Shown: positions 1-64,000 of the stretch, piece by piece
Position numbering within the stretch: position 1 is the stretch's first letter
Layout: each line of letters opens with the position of its first letter
Assembly: GCF_007747445.1 (NCBI RefSeq)
Contig: NZ_CP036425.1
Coordinates: forward strand, 2,526,175 to 2,590,174
Direction of reading: 5' to 3'
Length of the DNA: 64,000 bases
From: Poriferisphaera corsica
Lineage (GTDB): Bacteria > Planctomycetota > Phycisphaerae > Phycisphaerales > Phycisphaeraceae
Notes under the pieces: generated by a model
What the model was told of the DNA's origin: nothing
Databases searched by the model: none
Seen by the model: only the letters and a program-made list of their open reading frames with translations
Position numbers and translations under genes: made by a program

Positions 1-33
1 TGGGATCACACTCACCCCTCACTCCCTCACCAC

Positions 34-64
34 TTACTAGCACTAGTCCCAAACACTAGCACTA
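34..64 (+). repeat. TAGCACTA dispersed repeat, copy 1 (nuoN leader)
   Basis: Two ACTAGCACTA-type units separated by a short spacer lie 13 bases before the nuoN start codon, preceded by a CTCCCTCAC stretch. Related copies occur at 6768-6800 on the other strand, directly before another start codon, and at 33610-33632, directly after mnmG. Read from the opposite strand, the element is TAGTGCTAG followed by a G-rich flank. Function is unknown. Confidence 0.6.
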
Positions 65-77
65 AAGAAATAAAACA

Positions 78-1796
78 ATGATCGACATCATGACCACATT
101 AACAACGCTCGCTCAGGCAACCTCGGTTGACGCGATCAATCTCTCTGATCATGTCAACAACCTCATCCCAGAGCTCATCCTCCTCATCGGCGGCACCATC
201 TGCCTCATCACCGGCCTCGGTCGTGAATCTGGCACCCGTAAATTCACTGCCGTCATCGCAGCCATCTCACTCATACTCGCCATCGCGTTCATCCCCGAGT
301 TCTCCAAACTCAAAGCCGGCCTATACGAAATCACCGACCTGCGAAGCTTCATCAAGCTCGCAGCTTGTGGCATCGGTTTCCTCCTCATCCTCGTCTCCGC
401 ATCCGTCCCCGACCTGCTCCCGCAAACTCAAAAAGCCGAAGAAGCCAAGAAGTTCGAACCCGGCAACATCTACCGCGGCGAATACTACGCATTCTTCCTC
501 TTCTCAATCGTCGGACTCATGCTCACCGCAGGCGCAAACGACCTCGTTTGGCTCTTCCTCGCGCTCGAACTCACCTCACTCCCAACCTACGTCATGGTCG
601 CTACAGCCAAACAGAACATCAACGCCCAGGAAGCAGCCGTGAAGTACTTCTTCCTTGGCGCTCTCTCCTCCGCCATCTTCCTGTATGGTTTCGCCCTCAT
701 CTACGGCGCCACCGGCTACACCGATCTCGCCGAAATTAAAAACGTCATCGAAGCGCAATACGTCGCAAACAGCGGCCTGTCCGGCATGCTCCTCATCGGA
801 CTCATCTTTTCCATCCTCGGCTTCTGCTTCAAAATCGCAGCATTCCCCATGCACTACTACGCCGCCGATGTGTATCAGGGGGCCTCATCAGCAGTTACAG
901 CGTTTTTGGCATTTGTGCCAAAAACCGCAGGTTTCGTTGCCTTAATCCTCATTCTCTCAACGGTCGGCTGGAACTACGGGCCGGATCAGAATCACCTGCC
1001 GCAGGTCATTGAAATGCTGCTCTGGGTCATCGCAGTCATCACCATGTTCCTCGGCAACGTGCTCGGTATGATCCAGACATCCGTAAAACGTGCACTGGCA
1101 TACTCTTCGATCGCACACTCCGGTTACATAGTCGTTGGCTTGCTCGCAGGCGCCCCCGCGATCGCCGCAACCGCCATCGCCAAGTACGACGGCGACACAA
1201 CGCTCGGCCTCGCCATCGGTGACGGCATCGCTGCGGTCATGTTCTATCTCGTCGCATACGGCCTCGCGACCGTTGGCTCCTTCGCAGTGCTCGCCGCACT
1301 TCGCAAGCCAAATGGTGAAGAGATCGACAGTTATGCTGATATCGCAGGTTTGATTAAACAGCACAAAGTACTGGCATCCATCTTGGCATTGTCTGTATTT
1401 TCACTGCTTGGCATGCCACCTTTGATTGGCTTCTTAGGCAAGATTTACATCTTCGGCTCAGCCTACAAAGCGGGCTATGTGTGGCTGGTCATCATCGCGG
1501 TTGTAAACTCTGCAATTTCCGGTGCTTACTACCTTCGCATTGCGAATGCGGCGTTCTTCGGCAAGCCTGCTGAAGGGATCACCTACACCAAGACACCGGG
1601 CCGTATTGCCGGCGCGTTGATTGGCGGGGTTGCATGTTTGGTGCTGGGATTAGCTGGTGGGTTCCTGGTCGACACGGCTGGCCGTGCTGCGGATCAATTG
1701 CCGACTGAGATCAAGATCAATGATGAACAAACAGCGGCTTACGCACCATCATTGATGACTGACACAAAAGGATTTTCTGAAATTGTCACTGACTAA
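78..1796 (+). CDS. nuoN: NADH-quinone oxidoreductase subunit N
   Basis: This is an antiporter-like membrane subunit of respiratory complex I (NDH-1), which couples quinone reduction by NADH to proton pumping in the inner membrane. The 572-residue product is almost entirely hydrophobic helices. It has the conserved Proton_antipo_M core, including FKIAAFPMHYYAADVYQGAS near residues 255-275, SVKRALAYSSIAHSGY near 335-350 and LSVFSLLGMPPLIGFLGK near 440-455. It is somewhat longer than typical NuoN (about 480-510 residues). NuoN is normally the last gene of the nuo operon, so nuoM and others are probably just outside the left edge; a terminator follows at 1827. Codon usage changes within the gene, from strongly C-ending before about position 1300 to G/T-rich afterwards. 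The ATG at 78 has no strong Shine-Dalgarno sequence. Confidence 0.95.
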   Translation: MIDIMTTLTTLAQATSVDAINLSDHVNNLIPELILLIGGTICLITGLGRESGTRKFTAVIAAISLILAIAFIPEFSKLKAGLYEITDLRSFIKLAACGIGFLLILVSASVPDLLPQTQKAEEAKKFEPGNIYRGEYYAFFLFSIVGLMLTAGANDLVWLFLALELTSLPTYVMVATAKQNINAQEAAVKYFFLGALSSAIFLYGFALIYGATGYTDLAEIKNVIEAQYVANSGLSGMLLIGLIFSILGFCFKIAAFPMHYYAADVYQGASSAVTAFLAFVPKTAGFVALILILSTVGWNYGPDQNHLPQVIEMLLWVIAVITMFLGNVLGMIQTSVKRALAYSSIAHSGYIVVGLLAGAPAIAATAIAKYDGDTTLGLAIGDGIAAVMFYLVAYGLATVGSFAVLAALRKPNGEEIDSYADIAGLIKQHKVLASILALSVFSLLGMPPLIGFLGKIYIFGSAYKAGYVWLVIIAVVNSAISGAYYLRIANAAFFGKPAEGITYTKTPGRIAGALIGGVACLVLGLAGGFLVDTAGRAADQLPTEIKINDEQTAAYAPSLMTDTKGFSEIVTD

Positions 1797-1826
1797 GTCG
1801 GTAGACCAATCAAGTCATAGATAAAC

Positions 1827-1857
1827 AAACGCTCACCACTTAACAGTGAGCGTTTTT
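1827..1857 (+). terminator. Rho-independent terminator after nuoN
   Basis: A 10-bp perfect stem, AAACGCTCAC with GTGAGCGTTT, closes a 9-base loop and runs into a T tract 30 bases after the nuoN stop codon. Confidence 0.85.
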
Positions 1858-1963
1858 CTTATATTGATCTTGTGATTCTGGCGGCCATTTTGTGCGCTCA
1901 GGCAGAAGGAATCTTTCGTAAAGCCACTGATCCGCTTAGAATAGACGTGGAGATATTGACGAG

Positions 1964-2404
1964 GTGCGCAATCATTTTGTGCGCGATAACACGGGAACCA
2001 ATGCATTGAAATCGAAAAAAAGCAGATTGTTTGTGGGGCTATTTCTGTTAGGAATTTTGGCATTCTTTACGCTAACAGCTTGGATTTTCACGTCGATCAA
2101 TCGTGATACGTCTGAAGAAGTTCTGCTGAAATTTAGCGATGGGAATACGGTGACTGCATTTATCAATCCGATGGGTGACGTGACCGTAAAATATGTTACA
2201 CCAAACAATACTGAACGATTATTTATCTATTCGCCAAATAGTCTGGATGAGAATCTTACAAAGACAGACTACGAGCCGACATCAGGATTACTCACCTTTA
2301 CAGTCGTAAGCGGCAATGGGCCTGACGCGGAAAAAACGGTTCATCAATTTAAAGTTGAACCAAATACAAAGATCGTTGAATCAGCGAATCAAATTGGTAA
2401 ATAG
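1964..2404 (+). CDS. Hypothetical single-pass membrane protein
   Basis: No family is recognised. The 146-residue product begins with a basic segment (about residues 1-22, rich in K/R). One hydrophobic helix follows (about 23-45, RLFVGLFLLGILAFF and onward), then a soluble domain of about 100 residues with many beta-prone stretches (VLLKFSDGNTVTAFI, GDVTVKYV, LLTFTVVSG). This fits an N-terminally anchored protein with its C-terminal domain outside the cytoplasm. The start is a GTG with a weak ribosome binding site; a second in-frame GTG lies five codons on. It stands alone between the nuoN terminator and a long gap. A CTAAT-N5-GTTAG near-palindrome follows the stop at 2414. Confidence 0.65.
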   Translation: MRNHFVRDNTGTNALKSKKSRLFVGLFLLGILAFFTLTAWIFTSINRDTSEEVLLKFSDGNTVTAFINPMGDVTVKYVTPNNTERLFIYSPNSLDENLTKTDYEPTSGLLTFTVVSGNGPDAEKTVHQFKVEPNTKIVESANQIGK

Positions 2405-2874
2405 TGGCCAAGCCTAATCAAGTGTTAGTATAGCCACTTTTAATCAGGTCTTTTGAAACGTGATGATACGGGGGAGGCGCGGGCCGGAGGAACAGCGAAA
2501 CATGTTAGAGAGACAGGGGTGATGCAGGGTGATAAGGGTGTGATAAAGGGGAGATAAGGGGGGAGGTAATTGAGAATGTGTTGCTATGGCGCGACGGCTT
2601 TGTGCGCACGGAAAACGATTTTCGGGGGTTTTCATGTACATCAAACAACCTTGTTTTTGGCTAAAGATGCCAAACTATGAAGAAGAATGGTCCAACATTC
2701 TGAAGTTTCGATCGGCTTTTGCCATGCAATATGGGGGCATTTTCAGGTTTGTGCGCGCATTCACATAAGTAGGGATTTTAGCATGGTTTTTGCATGATAT
2801 GTGCTTGCTGATAGAGCAATCTCGGATTAATTTAGATGTGTTAAGTTTTGATTTTCTGAACAAGGAGTTTGCTT
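2405..2874. other. Intergenic region with G-rich tract
   Basis: This gap of about 470 bases holds no convincing gene. Positions 2465-2570 are strikingly G-rich on the plus strand, with repeated runs of 3-6 G separated by short A/T-containing spacers, similar to the tails of the REP-like elements at 45.3 and 46.5 kb but without a clear hairpin. The right end carries the AAGGAG ribosome binding site (2862-2867) of the next gene. A 60-codon open frame at 2586-2768 has no coding character. Confidence 0.5.
2414..2428 (+). repeat. CTAAT-N5-RTTAG stop-associated motif
   Basis: CTAATCAAGTGTTAG lies 9 bases after the preceding stop codon. It differs by one base from the copy at 5973-5987. A degenerate relative (CCAATCAAGTCATAG, 1806-1820) follows nuoN. 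Confidence 0.4.
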
Positions 2875-3231
2875 ATGGGCTGGGGCAGAACACTGCTGCT
2901 GGGCGATATTGGGAACCGTATGGATATTGCGGATACTGAACGTGATATCAATTTGCTGAAAAATAAGCTGTCACGGCAATCCTCAGCAATGAACGAAATT
3001 GCACAATTGAAAGACACGTTAAAGAACCAATCTGCGGTCGATCACTCGCAAGACAAGATGTTGTATCGGCTGCATCAGGAGAACGCGGAATTGAAGCTGT
3101 ATTTGGCGTCGCTGATCCGATTGCTGTCGAGTAAAGGGCTGATCAGTGAAGAGGAATTACAAGCAATGGTAGAGCAGATTGATGCGAGTGACGGGGAAGC
3201 GGATGGACGGTTTGAGGGGGATGTGATTTAG
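2875..3231 (+). CDS. Small coiled-coil protein of unknown function
   Basis: The 118-residue soluble product starts MGWGRTLLLGDIGNRMDI. A long amphipathic helix follows (about residues 18-85) with heptad-like leucine and isoleucine spacing (DINLLKNKLSR, IAQLKDTLKNQ, LHQENAELKLYLASLIRLL). A short acidic tail ends the protein (LISEEELQAMVEQIDASDG onward). The helix predicts a dimeric coiled coil. I chose the ATG at 2875 because AAGGAG lies 7 bases upstream; an in-frame TTG two codons earlier is less likely. Short proteins with this opening are, as far as I recall, conserved in planctomycetes, but no role is known to me. The next gene is on the other strand. Confidence 0.75.
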   Translation: MGWGRTLLLGDIGNRMDIADTERDINLLKNKLSRQSSAMNEIAQLKDTLKNQSAVDHSQDKMLYRLHQENAELKLYLASLIRLLSSKGLISEEELQAMVEQIDASDGEADGRFEGDVI

Positions 3232-3383
3232 GTGATGAGTCCTCAATGAGGCGGGGCTGAACTATGTGGGGCGAGGTGAATGAGGTTTGTGCCAGACCAT
3301 TGTTTTACATTCAGTTCATGGAGCAATTGCGATGTTGTTTTATGTGATCATTGAATGGCGGAACTCGGCGGCGACATGATGGA

Positions 3384-4019
3384 TTATGAGGTTTCGCTAG
3401 CTCGTAGATGTTTGGTGAAATTGAGGGATTTGACGGAGTGGTTTTTGAAGTGGTTGTCTTGTTGCAGATGTGTGATGCTGGCAGTTGAAAGATTGAAATG
3501 GACGTGGGTGGCGTTATCGAGTGGAAGACCGATCCAGTTGGCGATGATGAAGGTGCTGGCGTAACCGTGGCTGATAAGGATGAGGTTGTCGATGTCTGGA
3601 TCACTAAAGAGTTGGGTCGTACACTCGTAGATTCTTTGCGCGAGTTCACGGGTGGTTTCAGCGTTTTCGATTGGGCGATGATCTAGGCGATTGTCATTTG
3701 GACGTGGAAGCCAATGAGCATCGAGCCATGCTTGCGGTTTACCTTCTGCTTTTCCGTAGCTAATTTCCCGGAGGTTGGGGTTTGCTGTGGATGTGGTATT
3801 GAAATGCTGTGCGATGATGTCCGCGGTTTGTAAAGCGCGTTTAAGATCGGATGAGATGATGGTTGGGGATTGGGCTGTGACTAGTTGGGTCAGTTGTTTG
3901 GCGATTGCGATGGCTTGAGATTGGCCGTGTGCGGTGAGAGAAGAATCGAACCAACCGCCGACAATTTTGTCGAGATGATGGGTTGCTTGTGCATGTGTGA
4001 CGACAAAGATATTTTTCAT
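3384..4019 (-). CDS. Histidine phosphatase family protein, atypical
   Basis: The product resembles the phosphoglycerate mutase/acid phosphatase superfamily. It has the N-terminal VVTHAQATHH strand-loop carrying the putative catalytic His, then GGWFDSSLTAHGQSQA, SSDLKRALQTADIIA (the typical S-x-L-x-R-A-x-x-T-A segment), REISYGKAEG and ILISHGYAS with the second His. The usual RHG signature is THA here, so the first phosphate-binding Arg is replaced by Thr, while the other core residues remain. This THxE/Q-A-T-H-H variant is known as a sub-branch of the family; its substrate is unknown. I chose the ATG at 4019 over a TTG two codons earlier, giving 211 residues, the normal length. The C-terminus (about 25 residues, basic) is extra. 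Confidence 0.8.
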   Translation of the reverse strand: MKNIFVVTHAQATHHLDKIVGGWFDSSLTAHGQSQAIAIAKQLTQLVTAQSPTIISSDLKRALQTADIIAQHFNTTSTANPNLREISYGKAEGKPQAWLDAHWLPRPNDNRLDHRPIENAETTRELAQRIYECTTQLFSDPDIDNLILISHGYASTFIIANWIGLPLDNATHVHFNLSTASITHLQQDNHFKNHSVKSLNFTKHLRASETS

Positions 4020-4061
4020 GTTCAATACTGCACTATTGATTGATTATATTTTAAAAAGAAT

Positions 4062-4223
4062 TTGGCGGTTGGAGCAGAGGTCATCGTTCTGATCACCTTT
4101 GGATTGGTGGTTGCTGACGGAGGTATGATCGCTTTGTGTGTGAAGTATGATGTGGGCGAAGCGTTGATGATCTTGGGCGCACCATTTTATACAGGGTGGG
4201 CAAACATCTTGATACGTCATTGA
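4062..4223 (+). CDS. Possible 53-residue hydrophobic protein (doubtful)
   Basis: An open frame starting with TTG fills the gap between two minus-strand genes and ends with TGA. Its translation has two hydrophobic stretches (VIVLITFGLVVADGGMIAL and ALMILGAPFYTGWANILI), as expected for a two-helix membrane peptide. There is no convincing Shine-Dalgarno sequence, no family match that I recognise, and an internal ATG (4113) could be the start instead. It could equally be a chance frame or a gene remnant. Confidence 0.2.
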   Translation: MAVGAEVIVLITFGLVVADGGMIALCVKYDVGEALMILGAPFYTGWANILIRH

Positions 4224-4304
4224 TGCTTGTCTGTTAGATTCATAATAAAGGTGCTACTTTTTGCTTGCAAGTTATTCGTGAATATACGTGAAGTGTGTTG
4301 TCGT

Positions 4305-4871
4305 TTATTTAGTTTGGTTTTGGATGAGCTGCTTTGCGATATGCTTGGCGGTTTGTGCTGCATTGGGTTTGCTTGATACTTGCGCGGTAACGATAGCGCC
4401 CTCGAGGAGAAGGCTGAGTTCATCGGCGATTTCATTAGGATTAGAGAGGTTGGCTTCTTGAGCGAGGGTGAGGATGTAGTGATGGATGAGCTGTTTGAAT
4501 TGTTTGCAGATTTGCCGAATGGTGGAATCGTCGGTGGCAAACTCACTTACGGCGGAGATGAACATGCAGCCATAAAACTTGTCGGCTTTGAACCAATCTT
4601 CGGCAACGTCGAAAAGAATAAGGAGTTGCTCAGCGGGGATATGTGAGCGGTTTTTGATTTCTTTCATGAAACTGTTACGAAACTGGCTATCATATTTTCT
4701 AAGCGCGGCATAGATGAGTTCTTCTTTGGATCGGAAATGTTGATACATTGTTTTTTTTGAGACGTGGGCGTGTGCGAGAATCTTATCGATGCCAGTGGCG
4801 TGATAGCCCCGCTGCTGGAAGAGCGTGATGGCGGTATCAATCAGATGTTCTCGTCTGCTGTTTTGCGTCAT
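4305..4871 (-). CDS. TetR/AcrR family transcriptional regulator
   Basis: The 188-residue protein has a TetR-type N-terminal helix-turn-helix (residues about 5-60: RREHLIDTAITLFQQRGYHA, GIDKILAHAHVSKKTMYQHF, SKEELIYAALRKYD). A helical C-terminal ligand/dimer domain follows, with DVAEDWFKADKFYGCMFISA, a pattern found in the C-terminal domain of many YxaF/LmrA-like TetR repressors. GAGG lies 5 bases before the ATG. It is divergent from the tandem-YHS gene across 301 bases. A perfect 16-bp palindrome at 5059-5074, and a GAAACAGA half-site at 4887-4894 just before its own start, are plausible operators. The inducer is not predictable. Confidence 0.9.
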   Translation of the reverse strand: MTQNSRREHLIDTAITLFQQRGYHATGIDKILAHAHVSKKTMYQHFRSKEELIYAALRKYDSQFRNSFMKEIKNRSHIPAEQLLILFDVAEDWFKADKFYGCMFISAVSEFATDDSTIRQICKQFKQLIHHYILTLAQEANLSNPNEIADELSLLLEGAIVTAQVSSKPNAAQTAKHIAKQLIQNQTK

Positions 4872-5058
4872 ATCGCCTCATATTTAGAAACAGAGTGGTT
4901 ACCTAAAAAATGGTAGGCGGGTTTTAAGAGAAAGTCATTAAGAGTCATTAATAACGCGATATTGCAGATTAAAACGTGTTTTTGAGTAAATATTCTGAAT
5001 ATATCTCATGGTTTGTTGATTGTTATGTCGGGCAAGGCTACAGTTCTGCGCAAAGTGA

Positions 5059-5074
5059 GAAACAGATCTGTTTC
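5059..5074. promoter_or_regulatory. Perfect 16-bp palindrome, candidate TetR operator
   Basis: GAAACAGATCTGTTTC is fully self-complementary and lies in the divergent gap between the TetR gene and the YHS protein gene, 98 bases before the latter. Its half GAAACAGA recurs at 4887-4894, next to the TetR start codon. The size and symmetry fit TetR dimer operators. Binding is inferred, not shown. Confidence 0.45.
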
Positions 5075-5172
5075 CTTGCTGCAAGAGATTAAGTGAGGGT
5101 AAGAAAGCGGATTAGCAACTGGGGAAAACAGGGTATTGCAGAAATTGGTTTGTGATATGAAAGGACAGAACG

Positions 5173-5976
5173 ATGAGAAAGCTAAAAATTGTGATGATCG
5201 CGTATTTGTTGTTGGCAGTTACATCGCTTGTATTTGCAGCTAAAGATGAAGCGGTGAATACGGTTGGTGTCGAAGGTTATGATTTGATTTCGTACCATGA
5301 TGTTAATGGGCCAATCGTAGGAAACGGGAATCACGTTGCGGTATATGATGGAACTACTTATCTATTTGCAAATGATGAGAATAAGGCTTTATTTGAGAAA
5401 GATCCGGAAAAATATATACCCGCGTATGGTGGATTTTGTGCGTATGGTATGGCGAATGGATATCGGTTTGCTGCAGATCCGATGGTTTGGAAGATGGTTG
5501 ACGGGAAGCTGTATTTAAACTTTAGCCAAAAGGTGCAGGAGAACTGGGAGGATACACTTTCTGAGAATATAGAGAAGGCTAATATCGCTTGGGATCAGAT
5601 TAAGGATGACGGACCCGACGCGAGTGTTTTTGGTGTGCAGGGATATGATTTGGTTTCATATCTATCAGGTGAGCCGAAACGTGGAAGTACGGCATATTTA
5701 GCGAAATATAAGGGCGTAACTTACCTGTTTGAAAACAGACAGAATAAGAGTACGTTTGAAAAGGATCCAGAGAAATACTTGCCTGCGTATGGCGGATATT
5801 GCGCGTATGGCGTTTCGGTCGGCCAAAAATTTGTGGGTGATCCAATGGTTTGGAAGATCGTTGACGACAAGCTGTATTTGAATCTTGACAAAAAGATTCA
5901 AGGCGTGTGGTCTGAAGATATCCCAAACAATATCAAGAAGGCTGATGTAGAATGGAAAAATCTGAAGAACAACTAA
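5173..5976 (+). CDS. Secreted protein with two tandem YHS domains
   Basis: The 267-residue product has an N-terminal signal peptide (MRKLKIVMIAYLLLAVTSLV, cleavage probably after VFA). Two copies of the YHS module of the 'YHS domain-containing (seleno)protein' type follow, at about residues 27-140 and 148-260. Each repeat has V-GYDL-SY, a YLF segment, FEKDPEKY-PAYGG-CAYG, DPMVWK and LYLN, ending with a KA-x-x-W helix. The cysteine in GG(F/Y)CAYG is kept in both. Most family members have a single copy, so this looks like an internal duplication. YHS modules are often linked to metal handling or redox, but the role here is unknown. AAAGGA precedes the ATG, and the gene is divergent from a TetR regulator. 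Confidence 0.85.
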   Translation: MRKLKIVMIAYLLLAVTSLVFAAKDEAVNTVGVEGYDLISYHDVNGPIVGNGNHVAVYDGTTYLFANDENKALFEKDPEKYIPAYGGFCAYGMANGYRFAADPMVWKMVDGKLYLNFSQKVQENWEDTLSENIEKANIAWDQIKDDGPDASVFGVQGYDLVSYLSGEPKRGSTAYLAKYKGVTYLFENRQNKSTFEKDPEKYLPAYGGYCAYGVSVGQKFVGDPMVWKIVDDKLYLNLDKKIQGVWSEDIPNNIKKADVEWKNLKNN

Positions 5977-5987
5977 TCAAGTATTAG
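5973..5987 (+). repeat. CTAAT-N5-ATTAG stop-associated motif
   Basis: CTAATCAAGTATTAG contains the TAA stop codon of the YHS protein gene (5974-5976). Arms CTAAT and ATTAG are inverted around a 5-base centre. Close relatives sit at the ends of zwf and fumC. Confidence 0.5.
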
Positions 5988-6012
5988 GCGTTATTCGATG
6001 AAGTCAATATGG

Positions 6013-6050
6013 GCCTGCGCTGTTTGATCGGCGCAGGCTTTATTATTTTG
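6013..6050 (+). terminator. Terminator between the convergent YHS and HAD genes
   Basis: The stem GCCTGCGC/GCGCAGGC surrounds a 10-base loop and is followed by a T-rich run. It serves the YHS gene and lies just before the stop codon of the convergent HAD gene. Confidence 0.75.
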
Positions 6051-6052
6051 AG

Positions 6053-6763
6053 TTAAGCGGTTGTGATACGGTCCATGATATTGAAAAGCGGGGTATGGTC
6101 GGAGAGATCGGAGACGGCGGTGTCGGCACCGGATTTGAGGAGGTCTTCGACAGAGAATGGGCCAGTGGCAACGGCGAATGCGTAGCAATCGTGAGCTTTG
6201 GCGCAATCGACATCTTTTGGGGTGTCGCCGATGACGATGATGCGTTTGGGGTTGGCTTTAACACCGATGAGAGATTCGTATTTTTGCATGGCAAGAAGCG
6301 TGAGGTCGGGACGGGATTGAGCTTCGTCGCCACAGGCTGAGATCGCAAACCATGCGGGGTCGATGCCGACGGCTTGTAGTTTGAGGTGAGCGCCTTCGGT
6401 GTAGTTGCCGGTGAGGAGGCCGAGCATGATGGGGGCACCGGTCTGGGCGAGATGATTAAGTTGAGCGATGAGTTCGTCGATGCCTGCATGTGATTTTACA
6501 TCGTGCTGATTGAGTTCTTCATGAAGTGCTTTGAGGTATGCAGACTTGAAAGCTTCGTGATGCTGATGGTGGTCGGTGATGTTGTTGTGTTCAGCGGTTT
6601 GGCGGTAGATGATGGAATCGAGGTTGCCGGCGAATTGAACTTGCTTAATAGTGAAGTCGTCACCGAAGTGTTGCTTGGCGGTGCGGGACCATGCTTTGCC
6701 GCCGGCGCCTTTTGCGTCAAGGATTGTGCCGTCGATGTCGAATAGGAGAAGAGTGTGGTGCAT
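6053..6763 (-). CDS. HAD-superfamily phosphatase
   Basis: The 236-residue protein is a phosphoglycolate phosphatase-like HAD hydrolase. Motif I is LLLFDIDGTILDAKGAG (nucleophile and general-acid Asp near residues 9 and 11). Motif II is LGLLTGNY (Thr), motif III a Lys/Arg-containing segment, and motif IV VIGDTPKDVDCAKAH with the acidic pair. A helical cap domain lies between about residues 20 and 95. These enzymes cleave small phosphate esters in the cytoplasm; the substrate cannot be told from sequence. The ATG at 6763 follows a TAGCACTA repeat with no clear Shine-Dalgarno sequence, so the repeat forms its leader. Confidence 0.85.
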   Translation of the reverse strand: MHHTLLLFDIDGTILDAKGAGGKAWSRTAKQHFGDDFTIKQVQFAGNLDSIIYRQTAEHNNITDHHQHHEAFKSAYLKALHEELNQHDVKSHAGIDELIAQLNHLAQTGAPIMLGLLTGNYTEGAHLKLQAVGIDPAWFAISACGDEAQSRPDLTLLAMQKYESLIGVKANPKRIIVIGDTPKDVDCAKAHDCYAFAVATGPFSVEDLLKSGADTAVSDLSDHTPLFNIMDRITTA

Positions 6764-6767
6764 ATTT

Positions 6768-6800
6768 TAGTGCTAGTGCTAGTTGTTAGTGCTAGTTGGG
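6768..6800 (-). repeat. TAGCACTA dispersed repeat, copy 2 (HAD gene leader)
   Basis: On the minus strand this reads as three ACTAGCACTA-like units directly before the HAD start codon. On the plus strand it is TAGTGCTAG units followed by a purine-rich flank containing GGGAGTGAGGGAGG. It shares about 22 identical bases with the copy at 33610-33632 and a similar flank with the copy at 34-64. Confidence 0.65.
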
Positions 6801-6934
6801 AGTGAGGGAGGTTGAGAGGCGAGAGGGTGGTGAGTTTATATGGTAGCGGGGGAAGTGGAAAGTGTCAGGTATTAAGCGAACATCTACGAAGCGGCGCCCT
6901 TTGGGTGACGGCAATAGGATTGAAATTTGCTATG

Positions 6935-6960
6935 AAAAAAGCTCGCGGTAACGCGAGCTT
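6935..6960 (-). terminator. Rho-independent terminator after feoB
   Basis: On the minus strand a 9-bp stem (AAGCTCGCG/CGCGAGCTT) with a 4-base loop ends in a run of T, 34 bases past the feoB stop. Confidence 0.85.
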
Positions 6961-6993
6961 GTATATGTTTGATTTGAGGCATGCCGTGTGTGA

Positions 6994-9063
6994 TCAGGTG
7001 AAAAAGCTGACGGTTTGGTAGGTGATGAGTGCCAATCCGTATGCGAGTGCGGACATGTAACCAAGCTGGAAGATGGCCCATTTCCAACCGCCTGCTTCAC
7101 GTCGTGTAACGGCTTGTGTGGGGAGGCATTGCATGGCGAGGACATAGAAGACTAAGAGAGAAAAAGAAGTTGCGGTGGTGAAGACTTTGGATCCATCTTC
7201 GCGGGTTTGGCGATCGAGCACCTTTGCGAAGCTGTTGCCATCTTCGGCGACATCTTCACCGACACCGTAGACGATGGCGAGCGTTGAGACGATCACTTCA
7301 CGAGCGGCGAAAGATGAGAGTACGCCAACATTAATCTGCCAATCGAAGCCGAGAGGGCGGAAGACGGGCTCGAAAACCTTACCGGCACGGCCAGCGACGG
7401 AATATGCGAGTGCTTCTTTGGCTTGTATTTGTTCAATTTGCTGGGTGAAGTCGGCGACATTCGCTTCGTTTGTTGTTTGAAGAATTTGCTGATCAAGCTG
7501 GGCAATGCGTTGTTTCGCTTGGGCAGATTCTGCACCTTCGGGCATCTTGGGATACGTTGACGCGGCCCATAGAAGGATGGAGAGAACGAGGATAACGGTG
7601 CCTGCTTTTTTGACGAACATTTTACTGCGATCAAGGGTGAGCAGGAGAGCGTTTTTGATGGATGGCCGACGATAAGAAGGAAGCTCGATGACGAGTGGTT
7701 TTGATTCGCCGGGGAGGATGGTCTTCTTAAAAAGGAATGCCATGACGAGGGCGGCGATGATACCGAGCGAGTAAGCGGCGGTGAAAGCGAGGCCGGCGTA
7801 GAGCGCATTGCCTGCAAAAAGCAGAGCGATGAGCATGACGTAGACAGGGAGACGTGCCGAGCAGGTCATGAGTGGGAGCACGAGGATGGTGACGAGTCGG
7901 TCACGCCGATCTTCGATGATTTTGGTGGCCATGATGGCGGGGATGGCACAAGCGTGTGCGGAGAGCATTGGGACAAATGCGCGGCCGGGAAGGCCGACAC
8001 GTCGCATGAGGCGGTCCATGACGAAAGCTGCACGGGACATGTAGCCGGTGTCTTCGAGGAGTGTGAGGAAAAAGAAGAGGATGAGGATTTGCGGGAGGAA
8101 GACGAGGACGCCTCCAACACCGCCGATGATTCCATCGACGATGAGTGATTTGAAGTCGCCGTCATCGAGGACAGAACCGACAAGTTCACCGGCGTAACCG
8201 AAGCCGCCTTCGATCCAGTCCATGGGGTATGCGGCTAACCAGAAAATCATAATGAAGACTGTAGCCATGACGGCGAAGAATGCGCCGATGCCGATGACGG
8301 GGTGCGTGAGGATACGGTCGATGGCCTCGGTCATTGGACCATGGGTGTGGTGTTCGGAAGAAGCGCCGGCACGATCGGAAACTTGCTCGGCCCAATCAAA
8401 GCGAGCGGCATATGGACATTCGCCACATGATGAACATGCGGTCAGTGATTCGGGGACAACGGCGGGTTTGTAGTGCTCGATAGAGATATCGAGTTGTTGT
8501 GTGAGTTGTTCAACACCTTCGCCGGTACGTGCGGAGATGGGGATGACGGGTACGGCGAGATCTTTGGCGAGTGAATCGAGATTGATTTTGTTGTTTTGCT
8601 TTTGTGCGATATCCCACATGTTGAGAGCCACGACGGTTGGGAGACCGAGCTCAATGACGCGTGCGGCGAGGTAGAGATTTCGCTCAAGGTTGGTTGCATC
8701 AAGAACAAGGAGGACGGCGTCTGGCTTTTCCATGCCGGGAAGGCGACCGAGCAGAACATCCTGCGCGACTTTTTCGTCAGGTGTGGCGGAGTCGAGGCCG
8801 TAAAGGCCTGGGAGGTCGAGGAGCTCGATATCACCTTTGGGAAGTTTGATGCGAGAAGCGCGGTGATCAACGGTCGTGCCGGCAAAATTGGCGGTTTTGG
8901 CGCGAAGACCGGAGAAGCGATTGAATAGCGTAGTTTTACCAGCGTTTGGGTTGCCAATGAGTGCGACAACCGGGAGCTGCGGCTTGCGTTGGTCGGCTTG
9001 CTCATCGACGACGGGCAGTGAGACTTTGTTCACAGGTTTTTCCTTGGGTAATTCGGTGGGCAT
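6994..9063 (-). CDS. feoB: Ferrous iron transport protein B
   Basis: FeoB is the inner-membrane Fe(II) transporter with a cytoplasmic GTPase domain. The 689-residue product has G1 GNPNAGKTT (about residue 37), G2 around NFAGTTV, G3 DLPG and G4 NMWD, followed by the FeoB helical region and a C-terminal membrane domain with Gate segments (GLPGRAFVPML, ACAIPAIMATK, MTCSARLPVYVML). Two features differ from the E. coli type. A cysteine-rich insert CSSCGECPYAARFDW lies between the G domain and the membrane part, and the usual FGC(T/S)VPA gate motif reads AHACAIPA. It lies 36 bases after feoA in one operon. A terminator follows. No feoC is present. Confidence 0.95.
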   Translation of the reverse strand: MPTELPKEKPVNKVSLPVVDEQADQRKPQLPVVALIGNPNAGKTTLFNRFSGLRAKTANFAGTTVDHRASRIKLPKGDIELLDLPGLYGLDSATPDEKVAQDVLLGRLPGMEKPDAVLLVLDATNLERNLYLAARVIELGLPTVVALNMWDIAQKQNNKINLDSLAKDLAVPVIPISARTGEGVEQLTQQLDISIEHYKPAVVPESLTACSSCGECPYAARFDWAEQVSDRAGASSEHHTHGPMTEAIDRILTHPVIGIGAFFAVMATVFIMIFWLAAYPMDWIEGGFGYAGELVGSVLDDGDFKSLIVDGIIGGVGGVLVFLPQILILFFFLTLLEDTGYMSRAAFVMDRLMRRVGLPGRAFVPMLSAHACAIPAIMATKIIEDRRDRLVTILVLPLMTCSARLPVYVMLIALLFAGNALYAGLAFTAAYSLGIIAALVMAFLFKKTILPGESKPLVIELPSYRRPSIKNALLLTLDRSKMFVKKAGTVILVLSILLWAASTYPKMPEGAESAQAKQRIAQLDQQILQTTNEANVADFTQQIEQIQAKEALAYSVAGRAGKVFEPVFRPLGFDWQINVGVLSSFAAREVIVSTLAIVYGVGEDVAEDGNSFAKVLDRQTREDGSKVFTTATSFSLLVFYVLAMQCLPTQAVTRREAGGWKWAIFQLGYMSALAYGLALITYQTVSFFT

Positions 9064-9099
9064 GGGTACTGCTTTCAGGCGAGTTGGCGAGAGGCGGGA

Positions 9100-9393
9100 T
9101 CAGCAACCGCTGCCAGTGCGGCGGCAAGGTTCTGTGTAAACAGATTTGGCGAGTCTGGCGGAAACACCGATGCGAACGCCAACAACTTTGAGAATGAGAG
9201 GGTCGCCCGCTTGAATGAGCTGAACACGGCGACCTTGGCAGATGCCCATGGCTTTCAGTCGATCGATATCATCGTGAGATGCGTCAACGTGTTTAATCTC
9301 AGCGATTTGGTGCGTATTGAGTTTGTGGATAGGGGTGTAGGCAGACAAGTCGAGCTGATCTGTGATGGGTTTTGGCGTGCTGGATTGCGACAT
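9100..9393 (-). CDS. feoA: Ferrous iron transport protein A
   Basis: This is a small SH3-like protein that assists FeoB. The 97-residue product contains the FeoA core: LNTHQIAEIKHVDASHDDID, RLKAMGICQGRRVQLIQAGD, PLILKVVGVRIGVSARLAKS. It ends in a short tail with two cysteines (PCRRTGSGC). I start at the ATG at 9393, preceded by GGAG 10 bases upstream; a longer frame runs to 9474, but its first 27 residues are not FeoA-like and would cover the Fur-like dyad. It is first in the feoAB operon. Confidence 0.92.
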   Translation of the reverse strand: MSQSSTPKPITDQLDLSAYTPIHKLNTHQIAEIKHVDASHDDIDRLKAMGICQGRRVQLIQAGDPLILKVVGVRIGVSARLAKSVYTEPCRRTGSGC

Positions 9394-9458
9394 AGGGCTG
9401 ATACTCCAGAAGTTATGCCACTTTAAGGACATATGTGACGCAAAGACAATATTGATAT

Positions 9459-9473
9459 TGAGAACCGATCTCA
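9459..9473. promoter_or_regulatory. Fur-like dyad upstream of feoA
   Basis: TGAGAACCGATCTCA is a 7-1-7 inverted repeat (6 of 7 positions paired) resembling the TGAGAAT-N-ATTCTCA form of Fur boxes, 65 bases before the feoA start codon. A further GGTTCTCA half-site lies near 9539. The placement fits iron repression of feoAB; the regulator itself is not in the window. Confidence 0.45.
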
Positions 9474-9591
9474 TAATATAGGATAAGGTCCTGAGAGCTG
9501 CAAGCAGGATGGCGTATTTACGTGGAGTTTTTGATACTGGTTCTCAAAAATCTCGAATTGAGTGTGGAGTGAGCGTGACGGGGTGTAGGCA

Positions 9592-9616
9592 TGAAAAAAC
9601 CGGCGGATGCCGGTTT
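9592..9616 (-). terminator. Terminator after the TPR protein gene
   Basis: On the minus strand an 8-bp stem (AAACCGGC/GCCGGTTT) with a 4-base loop ends in a T run, 27 bases after the stop of the TPR gene. Confidence 0.85.
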
Positions 9617-9642
9617 GGAGTTCTTTAAGTTTCAGTGTGAGC

Positions 9643-12093
9643 TTACCAATCGATCTTCTTGGGTTGCTGCTGCTGTTTCTTTTGCTCTTCAGCGGCCTTG
9701 GCACGAACATCATCGATGTATTGGAAAGTGTCGCTCATGGCTTTGGCATAGGTTTGAATGGTTGGGTTTTCGCTGCGAAGTGCGGCGATGAAGCCGGGAT
9801 CGCTTTTGTCGGTGATATGTGTTGCGAGATACATAATGCGAACCATGATGGAATCGGAGCGTTGAGCGTTGTCGATCACACGCTGGAACTGGTAATTCTC
9901 AAGATTAAGCAATTTGACGGGTGTGAATCGGAGGAGCCAAGCTTTGGTGAGTTCATCGGCTTGGCTGTAGGTATCGTTGATGATTTGTGCGATCTGATCC
10001 TCGGTCTGCTGCTTGTTGAGATCCGGGTCATCGCTGGGGAGAACCTGCGTGATCGTGCCAAGGTATGCCAATGATGTGAAGTAGTTTGCTGAGTTGGGGT
10101 CTGTTGCGGCTTGTGTGCGCGATTCGATGATGGGCTTGGATGGGTTGTTGCCAAGAATCTGTTGAGAGTTGAGGGAGTCGTTGAGGCCGATGATTCCGGG
10201 AACGAGGGTACCGTTGAAGCTGGGGATGGGATCGGTGATGGCGTTGAGGTTGTAGATGATGGGGCTTTGCGGGTTATTTTGAGTGAAGAGGCCGAACATG
10301 GTTTCGGTGAGGTTGTAGGTTACGTCGATCTCATCATTTTGCGCGAGCTGAAGCTTGCGTTTGAGGTTGATGATGGTTGGCGGGGAGAGAGGAACGGGCT
10401 GGCCGAGAACGTACGCTTGCGCGGTCAGCATGCTTTTGCCGGAAACGGTGTAAGGCGTATCCATGGCAAGATCGATAGGCGCTTTGCTTTTGAGGCGAAG
10501 CTTAACATTAATTGGATCAAGGTAATTGATTTGCGGTTCCGCGGTTTCAACAAAAAGCTGAACCCAAGGATCATTGATGGGGTCGGCATTCCAGAGGCGG
10601 TTTGTATAACGATCCATTTGCCTGCGGATTGCGTCACCGACTGCGGTGGCTTTGAATTGTGCGTTTGCGCTTTGGAGTTGGTGAACGGCGAGGAGGACGG
10701 TGATGGCGTTGCCGCTGTAAACCACGTCTTGGAGAGCGGCTGTGCGAGCGGTCGGGTTCGCGGCTACGAGCGCGGAGCCGAGCGAGGCGTAAGGGTTGGT
10801 TTCTTTGTAAGCTTCGAAGGAAGTGCGAGCGGAGTCGAAATCGTTTTTGTCGTAGGCGATGAAACCACGAGCGATTTGAGCCAGTTCGTTATCGACAGGG
10901 AATTCTTTAAGTGTGGTGGCGACTTGATCAACATCAAACTTAAACATGGCGCCGAGCCATAGGTAATCAAGCTTGGCGAGTTCATCACCCTGCCCTGCCT
11001 TGGCGAGGAGTTCGGATTTGATGAGATCGAATGTTTCTTGAGGACGATCGCCTGAATCTATGGGGTCCATCGTGGAGAAGATGGCGAGTTGCGCGATTTG
11101 GAGTTCGAGTGGGAGTGGGATGGAGGGAAATTGTTCGAGACCGACATCGCCGGGGTTACCGCCAGACATCAGGGCTTCACGCTGCTTTTCGATTTTGAAT
11201 TGGGCGTTAATGAATTGCTGGTATTGATCGATGATTTCGATCGCATTATCGCTACGGCCTGTAGATGCGGTTGCGATTGCCCAGAGCTTGACTTGCTGTG
11301 GATTGAGTGTTTCGGAAGACATTGCAGCAGCAGCTCGGTATTGTTCGGCTGCGCGAGTGAATACGCCTTGAGCCATGAGTAGCTCTGCGAGTTGTAGGCG
11401 CGGCTGGGGATTGTAAGGCATGGTTCGAACGAGTGAAATGAGTGCGGAGCCGAGTTGTTGTGTGGTTGCGCCGAGATCACTAATCAATTGATAGGTAAGA
11501 AGAGCGGCATCAGGATTGGATTCATCAAGGCTGGAAGCTTCGCGAAGCCAAAAAAGTGCTTGGCGGCGTTGCCCCATTTCATTCGCAGAACTGGCGGCAT
11601 AGACAGCAAGTCGGCTGCGTAATGGTTTTGAGAATTGATTGGCAGATTTTGATTTGAGAATATTCTCGATTTTGGCAGAGCGGCCATCAATGGTTTGCTC
11701 TTTGTTCACAATCTTGATGATGAGATCGTATTGTGCGGCATCGTCTTGTGGAACGAGTCGAAGATAATTGCGGAGTGCTTTGATCGAAGCATCGGGATTG
11801 TTTTCGAGGTTGGCTAGTTCAGCGCGAAGAAGCCAAAGATTTGGGCTGTCGGGGTTGAGTTGTGTTGCGAGGTCAAGGAGGATTCTTGCGCGAATGATTT
11901 GATCTTGCCGAACGTCATCTTGACCAAAAAGAACGAAACTCGCGAGCTGCGCATATTGCGAAGCGAGCATTTGTTTCTGGGTTTGCGCGGGGGGGGAGGC
12001 GGTTTGTGCGTTGAGAGAAGTCAAGCAGAGGCATGCGAAGAGTGCGACGGAGAGTGTGGCGATACGTTTGCGTGAGAACAATCGAAGGTACAC
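9643..12093 (-). CDS. Large secreted TPR-repeat protein, unknown function
   Basis: The 816-residue product begins with a signal peptide (LFSRKRIATLSVALFACLC, cleavage probably after LNA). Many helical pairs of TPR type follow through about residue 450, such as ARILLDLATQLNPDSPNLWL, LRAELANLENNPDASIKALR, AALLTYQLISDLG and RLQLAELLMAQGVFTRAAEQ. The C-terminal half is a mixed region with a lysine/glutamine-rich end (AAEEQKKQQQQPKKIDW). I chose a GTG at 12093 because AAAGGG lies just upstream and the signal peptide then starts at residue 1. The frame extends to 12255 and overlaps the upstream small gene by 11 bases, but the added 54 residues look untranslated. TPR arrays usually hold protein complexes; the likely location is the periplasm. 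Confidence 0.75.
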   Translation of the reverse strand: MYLRLFSRKRIATLSVALFACLCLTSLNAQTASPPAQTQKQMLASQYAQLASFVLFGQDDVRQDQIIRARILLDLATQLNPDSPNLWLLRAELANLENNPDASIKALRNYLRLVPQDDAAQYDLIIKIVNKEQTIDGRSAKIENILKSKSANQFSKPLRSRLAVYAASSANEMGQRRQALFWLREASSLDESNPDAALLTYQLISDLGATTQQLGSALISLVRTMPYNPQPRLQLAELLMAQGVFTRAAEQYRAAAAMSSETLNPQQVKLWAIATASTGRSDNAIEIIDQYQQFINAQFKIEKQREALMSGGNPGDVGLEQFPSIPLPLELQIAQLAIFSTMDPIDSGDRPQETFDLIKSELLAKAGQGDELAKLDYLWLGAMFKFDVDQVATTLKEFPVDNELAQIARGFIAYDKNDFDSARTSFEAYKETNPYASLGSALVAANPTARTAALQDVVYSGNAITVLLAVHQLQSANAQFKATAVGDAIRRQMDRYTNRLWNADPINDPWVQLFVETAEPQINYLDPINVKLRLKSKAPIDLAMDTPYTVSGKSMLTAQAYVLGQPVPLSPPTIINLKRKLQLAQNDEIDVTYNLTETMFGLFTQNNPQSPIIYNLNAITDPIPSFNGTLVPGIIGLNDSLNSQQILGNNPSKPIIESRTQAATDPNSANYFTSLAYLGTITQVLPSDDPDLNKQQTEDQIAQIINDTYSQADELTKAWLLRFTPVKLLNLENYQFQRVIDNAQRSDSIMVRIMYLATHITDKSDPGFIAALRSENPTIQTYAKAMSDTFQYIDDVRAKAAEEQKKQQQQPKKIDW

Positions 12094-12244
12094 GGATCCA
12101 ATCCCTTTCAGCGCGAGGTACGCGCGAATCTGAGTGATACTCGGCGTATGGCCGAGATGTTTCTGAAGTATAGCCTCCGTTAAGACATGCACGAAGTGTT
12201 GGCTACTCAGGTGGGAAAAGACGGACTGAGAGACAGTGATCGGG

Positions 12245-12541
12245 CTATATCCCATTGAGGGCGTAGGTGCCGATTGCGGATGCGGTGGCGAGGAGCAGCG
12301 TGGTGATGGTGATGAGTTTTGCGGCTGACGTGTATTTTACGTCGGCTAGCGGGCAGAGTTCGTCTGCGACCAATGTCATGGTAATGAATTCGGCGGCAGC
12401 AATCATGGCCACGGCGACGAGTTTAATGAGTGGTGAGTTTGCGTGGGCGAAGCAGCTCAGACCAATGACCAAAAGCATGGTCGCCCAGAGAGCTCCGAAG
12501 ATAATTGAGAGAGAATGTCGTACTGCCTTTGAAACCCGCAT
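12245..12541 (-). CDS. Small integral membrane protein
   Basis: The 98-residue product has three hydrophobic helices (SLSIIFGALWATMLLVIGLS, LIKLVAVAMIAAAEFITMTL and LITITTLLLATASAIGTYAL). There is a basic start (MRVSKAVRH) and a short loop with one cysteine (ADELCPLADVKYTS). The family is not recognised. GAGG precedes the ATG at 12541; a TTG two codons earlier is also open. It is upstream of and co-directional with the TPR gene and may share its transcript. Confidence 0.6.
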   Translation of the reverse strand: MRVSKAVRHSLSIIFGALWATMLLVIGLSCFAHANSPLIKLVAVAMIAAAEFITMTLVADELCPLADVKYTSAAKLITITTLLLATASAIGTYALNGI

Positions 12542-12743
12542 CGGCAATCCTCAGCCCCGGCTATTGAGGTGATTGAGGTATTCGACCAATACCAAGGTCG
12601 TGACGGGGTTATAACCGTCAGTTTCGCGATACACAGACAGCAGTTACAGCCACTACAGGCTGCAATGTTGACCTATCTTAACATCAGATGTGTGATCAGG
12701 TTAAGAGGAAAATGAAATGAATGTGCAAATTGCATGAGGGTGG

Positions 12744-13565
12744 TTATGGACGCAGGCCGGTTGCTAGCTGGGCGGTAAAGTCTTCAGCAGCTTGTACGAC
12801 TGCGTCGGAGCCGTTTGCTCGGTTTTCCGAGACGCGCCGAACCAGTGCTGAGCCAACGATGGCGGCGTCGGCGACGTCAACGACGGTGCGTACTTGTTTG
12901 GCGCTGGATATGCCGAAGCCTACTGCGATGGGAAGATCGGTCACTTTGCGTAGCGCGGAGATACGTTCAGGCAACTCTGGCGGCAAATCAGTAGATTCGC
13001 CGGTGATGCCAGCACGTGACATAAGGTAGACGAAGCCGCTGGAGAGCTTGGCGATTTCCTGAGCTCGCTCGATCGGCGTATTGGGTGAAATGAGCATGCT
13101 GATGATCAGGCCGGCGTCTTGGACGCGTTTGGCAAGGGTTATGCTCTCCTCAATGGGTGCATCGGGGATGATGAAGCCATCGATACCGGCTCGGGCAGCA
13201 CGGTCGATAAAAGCTTGATCGCCCCAACGATGAACGATTGAGTATGAGACCATGGCTACGAGGCCGATGTCGAGCTGCGAGCGGCGTTCTTCAACCATCT
13301 CGAATATTTGCTCGATTTGGAGATTCCGTGACAGCGCGTAATGCATGGAACTTTCAATGACAGGGCCGTCGGCGATTGGGTCGCTGAAAGGGAAACCGAG
13401 CTCGCAGATGGAAGCACCGCCACGCTGAAGTGCGGAAAGAATTTTGCCAGTGGTTGGCAGATCGGGGTCGCCAACGGTCACATAAGGCATCAGGGCGCGG
13501 CCTGATGCTGGATCAGTCGTGCGTGATTCGGCCAACTTGCGGAAAATGCTCTCAATTCGATTCAT
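12744..13565 (-). CDS. trpA: Tryptophan synthase alpha chain
   Basis: TrpA cleaves indole-3-glycerol phosphate to indole and glyceraldehyde 3-phosphate, and works in a complex with TrpB. The 273-residue TIM-barrel protein has the catalytic Glu in CELGFPFSDPIADGPVI (about residue 54) and the catalytic Asp in that segment. It also has PDAPIEES, SPNTP, the phosphate loop in GFGISSAKQV and VGSALVRR. GITGE matches the flexible loop. Length is normal. No other trp gene is near, so trpB must be elsewhere. The ATG lacks a clear ribosome binding site. Confidence 0.95.
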   Translation of the reverse strand: MNRIESIFRKLAESRTTDPASGRALMPYVTVGDPDLPTTGKILSALQRGGASICELGFPFSDPIADGPVIESSMHYALSRNLQIEQIFEMVEERRSQLDIGLVAMVSYSIVHRWGDQAFIDRAARAGIDGFIIPDAPIEESITLAKRVQDAGLIISMLISPNTPIERAQEIAKLSSGFVYLMSRAGITGESTDLPPELPERISALRKVTDLPIAVGFGISSAKQVRTVVDVADAAIVGSALVRRVSENRANGSDAVVQAAEDFTAQLATGLRP

Positions 13566-13899
13566 GTGAATAGTCTAAACTGGTGCGGAGATTGATTCAA
13601 CGCGTCAATCAGGATGGTTTGATCTGAAATTCTTTTTTGAGGCAGCCATCGAAATTGAGGATGTGCTTGAGAGCTATAAATTGAAACATTTGTTACATGA
13701 AATCCACATTTACCACTTGCGATCGCAGTAATCACATAAATACTAGCTGGGTCACAACGGTGCGATTACAATAGATTGTGGGGAAAGTGACAGTCGGGAT
13801 TCTATAAGATTAAGCATGTATTAAAGAGCATGTTCCGGGACATCTCAATGCAGGTCAAGTGTGGTGTGAACATCTCTATATTAGAGAAATGGTTTTGTA
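13566..13899. other. Divergent intergenic region upstream of trpA
   Basis: This is a 334-base A/T-rich gap between divergent genes that must hold promoters for both. I see no riboswitch, leader peptide or trp attenuator, and no clear terminator. A TGCGATCGCA palindrome lies near 13717. Confidence 0.4.
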
Positions 13900-14367
13900 A
13901 TGATCACGTCAAGGAAATTTAAATCGAAAGCTACGTTGCTTCTTCGTTCGTGCCAATCGATTGTGATTACTTCGTTTGAAGATTTTGAACATCGTTCTGT
14001 ACTGATTGCTGATTTGGAAAATAAACGGCAGTTGAGTATTTGGGATAGGCTCATGTTTATCGCGGCGACTGCGACAGCACTGCTGCAACTTGAATCACGG
14101 ATGAAGGCAAAGGACTTTCAAGGGTTTTTCAAGGTGCTGTGCGAACAGCTTCGTAAAGTGGATCCGAAGGGTGACGAGATGCTCACGCATTTGGTGATGT
14201 TTATTCATCAGCGGGCAGAATATGGGGTGCCATTTGAGACCTCAATTGGGAGCTGGGTGATCTCGAATATTAAAGGGGCAGCCCCTACTGAAGCTGAATT
14301 GATTGTGGCACCTCAAATTGGCGAATATTTGGCAGATTCACTTAATTCATGGTGGACAAGAATTTAG
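13900..14367 (+). CDS. Hypothetical soluble protein
   Basis: No family is recognised. The 155-residue product has no signal peptide or membrane helix. It looks mainly helical (LSIWDRLMFIAATATALLQL, FKVLCEQLRKVDPKGDEM, LTHLVMFIHQRAEYGV), with a final helix AELIVAPQIGEYLADSLNSW. The start is an ATG with a weak purine-rich upstream stretch. It precedes a membrane glycosyltransferase on the same strand by about 94 bases, with no sign of a shared role. Confidence 0.6.
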   Translation: MITSRKFKSKATLLLRSCQSIVITSFEDFEHRSVLIADLENKRQLSIWDRLMFIAATATALLQLESRMKAKDFQGFFKVLCEQLRKVDPKGDEMLTHLVMFIHQRAEYGVPFETSIGSWVISNIKGAAPTEAELIVAPQIGEYLADSLNSWWTRI

Positions 14368-14461
14368 TCCTTCATTGCGTGTTAAGTGTTGGGCGAGCAG
14401 TTTTACAAACATCTCTAAAAAGCTTCACACCTGAGCAGTTTTTTCGCGTATAGTCTTGATC

Positions 14462-15928
14462 ATGCGAGAGCGATTACTCAAGCAAACACCGACGCTGATT
14501 GCAGCGTATTTCTTGTTGGGATGCCTAGCACGGCTTGCATCCTCACCAACACTTGAAATGGATGAGGCTGAACAGGTTTTGCTTTCGCAACTGCCGATGC
14601 GATGGGTCTATGGTTCACAACCACCTTTATACACATGGCTACAAAAAATAGTGATGGCCATGTTCGGCCAATCATTGTTTTCATTGATTGTTCTAAAAAA
14701 TGCATTATTAGCGTCAACGTTCTTGCTGACCTGGGCAACGATCAAACGACTCACACAATCGCATCTTTACGCTGCAATTGGCGCGTTGATGCTGATGCTT
14801 GTGCCGCAATATATATGGGAATCGCAACGAGATTTAACGCATTCTGTACTGGTGACAACGTGTACCGCATGGACAGTTTATCTGGTCGTTCGCATCTACC
14901 AAACGCAATCACTGAGTAGTTACATGATGCTTGGTATTGCGATTGCGGCAGGAATGTTGTCTAAATACAACTTCGTCTTTCCTGTCGTAGGGTTAATGGT
15001 GGCAGCCTTATTTTTCAAGAACACTCGTGAATGCATCTTTAACTACAAAGCGATCAGCACGGTAGGTATTGCCGCCCTTGTAATCGGGCTGCAGGTCTAT
15101 TTTATCTTAGACGCAAGAACTGAAGTACAAACGAATATTTCAGATTTCGCAATCTCTGGTATCTCTGTGAGTAGTATTTCGAAAGGCATCTATTCGTTTA
15201 TTAGTGATTCCTTTGCTTTTACGATCTTACTGTTCGGGGTTAGCTTGGGCGTCTTGTATGGCACGACAGAACATGAGGAACTTGATGAGGATTCATTTGA
15301 GATAAGACGTTATTTTGGGATGTCTTTAATCGTAATTGTGCTGCTACTGGTGATCGCGTTTGCTGTGACAGGTGGTACGGATATTAAAGATCGCTGGTTG
15401 CAACCGTTGTATTATTTGCTGCCACTGTATCTTTGCTTGCGTTTGGCGCCGTATTACGATGAACATCGCCAGAATGTTGTGCTGCTCATACCGACGGGTA
15501 TTGCGTTGATCATCTTTATCGTATTACCACTGCAGCCATTAATTTCAGCAGCAACGGGTAAACCATCACGCAGGAACGCGCCCTATCGCGAATTGGCTGA
15601 ACAGTTGATTCGTAAAGGTGATAATAAACCCCAGATCTTGGCAGCCGACCGGAAGATTGGTGGGAATTTGAAGTTGATTATGCCGGGGGCGACCGTGATT
15701 TCGGCTGATTTACCGTCGTTAGATATGTCGATCAATCCCTCGTTGCCGACACTTGTGATATGGGAAAAGAAGGATACGGGGATGGCTCCGCAGCGATTGT
15801 TTGATCTTGTGAGTCAAGGGTTGCAGGTTACGTTGCCAGACGTACCACTTGATGCGGTTATGGCGGATCAGTATTACACTTCAAAGCATCAGATGACGTT
15901 GAATTATGACGTGATTGACCCGCAATGA
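14462..15928 (+). CDS. GT39/ArnT-like membrane glycosyltransferase
   Basis: The 488-residue polytopic protein belongs to the dolichyl-phosphate-mannose/ArnT-type (PMT_2, GT-C) superfamily. It has the first-loop acidic motif (SSPTLEMDEAEQVLLSQLPM, near residues 27-46) followed by GSQPPLYTWLQ, then about ten further membrane helices (LMLMLVPQYIWESQRDLTHS, GIAIAAGMLSKYNFVFPVVG and others). A C-terminal soluble domain of roughly 100 residues ends the protein. These enzymes move a sugar from a polyprenyl-phosphate carrier to lipid or protein on the outer face of the inner membrane; the acceptor is unknown. I start at the ATG 14462. A TATAGT hexamer lies only 11 bases upstream, so the transcript may be nearly leaderless. 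Confidence 0.85.
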   Translation: MRERLLKQTPTLIAAYFLLGCLARLASSPTLEMDEAEQVLLSQLPMRWVYGSQPPLYTWLQKIVMAMFGQSLFSLIVLKNALLASTFLLTWATIKRLTQSHLYAAIGALMLMLVPQYIWESQRDLTHSVLVTTCTAWTVYLVVRIYQTQSLSSYMMLGIAIAAGMLSKYNFVFPVVGLMVAALFFKNTRECIFNYKAISTVGIAALVIGLQVYFILDARTEVQTNISDFAISGISVSSISKGIYSFISDSFAFTILLFGVSLGVLYGTTEHEELDEDSFEIRRYFGMSLIVIVLLLVIAFAVTGGTDIKDRWLQPLYYLLPLYLCLRLAPYYDEHRQNVVLLIPTGIALIIFIVLPLQPLISAATGKPSRRNAPYRELAEQLIRKGDNKPQILAADRKIGGNLKLIMPGATVISADLPSLDMSINPSLPTLVIWEKKDTGMAPQRLFDLVSQGLQVTLPDVPLDAVMADQYYTSKHQMTLNYDVIDPQ

Positions 15929-15990
15929 TACTGAATCACTTCTCAATATTCGGGTTACATGAATAGTTAGATTGTATGAATGCGAAATGA

Positions 15991-17259
15991 TCAGCTTTTG
16001 ATTGTATGGAGAAGGTATGCGCTGATCGGAAGATTGATAATAACGGGTAGCCAAGCGGCGCTGGCAGGCCCGAGATAGCTGCTTCCGGCTTGAAGGACGA
16101 GAATACCACCAGCCCACGCACCGACACATGCACCGGCGGCTTTGAGACCTTGCTTGAGCATGTTGCCAGGGATACGAGTGAGGAAGTATGGGAGGCCGAT
16201 GACTAAGACGATGACGTTGAGGATAACGAGACTGAATCGGCTCCAAATGATTCGAGTTATGCCTTCGGCCGCATTGCCACTTAGTGCAGGGTTGCTGCGC
16301 ATGGACTGCAGATTACCGATGGACAGAAGGTTGCGATAAAAGCTGGTTTGCCGCAGTTTCAGAACCGTGGGAGAAAGGTCCGTTTTGAAGAAATCAATCG
16401 CTTCTGGCGGCGAAATTTCCATCGGATTGTCGGGTGTCACAAAGGCGACACCTTGGACAAGCTTCCAACCGCCACGGTTGTCATCCCACGAGGCCTGCGA
16501 CGCGCGGATCTGCTGAAGCGTGAGTCCACTGTCATCACGAACCAGAATACTGATGCCTTTATCAAATTGCTCTTCGTCTTTGAGGAAGTTCGCACCACTG
16601 ATGAGATTCCCTTCGCCATCGCGTGCAAAAACGATGGGGATATCACGGGTTTTGTTTCGCTTAAGGTCGAGTTTATCGCGGGTGATGCGTTCGGCCATCG
16701 CGGGGATAGCGTATTCTTGAAGCGGCAGATTAATGATACTAAGAACACCACCCACAAGAACGATTGGCATGGCAATGCGATACAGGCTAATACCACTTGC
16801 GATAATCGCAGTGAGTTCGCGCGCGCGGATCATGGCTGAGAAAGTGAACCCCATGGCTGCGGTGACGATGAGCCCCGAGAAGAAGATGTATATCAAAAGC
16901 ATAATGGGCGTGTAGTAATCAATAATGTAATACATCACGCCGATAAAACTCATAAAGCTGCCGGGCTGAATGGCATGTTTAATTTGCGAAACCTGATTGA
17001 CATTTAGATCGAGCTCACTGGCAATCAGTGGATTGCTTGCCCCATCATCAAGTAATTCTGTGAGCAGTTCGCCTGAGACGTTGTATTCGCTGGCAACCGA
17101 AGTCACATTCTGCATCTTTGCCCAGTTACCACCGGCTTTGACAAAGTCATCCATATTGATGGTCAAGTCAACCAGAATAAACAGCAGCATCAACACCGAG
17201 AGCAGGATCACGAAGTTAACGAGGAAGTTCTTAATGATGTAAAGACTCAGTGTCTTCAT
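15991..17259 (-). CDS. lptG: LptG-like LPS export permease
   Basis: This is a YjgP/YjgQ family membrane component of the Lpt transporter, which pulls lipopolysaccharide from the inner membrane toward the outer membrane. The 422-residue product has an N-terminal helix pair (YIIKNFLVNFVILLSVLMLL), a hydrophobic core (GLIVTAAMGFTFSAMIRARE, IASGISLYRIAMPIVLVGGV) and a central beta-rich periplasmic domain (DIPIVFARDGEGNLISGANF, ISILVRDDSG). Helices near the C-terminus include FSLVILNVIVLVIGLPYFLT. It lies 45 bases after the lptF-like gene. An extra stretch of roughly 70 residues lies between the first and second helices (about residues 33-105). Assignment as G rather than F rests on gene order and length. 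Confidence 0.8.
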   Translation of the reverse strand: MKTLSLYIIKNFLVNFVILLSVLMLLFILVDLTINMDDFVKAGGNWAKMQNVTSVASEYNVSGELLTELLDDGASNPLIASELDLNVNQVSQIKHAIQPGSFMSFIGVMYYIIDYYTPIMLLIYIFFSGLIVTAAMGFTFSAMIRARELTAIIASGISLYRIAMPIVLVGGVLSIINLPLQEYAIPAMAERITRDKLDLKRNKTRDIPIVFARDGEGNLISGANFLKDEEQFDKGISILVRDDSGLTLQQIRASQASWDDNRGGWKLVQGVAFVTPDNPMEISPPEAIDFFKTDLSPTVLKLRQTSFYRNLLSIGNLQSMRSNPALSGNAAEGITRIIWSRFSLVILNVIVLVIGLPYFLTRIPGNMLKQGLKAAGACVGAWAGGILVLQAGSSYLGPASAAWLPVIINLPISAYLLHTIKS

Positions 17260-17304
17260 TGATTGTTATCTCATGGCTCATCCGAGCAGTCATTCGTCCA
17301 TCCG

Positions 17305-18996
17305 TTAATTTCGAGCCAAACGGCAATAGCTCACGCTAATCACAGCCAAAAGAATGAGGTTACCTGTCCATAACAGGCCAAGACTCATCGCAAGCGGTAC
17401 TTCGACACGACCAGCCATATTCTGTCCAGAGTTCATGACGATAATGCTCAGTATGGCGAGCATGAAACTCCAGAAGTAAACGACCAGAGGCATTTGGTGT
17501 TTGAAGAGCAAACTGAGGATCGCACCGAGCAGCAAAAGGAGACTACAGGCGACTGCGGATGCGGCTCGTTCGTGGAGGTGGCCACGTATTCTGTGTGACA
17601 GCTTTTTCAGGCCGTCCGTCATACGGGCATAAGCGTTAACGACAGTACTGGATCGTTGGTACTGCGTGGCACCGGCTTCAACACGGTGCATCACATCGCT
17701 GACTTTCATATCTTTGGCAGGCATATCCAAGAGCGAATCACCGGCCCAGATAATTTTGGGCAGATCAAAGCTTTTTCGTTCGCCTGATCCGCTGTCGTTG
17801 GCGACCTGAACACCATCACCATCATCACCTAACTTGAGTGTCAGATATGGAAGGCCTGGCATCTTATCATTCACATTGACTTTAACTTCTGCTCGCTCGG
17901 CCATGAACATACTGCTGGGGTAACTTTGGCCTTCCAGACGCTCAGCAACAATGACTTTATCATCACCCATTGAGCGTAACATCAGCTTGTTATCAAAAAC
18001 GACTGCTGAGGGTGCGCTGACTTCATAGAGTTTGTTTTCATCGTAACCAATACCTCTGAAGAGCAGTGGTTGCCCTCCCGGTACAGCGCTATCTTTGATT
18101 CGCTGCTCCAGATCTTCCGCTGCTAGTGCTTTAATGAGGTTTTGTTTTCGGTTGCCGATATCTTCGAATCGTTCGGGATTGCGTTCAAGTTCGAAAAGCT
18201 CAGGAAGGGATTGAAACTTCGGTTTATCACGGAAAAAACTTTGCTGCACCAGTGGCGGGAGCTCTTTCCAACCTTCCATTTCTGTCCTTACAGAGCCGGG
18301 ATCATTGTAGTACGCATCAACCAGTACGACTTGTACGGTTGATTGATCTTGCTCATTATCGTGACGCATGTACAACCATGCTTCACGCGCACTGCCATCG
18401 TTATTCATCTGCCCATCTCGATCCATTTGAGCGACGGCGACGCCTTTCAAACGGATAATCTTAGTGAGCATTGGATCTTCGGTGAGCGTTTTATCTGTGA
18501 TGGGTATTTGATCAGCAGAATTGGCATATATCGCAAAACCATTTTGAACGTACGGTTGGCCCTCGTTGAGACTTGTCACCAAACCGGTAATGAGGTCTTG
18601 CTGTATGGTTTTTTCAGCCTGCTTAAAGAAGGCTGGAATGACAAAATTGGAAAGCCCAAAGAGGCCCATCGTGAGTACAACCCCAAGCACGATCACAGGC
18701 ATGAGAATCGCTCGGTAACTCATACCGCTAGCGCTACACGCGGTAATTTCGTTATCTTGCACCATGCGTATAAAAACGAGCGTACTGGCAAAAGCACCCG
18801 CGAACGGCAAAGCGAAGCCAAGCATCGTGGGAGCGGTAAGGATCACAAATTTTGCAAATAAAAGAGGAGTAAGCTGACCGTCACTGAGCGGCTTGATTGC
18901 TGCGGCAAAACTGATGACGAGCATCAATGTCAACACAGAAGCTGCTAGTAGCTTCAACAACTCACGCAGGATGTATTTATAAAATGTCCAAGGCAT
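17305..18996 (-). CDS. lptF: LptF-like LPS export permease
   Basis: This is the partner permease of the YjgP/YjgQ family. The N-terminal part is typical: YILRELLKLLAASVLTLMLV, PTMLGFALPFAGAFASTLVF, VQDNEITACSASGMSYRAIL. The C-terminal helices include HERAASAVACSLLLLLGAIL and VYFWSFMLAILSIIVMNSGQ. At 563 residues it is much longer than E. coli LptF (about 366) because the periplasmic domain between about residues 130 and 460 is enlarged. It is first in the two-gene operon. LptB, LptC, LptA and LptD are not in the window. Confidence 0.8.
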   Translation of the reverse strand: MPWTFYKYILRELLKLLAASVLTLMLVISFAAAIKPLSDGQLTPLLFAKFVILTAPTMLGFALPFAGAFASTLVFIRMVQDNEITACSASGMSYRAILMPVIVLGVVLTMGLFGLSNFVIPAFFKQAEKTIQQDLITGLVTSLNEGQPYVQNGFAIYANSADQIPITDKTLTEDPMLTKIIRLKGVAVAQMDRDGQMNNDGSAREAWLYMRHDNEQDQSTVQVVLVDAYYNDPGSVRTEMEGWKELPPLVQQSFFRDKPKFQSLPELFELERNPERFEDIGNRKQNLIKALAAEDLEQRIKDSAVPGGQPLLFRGIGYDENKLYEVSAPSAVVFDNKLMLRSMGDDKVIVAERLEGQSYPSSMFMAERAEVKVNVNDKMPGLPYLTLKLGDDGDGVQVANDSGSGERKSFDLPKIIWAGDSLLDMPAKDMKVSDVMHRVEAGATQYQRSSTVVNAYARMTDGLKKLSHRIRGHLHERAASAVACSLLLLLGAILSLLFKHQMPLVVYFWSFMLAILSIIVMNSGQNMAGRVEVPLAMSLGLLWTGNLILLAVISVSYCRLARN

Positions 18997-19324
18997 ATCA
19001 AGCTTGATCCACCAGATTCTCGCTGACCTCTGATCACTTTCCTGTTGTTCACCCCGATCAAGCTGTTGCCTGACCCGATGATTGAACCTTACCTAAGCTC
19101 ACCCCATCCTTAGTTGAATGATTCGGCTGACTGTAGGCCACGGTCATAATTAAGACCAGTTTACCCGCTCATATTTCTTTATGCAGCTTTTATCCCCGCC
19201 GCGACTTATTTCCCACATTGTCTATGCAGACAAATGGCAGCCCCTCCAAACGGGCCTGCTGATCATACGAACACCCTTCTTCACGAGTTCGAAAAAGATT
19301 CATATCCTCTTACAAACCAATAAA
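18997..19324. other. Intergenic region between rph and lptF
   Basis: A 328-base gap between two minus-strand genes. I see no open frame with coding character, no clear terminator and no repeat; it presumably holds the lptF promoter. Confidence 0.4.
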
Positions 19325-20047
19325 TTATGATTTCAATGCCGCCTTTTGGACCTTAATGAGCTTCTTGATACCCTTTTCTGCCAAATCCATCATCTCATCG
19401 AGCTCAGCTCGGCTAAAGACACCAGCCTCTCCCGTCCCCTGTACCTCAACGAATTGCCCCTTGTGGTTCATCGCGACATTCATGTCCACCTCTGCACGCA
19501 CATCAAGTTCATAATCTAAATCGAGGAAAGCCTGCCCGTCGATGATACCAACGCTAATAGCTGCCATGGGACCTTTGATAGGGTTCTTTTCAATCAATCC
19601 CTCTGACATCGCCCATTGGACAGCTTTGCTCAGCGCGATCCAAGCCCCAGTAATCGAAGCGGTACGCGTACCACCGTCAGCTTTAATGACATCACAATCA
19701 CAAGTGATCGCAACACCCGGCATTTTTTTCAGATCCACAGCGGCTCGCAGAGCGCGGCCAATCAACCGTTGAATTTCTGTTCCACGCGAATCATTTCCAC
19801 GCCGCTTACGGTCTGGCGTACTGCCGGGAAGCATATTGTATTCTGCCGTCACCCAACCCTTGACGAAATTCCCCTCTTCATCCTTAGGCAACCAACGCGG
19901 CGGATCACTAGCCACACTCGCAGTACAGATGATTTTTGTTTCTCCCATCTCGATCAAGATACTGCCGGGAGCAGCTCCTGGAAATTGACTGACCTTAACA
20001 TCTCTTAGTGCATTTGCACGCCGTTTTTTCTGTGTGGTTGTTGCCAT
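19325..20047 (-). CDS. rph: Ribonuclease PH
   Basis: RNase PH is a phosphate-dependent 3'-5' exoribonuclease that trims tRNA precursors. The 240-residue product has the expected fold and motifs: GSILIEMGETKIICTASV, GWVTAEYNMLPGSTPDRKRR, RGTEIQRLIGRALRAAVDL, TCDCDVIKADGGTRTASITG (phosphate-site Thr-Arg), GIIDGQAFLDLDYELD with catalytic acidic residues, and EVQGTGEAGVFSRAELDEM. The N-terminus (KKRRANALRDVKV) departs from the usual RPDGRxxxQLRP start, so the substrate-facing first segment is changed. There is no strong ribosome binding site. Confidence 0.95.
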   Translation of the reverse strand: MATTTQKKRRANALRDVKVSQFPGAAPGSILIEMGETKIICTASVASDPPRWLPKDEEGNFVKGWVTAEYNMLPGSTPDRKRRGNDSRGTEIQRLIGRALRAAVDLKKMPGVAITCDCDVIKADGGTRTASITGAWIALSKAVQWAMSEGLIEKNPIKGPMAAISVGIIDGQAFLDLDYELDVRAEVDMNVAMNHKGQFVEVQGTGEAGVFSRAELDEMMDLAEKGIKKLIKVQKAALKS

Positions 20048-20110
20048 GCATCACATTGTCACGAATCAGAACACATCTGCAACCCCTGCCCTGATACCCA
20101 ACATGAACGA

Positions 20111-21019
20111 TCACTCAATAAATTCGATATCTTCGGGAATCTTCATTTCAAAAAACGATTTATCTTTCATCTCAAAACTTATGGGATCAATTACAGCTTT
20201 AAACTGTTCACGCGAGCTCATATTGTTCACGGCATACTCTGTAATCAACCACGATTGATCGGGACGCCGTACTTGATTTCGAATCATAATATCCATCTCT
20301 GGCACAGATTTTCCTTCAGCAACACCCATTAAGAAAATCACTCGCTGAGGCACAATTGGGTTTACTGCCGGATCAATCCAATACTTAAACACATCATCCG
20401 AATCAAATTGCGTTAATACAATGATTCGCCTGCCATCATGCTTCAGTTCCTCAACCTCAAATCGATCACCCGATTCGAGTAAACTTCCCAGCCCATTAGC
20501 CCCCAGTTTCTCAATTTCTGGTAACAAACCACTCGGCAAAATCTCAAGATCCTGTGGTACCATTCGTTTACCCCTCTTCTCTTGCTGGCTGAACATATAG
20601 CCATTTTCCCCATCCCATATCACATTGAGATCTATAATCATGCTTCCTATTCTTTTATACATTACAGATTTTTTATACCGCCAAAGAAGTGATTTTTCTT
20701 GGCGATGAATAACGATTTCTTCAACAGTAGCTGAGTACGGCTTCTTGATACCGATCCAACTGTCTTCGCCAATCACATCAATAATCTCGGTATGATTGTT
20801 ATGAAAACTAATACTCTCATGACGTACATGTGCATGTAAAGGTAAATCAGATTCCATTGACTTAGCCATCAATTCAGCTAATTTTTTTGCGTCTGAATAA
20901 TCGTATTGGATTGACTGCTTTTCTCGCTTCTCATCCGAATCTTCAGCATACAGCAATGCTGAATAAAATCCCAAAGAAAGGCTAAATATACACACAAAAA
21001 AACAATTGATCTTCATCAT
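20111..21019 (-). CDS. Secreted protein of unknown function
   Basis: The 302-residue product has a signal peptide (MKINCFFVCIFSLSLGFYSA, cleavage probably after YAE or ALLYA). A charged linker is followed by a beta-rich domain of about 220 residues (SWIGIKKPYSATVEEIVIHR, WDGENGYMFSQQEKRGKR, HDGRRIIVLTQFDSDD, YWIDPAVNPIVPQRVIF). Alternating strands of this kind and a 'D(P/E)-x-x-N-P-I-V' turn resemble the LolA-like/DUF2092 group of lipoprotein-sorting-fold proteins, but I cannot assign it firmly. It lies 63 bases upstream of rph on the same strand. Confidence 0.6.
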   Translation of the reverse strand: MMKINCFFVCIFSLSLGFYSALLYAEDSDEKREKQSIQYDYSDAKKLAELMAKSMESDLPLHAHVRHESISFHNNHTEIIDVIGEDSWIGIKKPYSATVEEIVIHRQEKSLLWRYKKSVMYKRIGSMIIDLNVIWDGENGYMFSQQEKRGKRMVPQDLEILPSGLLPEIEKLGANGLGSLLESGDRFEVEELKHDGRRIIVLTQFDSDDVFKYWIDPAVNPIVPQRVIFLMGVAEGKSVPEMDIMIRNQVRRPDQSWLITEYAVNNMSSREQFKAVIDPISFEMKDKSFFEMKIPEDIEFIE

Positions 21020-21064
21020 ATTTTCTCGAATTCAGGATGATCTCAATTATAAATTAATTGCATA

Positions 21065-22609
21065 TTAAGAACTTTGCGTGTTCGCTAAACTTTTCGTCTC
21101 TGCTACCTCTGGCACGCTGTCCCATATTGCACACAAGACTGCATCCTTCTTTACACCGCCCCATAAGCCTCGCTCATTGCCTGATCGTAACCCTTTAAAC
21201 AACTGAATCATCTGCTGCACTTGTTCGTCCTCTGGGCTCTCCATGCCCCAAACCCGAATACTTTCATGCGGTGTTTGCCCCATCATCTCACCATCATAAG
21301 CTAACTCTTCAAACAACTTCTCGCCTGGCCTCGCCCCTGTCACATCAATCTTCACATCAACATCTGGCTCGAAACCCATTGCGATGACAAACCGTTTCGC
21401 CATATCCATAATTCGAATCGGCTGCCCCATGTCTAGCAAAAACACTTCGCCACCCTCAGCATACGCCCCCGCCTGAAGCACTAACCCTGCGGCTTCAGGT
21501 ATCGTCATGAAGTACCGCGTCATACGATCATCCGTCACCGTCACCGGCCCGCCTCTGCCTAACTGCTCACTCCAGATCGGCAACACGCTACACGCACTAC
21601 CCAAAACATTACCAAAGCGAACCATTGTAAAGATCGTTTCGCTCTGACTATTCATCCATTGCACATAAAGCTCTGCCAACCGTTTCGTCGCCCCCATCAC
21701 ACTCGACGGATTCACCGCTTTATCCGATGAGATCATCACCATCCGCTCAACACCCCACTTAGCCGCAGCGTCCGCCACATTCTTCGTGCCAAAATAATTA
21801 TTCTCGACCGCCTCACTCGGATGCCCCTCCATCATGGGCACGTGTTTATGAGCAGCCGCATGGAAAATCACATCCGGCTTCTCCGCCCCAACTAAATCAC
21901 TGGTTCGCTCACGCTTGGTAATATCACCCAACACCGTCCGCACTTCCACCTCACCGTATACCCGCCGCAGTTCACGATCAATCTCGAATAAGCTGTTCTC
22001 CGATCGATCCATCAACACCAACTTACTCGGCCTGAACCTGCAGACAATCCGCGCAATCTCACTGCCGATTGAACCACCCGCCCCTGTAATCAACACCGTC
22101 TTACTGCTAATAATGCTTTCAATCGGTTTCTCATCCAACGGTCGCGGCTGCCGATCAATCAGCTTTGCCACATCCAGCGGCTCGCGGCTATTCAGTGACA
22201 CCTTCCCACCACCCAGATGCAGATGCTCCGCCCCACGCACATCGCTGCGACCATTGAGCTGATCACTCAGCGTTGGCATATAACACCAATTCACCCCGAT
22301 TCTATCTAAATCTCTGGTCACACCCCGTAATTCTTCCCCCATGCTCATCGGCAAACTCACCAAAACTAACCCCACACCCGACTTCTCAAGCACCTCTCTA
22401 AGCCGCTCTAAACCGCCTAGTAAACGCATCCCCAACTCAGCCTCTTCCCCCGCTCCGCGAACCGTCAAACAGCCCAATAACACGGGGCAATCATCAACCA
22501 CTTTTAAGCAATGCGATAACTGCCCCACACTCAACGCTGTCCCCACGACCAATGCAACCCGCCCACGCCCCCCATAACCACTCATTTTCACGTTTACTGG
22601 CTCTTCCAT
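21065..22609 (-). CDS. Polysaccharide biosynthesis NDP-sugar 4,6-dehydratase, soluble CapD/FlaA1 type
   Basis: The 514-residue protein has a C-terminal extended SDR domain of the UDP-N-acetylglucosamine 4,6-dehydratase family. Motifs are the NAD site VLITGAGGSIGSE (about residues 172-184), DRSENSLFEI, HAAAHKHVPMME, SSDKAVNPSSVMGATK (the catalytic Tyr is Met, as in PglF/WbpM), RFGNVLGS and GARPGEKLFEEL. The N-terminal 150 residues form a nucleotide-binding-like domain, but the four membrane helices usual in FlaA1/CapD proteins are absent, so it should be soluble. Products feed surface-glycan synthesis. I prefer the ATG at 22609 (GGAGG 14 bases upstream); a GTG at 22657 and an ATG at 22585 are alternatives. 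Confidence 0.85.
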   Translation of the reverse strand: MEEPVNVKMSGYGGRGRVALVVGTALSVGQLSHCLKVVDDCPVLLGCLTVRGAGEEAELGMRLLGGLERLREVLEKSGVGLVLVSLPMSMGEELRGVTRDLDRIGVNWCYMPTLSDQLNGRSDVRGAEHLHLGGGKVSLNSREPLDVAKLIDRQPRPLDEKPIESIISSKTVLITGAGGSIGSEIARIVCRFRPSKLVLMDRSENSLFEIDRELRRVYGEVEVRTVLGDITKRERTSDLVGAEKPDVIFHAAAHKHVPMMEGHPSEAVENNYFGTKNVADAAAKWGVERMVMISSDKAVNPSSVMGATKRLAELYVQWMNSQSETIFTMVRFGNVLGSACSVLPIWSEQLGRGGPVTVTDDRMTRYFMTIPEAAGLVLQAGAYAEGGEVFLLDMGQPIRIMDMAKRFVIAMGFEPDVDVKIDVTGARPGEKLFEELAYDGEMMGQTPHESIRVWGMESPEDEQVQQMIQLFKGLRSGNERGLWGGVKKDAVLCAIWDSVPEVAETKSLANTQSS

Positions 22610-22878
22610 GCAATATTTATCGGCCTCCCCACCCCGTATCCTCCACCCACCAAACACCCTTCTAAAAAAAGTCCATAATTTTCCGCTTTTTTCGCCTGTA
22701 ACGTCTAAACCGATTACCAGTTCTTGTCGATACCAAAACTATCAGGCCATAATCTGATACACGTCATTGAAATATTGGTGATATCTGTAATCTCTCTCGT
22801 TTGCCAGATTCATCCATTTCCGGCGCAAATATACGGACGAGATTTTGTGGATCCAGGACGATCCAGGAGTATTGAATC

Positions 22879-23286
22879 ATGCCATTAACTTTAGGCCCAC
22901 AAGCCCAGCACGAAGGACGCGAACACCCACGCATCCCCCTTCCCGCTATGTACACCCTCCTTCGACTGCGAAAGCTTGACGCTCCTCATTTTGACAGGAC
23001 AGGCCACATCTACGACATCTCAATGTCTGGCATACGATTCGAACTCGACTTCCCACTCGAGCCCGGCGAACAGGTAGAAGTCAAAATCATGCTACCCGGC
23101 TCATCACAGCTGACCTTCTCCGCGTCCGGCACCATCATCAGAATGCACACCGACGACGAATGCGGCCCCGTACGCATGGGACTCGCATTCAACGAGTTCG
23201 GCTCCATCAATGAACGCATCAAGTTACAACAATACATCAACTACCGCGGCTTCCTCCCTGAAGACGCTCCATCACGGGCCGCCTAA
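22879..23286 (+). CDS. PilZ domain protein, likely c-di-GMP receptor
   Basis: The 135-residue protein is essentially one PilZ domain. It has the N-terminal arginine motif (EGREHPRIPL, matching RxxxR, near residues 14-18) and the DISMSGIRFEL motif (D/N-x-S-x-x-G, near 48-53), the two sites that wrap around bound cyclic di-GMP. Further beta strands follow (EVKIMLPGS, FSASGTIIRM, VRMGLAFNEF) and then a C-terminal helix. CAGGAG lies before the ATG. It is monocistronic: it has its own terminator and is divergent from the dehydratase gene. The output partner is unknown. Confidence 0.9.
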   Translation: MPLTLGPQAQHEGREHPRIPLPAMYTLLRLRKLDAPHFDRTGHIYDISMSGIRFELDFPLEPGEQVEVKIMLPGSSQLTFSASGTIIRMHTDDECGPVRMGLAFNEFGSINERIKLQQYINYRGFLPEDAPSRAA

Positions 23287-23311
23287 ACAAACCGAACCAA
23301 GCCATCACTCA

Positions 23312-23339
23312 AAAACGCTGCCATATGGCAGCGTTTTTT
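23312..23339 (+). terminator. Terminator after the PilZ gene
   Basis: A 9-bp stem (AACGCTGCC/GGCAGCGTT) with an ATAT loop is followed by T6, 26 bases after the PilZ stop codon. Confidence 0.9.
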
Positions 23340-23400
23340 CTGTCGTATCTATAGCCTACACGCCATACACCCCAAACCAATCATGTGGCTTTTGAATACA

Positions 23401-24219
23401 CTAAATTTTTTGCTTGTCATGCAGTACTTTATTCAAGTCAAAAAATCGTTCAGCATTTGCATCAACAGATAATATGAAATTATCAATTGATATACCTCGT
23501 CTTTTTGCTAAAAACGCCGCTGTATGCACCACGTACTTCGGTTCATTAGTTCTAATCTTGCGATAGGGCACAGGTGTCAAATACGGTGAATCCGTTTCAA
23601 TAAACATTCGATCTAATGGCACGAGATCACTGGCCTCCGCAATCTCAACCGCATTCTTAAAAGTAACAATCCCAGTAAAGCCGACCATTGCTCCCAAATC
23701 CAGAATCTTTTTCACGTCCACCACATCCCCAGTAAAACAGTGAAAAACAAAACGCTTCCCATCAATCCCAGCTTCTCGAATCATACCGATCACATCATCC
23801 GTCGCCTTCCGATTATGAATCACAATCGGCAACCCACAATATTCCTGCTCTTTCGCTAATTCCAACTGCCATGCAAAAGCACGTCGCTGATCTTCTGCAG
23901 GTGGGTCAGGATAATGCCAATCCAATCCCATCTCCCCTAGCGCAACAACCTTCTTGGCTTGCCAATTGTCCAGAACAGATCGTAAACCCGTCTTAAATGC
24001 CGCTTCATCCTCAGAGCCCTCAGCATAATGCGGATGCACACCCACCGTTGCAAAGACACACGAATGCCGCTTCGCAACTTCAATCGCTTTCGCCGCATCC
24101 GCTGCAGTCGTCCCAACGCTAATCATCCGATCAACACCAGCCGAATTCGCATCCGCAACAACTTCCACTTCGCGTTCAGCCAATCCGTCATACGTCAAAT
24201 GGCAATGTGTATCTATCAC
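23401..24219 (-). CDS. tatD: TatD family metal-dependent hydrolase
   Basis: TatD proteins are TIM-barrel metal-dependent deoxyribonucleases. The 272-residue product carries all metal and catalytic positions: IDTHCHLTYDG, VGVHPHYAEG, ALGEMGLDWHYPDPP, LPIVIHNRKATDD, FVFHCFTGD and FIETDSPYLTPVPYR. The start is a GTG with GAGAGG about 10 bases upstream. It lies 28 bases after the yyaL gene and is probably co-transcribed with it. Confidence 0.93.
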   Translation of the reverse strand: MIDTHCHLTYDGLAEREVEVVADANSAGVDRMISVGTTAADAAKAIEVAKRHSCVFATVGVHPHYAEGSEDEAAFKTGLRSVLDNWQAKKVVALGEMGLDWHYPDPPAEDQRRAFAWQLELAKEQEYCGLPIVIHNRKATDDVIGMIREAGIDGKRFVFHCFTGDVVDVKKILDLGAMVGFTGIVTFKNAVEIAEASDLVPLDRMFIETDSPYLTPVPYRKIRTNEPKYVVHTAAFLAKRRGISIDNFILSVDANAERFFDLNKVLHDKQKI

Positions 24220-24247
24220 GTGTTCACAACCTCTCAGCCCCCATCTT

Positions 24248-26557
24248 TCACTTTAAATCAATTAGTCGTTGCACCGGCCCCATACATTGATTATCTCTAC
24301 ACAACTGATATTGTAAAACCGCACTTTCTAAAAGCCCCTCTCCACCACAGCTAATCTCCAATTCAACCACAACTTCCCCTTCATAAACCTCAATCTCCAT
24401 CATCGTCGCCCCATCCCCTATCCGTTTCGGATGCGTCGGAGGATAGTTCACACCCACCGCCCAACCGCGTTCAATATCATCCTTTGACAATGTCACATCT
24501 AACCCAATAAAGCCACTCTCCTCTGCTTGAGAGCCGTAAATATATCCACCCTCGGGCAAGTTTAGCCGAAGCTCATATTTTCTTTCATTCTGCTTTCGAA
24601 CACCAACCATAACCTGCCATGCGTCCGTTTCATCTTTTGTTTCCACTGAATTTGAAGTATGCATCAATTGATCCAAGAAATTTGATGGTAGGATTTGTTG
24701 ACTTCTAATCAGCGATTGGATTAATCCCATAACACCCGAGCCGTATCCATGAATTTCTTCACTGTATCGTCGCAAATCTTTCACGACGCGATTCGCATAC
24801 TGATCCTCTCCTGTTAAACCAAATAAATCCAAACCATTTAGCACCATCATACCGACCCCACTAGGCATCGCTCCATCACTTACGGATTGGCATCGCACAA
24901 ACAATCCACCATCATCCTCAACATCGTAATACCCACCATTCGCTTCATCCTCAAATTTTCTTAATACCTGCTCATGCAAATCTTGCAGCATAGTCTGATA
25001 TTGCTCTTTAGATTCAACATCAGCTCTGATCAACCTAATCAATCCATGCATTAGCGTTGCGTAATCTTCAAGCATCGCCTTTCCGCTCACACACTCACCA
25101 TTCTTAATCCGATTCAACTGGCCATCAACAACCATATACTTCATCAAAGCACCAATGCATTTTTTTGCAGCATCGACATATTTAGCCTCACCCAAAACCC
25201 GCCCAGCATCAGCGAGCCCACCTGCAATAAGGCCATTCCAACTCACAATCACTTTCTCATCGCTCATAGCCTGCTTACGTTGATCTCTAGCTATCTTCAT
25301 CAATCGTACAATTTCTGCATAATCAACCTCATCAATCTCTTCATAACCGCCATCTCTCAAATCAACGCGTACAAGCACATTCGTAGCCTGAGCCTCAGGA
25401 TGATGTGGATCATTAAAGTTCGCACCAGATCGAAAACCAAAGAAGCTCAGTGCCACTTTCTCTAAACGCTCATCTCCAATCGCCTCATGAACCTCTTCCT
25501 TTGTCCAAACATAATTTTTTCCTTCCCAACCATTAACTTCAGCATCCTCAGCACTAAAAAACAAACCATTCACGTCTTGCATCTGCTCTATCAAATACAA
25601 ACACGTCCCATGCATCACACGGCTATATTCACGCTTTGCGTTTTCATTTTCTTCAATCTCAAATGCCCGCGCATATAAACTCAGCAATTGCCCCTGATCA
25701 TATCCCATCTTCTCAAAATGCGGCACCACCCACGCTCTATCCACTGAATAGCGATGGAACCCGCCACCCAAATGATCGTATATCCCACCACTGGCCATCA
25801 TCAATAGTGTTTCTCGCACCATCTCCCACATCTCACCTTTCACACCCTCATCTTCCTCCCAACCCCACGCCTCAATCAGTCCCTCTAATATCACGGGTTG
25901 CGGAAATTTCGGGCCGCCCCCTCCTTGACCACTCCCACCATCAAACCCACACCACTCCGTATCGTATCGCCTCATCAATCCTCGTATTGCCTGAACAATC
26001 ACGCCATCATCCAAACCCCTGCCCTGCATCCCACGGCCACGCATCGCCTTCTTCACCGCATCCGCTAGTTTTACCGCCTGGTCTTCCACATCTATCTTTC
26101 GATTAGCCCATGCATCACTCATCCCCAGTACCACATCGCCAAAGCCCGGTTTTCCCCATTTCCCCTCAGGCGGAAAATAAGTCCCACAATAAAACGGTCT
26201 CAATTCATGATCTAAAAACACATTCATCGGCCACCCCCCACTCCCCGTCATCAACTGCGTTGCCATCATATACACCCCATCCACATCCCCTCTTTCTTCC
26301 CGGTCGACTTTCACACAAACCAGTCGCTCATTCATCAACTCTGCAATACGTTCATTCTCAAATACCTCTCGCTCCATCACATGACACCAATAACAAGTCG
26401 AATACCCCACACTCACAAAAAGTGGCACATCTCGTCGCTTCGCCTCCTCAACAGCCTCCTCACCCCATGCCCACCAATGCACTGGATTCTCCGCATGCTG
26501 GCGTAAATACAAACTTCCCTCTTGACCAAGCCTGTTCTGACCTTTATGCCTATTCAT
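24248..26557 (-). CDS. YyaL/SPATA20-like thioredoxin-domain protein
   Basis: The 769-residue product has an N-terminal DUF255 thioredoxin-like domain ([40 protein letters not shown] with a CxxC pair at about residues 55-58, [27 protein letters not shown]). An (alpha/alpha)6 barrel-like region follows (about residues 220-640: [39 protein letters not shown]-type helices, [11 protein letters not shown]). Bacterial YyaL and human SPATA20 have this layout; the molecular role is not established. AGGA precedes the ATG. It is followed closely by tatD. Confidence 0.9.
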
Positions 26558-26668
26558 AAGTTAGAATCCTAGAATTCTGAGATTAGTTTAAATTACCGTA
26601 CATGCAGCAGTGTTATACTCTACCTGACAAAGGAGATAATGGCCGACTGATGACAAGCAACACGACTA

Positions 26669-27706
26669 CTAAAAACCCTTACCTCTACCCTTTATATCTG
26701 CCCACATCACACCACGCTCTGACTCAATCAATTCCTCTAAGCTATCCTCAATCTCATGTAAAAAATCCAATCCTGTCATCGCCTCCACCTCATCAATACT
26801 CACCACATACCTCTGCAAATCTATACCACTCACATTACTTCCCTTCTGAGGCAGGTAGAACGCCAGTACTTCTATGCCTCCATCCTTACTTCCTCTGACC
26901 AAGACCTTATAAAACCCATCAGGCCCCCAAACCTTTCGGCCACTCAAAAATGCGCGACCAATCGTCTTTCCTTCACCCTCAAACACAGGCCCCGTCAAAA
27001 CCCAAACCACACCATAATCACGTGCATATTCCGTACAGACCTCTTCTAATCTCAACCATGCCCGCTGATTTAGCACTCCCAACTGTGGCCAGACATTACT
27101 CGTATAAAACGAATCCCGAGCACTTGCTTCCCCCCATCCACGCGAATCATCAAACGAAACCATATGCCCTCTATCCCAAACCCGCTTCCCCTTCTCATTA
27201 TTATAATCCTTATGTTGACTAACCTGATACCCCTGTTTTTCTAGCCAACTATCCTTTTTAAAACGCCAGCCCTTTCGGCTAATCTCGCCCCCGCGATCCA
27301 CCATCTCAGCGGTCAATTTAATCCCTGTCCATCGTGACCCCAAAGCTCTACCATCATAATAGACTGAAAATCCATGATATTTCCTGACTCGCGTCACACC
27401 CTCAAGATGCCCCCTATACCCCGGCTCGCCAAACACCACATGCGGATACTCTAAACCTTGATCAAAGCTACCATCACCCCAATCAACCTGCTTTTTGATC
27501 ACCTCTTCAGTTATACCATCACGATCCTGATTCAAGCTTGGCGCCTCTACAAGCTTTTCAACTGAAACCGAGGCCCTACGATGATCCTGATTCTTTGAAA
27601 CACGCTCATAATCTATCCGCGTGTTAGTACCTTCAAATGCACATCCGCTTAAAGTGAAAATAAAAATGGTTACCAGACACATCCATACTTTTTGCGATCG
27701 TTTCAT
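26669..27706 (-). CDS. Lipoprotein with DNA/RNA non-specific endonuclease domain
   Basis: The 345-residue product starts with a lipoprotein signal peptide and lipobox (IFTLSGCAFEG, Cys near residue 22), so it should be anchored outside the cytoplasm. The C-terminal half is a NUC1/NucA (beta-beta-alpha metal) nuclease: WDRGHMVSFDDSRG with the general-base His, SFYTSNVWPQLGVLNQRAW with the Mg-binding Asn, then RLEEVCTEYARDYGVVWVLTG and PVFEGEGKTIG. DRGH is intact, so activity is expected. No immunity gene is visible; export itself may protect the cell, and nutrient scavenging of DNA is a likely role. AAGGGAT lies 7 bases before the ATG. Confidence 0.85.
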   Translation of the reverse strand: MKRSQKVWMCLVTIFIFTLSGCAFEGTNTRIDYERVSKNQDHRRASVSVEKLVEAPSLNQDRDGITEEVIKKQVDWGDGSFDQGLEYPHVVFGEPGYRGHLEGVTRVRKYHGFSVYYDGRALGSRWTGIKLTAEMVDRGGEISRKGWRFKKDSWLEKQGYQVSQHKDYNNEKGKRVWDRGHMVSFDDSRGWGEASARDSFYTSNVWPQLGVLNQRAWLRLEEVCTEYARDYGVVWVLTGPVFEGEGKTIGRAFLSGRKVWGPDGFYKVLVRGSKDGGIEVLAFYLPQKGSNVSGIDLQRYVVSIDEVEAMTGLDFLHEIEDSLEELIESERGVMWADIKGRGKGF

Positions 27707-27930
27707 CCGAATATCCCTTAATGAATACAGCCTCTGATTTCCCTCAGTAATTCAGAGTTTAACCCATTTTACGCGAGACCGTCCGTTAATATCGATGAAA
27801 TTAATATCCTCCTCCAAACCCATCGAATCAACTCCATCTTTAACGCAAGTTGTCTACACACACTTCAATCCCAAAGCTACAATTCACCATGAGATTGATA
27901 AATACAGATTGGTCTAGCGGAAGATCCACC

Positions 27931-28359
27931 ATGAAGCCAACCAATGTCTCGCCATGCGTCATAACCGATAAGCTAAATGAGTGCCGTAAGTTCTATACCA
28001 AGCACTTCGGTGCGACTATTACTTTCGATTGCGATTGGCTGATCAATCTGACCTTGAATACCTCAGATCGAGACGTCACCTCAATTCAATTCATGTCCCC
28101 TCGCTCCCCCCGGCAATCCCTCTTCCAGGGAAATGGATTAGCCTTCAACATCGACGTCCCATCCTCAGATGAATTTCACAAAAAACTTATCATACAAGCC
28201 GGACTTGAAATTGTCATGCCATTAGAAGATCATCCATGGGGCGATCGCGGCTTCTCCGTCAAAGATCCCGCAGGAATTCACATCTACATATATCACCTCA
28301 TTGAACCTTCAGATGAATACAAGCAATTCTTTACTGAGCCTGAAGAAACAACCTCATAG
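27931..28359 (+). CDS. VOC superfamily (glyoxalase/bleomycin resistance-like) protein
   Basis: The 142-residue protein has a vicinal-oxygen-chelate fold: VITDKLNECRKFYTKHFGAT, a strand with IQFMSPRSPRQ, LAFNIDVPSSDEFHKKLI and PLEDHPWGDRGFSVKDPAGI, then HIYIYHLI. The DPAG turn and the GxxxFxxxDPxG pattern are typical. The open frame extends upstream to 27850 with a TTG, but an ATG at 27931 preceded by GGAAG gives the normal family length and starts right at the fold. Substrate unknown; such proteins range from glyoxalases to antibiotic-binding proteins. Confidence 0.8.
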   Translation: MKPTNVSPCVITDKLNECRKFYTKHFGATITFDCDWLINLTLNTSDRDVTSIQFMSPRSPRQSLFQGNGLAFNIDVPSSDEFHKKLIIQAGLEIVMPLEDHPWGDRGFSVKDPAGIHIYIYHLIEPSDEYKQFFTEPEETTS

Positions 28360-28729
28360 CCACTTGAGTATCCCTTTCACACTCACACATACAAACAACC
28401 TCAAAACCACTCTTAATCGCATTTAAATCGACACTATCTATCGATTAGATATTATCGTCTACGCATCTACATAAATGGTCATTTCTATACGCCAACCATC
28501 AATCTTCTAGTCAACCCGATATACCCTTATAGAAGATAAAGAAATATTAATATTGCCTTAATTGTCTATTGCTTCAGCACCTTAACAATGGATATTCTGC
28601 ACACATACAAATAACAGTTTGAATGTATGAGTGACGACAGGCGACTCACCCTCTTGTTCACGGCGATCCCGCGCCAGTCCACAATCACACTCAATAATTT
28701 CTTTTACTTTCCTACAAGAGGACACTCAA
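28360..28729. other. Intergenic region before a PEP-CTERM gene
   Basis: A 370-base A/T-rich gap. No gene, repeat or clear RNA is seen. It should contain the promoter of the following gene; AGAGGA just before 28730 is its ribosome binding site. Confidence 0.4.
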
Positions 28730-29530
28730 ATGAGAAGTACCCAACTGCATAAACTCGCATACCTAACGATCGCAACCATCACACTCCTTGCAATAACGAC
28801 AAAATCACATGCCGGTTTTATGTTCGAATTCGACTACATCAATCAAGACGTCAATGCCACCGTCGCTAATGTCGGCGATGGAACACAAAAAGTCTACGCA
28901 TACTGGAAAGATAACACGCCTGATCTCAACCAACTCATGGGCACAAACAGCATGCGTGCCAGTCTTTGGCGTACTGACAAAAACGGTGATATCTCCAAAC
29001 ACTACGCCAGTGTCGTCGCCGACTTCGGCCACTCACTCGACAATACATTCATGGACGGGTTCGCTCGCATGACACTCGCCCGTGACACCCGTCGCGGCAT
29101 CTACCAGAATTTTGATTTCACTGACGCAGTTGCACCACTGAAAAAAATCGACGAGAAACTCGAATACATCTTCTCCAAATACATGAAGCAAAACGGCAAA
29201 GGTTTCCTCGGCTGGTCTGAAAATATGGTACTCGGCGGCGTCTGGGCCATCCTCAAAAAAGCCATCCCCCAACTTGAAATCGCCGCACCCATCATCGACC
29301 CTCTCGCATCCGGTGCTGGCTGGGATGCCTACATCCCAAGCTTCGACGCACTCTACGACAACTACGATATTACCGGCCCACCACTCAATATCATGCCCGA
29401 ACGAACCTTCGTAGAGCTGCCTAACACACCAACCCCCGCAGTCCCCGAACCCGCATCCGCCACACTCATACTCCTCGGCTTCTCTGCCCTCATCACACGC
29501 CCTCGCCGATCATCTCGCCTCGCAGCATAG
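28730..29530 (+). CDS. PEP-CTERM sorting domain protein
   Basis: The 266-residue product has a signal peptide (LAYLTIATITLLAITTKSHA). A domain of unknown family follows, and the C-terminal PEP-CTERM tail has VPEPAS, a hydrophobic helix (ATLILLGFSALI) and a basic end (RPRRSSRLAA). PEP-CTERM proteins are cut and re-anchored by exosortase at the cell surface. The mature part has an acidic/aromatic first half (FEFDYINQDVNATVANVGDG) and a helical middle. I use the ATG at 28730 with AGAGGA upstream; the frame continues upstream to 28631 without coding character. A terminator follows. No exosortase gene lies in the window. Confidence 0.85.
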   Translation: MRSTQLHKLAYLTIATITLLAITTKSHAGFMFEFDYINQDVNATVANVGDGTQKVYAYWKDNTPDLNQLMGTNSMRASLWRTDKNGDISKHYASVVADFGHSLDNTFMDGFARMTLARDTRRGIYQNFDFTDAVAPLKKIDEKLEYIFSKYMKQNGKGFLGWSENMVLGGVWAILKKAIPQLEIAAPIIDPLASGAGWDAYIPSFDALYDNYDITGPPLNIMPERTFVELPNTPTPAVPEPASATLILLGFSALITRPRRSSRLAA

Positions 29531-29558
29531 ACGCTCTCTCTCAAATCTCTTCGCACAT

Positions 29559-29584
29559 AAGAGCCACTTCTCGTGGCTCTTTAT
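29559..29584 (+). terminator. Terminator after the PEP-CTERM gene
   Basis: An 8-bp stem (AGAGCCAC/GTGGCTCT) with a 5-base loop is followed by TTTAT. Confidence 0.75.
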
Positions 29585-29602
29585 CATTGAAAGTAACAAA
29601 TT

Positions 29603-29633
29603 AAAAACCCGCTCATTGCAAACAATGAACGGG
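29603..29633 (-). terminator. Terminator after ilvC
   Basis: On the minus strand the stem CCCGTTCATTG/CAATGAGCGGG with a 4-base loop is followed by TTTTT, 55 bases after the ilvC stop codon. Confidence 0.85.
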
Positions 29634-29687
29634 CCTTATATTCGCTATTAAATTAGAACAATTTTCGCTCTAACCTTAGCTCGCAAT

Positions 29688-30692
29688 TTACATCTCAACG
29701 GGATCGAGCCAAGGCATCATGCTGCGAAGCTCTTTGCCAACCTGCTCGACAGGATGATTGCGATCTTTTTCTTTCTGCTGTTTAAACCAAGGGAAGCCCT
29801 TTTCATAGTCATCGCGGAACGCTTTCGCAAAGCCGCCATCCTGAATATGCTTCAGTGCATCAGCCATACGCTTCTTCGTATCAGCATCAACAATCTTCGG
29901 ACCGGTGTAGTAGTCACCGAATTCCGCCGTGTTTGAGATCGAATAACGCATGTAGTTCAAACCACCGCGTTTGATCAAGTTGATAATCAACTCAAGTTCA
30001 TGACAAACTTCAAAGTATGCCATCTCTGGTGGGTAACCAGCTTCAGTCAAAACTTCAAAGCCATTCTTGATCATCTCACTTAAGCCGCCGCACAGAACAA
30101 CCTGCTCGCCGAACAAGTCAGTCTCGCACTCGTCCTTAAAGCTAGTGACCATGATGCCGCCCTTGCCGCCGCCAACGCCAATAGCCCAAGCCATCGCAAC
30201 ATCTTTCGCCTTGCCGTCTGCATCCTGATGGATCGACATCAAGCTAGGCACGCCGCCGCCTTTTTCAAATTCCCAGCGAACCGTGTGACCCGGGCCCTTT
30301 GGAGCAACCATCACAACATTGACATTCTTAGGGGGCTCAATTGTCGTGAAGTGAATATTGAAGCCGTGCGTAAAGCCAAGCGTCATGCCGTCCTTCAAGT
30401 GTGGAACAACTGACTTCTCATAAACTTCAGGCTGAACTTCATCCGGAAGCGTAAAGATCACAACATCAGCCTGCTTCACAGCCTCATCGACTGGCAGCGG
30501 ATCAAAGCCATGCTCGATCGCTAGCTTACCGTTAGCCGACTCGCGGCGGTTCGCGACGATGACCTTAACGCCTGAATCACGAAGGTTTTGCGCGTGAGCG
30601 TGGCCCTGACTGCCATAGCCGAGTACAGCCACAGTCTTGCCAGCCAGCCCGTCCAGAGAGCCGTCTTTGTCATACAGTGTTTCGATTGCCAT
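29688..30692 (-). CDS. ilvC: Ketol-acid reductoisomerase (class I)
   Basis: IlvC converts acetolactate or acetohydroxybutyrate to the dihydroxy acid in branched-chain amino acid synthesis, using NAD(P)H and Mg. The 334-residue product has the dinucleotide motif VAVLGYGSQGHAHAQNLRDS and the cofactor-specificity loop VIVANRRES (Arg and Ser favour NADPH). It also has the substrate motifs MVAPKGPGHTVRWEFEKGGG, FKDECETDLFGEQVVLCGG and YPPEMAYFEVCHELELI, and a normal-length class I C-terminus. I use the ATG at 30692 (GGAG 10-12 bases upstream) rather than the open extension to 30740. Confidence 0.96.
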   Translation of the reverse strand: MAIETLYDKDGSLDGLAGKTVAVLGYGSQGHAHAQNLRDSGVKVIVANRRESANGKLAIEHGFDPLPVDEAVKQADVVIFTLPDEVQPEVYEKSVVPHLKDGMTLGFTHGFNIHFTTIEPPKNVNVVMVAPKGPGHTVRWEFEKGGGVPSLMSIHQDADGKAKDVAMAWAIGVGGGKGGIMVTSFKDECETDLFGEQVVLCGGLSEMIKNGFEVLTEAGYPPEMAYFEVCHELELIINLIKRGGLNYMRYSISNTAEFGDYYTGPKIVDADTKKRMADALKHIQDGGFAKAFRDDYEKGFPWFKQQKEKDRNHPVEQVGKELRSMMPWLDPVEM

Positions 30693-30934
30693 TTTGGTAA
30701 TTCTCCGTAGTCTGATCCCTGCCCCATCCATTTGAGTCACACAATCTATACTTGATACGCCATTTAGACAAATCAGCCGCTCACTTTTCCCAATTCAAGA
30801 CTACCTCTCATACCCCAAAATCATACCCAATTCATACCCTCAATCGTGCCATAAGTGTTTGCCGGTCATCAACATGAGGCAAGCTCGACATACAATATTT
30901 ATCGCTCTCACTCCCCCTGCCACCATCCATTTAC

Positions 30935-31693
30935 CTACTCGCCCAACAGTGCCGGATGATCCACATACCAGACCAGCTCACCGAGCTCAGGCTTAATCCC
31001 CGAAATCGGCACATTATGCACGTCCTGATGCCCCAATTGATTCAATGTCGCGACACGCTCTAGCGCATCAAATTTTTTCTTCCCCGTCACCAGCACAGCC
31101 AAATATCGCGCAGCATTCAATAACGGAAACGTCATCGTCACCCGATCCGGCGGCGTCACATTCGCCCCCTCATTGATCACAATCAGTCGATCCGTCTCAT
31201 CAATTGCCCCTGAATTCGGAAACAGCGACGCCGTATGACAATCATCACCCATTCCGAGCACCACAAAATCCAAACGCAACTCCCCTACCTCACCATCAGC
31301 TTCACCAAACACCTTCCGCAATTCAATCTCATAATCATCATCCGCATGATCCGCCGCCGCATGCATCGAATGGATCTGCTCATCCGGAATTGGCACGTGA
31401 GCCACCAATGACTCCCTAATCATCTTGATATTCGACTTATCATCATGCTCATCCACCCGTCGTTCATCCACAATCCACACATGCGTCTGCTCCCACGGTA
31501 TCCCACGGTACCTCGGATCAATAATCAAATCCGTATAAAACGGCTCAGGCGTCGACCCACCCGACAACGCTAAATGAAACACACCACGATCCTTTATCGC
31601 CTTCTGCGAATGCGCAATCAGTGCAATCGCCAATTCATGATAAAGATCATCTTTCTCTTTTGTGTGAACGATTTTTCCTGGAAGTTTCAGCAT
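30935..31693 (-). CDS. pgl: 6-phosphogluconolactonase
   Basis: Pgl hydrolyses 6-phosphogluconolactone, the second step of the oxidative pentose phosphate pathway. The 252-residue product has the SugarP_isomerase/Pgl fold: FHLALSGGSTPEPFYTDLI, THVWIVDERRVDEHDDKSN, LDFVVLGMGDDCHTASLFPN and RVTMTFPLLNAARYLAVLVT. It lies 82 bases after zwf on the same strand, so both steps are expected to be co-expressed. Confidence 0.93.
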   Translation of the reverse strand: MLKLPGKIVHTKEKDDLYHELAIALIAHSQKAIKDRGVFHLALSGGSTPEPFYTDLIIDPRYRGIPWEQTHVWIVDERRVDEHDDKSNIKMIRESLVAHVPIPDEQIHSMHAAADHADDDYEIELRKVFGEADGEVGELRLDFVVLGMGDDCHTASLFPNSGAIDETDRLIVINEGANVTPPDRVTMTFPLLNAARYLAVLVTGKKKFDALERVATLNQLGHQDVHNVPISGIKPELGELVWYVDHPALLGE

Positions 31694-31760
31694 GTTCTTA
31701 ATTTCTGCAATCTATGCCTTAGCAAGCTTGTCGCCTGCTTCTTTCATCTCAATACTCAAC

Positions 31761-31775
31761 CTAATCAACGATTAG
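31761..31775. repeat. CTAAT-N5-ATTAG stop-associated motif at the zwf end
   Basis: CTAATCAACGATTAG abuts the zwf stop codon (TAA, 31776-31778). An identical 15-base sequence overlaps the fumC stop codon at 37781-37795. Confidence 0.5.
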
Positions 31776-33296
31776 TTAATAGTTATGCCAATACCGGTTA
31801 TCTCTCGCCATCATAATATCTGCTGCCGATGGCCCCCATGTCCCTGCATTATAATTCGGCAAATCATCCTGCGGATTATCCTTCCAATAATCCAACACCG
31901 GCTGCACAGCATTCCATGAAATCTCAATCTCATCACGATGCTTAAACAGCATCTGATCACCACGCAGCACATCATTCAGCAAAATCGCATAACCATCCGA
32001 TGGCTTCACCTGCCACTGCTTAATGTAATCAAAATCCATCACCACGTCTTTAATATTCATCCCAAGCCCTGGCACTTTCCCCTCAAACCTCAGCCGGATC
32101 CCCTCATTCGGATGCACATTGATAATGATCTGATTCGCCTTCAACTTCTTCGTCTGTTCCTTAAACAAGCAGTGCGGCGTCGGTTTAAAGTAAATCACAA
32201 TCTCCGTCTTCTTCTCAGCCATCGCCTTCCCCGACCTCAAATAAAACGGCACACCACCCCACCGCCACGTATCAATATACAACTGCAACGCCGCAAACGT
32301 ATCCGTCTGCGATTCCTCATCAACACCCTTCTCATCCCGATACCCAATCACAGGCTCCCCACCAATCTGTCCCTGCCCATACTGACCCCGCACCGCAATC
32401 TGTGGCACATCGTCATACTTCGGAATCCGAAGCGCCTTAAATATCTTGTTCTTTTCCGTCCTGATATCATCCGCTTCAAACGCCACCGGCGGCTCCATCG
32501 CCATAAACGACAACACCTGCAATAAATGCGACTGAATCATATCGCGCATCGCCCCACCAGCAGGTGAATCGTAATACGCACCCCTGCCCTCAACACCCAC
32601 CGTCTCTGTCGCCGTAATCTGAACATGATCAATATACTCACGGTTCCAGAGTGGCTCGAACAGTGAATTCGCAAACCTCACCACCAACAAATTCTGTACC
32701 AATTCCTTACCCAGGTAATGATCTATCCGATAGATAGACTCTTCATCAAATACCGCCGCTAACGTCTGATTCAACTTCACAGCCGACGCGGGATCAGACC
32801 CAAACGGCTTCTCAACCACAATCCGCTGCCATGGCACATCATCCGACAAGGAACAGAACCGTCGCCCCTCCGTCACCAACTCCGCCTTCCCAATATTCGT
32901 AATGATCGGCTCAAAAAATTGTGGGCCAACCGACAAGTAAAATATCCGGTTATCACCTAAATCATGCTTCTTCGCCAGATCGCACATATACCCCTTGATA
33001 TCGCCCCAATCAGCCTCCGCCGTCGAGTCCCCCGCGTGATAATAAAGATGCTTCGAAAACTCACCCCACTTCGCCTTGTCGTAACTCCCCTCTGAAAACT
33101 CATACAGCTCGTCACGATACTTCTCATCCGAGTATGCTGTGCGCGCAATACCCAAGATCGCAAAATTGGCCGGCAACTGATTCGTATCCCACAACGAATA
33201 CAGCGCAGGAATCAACTTCCGCTTCGTCAAGTCACCCGACGCTCCAAATATCACAATCAAACAATTCGATCGCGGCTTCGTATTCTGATTAGGCAT
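31776..33296 (-). CDS. zwf: Glucose-6-phosphate 1-dehydrogenase
   Basis: Zwf oxidises glucose 6-phosphate to 6-phosphogluconolactone and makes NADPH. The 506-residue product has the coenzyme motif IFGASGDLTKRKLIPALYSL near the N-terminus, PWQRIVVEKPFGSD, the active-site RIDHYLGKELVQN (catalytic His) and DHVQITATETVGVEGRGAYY. It also has PFYLRSGKAM and the C-terminal sugar-binding segments. It leads a zwf-pgl pair on the minus strand. Confidence 0.97.
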   Translation of the reverse strand: MPNQNTKPRSNCLIVIFGASGDLTKRKLIPALYSLWDTNQLPANFAILGIARTAYSDEKYRDELYEFSEGSYDKAKWGEFSKHLYYHAGDSTAEADWGDIKGYMCDLAKKHDLGDNRIFYLSVGPQFFEPIITNIGKAELVTEGRRFCSLSDDVPWQRIVVEKPFGSDPASAVKLNQTLAAVFDEESIYRIDHYLGKELVQNLLVVRFANSLFEPLWNREYIDHVQITATETVGVEGRGAYYDSPAGGAMRDMIQSHLLQVLSFMAMEPPVAFEADDIRTEKNKIFKALRIPKYDDVPQIAVRGQYGQGQIGGEPVIGYRDEKGVDEESQTDTFAALQLYIDTWRWGGVPFYLRSGKAMAEKKTEIVIYFKPTPHCLFKEQTKKLKANQIIINVHPNEGIRLRFEGKVPGLGMNIKDVVMDFDYIKQWQVKPSDGYAILLNDVLRGDQMLFKHRDEIEISWNAVQPVLDYWKDNPQDDLPNYNAGTWGPSAADIMMARDNRYWHNY

Positions 33297-33490
33297 AAAT
33301 TTTCTCGCGTTTCTTTTACTGCGTTCCCGCGTGGATCATAAACCCCTGTGACCAGTCCGACAAGGCAAGCCGACTTTTGCGCACGTTATAGGCCCTCACC
33401 ATCAGGATCATTACACTGATGACTTCTTTTCTATCGGTTTTATTTCAATCACTCGTAAAGAACCAAGAAATGCCCCATTCCCTCACTCAC

Positions 33491-33520
33491 TTCAAGCCCA
33501 TGACCGCCGGCCATTGGATG
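33491..33520 (-). repeat. Degenerate REP-like element
   Basis: On the minus strand it ends in GGTCATGGGCTTGAAG, matching the 3' flank of the REP-like hairpins at 35.6, 45.3 and 48.1 kb, and is followed by G-runs. The stem is poorly conserved. Confidence 0.35.
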
Positions 33521-33609
33521 TCGTACAACCAACACCCCCTCCCGTCAAAGCCAATCCCAATCAACCTCAAACCCACGCCCCCATGCACTTCCAATCCCAA
33601 GCGTTTCTC

Positions 33610-33632
33610 GCACTAGCACTAACAACTAGCAC
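33610..33632 (+). repeat. TAGCACTA dispersed repeat, copy 3 (after mnmG)
   Basis: CACTAGCACTAACAACTAGC and the next bases are identical over about 22 positions to the minus-strand sequence at 6768-6800. It lies 5 bases past the mnmG stop codon. Confidence 0.65.
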
Positions 33633-33637
33633 TTCCT

Positions 33638-35509
33638 TCAAACCCGCGCAAGCGCCACTGAAACCACCATCAAGTCCGCCGGCGTCACACCCGCCAACCG
33701 CGCCGCCTGCCCCAATGTCGCTGGAGCAAACTTATTCAGCGTCTGCGCAGCCTCATTCCGCAACCCCGTAATATCCGTGTAATCCAAATCCATCGGAATC
33801 GGCATCGCTTCCTGTGCCGCCAACTTATCAATCTGACGCTTATGCCGACCGATATAACCCGCATATTGCAAATCAGCCAACACCGTCGTCACCAAATCCT
33901 CATTCAGCGACGCATCACCTAACCCATGTTCCATCCCACCCAGCTTCGCAAGAAACTCACCACAGCTAAGCTGCGGCCTGCTCGCAGACCGCATTAGCGT
34001 ATCACCATCTAATCGCGTGTTAGTCATATACGCTTCCAAAGCCTCACGCGCCTTCCTCTTTCGTTCAAAATGCTCATACCGCGTATCATCCACCAACCCC
34101 AACTCCCTCCCCAACGGCGTCAGTCTGAAGTCTGTATTATCCGCACGAAGCAACAAGCGATACTCCGCCCGTGATGTAAACATCCGGTACGGCTCCCTGG
34201 GTATCTTCGTCACCAAATCATCCATCAACACACCCAAATACGCCTGATCGCGTGTAAACCGCACCAAATCATCACCACCATTAAACCTCACCGCATTCAT
34301 CCCCGCCAACATCCCCTGCGCCCCCGCCTCTTCATACCCTGACGTCCCATTGATCTGCCCCGCCAAAAACAGCCCCGGCGCAGTCTTCACCATCGTCGTC
34401 GCATCAATCTGATGCGGCCACACCATGTCATACTCAATCGCATAACCATGACGCAAAATCACCGCCCGCTCACACCCCGGCATCGCATTCACAACCTGCT
34501 GCTGAATATCCGCTGGCAGCGACGTCGAAATCCCATTGCAATAAATCTCGTCCGTCGACAATGACTCAGGCTCTAAAAACACATGATGCGAATGCCGATC
34601 CGCAAACCGCACAACCTTGTCCTCAATCGAAGGACAATACCGCGGCCCAGCCGTCTCAATCTGACCGTTATACATCGGCGCACGATCCAAATTCGCCCGG
34701 ATCAGTTCATGCGACTTCTCACACGTATGCGTAATCCAACAATCCACCTGCTTCTGTTTCGGAAACCCGCTCCGTTCCGTCAAATCTGAAAACGGCACAG
34801 GATTCTCATCACCCGGCTGACGTTCCAATGACGAAAAATCAATCGTCTTCACATCAATCCGTGGCGGAGTCCCCGTCTTCAACCGCCCCAACTCCAACCC
34901 CAACTTCTGTAATGCGCCTGAAATCGGATACGCAGCCGCCTCACCCACTCTTCCCCCTTTCGTCTGACTTTCACCCGTATGCATCAGCCCCCGCATAAAC
35001 GTCCCCGTCGTCAAAATCAACGACTTCGTTCGCAGCGTCACGTTCTTCCCACCACTCGAATACGTCACCCCTTCAATCCGTTTCGTCACCGCATCAAAAT
35101 GGATGTCGTCAATCGTCCCCGCAATGATGTCCAGATTCTCCCGCGTCCCCAATAACCGTTGCACCTCGGCTGCATACAAATATTTATCCGCCTGCGCTCG
35201 CGGCCCACGCACCGCCGGCCCCTTCGATAAATTCAAAATCCGAAACTGAATCCCCGTCCGATCAATCGCCAACCCCATCAAGCCCCCCAGCGCATCAATC
35301 TCCCGAACCATCTGCCCCTTCGCCAAACCACCAATCGCCGGATTACAAGACATCACCCCAATCGTCCCCGGATCGATCGTAATCAGCGCAACTCTCCCCC
35401 CCTGCTCTCTCGTCAGGTTCGCCGCAGCCCACGCAGCCTCCGCCCCCGCATGCCCGCCACCAACGACGATCACGTCATAACTGTCCAGTTGTTTCTGATT
35501 ATTAGTCAT
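33638..35509 (-). CDS. mnmG: tRNA uridine-5-carboxymethylaminomethyl modification enzyme MnmG
   Basis: MnmG (GidA) is the FAD protein that, with MnmE, makes cmnm5U at the wobble position of certain tRNAs. The 623-residue product has the FAD motif DVIVVGGGHAGAEAAWAA, MSCNPAIGGLAKGQMVREID, FRILNLSKGPAVRGPRAQAD, LTTGTFMRGLMHTGE, GRLKTGTPPRID, GQINGTSGYEEAGAQGMLAG and FTSRAEYRLLLRADNTDFRL. I start at the ATG 35509; the frame extends 14 codons further. A TATAAT hexamer sits 8 bases before this ATG, so the mRNA may have little or no leader. Its partner mnmE is at 59.2 kb. Confidence 0.96.
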   Translation of the reverse strand: MTNNQKQLDSYDVIVVGGGHAGAEAAWAAANLTREQGGRVALITIDPGTIGVMSCNPAIGGLAKGQMVREIDALGGLMGLAIDRTGIQFRILNLSKGPAVRGPRAQADKYLYAAEVQRLLGTRENLDIIAGTIDDIHFDAVTKRIEGVTYSSGGKNVTLRTKSLILTTGTFMRGLMHTGESQTKGGRVGEAAAYPISGALQKLGLELGRLKTGTPPRIDVKTIDFSSLERQPGDENPVPFSDLTERSGFPKQKQVDCWITHTCEKSHELIRANLDRAPMYNGQIETAGPRYCPSIEDKVVRFADRHSHHVFLEPESLSTDEIYCNGISTSLPADIQQQVVNAMPGCERAVILRHGYAIEYDMVWPHQIDATTMVKTAPGLFLAGQINGTSGYEEAGAQGMLAGMNAVRFNGGDDLVRFTRDQAYLGVLMDDLVTKIPREPYRMFTSRAEYRLLLRADNTDFRLTPLGRELGLVDDTRYEHFERKRKAREALEAYMTNTRLDGDTLMRSASRPQLSCGEFLAKLGGMEHGLGDASLNEDLVTTVLADLQYAGYIGRHKRQIDKLAAQEAMPIPMDLDYTDITGLRNEAAQTLNKFAPATLGQAARLAGVTPADLMVVSVALARV

Positions 35510-35570
35510 GGGTGAGGGATTATACAGAGGATCTGCCCCCAAGAAAATCAATCCCCCCGCATTCCCACCA

Positions 35571-35600
35571 CAAGCCCGTCACCGCCGGTGGCGGGGTGTT
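35571..35600 (-). repeat. REP-like hairpin element, class 1
   Basis: On the minus strand it reads AACACCCCGCCACC, a GGC loop, then the other arm GGTGACGGG and CTTGTGG; one mismatch breaks the 9-bp stem. G-runs follow on the CTTG side. It sits between the divergent mnmG and MgtE-like genes. Confidence 0.65.
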
Positions 35601-35734
35601 CTCCCAAACATCTTCCTATCCCCTGCAACTCCACAAAACTCCCGACATTCCCCACCCGCCTATCATTCCCCGCCGATTCTGCCGATCAGACCCATACAGC
35701 GGTTCAATCTCTCTCAATATGAAGGAAAAGGTGA

Positions 35735-36724
35735 ATGGGGCCAGATATTCTCGATCAACCAATCAGCACGTACATGCATGAACCCCAAACGGTTGTCTGT
35801 GCCAATGAAACCGTCCGCGACGCCATCCAAACACTCCGTCAATCCAAAGTCGAACAAACCATCACCTACCTCTACGTCGTAGACAACCACGAAAAAAGCC
35901 GCCTCGTCGGCGTCCTACCAACCCGTAGACTACTCCTCGCAGACTCCGACGACACCCTCCTCGGCGACATCATGCTCACAGATGTCCAACAACTCGACGA
36001 AAACACCACGATGGGCGAAGCACTCCGTATGTTTGACGCCCACAAGTACCTCGCCCTCCCAGTCATCAACCACAATGGCCGACTCCTCGGCGTCATCGAC
36101 GTCGGCGTTTTCATGGACGAAGTCGGCGACCTCGACCACATGGAACGACTCCAGGAATCATTCCAAATCATCGGTATGCGTGTTCAGCAAGTCGAGCAAG
36201 GCAACGCCCTCCGAGGCTACGCACTCCGCATGCCCTGGCTCTTCGTCAACATCGCCGGCGGCCTCATCTGTGCCGCCATCGCCACCGCATTCTCCGAAGT
36301 CCTCGACAAAGTCGTCGTCCTCGCCGCATTCATCCCCCTCGTCCTCGCCCTCAACGAATCCATCTCCATCCAATCCCTTTCCATCTCACTCCAGCAAATC
36401 GGCACCATGCGCGAAACCATACAGCGCCTGATTAGAGAATTCATCAAAGAATCCAAAACCGCCGCAATGCTCGCACTCACCAGCTGCCTCGTCGTCGGCA
36501 TCGCCTCCATCTTCTGGCCCGGCAACCACTGGCCCCCCATCGTCATCGCCTTCAGCATCCTCCTCAGCATGGTCGTCACCGCGCTCTACGGCCTGCTCAT
36601 CCCCAAACTACTTCACGCACTCAACCTCGACCCCAAAGTCGCCGCCGGCCCCGTCGTCCTCATGATGGCCGACGTCACAACCCTCATCGTCTACCTCGGC
36701 ATCGGCACAGCCATCCTCCTCTAA
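35735..36724 (+). CDS. Short MgtE-like magnesium transporter (CBS pair plus membrane domain)
   Basis: The 329-residue product starts directly with two CBS motifs (about residues 5-60 and 65-130; TYMHEPQTVVCANETVRDAI, DIMLTDVQQLDENTTMGEAL). A linking helix and a five-helix membrane domain of MgtE type follow (RMPWLFVNIAGGLICAAIAT onward). The final KVAAGPVVLMMADVTTLIVY matches the MgtE DPA-x-A-x-GP...D segment with the pore Asp. Two things are unusual. The roughly 130-residue N domain that precedes CBS in classic MgtE is missing, and the conserved GGNAGTQ-type motif after helix 2 reads LALNESISIQSLS. Mg or another divalent metal is the likely substrate. AAGGTGA precedes the ATG. Confidence 0.8.
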   Translation: MGPDILDQPISTYMHEPQTVVCANETVRDAIQTLRQSKVEQTITYLYVVDNHEKSRLVGVLPTRRLLLADSDDTLLGDIMLTDVQQLDENTTMGEALRMFDAHKYLALPVINHNGRLLGVIDVGVFMDEVGDLDHMERLQESFQIIGMRVQQVEQGNALRGYALRMPWLFVNIAGGLICAAIATAFSEVLDKVVVLAAFIPLVLALNESISIQSLSISLQQIGTMRETIQRLIREFIKESKTAAMLALTSCLVVGIASIFWPGNHWPPIVIAFSILLSMVVTALYGLLIPKLLHALNLDPKVAAGPVVLMMADVTTLIVYLGIGTAILL

Positions 36725-36744
36725 ATCCCCCCTCTAATCAAACA

Positions 36745-37617
36745 CTACAACCCCACCGACACATCCAGCACCAACGGATAAATGATCCGCATCGGGTTCT
36801 TGTAAAACGTAATCCGCATCTCCATAATCTGTGGCCGCTCCCGCAACGCAAACTCCTGCTGAGTCGTATCCAATAACGCCGTATACGCCGTCCGCGAAAC
36901 CGTAATATCCTCACCCGCCTCATTCATAAACCTGATTTCCGCAATCTCATCCGACACATCCAGCGGCACAGTCAACGCCACAACCACATCCGCACCCGTT
37001 AATGACGCCGGCCGTATTGACGCAACCCGTATCCCATACTGATTCAAATCAAAAATCGGCCCCGGCTTCAACGGCAACCCCTTAAACAATTCCTCCCTTT
37101 CACCCTCTGCAACCTTCAGCGACAGCAACGCAGTAATCTTCATCCCGCGCGCACCCTTCATCGACAACTCCCGTCCATGAAATTCCAACACCATACGCCG
37201 TCCATCTTCCGACATCCCCCCCTTCGTACGCATCACTTCCTTCAACAACATCCCAGTCATACTCCCCGCTTCACTCGCAGCATTCTTTTTCACACCAATC
37301 AGATCTTTCCCCCCTGAATCCCTGAAATCCAACAGCTTCGAGTTCTCTGGCTCAAGCTGAATTAGCTGGTACCCTTCATTCACAACCGACAACACCGCAG
37401 TCACCGTCGTACCCACTTCACCATCAACCACAACCTCATCAAATCCTAACCCCTCTGTCGATTTCACCACCGATAAACCAACCACCTCTGCCTCAAACAA
37501 TACCGGATTCGCCCGTTCATTGCCTAAATCCTCATCATCATTCTGTGCACTGATTATCAGTGGTAAGCTCACCACAATCACAAGCGACAATACAATCGGC
37601 CACTTCCGCAATTTCAT
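36745..37617 (-). CDS. Secreted protein of unknown function
   Basis: The 290-residue product has a signal peptide (LRKWPIVLSLVIVVSLPLII, cleavage after ISA). Several immunoglobulin-like or beta-sandwich stretches follow (EAEVVGLSVVKSTEGLGFDE, GTTVTAVLSVVNEGYQLIQL, ADVVVALTVPLDVSDEIAEI). The C-terminal part (RITFYKNPMRIIYPLVLDVS) is also strand-rich. No family is recognised. GAGG lies before the ATG. It converges on the MgtE-like gene with only 20 bases between the stop codons. Confidence 0.65.
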   Translation of the reverse strand: MKLRKWPIVLSLVIVVSLPLIISAQNDDEDLGNERANPVLFEAEVVGLSVVKSTEGLGFDEVVVDGEVGTTVTAVLSVVNEGYQLIQLEPENSKLLDFRDSGGKDLIGVKKNAASEAGSMTGMLLKEVMRTKGGMSEDGRRMVLEFHGRELSMKGARGMKITALLSLKVAEGEREELFKGLPLKPGPIFDLNQYGIRVASIRPASLTGADVVVALTVPLDVSDEIAEIRFMNEAGEDITVSRTAYTALLDTTQQEFALRERPQIMEMRITFYKNPMRIIYPLVLDVSVGL

Positions 37618-37734
37618 AGCAAATCCTCATTTATTTACGATCACAAACAGATCCTCATACCATCCATCGGAACAAACCCCATCTCCCCCTATTCGGACAT
37701 CACCCCACATTATTGGCCACACCCGAAAACCCAT

Positions 37735-37765
37735 AAAAAAAGCCCAGATCTTTCGACCTGAGCTT
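37735..37765 (-). terminator. Terminator after fumC
   Basis: On the minus strand an 11-bp stem (with two G-U pairs) closes a GAAA tetraloop and runs into T7, 27 bases after the fumC stop. Confidence 0.9.
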
Positions 37766-37780
37766 TAAAATTTCTATCAA

Positions 37781-37795
37781 CTAATCAACGATTAG
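37781..37795. repeat. CTAAT-N5-ATTAG stop-associated motif at the fumC end
   Basis: CTAATCAACGATTAG overlaps the fumC stop codon (37792-37794). It is identical to the motif next to the zwf stop at 31761-31775. Confidence 0.5.
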
Positions 37796-39204
37796 CTTGG
37801 GCGAGTCATCTTATCTGGATCGAGAAGTTCTGCGAGCTTCGCTGGCTCAACAAGCTTCTGCTCAGTCGCGAGCTGACGGATGGTCTTGCCTTCTTTGAAT
37901 GCCTGCTTCGCAAGAGCTGCTGCTGGGTCGTAACCGATCTCAGGTGCAAGTGAAGTACACATCATCAGTGACTGATCGATCAACTCGGTACAACGCTCTT
38001 CGTTCACTTCAAGACCCTTGAGGAGCTTGTCAACGAACACGTTGGAAACGTTAGCAAGCAGTGTAACTGACTGCAGGAACGCATCAATCATCACAGGCAT
38101 TGCAACGTTAAGCTCGAAGATCGAACCCACACCGCCGAGTGCTGAAGCGTTAACAGCTGCATCATTACCGATCACGCGGCAAGCAACCTGCATCATCGAC
38201 TCACAGATAACTGGGTTCACCTTACCAGGCATGATTGATGAGCCCGGCTGAATCGCTGGCAACGAAAGTTCAAAGATTGAACAACGTGGGCCTGAGCCGA
38301 GGTGGCGAATATCGTTTGCAATCTTCGTGAATGAAGTTGCGATTGTTTTCAGGTGACCGTGAGCAGAAACGAATGCATCCTTCGCTGCTTGCGCTTCACA
38401 GTGATCTTCTGCTTCGAGGAATTCAACACCGAGCTTAGCGGAAAGTGCGGCACAAACCTTCTTCGCAAAATCAGGGTGAGTGTTGATACCAGTACCAACA
38501 GCTGTACCACCGATTGGCATGTTCACGAGCATTTCCTTCAACGCCCATGTTGCACGATCAATACCAAGTTCTACTTGGCGAGCATAACCAGCAAAGACCT
38601 GACCCACACGAATCGGTGTCGCGTCCATCAAGTGTGTGCGGCCAATCTTCACAATCCCGTCCCATGCCTTCGCCTTGGCAGCCAACTCAGCATGAAGATA
38701 CTTCAATCCAGGAATCAAGTTTTGGCTGATTGTCAAAGCACCCGCAATATGCATACCCGTTGGGAATGTGTCGTTCGATGACTGCCCCATGTTGACATGG
38801 TCGTTCGGGTGTACAGCACCTTCTTGACCCTTAGCACCAACACCGAAGCCGAGCTTGTCGTTCGCAATATTTGCGATCACTTCGTTGCCGTTCATGTTCG
38901 TTGAGGTACCAGAACCGGTCTGATAAATGTCAACCGGGAAGTGCTCGTCATATTTACCTTCAGCAACTTCGTTCGCTGACTCGATGATCACATCAGCAAT
39001 CTTCGCATCAAGGCGGCCCAATTCTTTATTCGCCTGAGCACAAGCAGCCTTCAAGTGACCAAATGCATGGATCACGTCCGCTGGTACAGGCAAGTTAGCG
39101 ATGGGGAAGTTGTCAACAGCACGAGCCGTCGATGCACCATAAAGCGCATCCGCTGGCACCGTCATTTCGCCCATAGAATCTTTTTCAATACGTGTTTCAC
39201 TCAT
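37792..39204 (-). CDS. fumC: Fumarate hydratase class II
   Basis: FumC hydrates fumarate to malate in the citric acid cycle. The 470-residue product has the fumarase/aspartase superfamily regions: QTGSGTSTNMNGNEVIANIA, HPNDHVNMGQSSNDTFPTGM, IGRTHLMDATPIRVGQVFAG and the signature GSSIMPGKVNPVICE (catalytic Ser loop). It ends LLDPDKMTRPS. Residues match the fumarase rather than the aspartase branch. I use the ATG 39204 with AAGGTGA upstream. Confidence 0.96.
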   Translation of the reverse strand: MSETRIEKDSMGEMTVPADALYGASTARAVDNFPIANLPVPADVIHAFGHLKAACAQANKELGRLDAKIADVIIESANEVAEGKYDEHFPVDIYQTGSGTSTNMNGNEVIANIANDKLGFGVGAKGQEGAVHPNDHVNMGQSSNDTFPTGMHIAGALTISQNLIPGLKYLHAELAAKAKAWDGIVKIGRTHLMDATPIRVGQVFAGYARQVELGIDRATWALKEMLVNMPIGGTAVGTGINTHPDFAKKVCAALSAKLGVEFLEAEDHCEAQAAKDAFVSAHGHLKTIATSFTKIANDIRHLGSGPRCSIFELSLPAIQPGSSIMPGKVNPVICESMMQVACRVIGNDAAVNASALGGVGSIFELNVAMPVMIDAFLQSVTLLANVSNVFVDKLLKGLEVNEERCTELIDQSLMMCTSLAPEIGYDPAAALAKQAFKEGKTIRQLATEQKLVEPAKLAELLDPDKMTRPS

Positions 39205-39290
39205 GACTGAGATCACCTTGAATAGAGGTTTCAATAAATTTCACCACATACCACTAAAGATATCTTGGTATGTATATGGTAGGAAGGTAC

Positions 39291-39324
39291 AAAACAAGGC
39301 CCCAGAACGCAAAATTCGGGGCCT
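39291..39324 (-). terminator. Terminator after the long coiled-coil gene
   Basis: On the minus strand GAGGCCCCGAA pairs with TTC-T-GGGGCCT (one bulged base) and is followed by a T-rich run. Confidence 0.8.
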
Positions 39325-39356
39325 CGATTCATTTTCTGTAAAATTCTACGCCACAC

Positions 39357-41765
39357 TCACGCAGCCTTCTCCACCCCTTCTTCACCCGCTTTTTCCTCCC
39401 CTGACGCCGCTTCCGTCTCAGCAGACGAAACGCCCGTTTCGCAAGCCGGTTTTATCGCAGGTTTTGGCGTGTGAACAATTATCTGCTGTGAATCCTCGTC
39501 CCCGCCTTCCACCGGCACAATCCGTGCCGCCAGATCCACATCATCCAGATCCTCAATCGTCTCCGCCGCCGCCCCGCTGCTCACCTCGTCCAGTTCTTGC
39601 TCACTGCCTTGCTCAGACAAATGCAATCCCGGCTCATCACCCTCAACCTCTGGCGTCGTATGACCCATCCCCGTCAGCTTACCATGCAAGTCATGTGTCG
39701 TCGTCGCCACATCGCTACGCATCGGGCTCAAGCTCGTCTCCACCTCACACTGCAACTGATCCAACTGCTTACGCAGCAAGTTCTGTGCCTCATGCACCGC
39801 TTCCGTAATCCGTGGCTCCAACTTCGACACGCGTTCCGCAATCTGCTTCTCAATCATATTCATCAACGATTGAGCACCCTGCTGCATCTCAGATACGCGT
39901 TCACGCAACTGCTTCTCAGTCTGCTCCAATTGCTTGTTCGCCGTCGGCGTCACCGACTGCAACTTACGTGTAATGTGCTTCTCGACAAGCTCCGTCATCG
40001 CTGTGATCGACTTCTTCTGCTCCGCAAGTTTCACCTGCATACGCGTCGCCGCATGATCCGCCGCGTCATCCGCAAGCGTCTGCATACCAGCCAGCTTATT
40101 CGCAAGATTTTCCATCACCGGCGAGATCATCTTTTCGGACTGTGTTCTAAAATCTGCCGCAGCTTTCTCAATCCGATCTGCAACCTCACGATTCACTTTC
40201 ATAATCAGTGAATCAATCTCACCATTCGCCTTGCTGCTGTTCTCCGCAAGCGACTCACGGAACTTTGATTGAATCGTGTCAGTAAAGTTTTCGATCCGCT
40301 GATCTGCTTTAGCCAGTTCTTTCTTAAATGAACCTTCCAAATTTTCCAGCTTCTCACTCGCACGGCTCGTTGCCGCATCAGCCTTGTGATCAATCGTCGA
40401 TTCCAAAATCGAAACCGCCGCCGCAGCATGCTTGTCAGCCTTGCCACGCAGATCTGCCAGCTTTCCTTCCAGATCTGAAGCAAACCGCTTCTGAGTCCGT
40501 GTAAAGTGCTTATCAATTTCCTCTTGGCTATGCGTCAAAGCCTTGTCCAGCTTACCTGTCGCATCAGCTAACTGATGATTAGACTTTGTTTCGATCGCTT
40601 CACGTAGCATCGTTTCTTTCGCCGCAACAAGCTCATGCAATTCACTTGTCGTCGTCTTGATCGATTCTTCGATCGCACTCGCACGCGTATTAAAGTCGCC
40701 CGCATGCTCATCAAATTTCGCTTCAAAATGCGAATCAATCTGCTCAGTAAAGTTATCGACGATCTGCTTCGCATGATCATCAACATGATCATAAGCCGCC
40801 TGCAATTTTTCATACACCGGCATCATCAATTCTTCAGCATCCATTTTCGAACGATCAAAAATCGTATCCAGCTCAGCTTTCACCGCGTCAAACATCGGAT
40901 CCAAACGCTTCGCATAATCTTCAAACTTCGCTTCAAGACGTGCTTCTATCGGGCCCGTCAATTCTTCAACTTGCGACTTCGCCGCATCAAAAGAAGCCTC
41001 CAACAACTGGTTATAGTTGTTCAGCGACTCGCCCGTCGTCTCGGTGACAGATTCCTTCGTCTTCGCCATCTCGTCACGCAAGAACGCGACCGCCTGCTCA
41101 ATCTGAGCATCAACGTTCGCAGTCGAATCTGAAATCTCTGATTTAATATGATCCGCATGCGATTGCGCAGCCATCAGCGTTTTATTCAAGTGTGCATCAA
41201 TCCCCGCCACAGCAACGGCAACCTCAGTGTTCAACTTCTCAAGCTGATCCGTCAATTGTTCTTCCGTATCACGCAGCTGCGTAATACGGCCATCAATCCT
41301 CACATTGATCTTCTCTAATCGCGTACTCGCCTTACCCAAAGCCTTATCCGTCGAAGCGTGAATCTGCTTCGAGATCTTCGCCACATCCTCATCAATATTC
41401 TGTGCACGGTCGACCTGATTCTCAACCCGCTTCGCCATATGTGAAATGGACTGTTCCAAACGAGAAATCTGTTCCAGACGTGATTGCTCCCGCGTCTCAG
41501 ATAGCTGCAACTGTTCAAAGCGTTTATTCACCGCTTCGTCCAGTGCATTGATCCGAACCGCCAACTTCGCGGTGCTGTCCGCAACCGTATTCGGCCCAGA
41601 CGCAGCGGCTCGCGCCTCACAATCCTTCACCGTCCGGATTAGGCGAAAACGCTCTTCCCGTGCGCGTTCAAGCATTGCATTCAGCTCAGCCATCATCCCC
41701 GCCATCGCTTGCTGATCGATATTTGTTTGATTCGTCTGTCTTGCTGTGGAGTTCATCGTTGCCAC
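39357..41765 (-). CDS. Very long coiled-coil protein
   Basis: The 802-residue product is almost entirely alpha-helical coiled coil from about residue 15 to 700, with heptad-like hydrophobic spacing and many repeated elements (KLEKINVRIDGRITQL, EARLEAKFEDYAKRLDPMFD, HFEAKFDEHAGDF, ASRASEKLENLEGSF and similar). It is rich in Ala, Glu, Lys and Gln. The last 100 residues are acidic and low-complexity. There is no signal peptide or membrane helix, so it is probably a cytoplasmic filament- or scaffold-like protein. The exact family is unknown; it resembles apolipoprotein-A- or SMC-arm-like helical repeats only in composition. The start is a GTG with GGAG 7 bases upstream; an ATG three codons later is the alternative. 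Confidence 0.75.
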   Translation of the reverse strand: MATMNSTARQTNQTNIDQQAMAGMMAELNAMLERAREERFRLIRTVKDCEARAAASGPNTVADSTAKLAVRINALDEAVNKRFEQLQLSETREQSRLEQISRLEQSISHMAKRVENQVDRAQNIDEDVAKISKQIHASTDKALGKASTRLEKINVRIDGRITQLRDTEEQLTDQLEKLNTEVAVAVAGIDAHLNKTLMAAQSHADHIKSEISDSTANVDAQIEQAVAFLRDEMAKTKESVTETTGESLNNYNQLLEASFDAAKSQVEELTGPIEARLEAKFEDYAKRLDPMFDAVKAELDTIFDRSKMDAEELMMPVYEKLQAAYDHVDDHAKQIVDNFTEQIDSHFEAKFDEHAGDFNTRASAIEESIKTTTSELHELVAAKETMLREAIETKSNHQLADATGKLDKALTHSQEEIDKHFTRTQKRFASDLEGKLADLRGKADKHAAAAVSILESTIDHKADAATSRASEKLENLEGSFKKELAKADQRIENFTDTIQSKFRESLAENSSKANGEIDSLIMKVNREVADRIEKAAADFRTQSEKMISPVMENLANKLAGMQTLADDAADHAATRMQVKLAEQKKSITAMTELVEKHITRKLQSVTPTANKQLEQTEKQLRERVSEMQQGAQSLMNMIEKQIAERVSKLEPRITEAVHEAQNLLRKQLDQLQCEVETSLSPMRSDVATTTHDLHGKLTGMGHTTPEVEGDEPGLHLSEQGSEQELDEVSSGAAAETIEDLDDVDLAARIVPVEGGDEDSQQIIVHTPKPAIKPACETGVSSAETEAASGEEKAGEEGVEKAA

Positions 41766-42324
41766 GTCATCTCTCCGAGTTCGTTGATTGCTGTCTCTGA
41801 AATGTGTTGCGCCGCAGATCAATGCTCAATACAGAACACTTTTTTCCAGCATTGCAGAGCCACATCGGGAGCGCACCAGGTAAACTATTTTTCGTGGTCA
41901 GTCGCCGGATCCGAATTTTGCCGCGAGCAGCAGCAATCTCATCAGCTAGCGATCTCACCTCATCGACCTACTGGTCAACGCGGCCAACTCCACGTAAAAC
42001 GCTTATAGCGCTTCCACCGGATGTATCGTCTGTATCAACTGGGCTGATAAGCCCGTTTGTAACTTTTTCTCAACCCCATTTTTATCCGGACCTTATCCCC
42101 CTGTTACGTCCCTTTCAACTTACACATCCGCCTCTGATTCGGCGTACATCGGTTATCATCAATAATCAACACATAACAATTCCCTCAAGCCCACACGCTC
42201 TGTGTGTGGGGCACCTTGTAACCACCTCCCAACCTAGCACTTCTTCCCCACCACCTCTGCAAAGTCTGATAAACTCATGCCATCTTGAATCAGCACACAT
42301 CAACCGCTCAGGAGATTCTCCGGT
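41766..42324. other. Divergent intergenic region
   Basis: This gap of about 560 bases between the coiled-coil and antiporter genes contains a class 2 REP-like hairpin (42184-42223). A plus-strand open frame spanning it (41804-42340) has no coding character. AGGAG at 42310 serves the next gene. Confidence 0.4.
42184..42223 (-). repeat. REP-like hairpin element, class 2
   Basis: On the minus strand GGTTACAAGGTGC leads into a stem (CCCACACAC/GCGTGTGGG, one mismatch) closed by an AGA loop, followed by CTTGAGGGAATTG. The stem and both flanks match the element at 45225-45255. Confidence 0.6.
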
Positions 42325-43659
42325 TTGCATAACGCTCTAAATATTTTTGAAATCGGCGCGATCCTCATCAGCCTCGTTGCGATCCTGGCATACCTCAACG
42401 CAAAAATCCTCAAACTCCCCGCAACCATCGGCCTCATGCTCCTCGCCCTGCTCTTCTCATTCGGTCTGTTCGCCTACGAAAAATTCGGGCCCGCCGGCCA
42501 CGATCTCGAACTCTGGATCTCAAACCTCCTCAGCGCCATCGACTTCAATAAAACACTCCTGCAAGGCATGCTCGGCTACCTGCTCTTCGCGGGCGCGCTG
42601 CACGTCAATCTCGGCGACCTCAAACAACAGCGCTGGGTCATCGCCCTGCTCGCCACCGTCGGCGTCCTCACCACCACCGGCATCGTCGGCGCAGTCATGT
42701 ACTACGTCACAGGCCTCATGGGCCTTGAAATCAAATTCGTCTACTGCCTGCTCTTCGGTGCGCTCATCGCGCCAACCGATCCGATCGCGGTGCTGTCAAT
42801 CCTCAAGTCACTTGGCGCACCCAAAACACTTGAAACCAAAATCACTGGCGAATCGCTTTTCAACGACGGCGTCGGTGTTGTCGTCTTCCTCGCCATCCTC
42901 GGCTTTGCGATCCCAACCGGCGGACATGAAGTGGGCGGCAAAGAAATCGCGATTCTCTTCTTCAAAGAAACCGGCGGCGGCGCACTCTTTGGTTTACTGC
43001 TCGGTTTAGTAGGCTACGTCATGATGCGCAGCCTAGATGAATACAAAACTGAGATCCTCATCTCACTCGCAATGGTGACCGGCGGTTATGCGCTATGTAC
43101 TGCATTACATATCAGCGGACCGATCGCGATGGTGGTGGCTGGGTTGTTTATCGGGAATCATGGCCGCGCGTTTGCGATGAGCGATACGACTCGCGAGAAC
43201 CTCGATTTATTCTGGGAATTGGTTGATGAGATTCTGAATGCAGTTTTGTTCGTGCTGATCGGGATTGAAGTATTGATTGTGAAACTGACAGGGCAATACG
43301 TGTTGGCAGGTTTGATTGCGATCCCGATCGTGTTGGCTGCCCGCTTCATCAGCGTGAGCGGAACGGTGAAAGTGGTGAAAACTGTTCGTCAACGCGAGTT
43401 TACGAATCACGCGGTGAAGGTGATGACCTGGGCAGGATTGCGAGGCGGAATCTCAGTTGCGTTGGCGTTGTCGCTGCAAAACATGCTCAAAGCAAACAGC
43501 GGCGCGTTTGATCTGCGCGGCGATGCGGCAGCGGGTGATCTGATCGTCACGATGACGTATGTCGTGGTCGTGTTCTCGATTCTGGTGCAAGGTTTAACGG
43601 TGGGAGGGATGATGCGCAGGTTGGGATTGAGCAGCGGGGCGCGCACAAAAACGCATTAG
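42325..43659 (+). CDS. NhaP-type Na+/H+ antiporter (CPA1 family)
   Basis: This monovalent cation:proton antiporter of the inner membrane handles pH and sodium stress. The 444-residue product has about 12 membrane helices with the CPA1 ion site ALIAPTDPIAVLSILKSLGA (about residues 147-166) and GESLFNDGVGVVVFLAIL. It also has GPIAMVVAGLFIGNHGR and the conserved WAGLRGGISVALALSL near the C-terminus. It lacks the large cytoplasmic tail of some family members. The start is a TTG with AGGAG 10 bases upstream. Codon use changes sharply near position 42900, from C-ending to G/T-ending. Confidence 0.9.
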   Translation: MHNALNIFEIGAILISLVAILAYLNAKILKLPATIGLMLLALLFSFGLFAYEKFGPAGHDLELWISNLLSAIDFNKTLLQGMLGYLLFAGALHVNLGDLKQQRWVIALLATVGVLTTTGIVGAVMYYVTGLMGLEIKFVYCLLFGALIAPTDPIAVLSILKSLGAPKTLETKITGESLFNDGVGVVVFLAILGFAIPTGGHEVGGKEIAILFFKETGGGALFGLLLGLVGYVMMRSLDEYKTEILISLAMVTGGYALCTALHISGPIAMVVAGLFIGNHGRAFAMSDTTRENLDLFWELVDEILNAVLFVLIGIEVLIVKLTGQYVLAGLIAIPIVLAARFISVSGTVKVVKTVRQREFTNHAVKVMTWAGLRGGISVALALSLQNMLKANSGAFDLRGDAAAGDLIVTMTYVVVVFSILVQGLTVGGMMRRLGLSSGARTKTH

Positions 43660-44380
43660 TGATAGGCAGATTTAGGGTTGGAAAATGAAACTGCGGATGG
43701 ATGGTTTAGTGAAGTTGATGATTGATTATGTGAAATGGGATTTGGGGGTGCGGGTTTAAAAGATGTGAGTGAGGGTGGTGGGAAATGGCTGAGCGCGATT
43801 TGTCGCACGATTTGTGCACGGGTTGTGTTTTGATATGAAAAAATGGCTTAAAATGAAGTGGTTTTGAAGAAAAGTGACTTGGTTTGGTCGAGAAATGATT
43901 CGTTTTGCTGCTGTTTGAGGGTGTTATAGCATACGAAATGCGCGTTTGTGCGCGCGTTTTGATTCGTGTGTTTTGTTGTGTGCGGTGCATGACTGTACAA
44001 CGATGACTATCGTATGAAGCTGAAATGAGATAATGGGTATATTGCGTTGGTGGACGCATAAAAATCGTTGGCTAAAAAATAAAACATGATGTAGCGCTTT
44101 AGATGACTTGGCGATGACTTTGAGCGGTTGTATTGAGAGTCAGGCTAACTTGATGACGTTATATTCATGGACAATTCTTGGTTAATTCACCAAACATTAA
44201 AAACTCACGGATAGATTTCATTTCTATAAATCGATGAACTTATTTGGATAAGCAAGAATCAATCTTGCCTGGCGTTGCGTGTGCAACCTTGGTTTCTGAT
44301 GTAGGCAGAAACAAGCGGAAAGACTTGTGCTGAAATTGGGAACATGTCCTGTTGTTGAATGTTGTAGGAGATGAAAGCGT
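43660..44380. other. 720-base intergenic region, no gene seen
   Basis: The region is T/G-rich on the plus strand. It contains a minus-strand open frame (43706-44059) that is Ser/His/Pro-rich and looks like a chance frame. No terminator, hairpin repeat or RNA fold is convincing. The promoter of the next gene should lie at the right end, and TAGGAG near 44365 is its probable ribosome binding site. Confidence 0.4.
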
Positions 44381-45067
44381 ATGAGGAAGAGATCAATATT
44401 ATTGTGCGCCATGCTAGCTGTTGTTGGTTTAGTTGGCCCTGCGCAGGCAGATATTATTGCGGGTTTTACAGTGGATACGAGTGCGACGGGGTGGAAGCCG
44501 GGCGATTTCCCATTGGATGCTGAGTACGGATCGGGGAGTTTTACCGTTAGTCATTTCGACCAAACGTTACAATCTAACGGCGATTATTATGCGATCGATC
44601 ATTTCTCTGGCACTACTTTAAATCGTCTAGAGGGAACGGGATCTTCAAGAGGCATGTACATTCGGGGTACATCCAACGGCGCTCAAGCGATCTGGTCTGT
44701 GTCGACTGATGGGTATGAAGATATTCAGGTATCTTGGGCTCAGAAAGGTACTTCCACGGGTTTTGATAGCCGCGTAATTGAGTACTCGGCGGATGGTGGT
44801 AATCAATGGACACATGTCGAGACACAATCGGGAACGTTGAGCGGTACCTGGGCAGCATACAGTTTGGATTTAAGCAGCATTACGCAAGTAGACAATAATG
44901 CGGACTTCCAATTCCGCATTACTTATGACGGTGCTACTGCGGATACTGGAAGAAACCGCTGGGACAATTTCTTCGTGCAGGGCGCGGTTGCGGCGATTCC
45001 AGAACCTGCATCATTGATGCTGATGGGCCTTGGCTCGCTTGCGCTTGTGAGACGTAAAAAGAAGTAA
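44381..45067 (+). CDS. PEP-CTERM sorting domain protein
   Basis: The 228-residue product has a signal peptide (RSILLCAMLAVVGLVGPAQA). A beta-sandwich-like domain of about 170 residues follows (SAGGN-type loops, IQVSWAQKGTSTGFDSRVIE, YSADGGNQWTHVETQSG, FRITYDGATADTGRNRWDNF), resembling surface carbohydrate- or lectin-like domains. The tail has PEPAS, a hydrophobic segment (LMLMGLGSLALV) and RRKKK. Exosortase sorting to the surface is expected. TAGGAG precedes the ATG and a terminator follows. Confidence 0.9.
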   Translation: MRKRSILLCAMLAVVGLVGPAQADIIAGFTVDTSATGWKPGDFPLDAEYGSGSFTVSHFDQTLQSNGDYYAIDHFSGTTLNRLEGTGSSRGMYIRGTSNGAQAIWSVSTDGYEDIQVSWAQKGTSTGFDSRVIEYSADGGNQWTHVETQSGTLSGTWAAYSLDLSSITQVDNNADFQFRITYDGATADTGRNRWDNFFVQGAVAAIPEPASLMLMGLGSLALVRRKKK

Positions 45068-45093
45068 TAAAAACCAGTGAGATGTGCAGATTC

Positions 45094-45122
45094 AAAGCCA
45101 CCTCTATGCAGGTGGCTTTTTC
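45094..45122 (+). terminator. Terminator after the PEP-CTERM gene
   Basis: A 10-bp stem (AAAGCCACCT/AGGTGGCTTT) with a 6-base loop is followed by T5. Confidence 0.9.
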
Positions 45123-45224
45123 GTTGGCTGTATCTGGGAAGGGGCGTATGAATGAGGGAGGAAGTTTCCAGCGATCAGTCAGGTCGCGGCTATTGGAGTT
45201 GAAGGAATTGAATTGTGTGTTGTA

Positions 45225-45255
45225 GGTAACCCACACGCAGAGCGTATGGGCTTGA
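45225..45255 (+). repeat. REP-like hairpin element, class 2
   Basis: GGTAA precedes the stem CCCACACGC/GCGTATGGG (one mismatch) with an AGA loop, and CTTGAG follows. It is a partner of the element at 42184-42223, and a class 1 element starts only 50 bases on. Confidence 0.65.
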
Positions 45256-45304
45256 GATAACGTAGAAATTATCTTGTTGCAGGCAATTGAAAAGTTTAGG
45301 GGGT

Positions 45305-45336
45305 AACACCCCGCCACCGGCGGTGGCGGGCTTGAG
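45305..45336 (+). repeat. REP-like hairpin element, class 1 (best copy)
   Basis: AACAC leads into a perfect 9-bp stem (CCCGCCACC/GGTGGCGGG) around a GGC loop, then CTTGAGG. A run of G-tracts follows at 45367-45404. Confidence 0.75.
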
Positions 45337-45366
45337 GTTAATGAAATGGATGAATGAGGATGAGTA

Positions 45367-45404
45367 GGGACAGGGAGGGGGTGATGGGGGGGGTGATGGG
45401 GGGG
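45367..45404 (+). repeat. G-run tract with four or more G-runs
   Basis: Runs of 3, 3, 5, 8 and 7 G are separated by 1-4 bases (TGAT spacers repeat). This fits a G-quadruplex-forming pattern and follows a class 1 REP-like hairpin. Confidence 0.6.
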
Positions 45405-45410
45405 ATGGAT

Positions 45411-45442
45411 CAAAAAAGCACACGATGGATCGTGTGCTTTTG
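45411..45442 (-). terminator. Terminator after the minus-strand PEP-CTERM gene
   Basis: The stem AAAAGCACACGAT/ATCGTGTGCTTTT has a 2-base centre; on the minus strand it runs into T6. It is largely bidirectional and separates the gene from the repeat cluster. Confidence 0.8.
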
Positions 45443-45476
45443 AAAGTTTGTTCTGGTTTTTATTATTGGATGATAA

Positions 45477-46253
45477 TCAGGACACTCGGCGGCGAAGGAG
45501 CAGCAAAGCGGGCAAGCTCATTAATAGCATTGATGCGGGCTCGGGTACTGAGGACACATTTAATGTGAGGCCATAGTTGCTTAGATTTGAAGCGGGGGTG
45601 TTGATGTTGCCTGAGATATCGGATGTCATGGTCATGTACAAACGGTAGGTGTGGCCTGCGGTTAAGGTTCCGGAGTAATCGAGTGTGCCGTCGTAGCTGG
45701 CCTGCTCGGTTAGGTTTAATGGCAGGTATCGCTGATGGGTTGTTATATTGTTAAACAGAATTGCTGAGGTTGTATCGCCTGATGATGCATCGAATGAGCC
45801 TGATAAATCAAACGTTGCATCCTGTGCGCCAAGTGTGAAGGAAACGTCGAAAGAACTGACCTGCTTAGAGGTTGCGGTCGCGGGGGTTGCGGTGACGATG
45901 GTCGTGGCAGCGGCGGCTCTTGATGCGGACAGTGTGAGTTGTGATCCGCTGCCTGTCAGCGAGACGTTGTCAGTGACATGAATATTGCCGGTGGATTCGG
46001 CGGCCCCACCTAATGAGAAAGGCGAGGTTGGTGTGACGATTTTTGTATCGAAAAGATTGAATCCAAACGCGCCGGCCAGAGCGGTTGTGGCATCGTTTTC
46101 GTCGAGTAGGCCGGAGGCGCCGCCAGAGCCGGCGTGAACACGCAGGCGGCCATAACTAGAACGGCTGTCCACGGTGATATTCGCGGCCAACAAATCGGTC
46201 GCGGCCATCGACAGACCGATAGCGATCACAGTACTACAAAGCTTTATATTCAT
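45477..46253 (-). CDS. PEP-CTERM sorting domain protein, Ser/Thr-rich
   Basis: The 258-residue product has a signal peptide (MNIKLCSTVIAIGLSMAATD, cleavage after LLA). A Ser/Thr/Ala-rich beta domain follows (GSGSQLTLSASRAAAATTIV, FDVSFTLGAQDATFDLSGSF, GHTYRLYMTMTSDISGNINT). The tail is VPEPAS, a hydrophobic stretch (MLLMSLPALLLL) and RRRVS. I use the ATG 46253, preceded by GGAGAGGG; the frame is open to 46307. The family of the mature domain is not recognised. It is convergent with the previous PEP-CTERM gene across a repeat cluster. Confidence 0.88.
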   Translation of the reverse strand: MNIKLCSTVIAIGLSMAATDLLAANITVDSRSSYGRLRVHAGSGGASGLLDENDATTALAGAFGFNLFDTKIVTPTSPFSLGGAAESTGNIHVTDNVSLTGSGSQLTLSASRAAAATTIVTATPATATSKQVSSFDVSFTLGAQDATFDLSGSFDASSGDTTSAILFNNITTHQRYLPLNLTEQASYDGTLDYSGTLTAGHTYRLYMTMTSDISGNINTPASNLSNYGLTLNVSSVPEPASMLLMSLPALLLLRRRVS

Positions 46254-46468
46254 CTTTAACCCTCTCCTATGACTCAAAGAATATGAGTCCAAAAGTAATC
46301 TCTCCAAGAGCGACTCGGTCGCTTCACGTTTCGTGACCTTAACACATGCCGCACTATTTCGCTACGCATTCACTCAAAACGAGCATTTCATTCTATTGAT
46401 GAAATATGGGGGGCTGCTTGTTCACCTTACTCACATGGAAGATGCTGATCCATGCACACTTGCGTTGC

Positions 46469-46502
46469 AAACACCCCCGCACCGGCGGTGCGGGGGTTGA
46501 GG
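46469..46502 (+). repeat. REP-like hairpin element, class 1
   Basis: AAACA leads to the stem CCCCCGCACC/GGTGCGGGGG around a GGC-like centre, followed by TTGAGG. G-runs follow from 46520 to 46590. Confidence 0.7.
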
Positions 46503-46554
46503 AATGCGAATAGTAAGCGGGAGTGTGGGGCGTATGGGGCATGAGAGAGATAAT

Positions 46555-46588
46555 GGGGGATGAGGGGGATCGAGGGGGGAATCGGGGG
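46555..46588 (+). repeat. G-run tract with four long G-runs
   Basis: Four runs of 5-6 G are separated by 4-5 base spacers (ATGA, ATCGA, AATC), a strong G-quadruplex pattern. It lies between a REP-like hairpin and metK, about 190 bases before the metK start. Confidence 0.6.
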
Positions 46589-46772
46589 AGAATGAGTGGG
46601 GATGGGAATGGTAGTAAGATAGAAATTTGTGCGGTATATTGCGCGCTGATTTGCGATTTGGGGCTATGATTGGTACAAACTGCAGTCCCTGAAGTTGGAA
46701 TGATGTCGGCATTGCGCTATGAATGTGCTTGCTGACGGTAGATTTTAAAACTGATTATCTATTTATAGGTAT

Positions 46773-48011
46773 ATGAACATGTCAAAAGAATTGGAAAGCG
46801 GCCACTACCTGTTTACAAGCGAATCTGTGTCCATGGGACACCCAGACAAGGTTTCAGATGCTGTATCTGATGCGGTGTTGGATAGTTTGCTTGCTGTTGA
46901 CCCACAGGCGCGTGTTGCTTGTGAAACACTATGTACAACGGGTTTGGTCGTAGTGGCTGGTGAAGTGACGGTTCACAACGATAAAGCTGTTGCGGCGCTG
47001 AACAATATTGAAGATACGGTTCGCAAGACCGTGAAGCGTATTGGTTACACGGATCCTCGCATGAAGTTTGACAGCGAGAGTTGTGCGGTGCTTCGCACGA
47101 TCCACGGTCAGTCGGATGACATCAGCATGGGTGTGACTGAGGGCGAAGGTCTTCATAAAGAACAAGGTGCTGGCGACCAGGGTTTGATGTTTGGTTTTGC
47201 TTGTAAGGAAACTGAAGATCTGATGCCTTTGGCAATTGATCTTTCGCATAAATTGATGGAGAAACACGTTGCAGTTCGCGAAAGCAACAAGGTGAAGTTC
47301 TTGCGTCCAGATGCGAAAAGCCAGGTGACAGTTGAGTACAACAAATACAACAAGCCAGTGCGTGTTGATACGGTTGTGATCTCGACGCAACACGGCCCTG
47401 AGTGGAACGGCGATGACAAGCAGGCAGAGCTTCGGAAAGAAATTATTAAGCATGTGATTGAACCTTGCATGCCTAAGGATCTGTTCGATGCGAATGACGT
47501 AACGATTCACGTGAACCCAACGGGTCAGTTTGAAATTGGCGGGCCTCACGGTGATACCGGTTTGACAGGTCGTAAGATTATTGTTGATACGTACGGTGGT
47601 CGCGGTCGTCACGGCGGTGGCGCGTTCTCGGGTAAAGACCCGTCGAAGGTTGACCGTTCGGCAGCTTACATGGCGCGTTACATTGCAAAGAATCTGGTTG
47701 CTGCTGATTTGTGTGATGTTTGTGAAGTTCAGCTTTCATACGCGATCGGCGTACCTGAGCCCACATCGGTTTGTGTGGATACTTATAGCTCGAACAAGAT
47801 TCCTGAAGATGTGATCGGTCAGATCGTTCGTGAAGTGTTCCCACTGACACCGGGCGGGATCATCAAGACTTTGGATCTGAAGAAGCCGATTTTCGAAGCG
47901 ACGGCTGCTCATGGCCACTTTGGTCGCAAGCCAGGCAAGAACGGCGAATTCAGCTGGGAAAAACTGGATAAGGTTGCGGCTTTGAAAGAAGCAGCGGCAG
48001 CGAAAGCCTGA
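46773..48011 (+). CDS. metK: S-adenosylmethionine synthase
   Basis: MetK makes S-adenosylmethionine from methionine and ATP. The 412-residue product has the signatures [20 protein letters not shown], the ATP-site and metal-site motifs [20 protein letters not shown] and [20 protein letters not shown], and [18 protein letters not shown]. All key residues are present. An ATG at 46779 is an alternative start. No SAM riboswitch is seen upstream. It is probably monocistronic: a repeat element and a folded RNA separate it from ptsI. Confidence 0.97.
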
Positions 48012-48056
48012 TTTTGCCCCCCCGGAAGTTGGCCCACCCGGAAGTTGGGCTAGCGG

Positions 48057-48087
48057 AACACCCCACCACCGGCGGTGGTGGGCTTGA
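48057..48087 (+). repeat. REP-like hairpin element, class 1
   Basis: AACAC leads to a perfect 9-bp stem (CCCACCACC/GGTGGTGGG) around GGC, followed by CTTGAAAATT and G-runs (GGGGG, GGGGGG). The stem carries a compensatory change relative to the 45305 copy (G-C to A-T at stem position 4), so pairing is maintained. A tandem pair of CCCGGAAGTTGG sits just upstream (48021-48032 and 48037-48048). Confidence 0.75.
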
Positions 48088-48144
48088 AAATTGGGGGTGA
48101 GGGGGGATCCAATGAGTTATTGGTCAATTTAGATATACACAATG

Positions 48145-48230
48145 CGTGAGGCTTAGGGCGGGCCCCTGAAAAGGACGATACAATAGTCGTATCTCCAATG
48201 GGGCTGAGTCCTGAGCCTCACGTTTTATAT
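48145..48230 (+). ncRNA. Candidate structured RNA between metK and ptsI
   Basis: The ends pair perfectly over 13 bp (48145-48157 CGTGAGGCTTAGG with 48210-48222 CCTGAGCCTCACG, one G-U). Inside are a second helix GCCCC/GGGGC and an apical GATAC/GTATC stem with a 7-base loop, and TTTTAT follows the outer stem. The whole folds as one long interrupted hairpin ending in a terminator-like tail. It could be a small RNA or an elaborate metK terminator; I do not recognise a known class. It lies 133 bases after metK and 160 before ptsI. Confidence 0.5.
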
Positions 48231-48390
48231 TTAGAATTCTCAGTACGTTTTTCAGTCAGACAAGACGTATTGCCATACAGATCGATAAATGTAAAGGTTT
48301 TCTGGGCATAAGCTTACTGGCTAGTGTAGAATGCCAAGAACAATCTATTTTTAGGAAGATTAAGTTACGAGACAGGCAAGAACTAGAGAG

Positions 48391-50163
48391 ATGATGCAGA
48401 TCAAGAGAGGCATACCAGTTTCGCCAGGCGTCGCGATTTTTACGGCGTTTGTTCTGGATGCTGAGGATCAGCCTGTTCCGAGGCGGTTGATTTCACTGGG
48501 TAAGGTTGATGACGAGATTGTGCGGTTACAGAAGGCGGTGGGAGATTCGATTAGTGAGATTGAGGGATTGCGAGAGCAGACGGCGAGCACGTTAGGTGAG
48601 GAGCTGTCGAAGATTTTCAGTTTTCATGTGGGTGTGCTGGCAGATCAGGCGCTGATCAAGCAGATTGAGCAGACGATCACGACGACGCGCGTATCGGCGG
48701 AATATGCGGTTTATGTGACGCTGCGGAAGCTGGCGAGCACGTTTGCGGCACATGATAGTCAATTGGTACGTAAGACGGTGACGGACGTTCGAGACTTGGA
48801 ACGCCGAATCTTGAAGCACTTGATCGGGAGCAATCGGGAAGAGCTGAAGAATCTGCGTGGCGCTGCGATTGTGGTGGCGCATGACTTGACGCCAAGCCAG
48901 ACGGTGACGTTGGACAAAAAAAAGATTAAGGCGCTGGTGACGGATGCTGGGGGGCGGACGAGTCACACGGCGATTTTGGCGCATGCATTGGGGATTCCAG
49001 CGATTGTGGGCTTAGAGGATATCACGGCGGATGTGTCGACGGGTGACACGATTGTGGTGGATGGTAATCGTGGCTTGGTGGTGATTGAGCCTGATGCGGC
49101 GAAGCTGATGGAGTATCGCGCTGAGGCGAAGAAAATGGCTCAGCAGGCGAAAATTCTGCGAGAGCTGCATGATAAACCGGCAGTAACGAAGGATGGGACG
49201 GAGATTGGATTACAGGCGAATATTGAGTTCCCGGAGGAAATTCATCATGCGCTGAGTAATGGTGCGGTGGGGATTGGGTTGTATCGAACGGAATTTTTGT
49301 ATCTAGCGGCTGAGAGTGTTCCTACGGAGCAGCAGCAGTATGAGACGTATGTCCAGGCGATTCAGGGGCTGGAGGGAAGGCCGCTGACGATACGTACGCT
49401 GGATTTGGGTGCGGATAAGGTGGTGGAGGATTTGACGCCATCGAGTTTGTGGAATGAGCGGAACCCGTTTTTGGGTTGTCGGTCGATCAGGCTTTGCTTG
49501 CAGAATTTACCGCTGTTTAAGACGCAGTTAAGGGCGATTTTGAGGGCGAGCGTTGAGGGGCCGGTGAAGATTATGTTCCCGTTGATCAGTAATGTGATGG
49601 AGTTGCGTCAGGCGAAGATGATTTTGTCTGATGTGAAGGAGGATTTGGAAGATCAGGGGATAGGGTATCGGGAAGACATTCCGGTGGGTATGATGATAGA
49701 GGTGCCGAGCGCGGCCTTGCAGGCGTTGACGTTTGCTCATGAGGTCGATTTTTTCAGTATTGGCACGAATGACTTGATTCAATACACGGTCGCAGTAGAC
49801 CGTGGAAATGAGCGGATCGCGAGTTTGTACTCGGCTGCACATCCGGCGGTAATCACATTAATTAAGGAAGTGATCCGTGCGGCGCAGCGAGCGAAGATTG
49901 ATGTCAGTCTTTGCGGCGAGATGGCGAGTGATCCGGAGTTCACGATGTTGTTGATTGGCTTGGGATTGAGGAATTTCTCGATCACGCCGCCAGCACTGCC
50001 AGAGATCAAACAGTTGATTAGATCGGTGAGTGTAGATCAATGCAGACGGGTTGCCCGGAAAGTAAGCGGGTTTGACTCGAATCGTGAGGTACTCAACTAC
50101 CTTAAAGGTGAAGCAGGAAAAATTATGCCTGAAGTCGTCGGTGGACGTTCCATCGGATATTAG
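48391..50163 (+). CDS. ptsI: Phosphoenolpyruvate-protein phosphotransferase (enzyme I)
   Basis: Enzyme I passes phosphate from phosphoenolpyruvate to HPr, the first step of the PTS. The 590-residue product has the N-terminal HPr-binding helical domain, the phospho-His segment GGRTSHTAILAHALGIPAIV (His about residue 192), and the C-terminal PEP-binding barrel (IGLYRTEFLYLA, RTLDLGADK, NPFLGCRSIRLCL, FSIGTNDLIQYTVAVDR). The SLCGEMASDP active-site Cys lies near residue 508. Length is normal. No HPr or sugar-specific enzyme II is near, so it may act in regulation, as in some planctomycetes (inference). Two ATGs at 48391 and 48394 are both possible starts. Confidence 0.94.
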   Translation: MMQIKRGIPVSPGVAIFTAFVLDAEDQPVPRRLISLGKVDDEIVRLQKAVGDSISEIEGLREQTASTLGEELSKIFSFHVGVLADQALIKQIEQTITTTRVSAEYAVYVTLRKLASTFAAHDSQLVRKTVTDVRDLERRILKHLIGSNREELKNLRGAAIVVAHDLTPSQTVTLDKKKIKALVTDAGGRTSHTAILAHALGIPAIVGLEDITADVSTGDTIVVDGNRGLVVIEPDAAKLMEYRAEAKKMAQQAKILRELHDKPAVTKDGTEIGLQANIEFPEEIHHALSNGAVGIGLYRTEFLYLAAESVPTEQQQYETYVQAIQGLEGRPLTIRTLDLGADKVVEDLTPSSLWNERNPFLGCRSIRLCLQNLPLFKTQLRAILRASVEGPVKIMFPLISNVMELRQAKMILSDVKEDLEDQGIGYREDIPVGMMIEVPSAALQALTFAHEVDFFSIGTNDLIQYTVAVDRGNERIASLYSAAHPAVITLIKEVIRAAQRAKIDVSLCGEMASDPEFTMLLIGLGLRNFSITPPALPEIKQLIRSVSVDQCRRVARKVSGFDSNREVLNYLKGEAGKIMPEVVGGRSIGY

Positions 50164-50406
50164 CTTTGGGTGAAAAGTAAAACGTGAACGCGATGCTCGC
50201 TGAGATGATTGAGGAATTGTACCCTTGGGATCCGGCTAGAAGCGACGCGACACATAAAAGTAAGGAATGCCCGGCGTTTGAAGGATAAAACGCAGGCAAG
50301 CAGGATGCTTAATATCGAGAGCACGATCAGAAAATGATTGCAATGTTCATGAAATAAGCGATGTTTGCGTATGCGTTGTCATTGGAACAGCGGGCTGTGA
50401 CGCACT

Positions 50407-53076
50407 GTGTCAAAATCAGAAATGTTGATTAATAATGTTCCCGGCGAAGAATGCAGGATTGCAATCGCTGTGGACGGGAAGCTGGACGAGTTCTATCAGG
50501 AAAGGTCTAGCGCCGAGTCGCATGTCGGTAATATTTACAAAGGACGTGTGACGAATGTAGAGGCTTCGATTCAGGCTGCATTTATCGATTTCGGTCTGGA
50601 AAGAAACGGGTTTTTGCATATCTCGGATCTTCATCCGAAGTATTTTCCAGGAAAAGATAAAGAAGAATTTGAACAGGTAGGAAGTAAGACGCCACGGCGT
50701 GATCGTCCGCCTATTCAGAAGTGCTTGAAGCGTGGACAAGAGATCACGGTACAGGTTCTGAAGGAAGGGATTGGGACGAAGGGCCCTACCCTGACGAGTT
50801 ATCTGTCGATCCCGGGTCGGTTTATTGTGATGATGCCTGACATGCAAAGGTTGGGCGTGTCACGGAAGGTGGAGGATGAAGATGCGCGTCGTTCGATGAA
50901 GAAGATTTTGAATGATCTTAAGCCGCCATCCGGTTTTGGATTCATTGTTCGTACGGCGGGGATTGGGCAAACAAAGACAGATTTGAAGCGGGACCTTGCG
51001 TATCTTGCGCGGCTATGGAAGTCGATCGAGAAACGTAAGAAGGCGATCAAGACGGTGGGCGAATTGTATGCAGAATCGGACTTGGTCATCAGGACGATTC
51101 GTGATGTGTTCCGTAATGACATTAGTCGGATTTTGATTGATGATGTAACGGCGGCGAAGCGTGCAAGGGACTTCTTGGCGGTGTCGAACCCGCGAACAAA
51201 AACGAAAGTTGTTTACTACAACGATCTGGTCCCGATCTACCACCGGTTTGGGATTGAAGATCAGATTGATCAGATCAATGCGAGAGAAGTGCCGCTGCCA
51301 TCGGGTGGCGCGTTGGTGTTTGACCAGGCTGAGGCATTGGTTGCGATTGATGTGAACTCGGGCAAGAGTCGTGATGCACAAGATGCGGAATCGAATGCGT
51401 TTAATACGAACATGGAAGCTGTGGATGAGATTTGTCGACAGTTGAAGTTGCGCGACCTTGGCGGGTTGGTGGTTAATGACCTGATTGATATGCGTGAATC
51501 GCGGCATCGTCGCAAGATCGAGTCACGGTTCCGTCAGAATTTAAAGAACGACCGTGCGCGGTCGCGGATCAATCCGATCAGTCAGTTTGGGATGCTGGAG
51601 ATGACGCGTCAGCGGATGCGGCCGTCGTTGAAGAAGTCGATTTACAATGAATGTGTTCATTGTGCGGGGACGGGTCATGTGAAGACGGCGGAGACGGTGG
51701 TGCTTGAGGTGATGCGTAAGCTGGCGATGGTGATGCATCATCGTAAGGTTGCGCATTTGGAGCTGGTGATCAGCCCGGATGTTGCGTTCCATTTGTTAAA
51801 CCGGAAGCGTGCGCAGTTGGTGAGTTTGGAGCGTAAGCATGGCAAGCCGGTGATGGTGCGCGTGGGCGGTGAACAGATTGATTTCCTTGAAATTAAGGCT
51901 TATGACGAGCGAAAGACGCCGCTGAATATTGAGAATTTGATGAGCGGCAAGCAGATTCCGAAGCCGATTGATGCTGCGTATATTGATTTGGCGATTGACG
52001 AAATTCCTATGGTTCAGGAACCGGAAGAAGCGTTGGAAGGAAACGAAGTTGAGGCTGAGATCAGTCAGCTCGTCGAAGAAAATGCGGCGCGTGAAGCAGC
52101 GGCAGAGGAAGAAGAACAGAAGAAGCGTCGCAGAAGACGGCGTGGAAGCCGTGGTGGTAAGAAGCTGCATGACGAATCTGAAGATGGGGAGATGGCTAAA
52201 GAAGAGCAACAAGAAGAACAGAAAGATTCACGTCGCCGCCGGGGTACGGATAGTCGAAGGCGTCGTAGTTCGGATAGTTCAAGACAGCGAGAAGGCTCGG
52301 ATGAGGGCGGGAATGAATCAGGTGAGAAGCATGAACGTTCTTCGAGCCGCGAACGATCATCGGATCGTCGACGGTCATCGGATCGTGATCGTGAACGACC
52401 ATCTGGGCGTGAGAGATCGTCAAGCCGCGAGCGGACTTCGGATCGTGAAAGATCTTCTGAACGTGGGCGATCATCGGATCGCAGCAGGCGTAGAGGTGGT
52501 AAGGATGAGAAGCGTGAAGATGTGAAGGTTGAACCGCGGAAAGCTGAGGATGTTGCTGAACAGTATAAAGCGGCGAAATCGGATGAGAAGAAAAGTAGTA
52601 CACGCAAGAAAACCGTGAGGAAGAAACGTGCGACGACTTCGAAGAAGAAGTCAGTACGAACATCGAGCGTTGATAAGCCGCGTAAGGTTTCACCGGAACA
52701 GGTTGGCAATGTTCTGGAAGAAGCTCGGGAAGTTAAAGCTGAAGTGAATGGCAATGTTGCGGATCATTTGGCTGAAGAGAAGAAGCCGATTCGCAAGAAA
52801 CGTTATACCACACGTCGTGTAAGTAGTGACGATGTGGCGGGCCATCAAGCAGCACCGAAACCCAGGACGAAAGTTCGTAAGAAGCGTGCTTCGACAAGCC
52901 GCGCGGAAACGGGCAATCAGACTAGCAATGCTGATGCTGGGAATGAAAAGAAGGTTGAAGGACGTACGGGAAGTAAGGTTGTGCGTCGCAAGAAGCGTTC
53001 GAGTAAGAGCGTGAAGAAAGTCGAAACAAAAAGCGTTACGAGCAGCGGCTACAGTAACAGGATGCTGAAGAAGTAA
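50407..53076 (+). CDS. rne: Ribonuclease E/G with long SR-like basic tail
   Basis: RNase E/G is an endonuclease for mRNA decay and rRNA processing. The catalytic part covers residues 1-500: S1 domain at about 36-125 (GNIYKGRVTNVEASIQAAFI), 5'-sensor region, DNase I-like site LVAIDVNSGKS (311-321) and VNDLIDM with the second metal Asp. The Zn-link CVHCAG follows at about 416-421. The remaining 370 residues are disordered: an acidic patch, KRRRRRRGSRGGKK, an Arg/Ser dipeptide-rich stretch (about residues 605-697; SSRERSSDRRRSSD repeats) and Lys/Arg-rich blocks to the C-terminus. The start is a GTG; an ATG five codons on is possible. The tail probably binds RNA and partner proteins. Confidence 0.92.
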   Translation: MSKSEMLINNVPGEECRIAIAVDGKLDEFYQERSSAESHVGNIYKGRVTNVEASIQAAFIDFGLERNGFLHISDLHPKYFPGKDKEEFEQVGSKTPRRDRPPIQKCLKRGQEITVQVLKEGIGTKGPTLTSYLSIPGRFIVMMPDMQRLGVSRKVEDEDARRSMKKILNDLKPPSGFGFIVRTAGIGQTKTDLKRDLAYLARLWKSIEKRKKAIKTVGELYAESDLVIRTIRDVFRNDISRILIDDVTAAKRARDFLAVSNPRTKTKVVYYNDLVPIYHRFGIEDQIDQINAREVPLPSGGALVFDQAEALVAIDVNSGKSRDAQDAESNAFNTNMEAVDEICRQLKLRDLGGLVVNDLIDMRESRHRRKIESRFRQNLKNDRARSRINPISQFGMLEMTRQRMRPSLKKSIYNECVHCAGTGHVKTAETVVLEVMRKLAMVMHHRKVAHLELVISPDVAFHLLNRKRAQLVSLERKHGKPVMVRVGGEQIDFLEIKAYDERKTPLNIENLMSGKQIPKPIDAAYIDLAIDEIPMVQEPEEALEGNEVEAEISQLVEENAAREAAAEEEEQKKRRRRRRGSRGGKKLHDESEDGEMAKEEQQEEQKDSRRRRGTDSRRRRSSDSSRQREGSDEGGNESGEKHERSSSRERSSDRRRSSDRDRERPSGRERSSSRERTSDRERSSERGRSSDRSRRRGGKDEKREDVKVEPRKAEDVAEQYKAAKSDEKKSSTRKKTVRKKRATTSKKKSVRTSSVDKPRKVSPEQVGNVLEEAREVKAEVNGNVADHLAEEKKPIRKKRYTTRRVSSDDVAGHQAAPKPRTKVRKKRASTSRAETGNQTSNADAGNEKKVEGRTGSKVVRRKKRSSKSVKKVETKSVTSSGYSNRMLKK

Positions 53077-53137
53077 ATGATCGTGTTTCGTGTTGCAGTT
53101 TGTGTGTGACAGAACCGTCAGACAGAAGGGAACTTGT

Positions 53138-54346
53138 TTGAAGGCAAATCGTCAAGGGAATGCAGGGAAACGCAAGCTGATTGTGTTGGGCTCGTCGGGT
53201 TCGATCGGTGAGAACACGCTAAAGGTTGTGGAGCATTTGAATGCGCACGATCTAGCGGATATTGATGTGGTGGGACTGGCGGTGGGGAGGCGTGTTGATG
53301 TACTGATCGAACAAGCGAAGCGATTTGGCGTGAAGCATGTTGCGGTGGGGGATGAGTCCCAGGTTGAGGCGGTGAAGGATGCGCTGCCTGGGATACAGGT
53401 TTTTGGTGGGGAGTTTGCGACGAAGGATTTGGTGGAGGCGGTTGAAGCGACGGATCTTGCGGCGGCTGTTGTTGGGTCGGCGGGCTTGCCGGCAACGATG
53501 GCGGCGATTGAGCGCGGGATGCGGATCAGCCTAGCGAATAAGGAAACACTGGTTGCGGCAGGTGAGTTGGTTTCGCCGTTGGTGCGGGAGCATGGCGCGG
53601 AATTGTTGCCGGTGGATTCGGAACATAGCGCAATTTTTCAATGTTTGCACGATCATCCGAACCGGATGGTCAAACGGATTGTATTAACTGCATCGGGTGG
53701 GCCGTTCCGTACGTGGGAAAAGGAAACGATTGAGGCGGCGACGGTTGAGCAAGCGCTTAAGCATCCGACATGGGAGATGGGACAGAAGATCACGATAGAT
53801 TCGGCGTCGATGATGAATAAGGCGTTAGAAATTATTGAGGCTCACTGGCTGTTTGACTTGCCGGGCGAGCAGATAGATGTGATTGTTCATCCGCAGAGTG
53901 TGATTCATAGCTTTGTGGAGTTTGTTGACAATTCGGTGCTGGCTCAATTGGGGCCTCCGGACATGAAGACGCCGATCCAGTATGCCTTGACGTATCCTGA
54001 GCGTGGATTGGGCGGTAGTGAGAAGATGGATTGGCGGACGTTGTCACAATTGACGTTTGAAGGGCCGGACGTTGAGCGATTTGGATCGCTGAAACTGGCG
54101 TACTCGGTAATCGAGGCTGGGGGAACGGCTGGAGCGATTTTTAACGCGGCGAATGAGGCGGCGGTGGCGGCGTTCTTGGGGAGACAGATCCCGTTTGGCC
54201 AGATTACGCGGCTGGTGACTGAGGCGCTGAGTGCGATTGAGTCGAAGCCTGTGGATAGTCTGGAGACGGTGATGGAGGCGGATCAGAAGGCGCGGGCGTA
54301 TGTTGATCAGCAGATTGGTCAATATGACGCGAATGGGGTTTTGTGA
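53138..54346 (+). CDS. dxr: 1-deoxy-D-xylulose 5-phosphate reductoisomerase
   Basis: Dxr makes 2-C-methyl-D-erythritol 4-phosphate in the MEP isoprenoid pathway. The 402-residue product has the NADPH motif LIVLGSSGSIGENTLKVVEH, ANKETLVAAGELV, LPVDSEHSAIFQCL (metal Asp/Glu), ASGGPFRTW, PTWEMGQKITIDSASMMNKA and LEIIEAHWLFD. The frame is open upstream to 53090, but a TTG at 53138 with AAGGG 7 bases upstream places the start just before the fold, so I use it. It is followed by rseP, a common neighbour in bacteria. Confidence 0.93.
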   Translation: MKANRQGNAGKRKLIVLGSSGSIGENTLKVVEHLNAHDLADIDVVGLAVGRRVDVLIEQAKRFGVKHVAVGDESQVEAVKDALPGIQVFGGEFATKDLVEAVEATDLAAAVVGSAGLPATMAAIERGMRISLANKETLVAAGELVSPLVREHGAELLPVDSEHSAIFQCLHDHPNRMVKRIVLTASGGPFRTWEKETIEAATVEQALKHPTWEMGQKITIDSASMMNKALEIIEAHWLFDLPGEQIDVIVHPQSVIHSFVEFVDNSVLAQLGPPDMKTPIQYALTYPERGLGGSEKMDWRTLSQLTFEGPDVERFGSLKLAYSVIEAGGTAGAIFNAANEAAVAAFLGRQIPFGQITRLVTEALSAIESKPVDSLETVMEADQKARAYVDQQIGQYDANGVL

Positions 54347-54541
54347 GGAAATGAGTCGGGTTTGAATGTTGGTGGGAGGGATGAGCCGACGAAATAAGGG
54401 TGCGATAATTGGGGGATGGTAGAATTTGGAGCGCTGTAAGAGCGAAAGCTTGAGAAGGCGAAATGAGTGAGCATTGCGAGATGCTGGAAATGAAATGATG
54501 CGGCGAGAGCTGCTGAGATATATTTGGAGCGATTGAAGCCG

Positions 54542-56602
54542 ATGGCTGTATTCTCTTTTATCAAGTTTCTGATTGGTTTTGGTTTTCTGATATTCGTCCA
54601 TGAGTTAGGACACTTTCTGGTTGCGAAGTGGGTGGGTATCAAGTGCCCTCAGTTTGCGATTGGATTTGGTACGGCGATGGTGTCGTGGCGTAAAGGGATT
54701 GGTTTGAAATTTGGCTCGACTGAGCCGGAGTATGAGAAGCAGATCTTGGCGCGGCTGCTTTCCGAGGGGAAGGTTGAGCCGGGCACGAAATTTGAGGATA
54801 TCGATAACCAGCTGAAGGATGATGCTGCGGAAGCGATTGGGTTGGGCGAAACCGAGTACAGGCTGAACTATCTGCCGTTAGGCGGGTATGTGAAGATGCT
54901 AGGGCAAGAGGATATGGATCCGAAGGCTCGGAGCGTTGACCCAAGGTCGTTTAATAACAAGCCGATCTGGGCGAGAGCTTGCGTGATTTCGGCGGGTGTT
55001 GTGATGAATGTTATTTTTGGATTTTTGTTCTTCATTCTGGCGTTCCAAATTGGCGTGAAGTTCCCACCAGCGATTGTTGGTGGTGTGTTGCCGGGGATGC
55101 CTGCGGCGACGACGTATGCTGAAGGACATGAGGACGCGGCGGGTTATCAAGGCTTGAAGGCTGGTGACAAGATTGTGTCGGTGGATGGGAAATCGATCAG
55201 CGAGATGTCGGATCTGAAGGTGGCAAGTGCGCTGAGTGATGGCGAGACGCCGCTGGTATTGAAGATTGATCGACCCGGTGAGAAAAATGAATTAACTTAC
55301 AAGATTAAGCCCAAGCCAAACTTTGCGATGGAAGGCTTACTAGGAATCGGAGTGGAAGATCCACGTACGACGACGGTCGGTTCGATTTTGCAGACAAGCT
55401 CTGCGTATGAGCAGGGTGTGCGTGCGGATATGGATTTGGTGGCGGTGAATGGGAAGCCGATTGAGAATTATGGGCAGCTTGTTTTGGCGCTCAATGCGTT
55501 AAAGGGGCAGCCGGGCGAGTTTGGGTTTAAGAGTGAGGATGGGAAAGAAGTCGTTGCTAAACTGCAAGGATCGCCGCGGCTTGAGTATGGTGGCGACGGG
55601 CTGGATCAGAATTTGGCGGGATTGATGCCAGCACTGATGGTGGGTGGGTTTAGTGAGAAAAATAGTGCGTTGAAAGAAGCGAAGGCTGAGGAAGGCGATT
55701 TGATCGCGAATGTGGGTGGTGTGGAATGGCCAACGCTGATGATGCTGCAGGCGAAATTGAAAGAGGTGGGTGACAAGCCGGTACAAGTGACGGTGATGCG
55801 AGATGGTGATTTGGTGGATCTGGGTGCGATCACGCCTCGGAAGGGCCTATTGGGCTTCCTGCCTGACTTGTATTTAGAGAAACCACTTGTAGCGCAGACA
55901 TTGCCAAACACACCTGCGGCTGATCTGCAGCTAAGCAGCGGGTCGTCGCTGGTTTCGATTGGGGGACAGAAGGTTGGGAGCTGGGGTGATATTCAAAGGC
56001 TCTTGTCTGAGGTGAAGGTTGGCGAGAATGGCGAAGCAAGTGTTGATGTGTCGTTCATGCTGAATGTTGCGGGGCAACCGATTGAGAATAAGCAAATGGT
56101 ACTTGATACGGCTGCAGCTCGCGGATTAGCGAATGCTGGCTGGCGGATCACGAATCAGATGTTCTTTGACACGCTGATGTTGCCGGTGATTGCGAAGAAT
56201 CCGATTGAGGCGGGCAAACTGGGGATGGTGAAGACGTGGCAGTTTACGGTGCAGACGTATCAGACGCTGGCTGGTCTGGCGCGAGGGACGGTTGGGATCA
56301 GTAATCTGCGTGGGCCGGTGGGGATTCTGGAAGTAGGCACGAAGACGGCATCAAGAGGCTACTCTTGGTTGTTCTTCTTCCTTGGGCTGATCAGTATCAA
56401 CTTAGCAGTGCTGAACTTCTTGCCGATCCCGATTGTGGACGGCGGGCATATTGTGTTCCTGATTATTGAGAAGATCAAGGGATCACCGGCGAGTCCGGCG
56501 GTGCAGATGGCGGCGTTGTACGTTGGCTTGGCACTGATCGGGATGGTGTTTGTGATCGTGACTTATCAGGATATCGTGAGAATTGCCAGCAGCATCTTTT
56601 GA
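54542..56602 (+). CDS. rseP: RIP metalloprotease RseP/RasP-like, with extra PDZ domains
   Basis: Site-2 protease family inner-membrane zinc metalloprotease that cleaves transmembrane segments, in E. coli the anti-sigma factor RseA. The 686-residue product has the catalytic HELGH motif near residues 20-24, LPLGGYVKMLGQED, and the third metal ligand motif LNFLPIPIVDGGH near the C-terminus. Several PDZ-like domains lie between (about residues 185-290, 290-350 and 440-520; for example GLKAGDKIVSVDGKSISEMS and QGVRADMDLVAVNGKPIENY). It is longer than E. coli RseP (about 450) because of an insert after the first helix (about residues 45-100) and the additional PDZ part. An ATG at 54542 is used; a TTG lies six codons upstream. 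Confidence 0.93.
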   Translation: MAVFSFIKFLIGFGFLIFVHELGHFLVAKWVGIKCPQFAIGFGTAMVSWRKGIGLKFGSTEPEYEKQILARLLSEGKVEPGTKFEDIDNQLKDDAAEAIGLGETEYRLNYLPLGGYVKMLGQEDMDPKARSVDPRSFNNKPIWARACVISAGVVMNVIFGFLFFILAFQIGVKFPPAIVGGVLPGMPAATTYAEGHEDAAGYQGLKAGDKIVSVDGKSISEMSDLKVASALSDGETPLVLKIDRPGEKNELTYKIKPKPNFAMEGLLGIGVEDPRTTTVGSILQTSSAYEQGVRADMDLVAVNGKPIENYGQLVLALNALKGQPGEFGFKSEDGKEVVAKLQGSPRLEYGGDGLDQNLAGLMPALMVGGFSEKNSALKEAKAEEGDLIANVGGVEWPTLMMLQAKLKEVGDKPVQVTVMRDGDLVDLGAITPRKGLLGFLPDLYLEKPLVAQTLPNTPAADLQLSSGSSLVSIGGQKVGSWGDIQRLLSEVKVGENGEASVDVSFMLNVAGQPIENKQMVLDTAAARGLANAGWRITNQMFFDTLMLPVIAKNPIEAGKLGMVKTWQFTVQTYQTLAGLARGTVGISNLRGPVGILEVGTKTASRGYSWLFFFLGLISINLAVLNFLPIPIVDGGHIVFLIIEKIKGSPASPAVQMAALYVGLALIGMVFVIVTYQDIVRIASSIF

Positions 56603-56991
56603 TGCGTCATTCTGATACATCACCTATACCGATTTTCGGAAGATTTCGCATAACTTGCATATAGTTCGACACTTGGTTCTGAGTGGCTGCTCATGACGTA
56701 AAAATGGCGGATGTATGGTGAAATGACAAGTATTGGGCTTTGCAAACAGCACTGGCCATAATATTGATGAAACGAAGGGCTGATACGTATGTTCGCGAGA
56801 AAACGTATTGGCCTTTATACTAGACGTTTTAAAGCGTCTTTCGTAATGAAGCCTAGGCTTTGCTGTGGGTTGATTACTTGACATCAGATGATATGACGAG
56901 TCAGCGGTATCGAGCTTTTTAGTTCGAATTTTGTGAATCATTACACACCTGACTCTGAGTGTTTAATCCCGTTTAAGGATAGAGGGAATCG
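56603..56991. other. Intergenic region before yidC
   Basis: The 389-base gap has no convincing gene. A GACG-N7-CGTC small stem lies near 56822-56838 and a TTGACA hexamer near 56878, but no well-spaced -10 box follows. AGAGGG before 56992 is the yidC ribosome binding site. Confidence 0.4.
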
Positions 56992-59190
56992 ATGAGGATT
57001 TTGGTACCCATAATTGCAGTCCTGTTGGGCTTGCTGTTCGCGGCAGCGTTTCTTTTCCAAGGCGCTGAAGATGAAGCTTTGGTGCAGGAACAGACTACAG
57101 CAATTGAGCAGCGTGAACAGGCAGAGGCGAAGGCTGTTGAGCAAATAAAGCGTGAGGTGGATGAGGTTAAGGCCGAGCCGCAGGTTGAAACGCCAATCGT
57201 GACAGAAGTTGCACCGATCGAAGGGTTGAAAGTACGCCAAGCAGCGATCTCTGAATCACAGACACTGGGTTCTGATGACACTAAAAGCGGATACAAACTT
57301 AAGGTTGAACTGTATCGCTGGGGTAGCGGCGTCAAGCGATTTACGCTGGCGGATTATGACCGCGTGACGGGGCCAACGGGTGTGCCTTACAGTGTTGAAG
57401 GCGAGCTGAAGACAAAAACTGGGCGTGATCAAGAGCTTAATGTGTTCCCATACACAGCGAACTCGATTCGTGTCAATGGGCAGGTGATTGAACTGTTCAA
57501 TAAGGCTTGGGAATCTTCAGAAGTGAAGATGATCACTGATGGCGAGCAAGTGACATATAGTCTTGTGATTGAGGATGGGGATGGAAATGACGTTGTTGAG
57601 GTGGTCAGAACGTACGTGCTGCCGAAGGATAGCTATAGCATTGAGCTGAAACAGCAGGTTGTTAATCTGAGCGGCAAACCGATTGATGTGCAATACGATC
57701 AGTATGCTCAAGGTGATGTGATTGATGATGGTGCGGCTTATCTTGGTGATAAGCGTCAGTTTTTGACGGCTTACTTTCCCAAGTCTGATCCATTACGTAC
57801 ACGGATTGTGACATATGACGGAATCCAGGATCGCCGTGCACTGTTGGAAGATTTTAAAAGTGCGGCTCAGAATGGTGATTCATCTCCAGCTGGGATTTGG
57901 CCAAACATTGACAATATTGAGTACGGGTCTGTGTTGGCGTGGTTTGCTGCGGAAAACCGATATTTTTCGGTTGTGACGTCTGCAGATGTGTCGAAGGATG
58001 TCACGAAGCCAAGTGATGTGACGCCAATTCAAGAAGTATTCCCAGAGATCAAGACGCATGTTGTGCCTTCGTTTAAGCAAGATATGCAGACAGAGCATCC
58101 GGGGCGCATTGTGATCTTTGGGATGGAATCTCAGAAAACACAGTTGCAACCGGGTGAGGTTGATGATTTAAGTATTTCGATTTTTGCGGGGCCACGGCTT
58201 TCATCACTGTTCAACCAGGCACCTTACGAGGCAATGGCTTTTGATGATATGGTGCGTTATGTGTTGGGCTGCACGTGGTGTACTTTCCAGCCTTTGGCGC
58301 GTGCGTTGCTTTGGTTCCTGACAGTGATTCATGCAATCGTGATGGACTGGGGTATCGCGATTATTATCCTCGTACTGATTGTCCGATTGGTGCTTCATCC
58401 GATCACGCGTCGCTCGCAAATCAACATGATGAAGATGGGTAAGCAGATGCAGGCAATTCAGCCTGAGATGGAAAAACTGAAAAAGAAATATGCGGATGAC
58501 AGTAGTAAACTCCAGCCGGAGATGATGAAACTTTATAAAGAGAAACACATCAATCCGTTTAATATGCTGGGCTGTTTGCCGATGTTCTTGCAGATGCCGA
58601 TCTGGGTGGCATTGTATGCGATGCTTTATTACGCAATCGAATTACGTGGACAGCCCGCGTTTTACAATGTGTTTAACAGCATTAGTCAAATGTTTGGAGG
58701 GGATTGGCAGTTCTTGACGAGTTTGTCGAGCCCTGACCGGTTTATCTCGTTGTTTGCAGACCAGAAACCAATTCAGTTGATCTTTATCACACTGGATTAT
58801 TCTTCGATCAATATTTTGCCTTTGTTGATGGGTGTAGTATTTTTCGTTCAACAGAAATTCACCACTCCGCCAGCAACGACGGATCAAGCACGCCAACAAC
58901 AGAAGATGATGAAGTTTATGGTGTTGTTGTTCCCACTGTTTTTGTATTCAGCACCGTCAGGTTTAACGCTCTATATTCTTGCGTCGACTTCAGCAGGTAT
59001 TGTTGATAGTTACTTTGTGCGGAAACATGTGCGTGAGCTTGAAGAACGTGGTGAATTATTTACGCCGCGGAAAACGAAACCTAAAAAATCTGGTGGGTTT
59101 ATGGATCGCATGCAGAAAGTTCTGGAAGAAAAACAGAAGAAGATGCAGCAACCAGACCAAGGCAATCGTAAGCCACCAAAGCGTAAATAA
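56992..59190 (+). CDS. yidC: Membrane protein insertase YidC
   Basis: YidC inserts and folds proteins in the inner membrane, with or without SecYEG. The 732-residue product has an N-terminal helix (ILVPIIAVLLGLLFAAAFLF), a large periplasmic beta-sandwich domain (about residues 75-415) and the conserved C-terminal insertase core of five helices. Core segments include AIIILVLIVRLVLHPITRRS, NPFNMLGCLPMFLQMPIWVA, PLLMGVVFFVQQKF and LLFPLFLYSAPSGLTLYILA. The C-terminal tail is rich in Lys, Gln and Pro. It is longer than E. coli YidC (548), mostly in the N-terminal linker and the loop before the fourth helix. mnmE and smpB follow on the same strand, as in many bacteria. Confidence 0.95.
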   Translation: MRILVPIIAVLLGLLFAAAFLFQGAEDEALVQEQTTAIEQREQAEAKAVEQIKREVDEVKAEPQVETPIVTEVAPIEGLKVRQAAISESQTLGSDDTKSGYKLKVELYRWGSGVKRFTLADYDRVTGPTGVPYSVEGELKTKTGRDQELNVFPYTANSIRVNGQVIELFNKAWESSEVKMITDGEQVTYSLVIEDGDGNDVVEVVRTYVLPKDSYSIELKQQVVNLSGKPIDVQYDQYAQGDVIDDGAAYLGDKRQFLTAYFPKSDPLRTRIVTYDGIQDRRALLEDFKSAAQNGDSSPAGIWPNIDNIEYGSVLAWFAAENRYFSVVTSADVSKDVTKPSDVTPIQEVFPEIKTHVVPSFKQDMQTEHPGRIVIFGMESQKTQLQPGEVDDLSISIFAGPRLSSLFNQAPYEAMAFDDMVRYVLGCTWCTFQPLARALLWFLTVIHAIVMDWGIAIIILVLIVRLVLHPITRRSQINMMKMGKQMQAIQPEMEKLKKKYADDSSKLQPEMMKLYKEKHINPFNMLGCLPMFLQMPIWVALYAMLYYAIELRGQPAFYNVFNSISQMFGGDWQFLTSLSSPDRFISLFADQKPIQLIFITLDYSSINILPLLMGVVFFVQQKFTTPPATTDQARQQQKMMKFMVLLFPLFLYSAPSGLTLYILASTSAGIVDSYFVRKHVRELEERGELFTPRKTKPKKSGGFMDRMQKVLEEKQKKMQQPDQGNRKPPKRK

Positions 59191-59203
59191 ATGCTGATGT
59201 GAT

Positions 59204-60646
59204 ATGAGAGAAAGTCACTCAAATCTAAATTCCAATGCCAGTGCTCGCAGTCACCATGCGAGCACTGGTTGTTCATTGAATGATATAGGCAAACTCAATC
59301 GCTCTGAAACTATTGTTGCAGTGAGTTCAGCTCCGGGACAATCCGCTAGAGGTTTGGTCAGGCTATCTGGTAATGACGCGGTAAAAATTGCTTTGAAGTT
59401 ATGCGATTTTGATAGCGAATTGAAAGAACGAACGATATGTGTGGGCAAACTCAAAGACTTGGGTTTTGCGTGTGCAGTTACATTTTTACCGGGGCCAGGC
59501 AGCTATACCGGTGATGACACGATCGAAGTGCAATTGCCAAGTCATCCTGCATTGTTGGAATTCATCATGCAGCGCTCGATTGGATTGGGAGCAAGGCTTG
59601 CGGAGCCAGGTGAATTTACGTTTCGAGCGTTTGCTTGTGGCAAACTTGATTTGACTCAGGCGGAAGGTATTGCGGCAACAATATCAGCAGCATCGGATGG
59701 ACAACTGCATGCTGCAGAAATGCTAAAAAATGGCAAGTTGGGTTCCTTTGCATTTGAGATTGTGAACCATCTTTCTATTCAGCTCGCCCTAGTCGAAGCT
59801 GGGATTGATTTTGTTGATCAGGAAGATGTTATTCCAATCAAACCGAATCAACTCGAAAGCAATCTCAATAAAATTTGGCATCAATTGCAGGAACTCTTAA
59901 AAGCAAGTCGATCTTGGGGTGCGGTTGAATCTATGCCACGCGTTGTGCTAGTTGGTGAGCCTAGTGTGGGTAAGAGCACTCTTTTTAATGCGATGCTTGG
60001 TAAACCGCGAGCTGTGATTAGTGCGATGCCAGGCACCACGAGAGATATTCTCGCAGAACCTACAATGATTCATTCATCACTTGAAGTGATGCTGATCGAT
60101 ATTGCGGGTTTGGATCATGTTGACAGTTCGATTGATGAGCACGCACAAGAAGCTGCTCAGCAAGCTATTGATGGAGCGGATCTGGTGCTCTGTGTAAGCG
60201 ATCCATCCTGTAAGCAATCGTTCTTTGATCATATCGCTCCCCGAACACCTAAGCTCTATGTACAGAATAAAAGCGATTTATTTGAGACTAGTCGCCACAC
60301 AATTAACAACGATCAAATGATACAGATCAGCGCATTAGAGCATACAGGGCTTGAGCATCTAAGAAAGAAAATCACGGCTCATCTTCGAAATCGCGCGACT
60401 AGTGCTCATGCGGAACAGCTAACCTTGCAGCCTCGCCATGAAGCAGCTATTCGGAGTACAATTGCATGCCTTCAAGAAGCGATTGATTTATTAGAAAACC
60501 AGATCAATGAATCTAGGATTTTTGATATTGAATTGATCGCAAGCGCAATGAGAGAAGCATTGGATGAAATGGCAGCGTTGGGTGGTGAAATGACACCTGA
60601 TGATGTCATTGGACACGTATTTTCGAGTTTCTGTGTCGGAAAATAG
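59204..60646 (+). CDS. mnmE: tRNA modification GTPase MnmE
   Basis: MnmE (TrmE) is the GTPase partner of MnmG in making cmnm5U in tRNA. The 480-residue product has the folate-binding N-terminal domain (about residues 36-150; GPGSYTGDDTIEVQLPSHPA, EPGEFTFRAFACGKLDLTQA), a helical domain, and the inserted G domain. G1 is GEPSVGKST, G2 AMPGTTRDI, G3 DIAG (usually DTAG) and G4 NKSD. The catalytic C-terminal FCVGK is intact. The first 30 residues (Ser/Asn-rich) are extra and may be mis-called leader; the fold proper starts near NRSETIVAVSS. It lies 13 bases after yidC. Confidence 0.94.
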   Translation: MRESHSNLNSNASARSHHASTGCSLNDIGKLNRSETIVAVSSAPGQSARGLVRLSGNDAVKIALKLCDFDSELKERTICVGKLKDLGFACAVTFLPGPGSYTGDDTIEVQLPSHPALLEFIMQRSIGLGARLAEPGEFTFRAFACGKLDLTQAEGIAATISAASDGQLHAAEMLKNGKLGSFAFEIVNHLSIQLALVEAGIDFVDQEDVIPIKPNQLESNLNKIWHQLQELLKASRSWGAVESMPRVVLVGEPSVGKSTLFNAMLGKPRAVISAMPGTTRDILAEPTMIHSSLEVMLIDIAGLDHVDSSIDEHAQEAAQQAIDGADLVLCVSDPSCKQSFFDHIAPRTPKLYVQNKSDLFETSRHTINNDQMIQISALEHTGLEHLRKKITAHLRNRATSAHAEQLTLQPRHEAAIRSTIACLQEAIDLLENQINESRIFDIELIASAMREALDEMAALGGEMTPDDVIGHVFSSFCVGK

Positions 60647-60688
60647 GTGTATGATGTAAGGCAAAAGTATTTTAATTTGAGATAAGTG

Positions 60689-61186
60689 ATGGCAAAAAAG
60701 CATAAAAAGAAACATAAAAACGAAAGTCAAACACGGCGAATTGTCAATCGTCGTGCGTACCATGACTACCATATCAGTGATAAACTGGAATGTGGGATTT
60801 CGTTGCAGGGTTCTGAAGTAAAGTCGATTCGTGATGGCCAAGCATCCATCGCAGAGGGTTATGCGACAGTCGATGAAAAAGAATTGCTGCTAAAGCTCGT
60901 TAATTGTGAAATATCGAAATATCCTCACGCTGGTGTCCATCAACATGAACCTAAGCGTGTGCGAACTCTTTTAGCACATAAAAAACAGATCAAGCAGTTA
61001 GCAAATAAGACACGCGAGAAAGGTGTTACGATTGTGCCTTTGGCGATGTATTTCACAAGTCGCGGCATTGTAAAAATCGAGATTGGATTAGGACGTGGTA
61101 AAAGAGCTCATGATAAACGGCATGATATAAAGGAGCGTGATGCTGATCGCTCTATTCGACGCGCCATGACGAAGAGACATTTATAG
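60689..61186 (+). CDS. smpB: SsrA-binding protein SmpB
   Basis: SmpB binds tmRNA and starts trans-translation on stalled ribosomes. The 165-residue product has the SmpB core: IVNRRAYHDYHISDKLECGI, SLQGSEVKSIRDGQASIAEG, YPHAGVHQHEPKRVRTLLAH and TIVPLAMYFTSRGIVKIEIG. The C-terminal GRGKRAHDKRHDIKERDADR tail enters the mRNA channel. A Lys/His-rich start (KKHKKKHKNESQ) precedes it. The ATG 60689 is used; GTG at 60686 is possible. ssrA itself is not in the window. Confidence 0.95.
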   Translation: MAKKHKKKHKNESQTRRIVNRRAYHDYHISDKLECGISLQGSEVKSIRDGQASIAEGYATVDEKELLLKLVNCEISKYPHAGVHQHEPKRVRTLLAHKKQIKQLANKTREKGVTIVPLAMYFTSRGIVKIEIGLGRGKRAHDKRHDIKERDADRSIRRAMTKRHL

Positions 61187-61188
61187 CA

Positions 61189-62364
61189 ATGTTTCACACG
61201 AACCCAAAACAACATATATTTTTTATTGCTTTCACGGAAAGCTTAGCTGCGATTTTTTTAGAACGTGGCTTTTATTTTTATGCGAGTGATGTACTTGCAT
61301 ACTCCTCACTGAACAATCTTTGGTTGGCATTTTGTTTTGGCATCGTGTACGCGATAGGCGCTCTGTTCAGCCATGGTATAACCAAAAAGATTGATGAACG
61401 CAGTGTATTATTGATCTCATTCACTGGATTGATCTTTTTTACGATCATGCTCGCATTTACATCAAGCATGCTAGGAATATTCTTGTGTTTTTCGATGATT
61501 GGCTTGTTTACAGGGATAAAGTGGCCGGTTGTTGAAGCGTATGTTGGCGCGGGTAACTCGGGCAAGGAGATGTTTAAAACTGTTGGGCATTTTAATATAA
61601 CATGGGCAGCGGCTGCGCCGATTGCATTGATCCTGACTGGCTTTTTAGTCGGTTCAAGTAGTCCTTTGCTATTTTTCGTAGCGGCAATCGTGACGCATTT
61701 TATCTCTATTATTTTTTGCTTGAAGCTTGTAAATAAGCCGCGACAACTTTCTGTTGAAATACACGAGACAACTATCAAGAATCGTGTAGAGCGGTACACA
61801 TTGTTATTACGGGCTAGTCGCGCATCCATGATACTAAGCTACATCTTACTATTTTTGCTAGCACCATTGCTGCCTAGTGTATTTTTACGATTGGGGTATT
61901 CGGTCGAGTTTAGTGCAGGTATGTCAGGCTTTTTAGATATTACACGCGTTGTTTCTTTTGTAATCCTCGGCGGGCTAACAATCTGGCATGGACGCTCATC
62001 TCCTCTATTTTTGATGATCATTATATTGCCCGTTGGATTTTTACTTATCTTGATGAGCGATAATCTCATGATGATCATATTGGGTGAAATTCTATTTGGG
62101 CTAGCATCAGGGTTAATATATTTTGGTGCATTGTATTATGCATTATCGATAAAAAATGCTGCGGTAGATGCTGGTGGCGCACATGAAAGTATTATTGGGG
62201 CTGGATTCGCGATAGGCCCATTAGTTGGCATTATTGGTAGAAATTTATCTTCTAGCAATGATGACAATACCGGCATCATTTTATGCATCATACCAATCAT
62301 TATTATCTCGACGTGCATCGCAATGTTCTATCTTTATCGTTTGCACAAAATGAATATACGGTAA
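61189..62364 (+). CDS. Major facilitator superfamily transporter
   Basis: The 391-residue polytopic protein has about 11-12 hydrophobic helices in two halves joined by a basic central loop (NKPRQLSVEIHETTIKNRVE). The start (FIAFTESLAAIFLERGFYFY) and the GIVYAIGALFSHGITKKIDE segment resemble an MFS motif-A loop (G-x-x-x-D/K-R-x-x-R type, here HGITKKIDERSVL). The substrate is unknown. It starts 2 bases after smpB and is likely translationally coupled. It converges on the photolyase gene 13 bases away. Confidence 0.75.
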   Translation: MFHTNPKQHIFFIAFTESLAAIFLERGFYFYASDVLAYSSLNNLWLAFCFGIVYAIGALFSHGITKKIDERSVLLISFTGLIFFTIMLAFTSSMLGIFLCFSMIGLFTGIKWPVVEAYVGAGNSGKEMFKTVGHFNITWAAAAPIALILTGFLVGSSSPLLFFVAAIVTHFISIIFCLKLVNKPRQLSVEIHETTIKNRVERYTLLLRASRASMILSYILLFLLAPLLPSVFLRLGYSVEFSAGMSGFLDITRVVSFVILGGLTIWHGRSSPLFLMIIILPVGFLLILMSDNLMMIILGEILFGLASGLIYFGALYYALSIKNAAVDAGGAHESIIGAGFAIGPLVGIIGRNLSSSNDDNTGIILCIIPIIIISTCIAMFYLYRLHKMNIR

Positions 62365-62377
62365 ATGATTACGCATT

Positions 62378-63805
62378 TTACTTCAAAGAGTACAATGCCT
62401 TTAAGGCTCGTTCTCGTGCAATCTTGTGATCAATAATTGGTTTGGGATAATTTATACCCAACTCTACACCTGCTTTTTTCAGAGTGTGCTCTGGGGCATT
62501 CCATGGCTGATGAATGAATTTATCTGGCATATTTTTAAGCTCAGGTAACCATGTACGTACGTACTCACCAGCTTTATCAAACTTTTCGCCCTGCGTAATT
62601 GGATTGAAAATGCGAAAATATGGGGCGGCATCTGCGCCGCAACCTGCGACCCATTGCCATCCAAGTGTGTTATTTGCATCGTCAGCGTCGAGTAATGTTT
62701 CTTCAAACCAATGTGCCCCTTCATGCCAATGGATTAACAGATCTTTGACTAAAAAAGATCCAACAATCATTCGCAATCTGTTATGCATGAAGCCTGTATG
62801 CCATAGTTGCCGCATACCTGCATCTACAATTGGATATCCAGTTTTACCAGTCTGCCAAGCTTTGAGTTCTTCCTGATTTTGTTTCCAAGGGAATGCGGAA
62901 TATTTATCATAGAGAGGTTTATCTAACGTGTGTGGGAAATGCCATAGGATGTAGTATGCAAATTCGCGCCATACCAGTTGCTTTAGATAAGCTTCTACCT
63001 CTGAATACTGCTTGGTTTTATTGAACTTTGATACGACTTTTGCCCAGATATACTTTGAACTTATGTCGCCATTGGCTAAGAAAACTGACATTTTTGAGGT
63101 AGCATCGACAGATGGGAAATCGCGTTTTTCCGAATAATCTAAGATGGCATTTTTGATAAATATATTCAGTTGCTTCTTAGCCTGCAGTTCACCTGGAGAC
63201 CAAATTTTGGGCCAATGATCGGACCAATTTTCTTCGGGTAACAAATGGAGTTCATTGATCTTTAAACTTTTTGGCCATCGTGTAATTGGCTTAAGTGATG
63301 TGGGAACAGGCTTGATATCCAGTTGCACGATATCATGCAAACATGCTTTCCGATAATGTGTGTAGACCTTATACGGATTGTTCTGCTGATTAAGAATTTG
63401 ATCTGGCTTAAACAACATATCTGGTGGGTATTGGTTGACTGTAATCTTCTGTTTTTCACATTCGCGTATAAGATTCTGATATTTTTTTATCTTCAATGGA
63501 TGAAGTGTTTGATGTAGATACAGCTTACTACATCGTACGTCATTAAGAAGATTTAGGAGTTCTTTTGATAAATCACCCTGCCTGATAATTAAGCGAGATT
63601 TCTTTTCATGAAGATTCTCATTCAAAGAGATAAGTGAGTAATGGTGCCACCATTTCTTGGCTGACCCCAATCGAATGCTGGGATGATGTACATAAACAGG
63701 TATGACCACATCGTGATGCTTACATGCATCGTAAAGTGCATGATGATCATGAATACGGAGTATTTCATCGAACAGAACAACTGCACTATCAATCTTTTCA
63801 ACCAT
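62378..63805 (-). CDS. phrB: Deoxyribodipyrimidine photolyase (cryptochrome/photolyase family)
   Basis: Photolyase repairs UV-made pyrimidine dimers using blue light and FADH. The 475-residue product has the N-terminal antenna domain (about residues 1-140) and the C-terminal FAD domain. The latter has AYLKQLVWREFAYYILWHFP, TGYPIVDAGMRQLWHTGFMH, NRLRMIVGSFLVKDLLIHWH, WQWVAGCGADAAPYFRIFNP and KFDKAGEYVRTWLPEL. All expected positions are present, including the HNRxRM and the Asp/Asn-rich DADDANNTLGWQW. It is a class I CPD-type sequence by overall pattern. Confidence 0.95.
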   Translation of the reverse strand: MVEKIDSAVVLFDEILRIHDHHALYDACKHHDVVIPVYVHHPSIRLGSAKKWWHHYSLISLNENLHEKKSRLIIRQGDLSKELLNLLNDVRCSKLYLHQTLHPLKIKKYQNLIRECEKQKITVNQYPPDMLFKPDQILNQQNNPYKVYTHYRKACLHDIVQLDIKPVPTSLKPITRWPKSLKINELHLLPEENWSDHWPKIWSPGELQAKKQLNIFIKNAILDYSEKRDFPSVDATSKMSVFLANGDISSKYIWAKVVSKFNKTKQYSEVEAYLKQLVWREFAYYILWHFPHTLDKPLYDKYSAFPWKQNQEELKAWQTGKTGYPIVDAGMRQLWHTGFMHNRLRMIVGSFLVKDLLIHWHEGAHWFEETLLDADDANNTLGWQWVAGCGADAAPYFRIFNPITQGEKFDKAGEYVRTWLPELKNMPDKFIHQPWNAPEHTLKKAGVELGINYPKPIIDHKIARERALKALYSLK

Positions 63806-63845
63806 GACAACTCAACCCATAAAGGCATGTATTTTCAAGTTAATA

Positions 63846-64000
63846 CTACTGCGGCTTGTTCTGTATATCATTTAAACGCCAATCGTATGGAATCCATTGT
63901 ATTTCTGGCTCTTCGCCATTATTCAGCAAAGTGGCAATCTCAGGTCTATATTGCGCGATGAAATAGAGTATACCTTGAACATTAATCTCGAAATCTGTAG
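63846..64000 (-). CDS. C-terminal end of an unknown gene, cut by the window edge
   Basis: On the minus strand the last 50 codons of a frame are open from the window edge to TAG at 63846. The translation (NVQGILYFIAQYRPEIATLL, then NNGEEPEIQWIPYDWRLNDI) has protein-like composition and ends 40 bases before the photolyase gene on the same strand. I do not recognise the family. Reading past the right edge is needed to identify it. Confidence 0.5.
   Translation of the reverse strand, partial: TDFEINVQGILYFIAQYRPEIATLLNNGEEPEIQWIPYDWRLNDIQNKPQ

Follow-up and report, generated by a model that had tools for sequence, protein, structure and literature searches.

A conserved RNA hairpin between metK and ptsI in Poriferisphaera, most likely a genus-restricted small RNA

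An 80-nt hairpin with a U-rich tail, located between the metK and ptsI genes of Poriferisphaera corsica KS4, recurs nearly letter for letter, loops included, in Poriferisphaera heterotrophicis ZRK32, the only other Poriferisphaera genome compared, so that all the conservation evidence comes from this one pair. The predicted fold is the same in both species, the hairpin is absent from the other genera sampled, and it is neither the SRP RNA nor a member of an Rfam family. Judging from its sequence, it is most likely a new small RNA restricted to the genus, of a general kind that is already known. We consider the hairpin to be of moderate interest because little is known of small RNAs in planctomycetes and because a test is at hand, namely the public strand-specific RNA-seq data for ZRK32 (PRJNA768630, PRJNA694614). 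Across the PVC group as a whole, 8 small RNAs are annotated (PMC9029176, Table 1), and 'Rhodopirellula-1' is a Planctomycetes candidate without an Rfam number (PMC2864571); among the literature matches listed, none has a title on the hairpin or on small RNAs of Phycisphaerae. Conserved as strongly as the SRP RNA and located beside the central metabolic gene metK, the small RNA, if real, would offer a handle on RNA regulation in Phycisphaerae.

Fold and stability of the hairpin

The window, that is, the whole 64-kb stretch of KS4 DNA that was analyzed, belongs to a single-contig chromosome of 4,291,168 bp; the genome of ZRK32 comprises 5,234,020 bp. The hairpin and its surroundings consist of the following features.

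46773..48011, plus strand: metK, S-adenosylmethionine synthetase (Pfam S-AdoMet_synt N, M and C)
48110..48128, plus strand: palindrome CCAAT-N5-ATTGG, then NCAA; conserved in ZRK32
48130..48143, plus strand: A/T-rich 5' flank, identical in KS4 and ZRK32, with a putative role
48144..48223, plus strand: structured RNA hairpin (fold with pair list, comparison with ZRK32)
48144-48159 with 48208-48223, plus strand: outer helix, 16 bp (pair list)
between the 16-bp outer helix and the 6-bp inner helix, plus strand: 1x2 internal loop
48161-48166 with 48200-48205, plus strand: inner helix, 6 bp including one G.U (pair list)
between the 6-bp and 3-bp helices, plus strand: 6x3 internal loop in KS4, 6x4 in ZRK32
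48167-48172 and 48197-48199, plus strand: single-stranded inner segments TGAAAA and AAT
48173-48175 with 48194-48196, plus strand: 3-bp helix GGA/TCC, stacked under the apical helix
between the 3-bp helix and the 5-bp apical helix, plus strand: bulged C
48177-48181 with 48189-48193, plus strand: apical helix, 5 bp (pair list)
closed by the apical helix, plus strand: apical loop of 7 nt, AATAGTC
48224..48234, plus strand: U-rich, terminator-like tail (sequence in both species)
48391..50163, plus strand: ptsI-like PEP-utilising phosphotransferase, enzyme I (Pfam PEP-utilisers_N, PEP-utilizers, PEP-utilizers_C)

The 80 nt at 48144-48223 fold into four stacked helices that total 30 base pairs, with a T-rich tail after the stem. 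A folded RNA had been predicted here from the sequence alone, and its presence is borne out by a stability far beyond that of shuffled sequences (minimum free energy of the hairpin -50.6 kcal/mol; z -7.8 for 48142-48230, a stability reached by 0 of 200 shuffles); for a larger segment, 48120-48260, the z-score is -6.4, and again none of 200 shuffles was as stable. When the plus strand was sampled every 10 nt in windows of 92 nt, two windows centred on the hairpin ranked first and second of 6391, and the best minus-strand window in the same sampling reached only -43.4 kcal/mol. The element itself folds at -55 kcal/mol on the plus strand and -42 kcal/mol on the minus strand.

The details of the original prediction fared unevenly. 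Its 5-bp apical helix was found as described, and the T-rich tail is seen in both KS4 and ZRK32. The outer helix, described as 13 bp and perfect, is indeed there, with 16 pairs; it contains three G.U pairs, including 48154/48213 and 48158/48209, and the former lies inside the 13, so the helix is not perfect. The inner helix, likewise present, has 6 pairs, one of them G.U, rather than 5. Only TGAAAA and AAT are left as single-stranded inner segments because the remainder of the segments originally described as unpaired forms the GGA/TCC helix, which that prediction had missed.

Conservation between the two Poriferisphaera genomes

The average nucleotide identity (ANIb) of KS4 and ZRK32 is given as 72.89% (PMC10945688), and the two genomes have in common the gene order metK, hairpin, ptsI. 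The flanking genes are 87% (metK) and 84% (ptsI) identical at the DNA level, with about 60% of the fourfold-degenerate sites unchanged (113 of 188 in metK, 144 of 239 in ptsI), and the metK-ptsI gap outside the element is mostly unalignable. Within the element (48130-48224), 93 of 96 columns are identical, loops included. Of the three differences, two lie in the inner loop (a substitution and a 1-base insertion), and the third is a substitution at 48224, directly beyond the stem; the hairpin proper thus keeps 79 of 81 columns, with both of its differences on the 3' side of that loop, and all 60 paired bases are the same. Conservation drops on both sides (19 of 26 positions kept at 48104-48129, 8 of 10 at 48225-48234), which outlines a conserved unit of flank, hairpin and U-tail. 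Since no paired base differs between the two carriers, covariation carries no signal here. No reading frame runs across the element, owing to the 1-base insertion in the loop region, and it is unlikely to be coding. A conserved, structured and non-coding unit, as would be expected of an intergenic or 3'-end small RNA, is therefore what the locus presents.

This degree of conservation stands out in the window. The longest exact match between the 64 kb and the 120 kb surrounding the locus in ZRK32 is 67 nt at 48130, followed by matches of 62, 53 and 47 nt. Of the 33 gaps of 40 nt or more that were compared with ZRK32, all of them bounded by ORFs shared by the two species (genes without a ZRK32 counterpart may lie in some of these gaps), the metK-ptsI gap gave the best match, with 196 bits against 97 for the next, and no other was conserved to this degree. 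As yardsticks, the SRP RNA is identical at 98 of 100 positions between KS4 and ZRK32 and a sub-threshold 6S-like RNA at 109 of 119, so that the element matches the former and exceeds the latter.

Upstream of the A/T-rich flank, the palindrome CCAAT-N5-ATTGG with the following NCAA occurs once per genome as an exact pattern, in the metK-ptsI gap of both KS4 and ZRK32; this count is weak evidence because the pattern was derived from the same site, and the palindrome is possibly an operator or an upstream promoter part.

Distribution and comparison with known RNA families

The original prediction called for a search of Rfam, and no family matches the hairpin: with release 15, there were no matches at the gathering score in the whole window, none at E up to 10 in 47950-48450, and none in the ZRK32 locus (L137). 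The covariance models of the bacterial small SRP RNA (RF00169) and of 6S RNA (RF00013) each have a single match per genome in KS4 and ZRK32, sub-threshold for the latter, and in neither case is it at the hairpin. Assignment to a known RNA family was accordingly rejected. The hairpin resembles the SRP RNA in being a single long hairpin of comparable length with equal conservation between KS4 and ZRK32; unlike it, it has no Rfam match, and the SRP match lies at another place in both genomes. 6S RNA is rod-like with internal loops, a trait that the hairpin shares, but the 187-position model is more than twice as long as the hairpin and the 6S-like match is located elsewhere in both genomes. That 6S-like match (L221 1501-1619, 25.8 bits; L222 1501-1619, 24.9 bits) has equal length in the two species and ends that can pair, and might represent a divergent 6S RNA of Poriferisphaera.

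A covariance model built from the two hairpin sequences had hits in just two genomes, KS4 and ZRK32, both among 400 from the order and among 397 from the class; the two sets share members, and scoring used strict filters. A strongly diverged relative would escape such a search. A blastn search with the element in 51 genomes of the family yielded nothing below E 0.28 outside the genus. With two mismatches allowed, a 15-base pattern from the element was found in 48 of the 51 family genomes, a reversed control pattern also being present in many; the exact pattern was confined to KS4 and ZRK32 among the matches listed. As far as sampled, the element looks genus-restricted. A dispersed repeat was rejected, given a single copy in KS4 and one model match in ZRK32, the further five KS4 matches to the element being of 14-22 bases each with E above 1. 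Phage or plasmid origin was likewise rejected: the phage and plasmid records, which may omit those very near the window, contain no match, and neither do viral contigs searched with one exact pattern.

The metK-ptsI gap in relatives

The original prediction described metK and ptsI as unrelated genes. Pfam confirms the two identities, and the functions are unrelated, but the adjacency is recurrent: ptsI lies no more than 400 nt after metK at 27 of the 30 loci from this genus, its family and its order (L027-L056), compared with 4 of 80 loci in L057-L136, many of which belong to other orders or phyla. The survey of metK neighbourhoods covered 111 loci, with both genes present in 37; 30 gaps were folded after exclusion of L059 (same gene coordinates as L052), L137 (a duplicate of L028) and five loci with ptsI upstream. 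By eye, no hairpin like 48144-48223 is present in the gaps of the relatives (30 folds, with only the first 400 nt of a 1.3-kb gap). By a script rule, terminator-like hairpins were found in 8 of the 30 gaps, including both from Poriferisphaera and hence 6 of 28 outside the genus (plain hairpins of this kind are present, e.g., in L038, L053 and L057), and in 37 of 600 control gaps (mononucleotide shuffles, truncated to 400 nt).

Pairs of genomes within other genera provide a further comparison (24 loci entered, with the metK fragments G042 and G049 omitted and the two of the 24 that lacked ptsI dropped). In 26 such pairs, the best identity over 90 gap columns ranged from 0.37 to 0.91 and the longest exact run from 6 to 48, and both top values come from one pair in which identity over the metK 3' part reaches 94%. 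The corresponding values for the Poriferisphaera pair are 0.98 and 67, at 87% metK identity. The low metK identity in three G040 pairs is probably due to the G040 metK match being in two pieces. Another genus (g31; L038, L179, L180, L184) has its own strong hairpin in the metK-ptsI gap, and a common upstream sequence, ATTCCAATC, could pair with GATTGG in the 5' arm of that hairpin in an attenuator-like manner.

A putative small RNA and the competing explanations

Small RNAs from mRNA 3' ends typically carry a U-tailed hairpin as their 3' end and an A/U-rich flank before the stem. On balance, we favour the interpretation of the Poriferisphaera element as a genus-specific small RNA of about 80-95 nt, with a hairpin body, a 3' end from intrinsic termination, a 5' end made by a promoter or a nuclease, and loops engaged in sequence-specific contacts. 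The body would be the hairpin 48144-48223, and the U-rich tail would serve as the intrinsic terminator. The 5' end would be set by the A/T-rich flank 48130-48143, a candidate -10 of a promoter of its own or an A/U-rich processing site 5' of the stem, which would be a nuclease site in the metK 3' UTR; a sigma-70 consensus scan found no promoter before the hairpin in KS4 or ZRK32. The fixed UGAAAA, AAUAGUC and GGA/UCC segments would contact another RNA or a protein in a sequence-specific manner. We infer a discrete transcript with ends formed in this way and with action in trans. The element is like the small RNAs derived from or encoded at mRNA 3' ends (reviewed in PMC9438474) in its location on the same strand after a stop codon. 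The U-tailed hairpin and the A/U-rich flank are further points of likeness; the difference is that here nearly the whole candidate RNA is one 80-nt hairpin, known from sequence alone. A more specific scenario, in which a trans-acting regulatory RNA arose within Poriferisphaera between the long-standing neighbours metK (S-adenosylmethionine supply) and ptsI (phosphotransfer), and its fixed loops couple other genes to the state of methyl-donor or carbon supply, is tentative and appears somewhat doubtful.

The main rival is an elaborate metK terminator, that is, an unusually long hairpin that terminates transcription and stabilises the mRNA 3' end, with no role of its own. A G+C-rich stem followed by a U-rich run, as in an ordinary intrinsic (Rho-independent) terminator, is found after metK on the same strand in KS4, and ZRK32 has the same outline: the tail at 48224-48234, TTTTATATTT in KS4 and TATTATTTTT in ZRK32, differs at 3 of 11 positions and is U-rich in both. 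A consensus terminator scan of KS4 returned one site with 0.8 expected, an inner false stem, and did not pick the stem of 48144-48223; the scan of ZRK32 returned one with 0.2 expected. Given the ordinary terminator-like hairpins in 6 of the 28 gaps outside the genus, part of the KS4 hairpin may simply be a terminator. However, its outer helix encloses 48 nt with three further helices, 22 of those 28 gaps have no such hairpin by the script rule, and no other gap in the window is kept in this way. Termination requires pairing and a U-run, not the exact letters of arms and loops, and here the arms are kept exactly and the loops nearly so, where 40% of the fourfold sites differ. Such conservation exceeds the needs of termination or pairing and so suggests recognition of the letters by an RNA or a protein; letter for letter, it supports a sequence-specific structured RNA and disfavours a plain terminator, leaving the terminator-only explanation unlikely. 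The original prediction left the choice between a small RNA, a metK 3' element and a ptsI leader; its structured RNA gains support from the conservation, and among these options the leader has the least support. A cis-acting leader (attenuator or riboswitch-like) controlling read-through into ptsI would fit a hairpin between two adjacent genes on the same strand, the ZRK32 arrangement, in which the hairpin ends about 50 nt before ptsI with no consensus promoter in between, and the conservation of the first 30 ptsI codons above the gene average (25 of 30 third positions, 11 of 15 fourfold sites). In KS4, though, the distance to ptsI is 167 nt, so that the spacing is not kept, and a promoter-like site, albeit at chance level (one found, 0.7 expected), lies 3' of the hairpin at 48303-48332. 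Furthermore, there is no Rfam riboswitch match, and no competing fold of similar energy that would open the terminator is predicted for the segment between the metK stop codon and the end of the tail in KS4 or ZRK32. Because unpairing the 5' or 3' outer arm would cost 29.1 or 29.6 kcal/mol in KS4 and 25.4 or 30.1 kcal/mol in ZRK32, and because the distance to ptsI is not kept, a ptsI attenuator seems improbable.

Taken as a DNA-level element, such as a protein-binding inverted repeat or a recombination site, rather than an RNA, the locus would offer a long, exactly conserved inverted repeat and the adjoining CCAAT-N5-ATTGG palindrome, which is kept as well. Yet the symmetry breaks of the outer helix, 48154/48213 and 48158/48209, are G.U pairs on the plus strand, which makes a DNA-level role very unlikely, and the strand-polar U-tail, the plus-strand fold that is better by 13 kcal/mol, the single copy in KS4 and the lack of a match in the phage and plasmid records speak against it too. 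Least probable of all is a recent exchange between the lineages, by gene conversion or transfer, under which identity would reflect youth rather than selection. The abrupt contrast with the flanks, above all downstream, and the well-kept first 30 codons of ptsI would be compatible with such an event, but the end of metK diverges in the ordinary way (15 of 22 third positions identical in the last 22 codons), identity decays gradually just upstream of the element (19 of 26, then 12 of 12), it is in itself unlikely that just 100 nt would be exchanged at one and the same site with unalignable sequence on either side, and the genomes sampled yielded neither a donor nor a second copy.

Other elements in the window

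Between metK and the hairpin, at 48057-48090, there is a REP-like G+C-rich palindrome with the core CCACCACCGGCGGTGGTGG. This palindrome is a species-specific dispersed hairpin family, with at least 41 matches in KS4, including 48057-48090 (40 of 75 candidates scored), and one weak match in ZRK32. The second-best conserved intergenic block in the window, at 22660-22774, is 82% identical over 118 columns; the third-best, at 46621-46728 before metK, is 82.7% identical to ZRK32, has no Rfam match and might be an unrecognised metK leader.

Towards the 5' end of the RNase E/G gene (50407-50860), synonymous conservation against ZRK32 is near-complete in runs, where the fourfold sites are identical at 10 of 10, 7 of 8 and 13 of 15 positions in codons 0-29, 60-89 and 120-149, respectively, compared with 7 of 13, 6 of 13 and 5 of 13 in the blocks between and after these runs. 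The region includes a 62-nt exact match to ZRK32 at 50611, and the start of the RNase E/G coding sequence possibly contains an RNA element, e.g., one involved in autoregulation.
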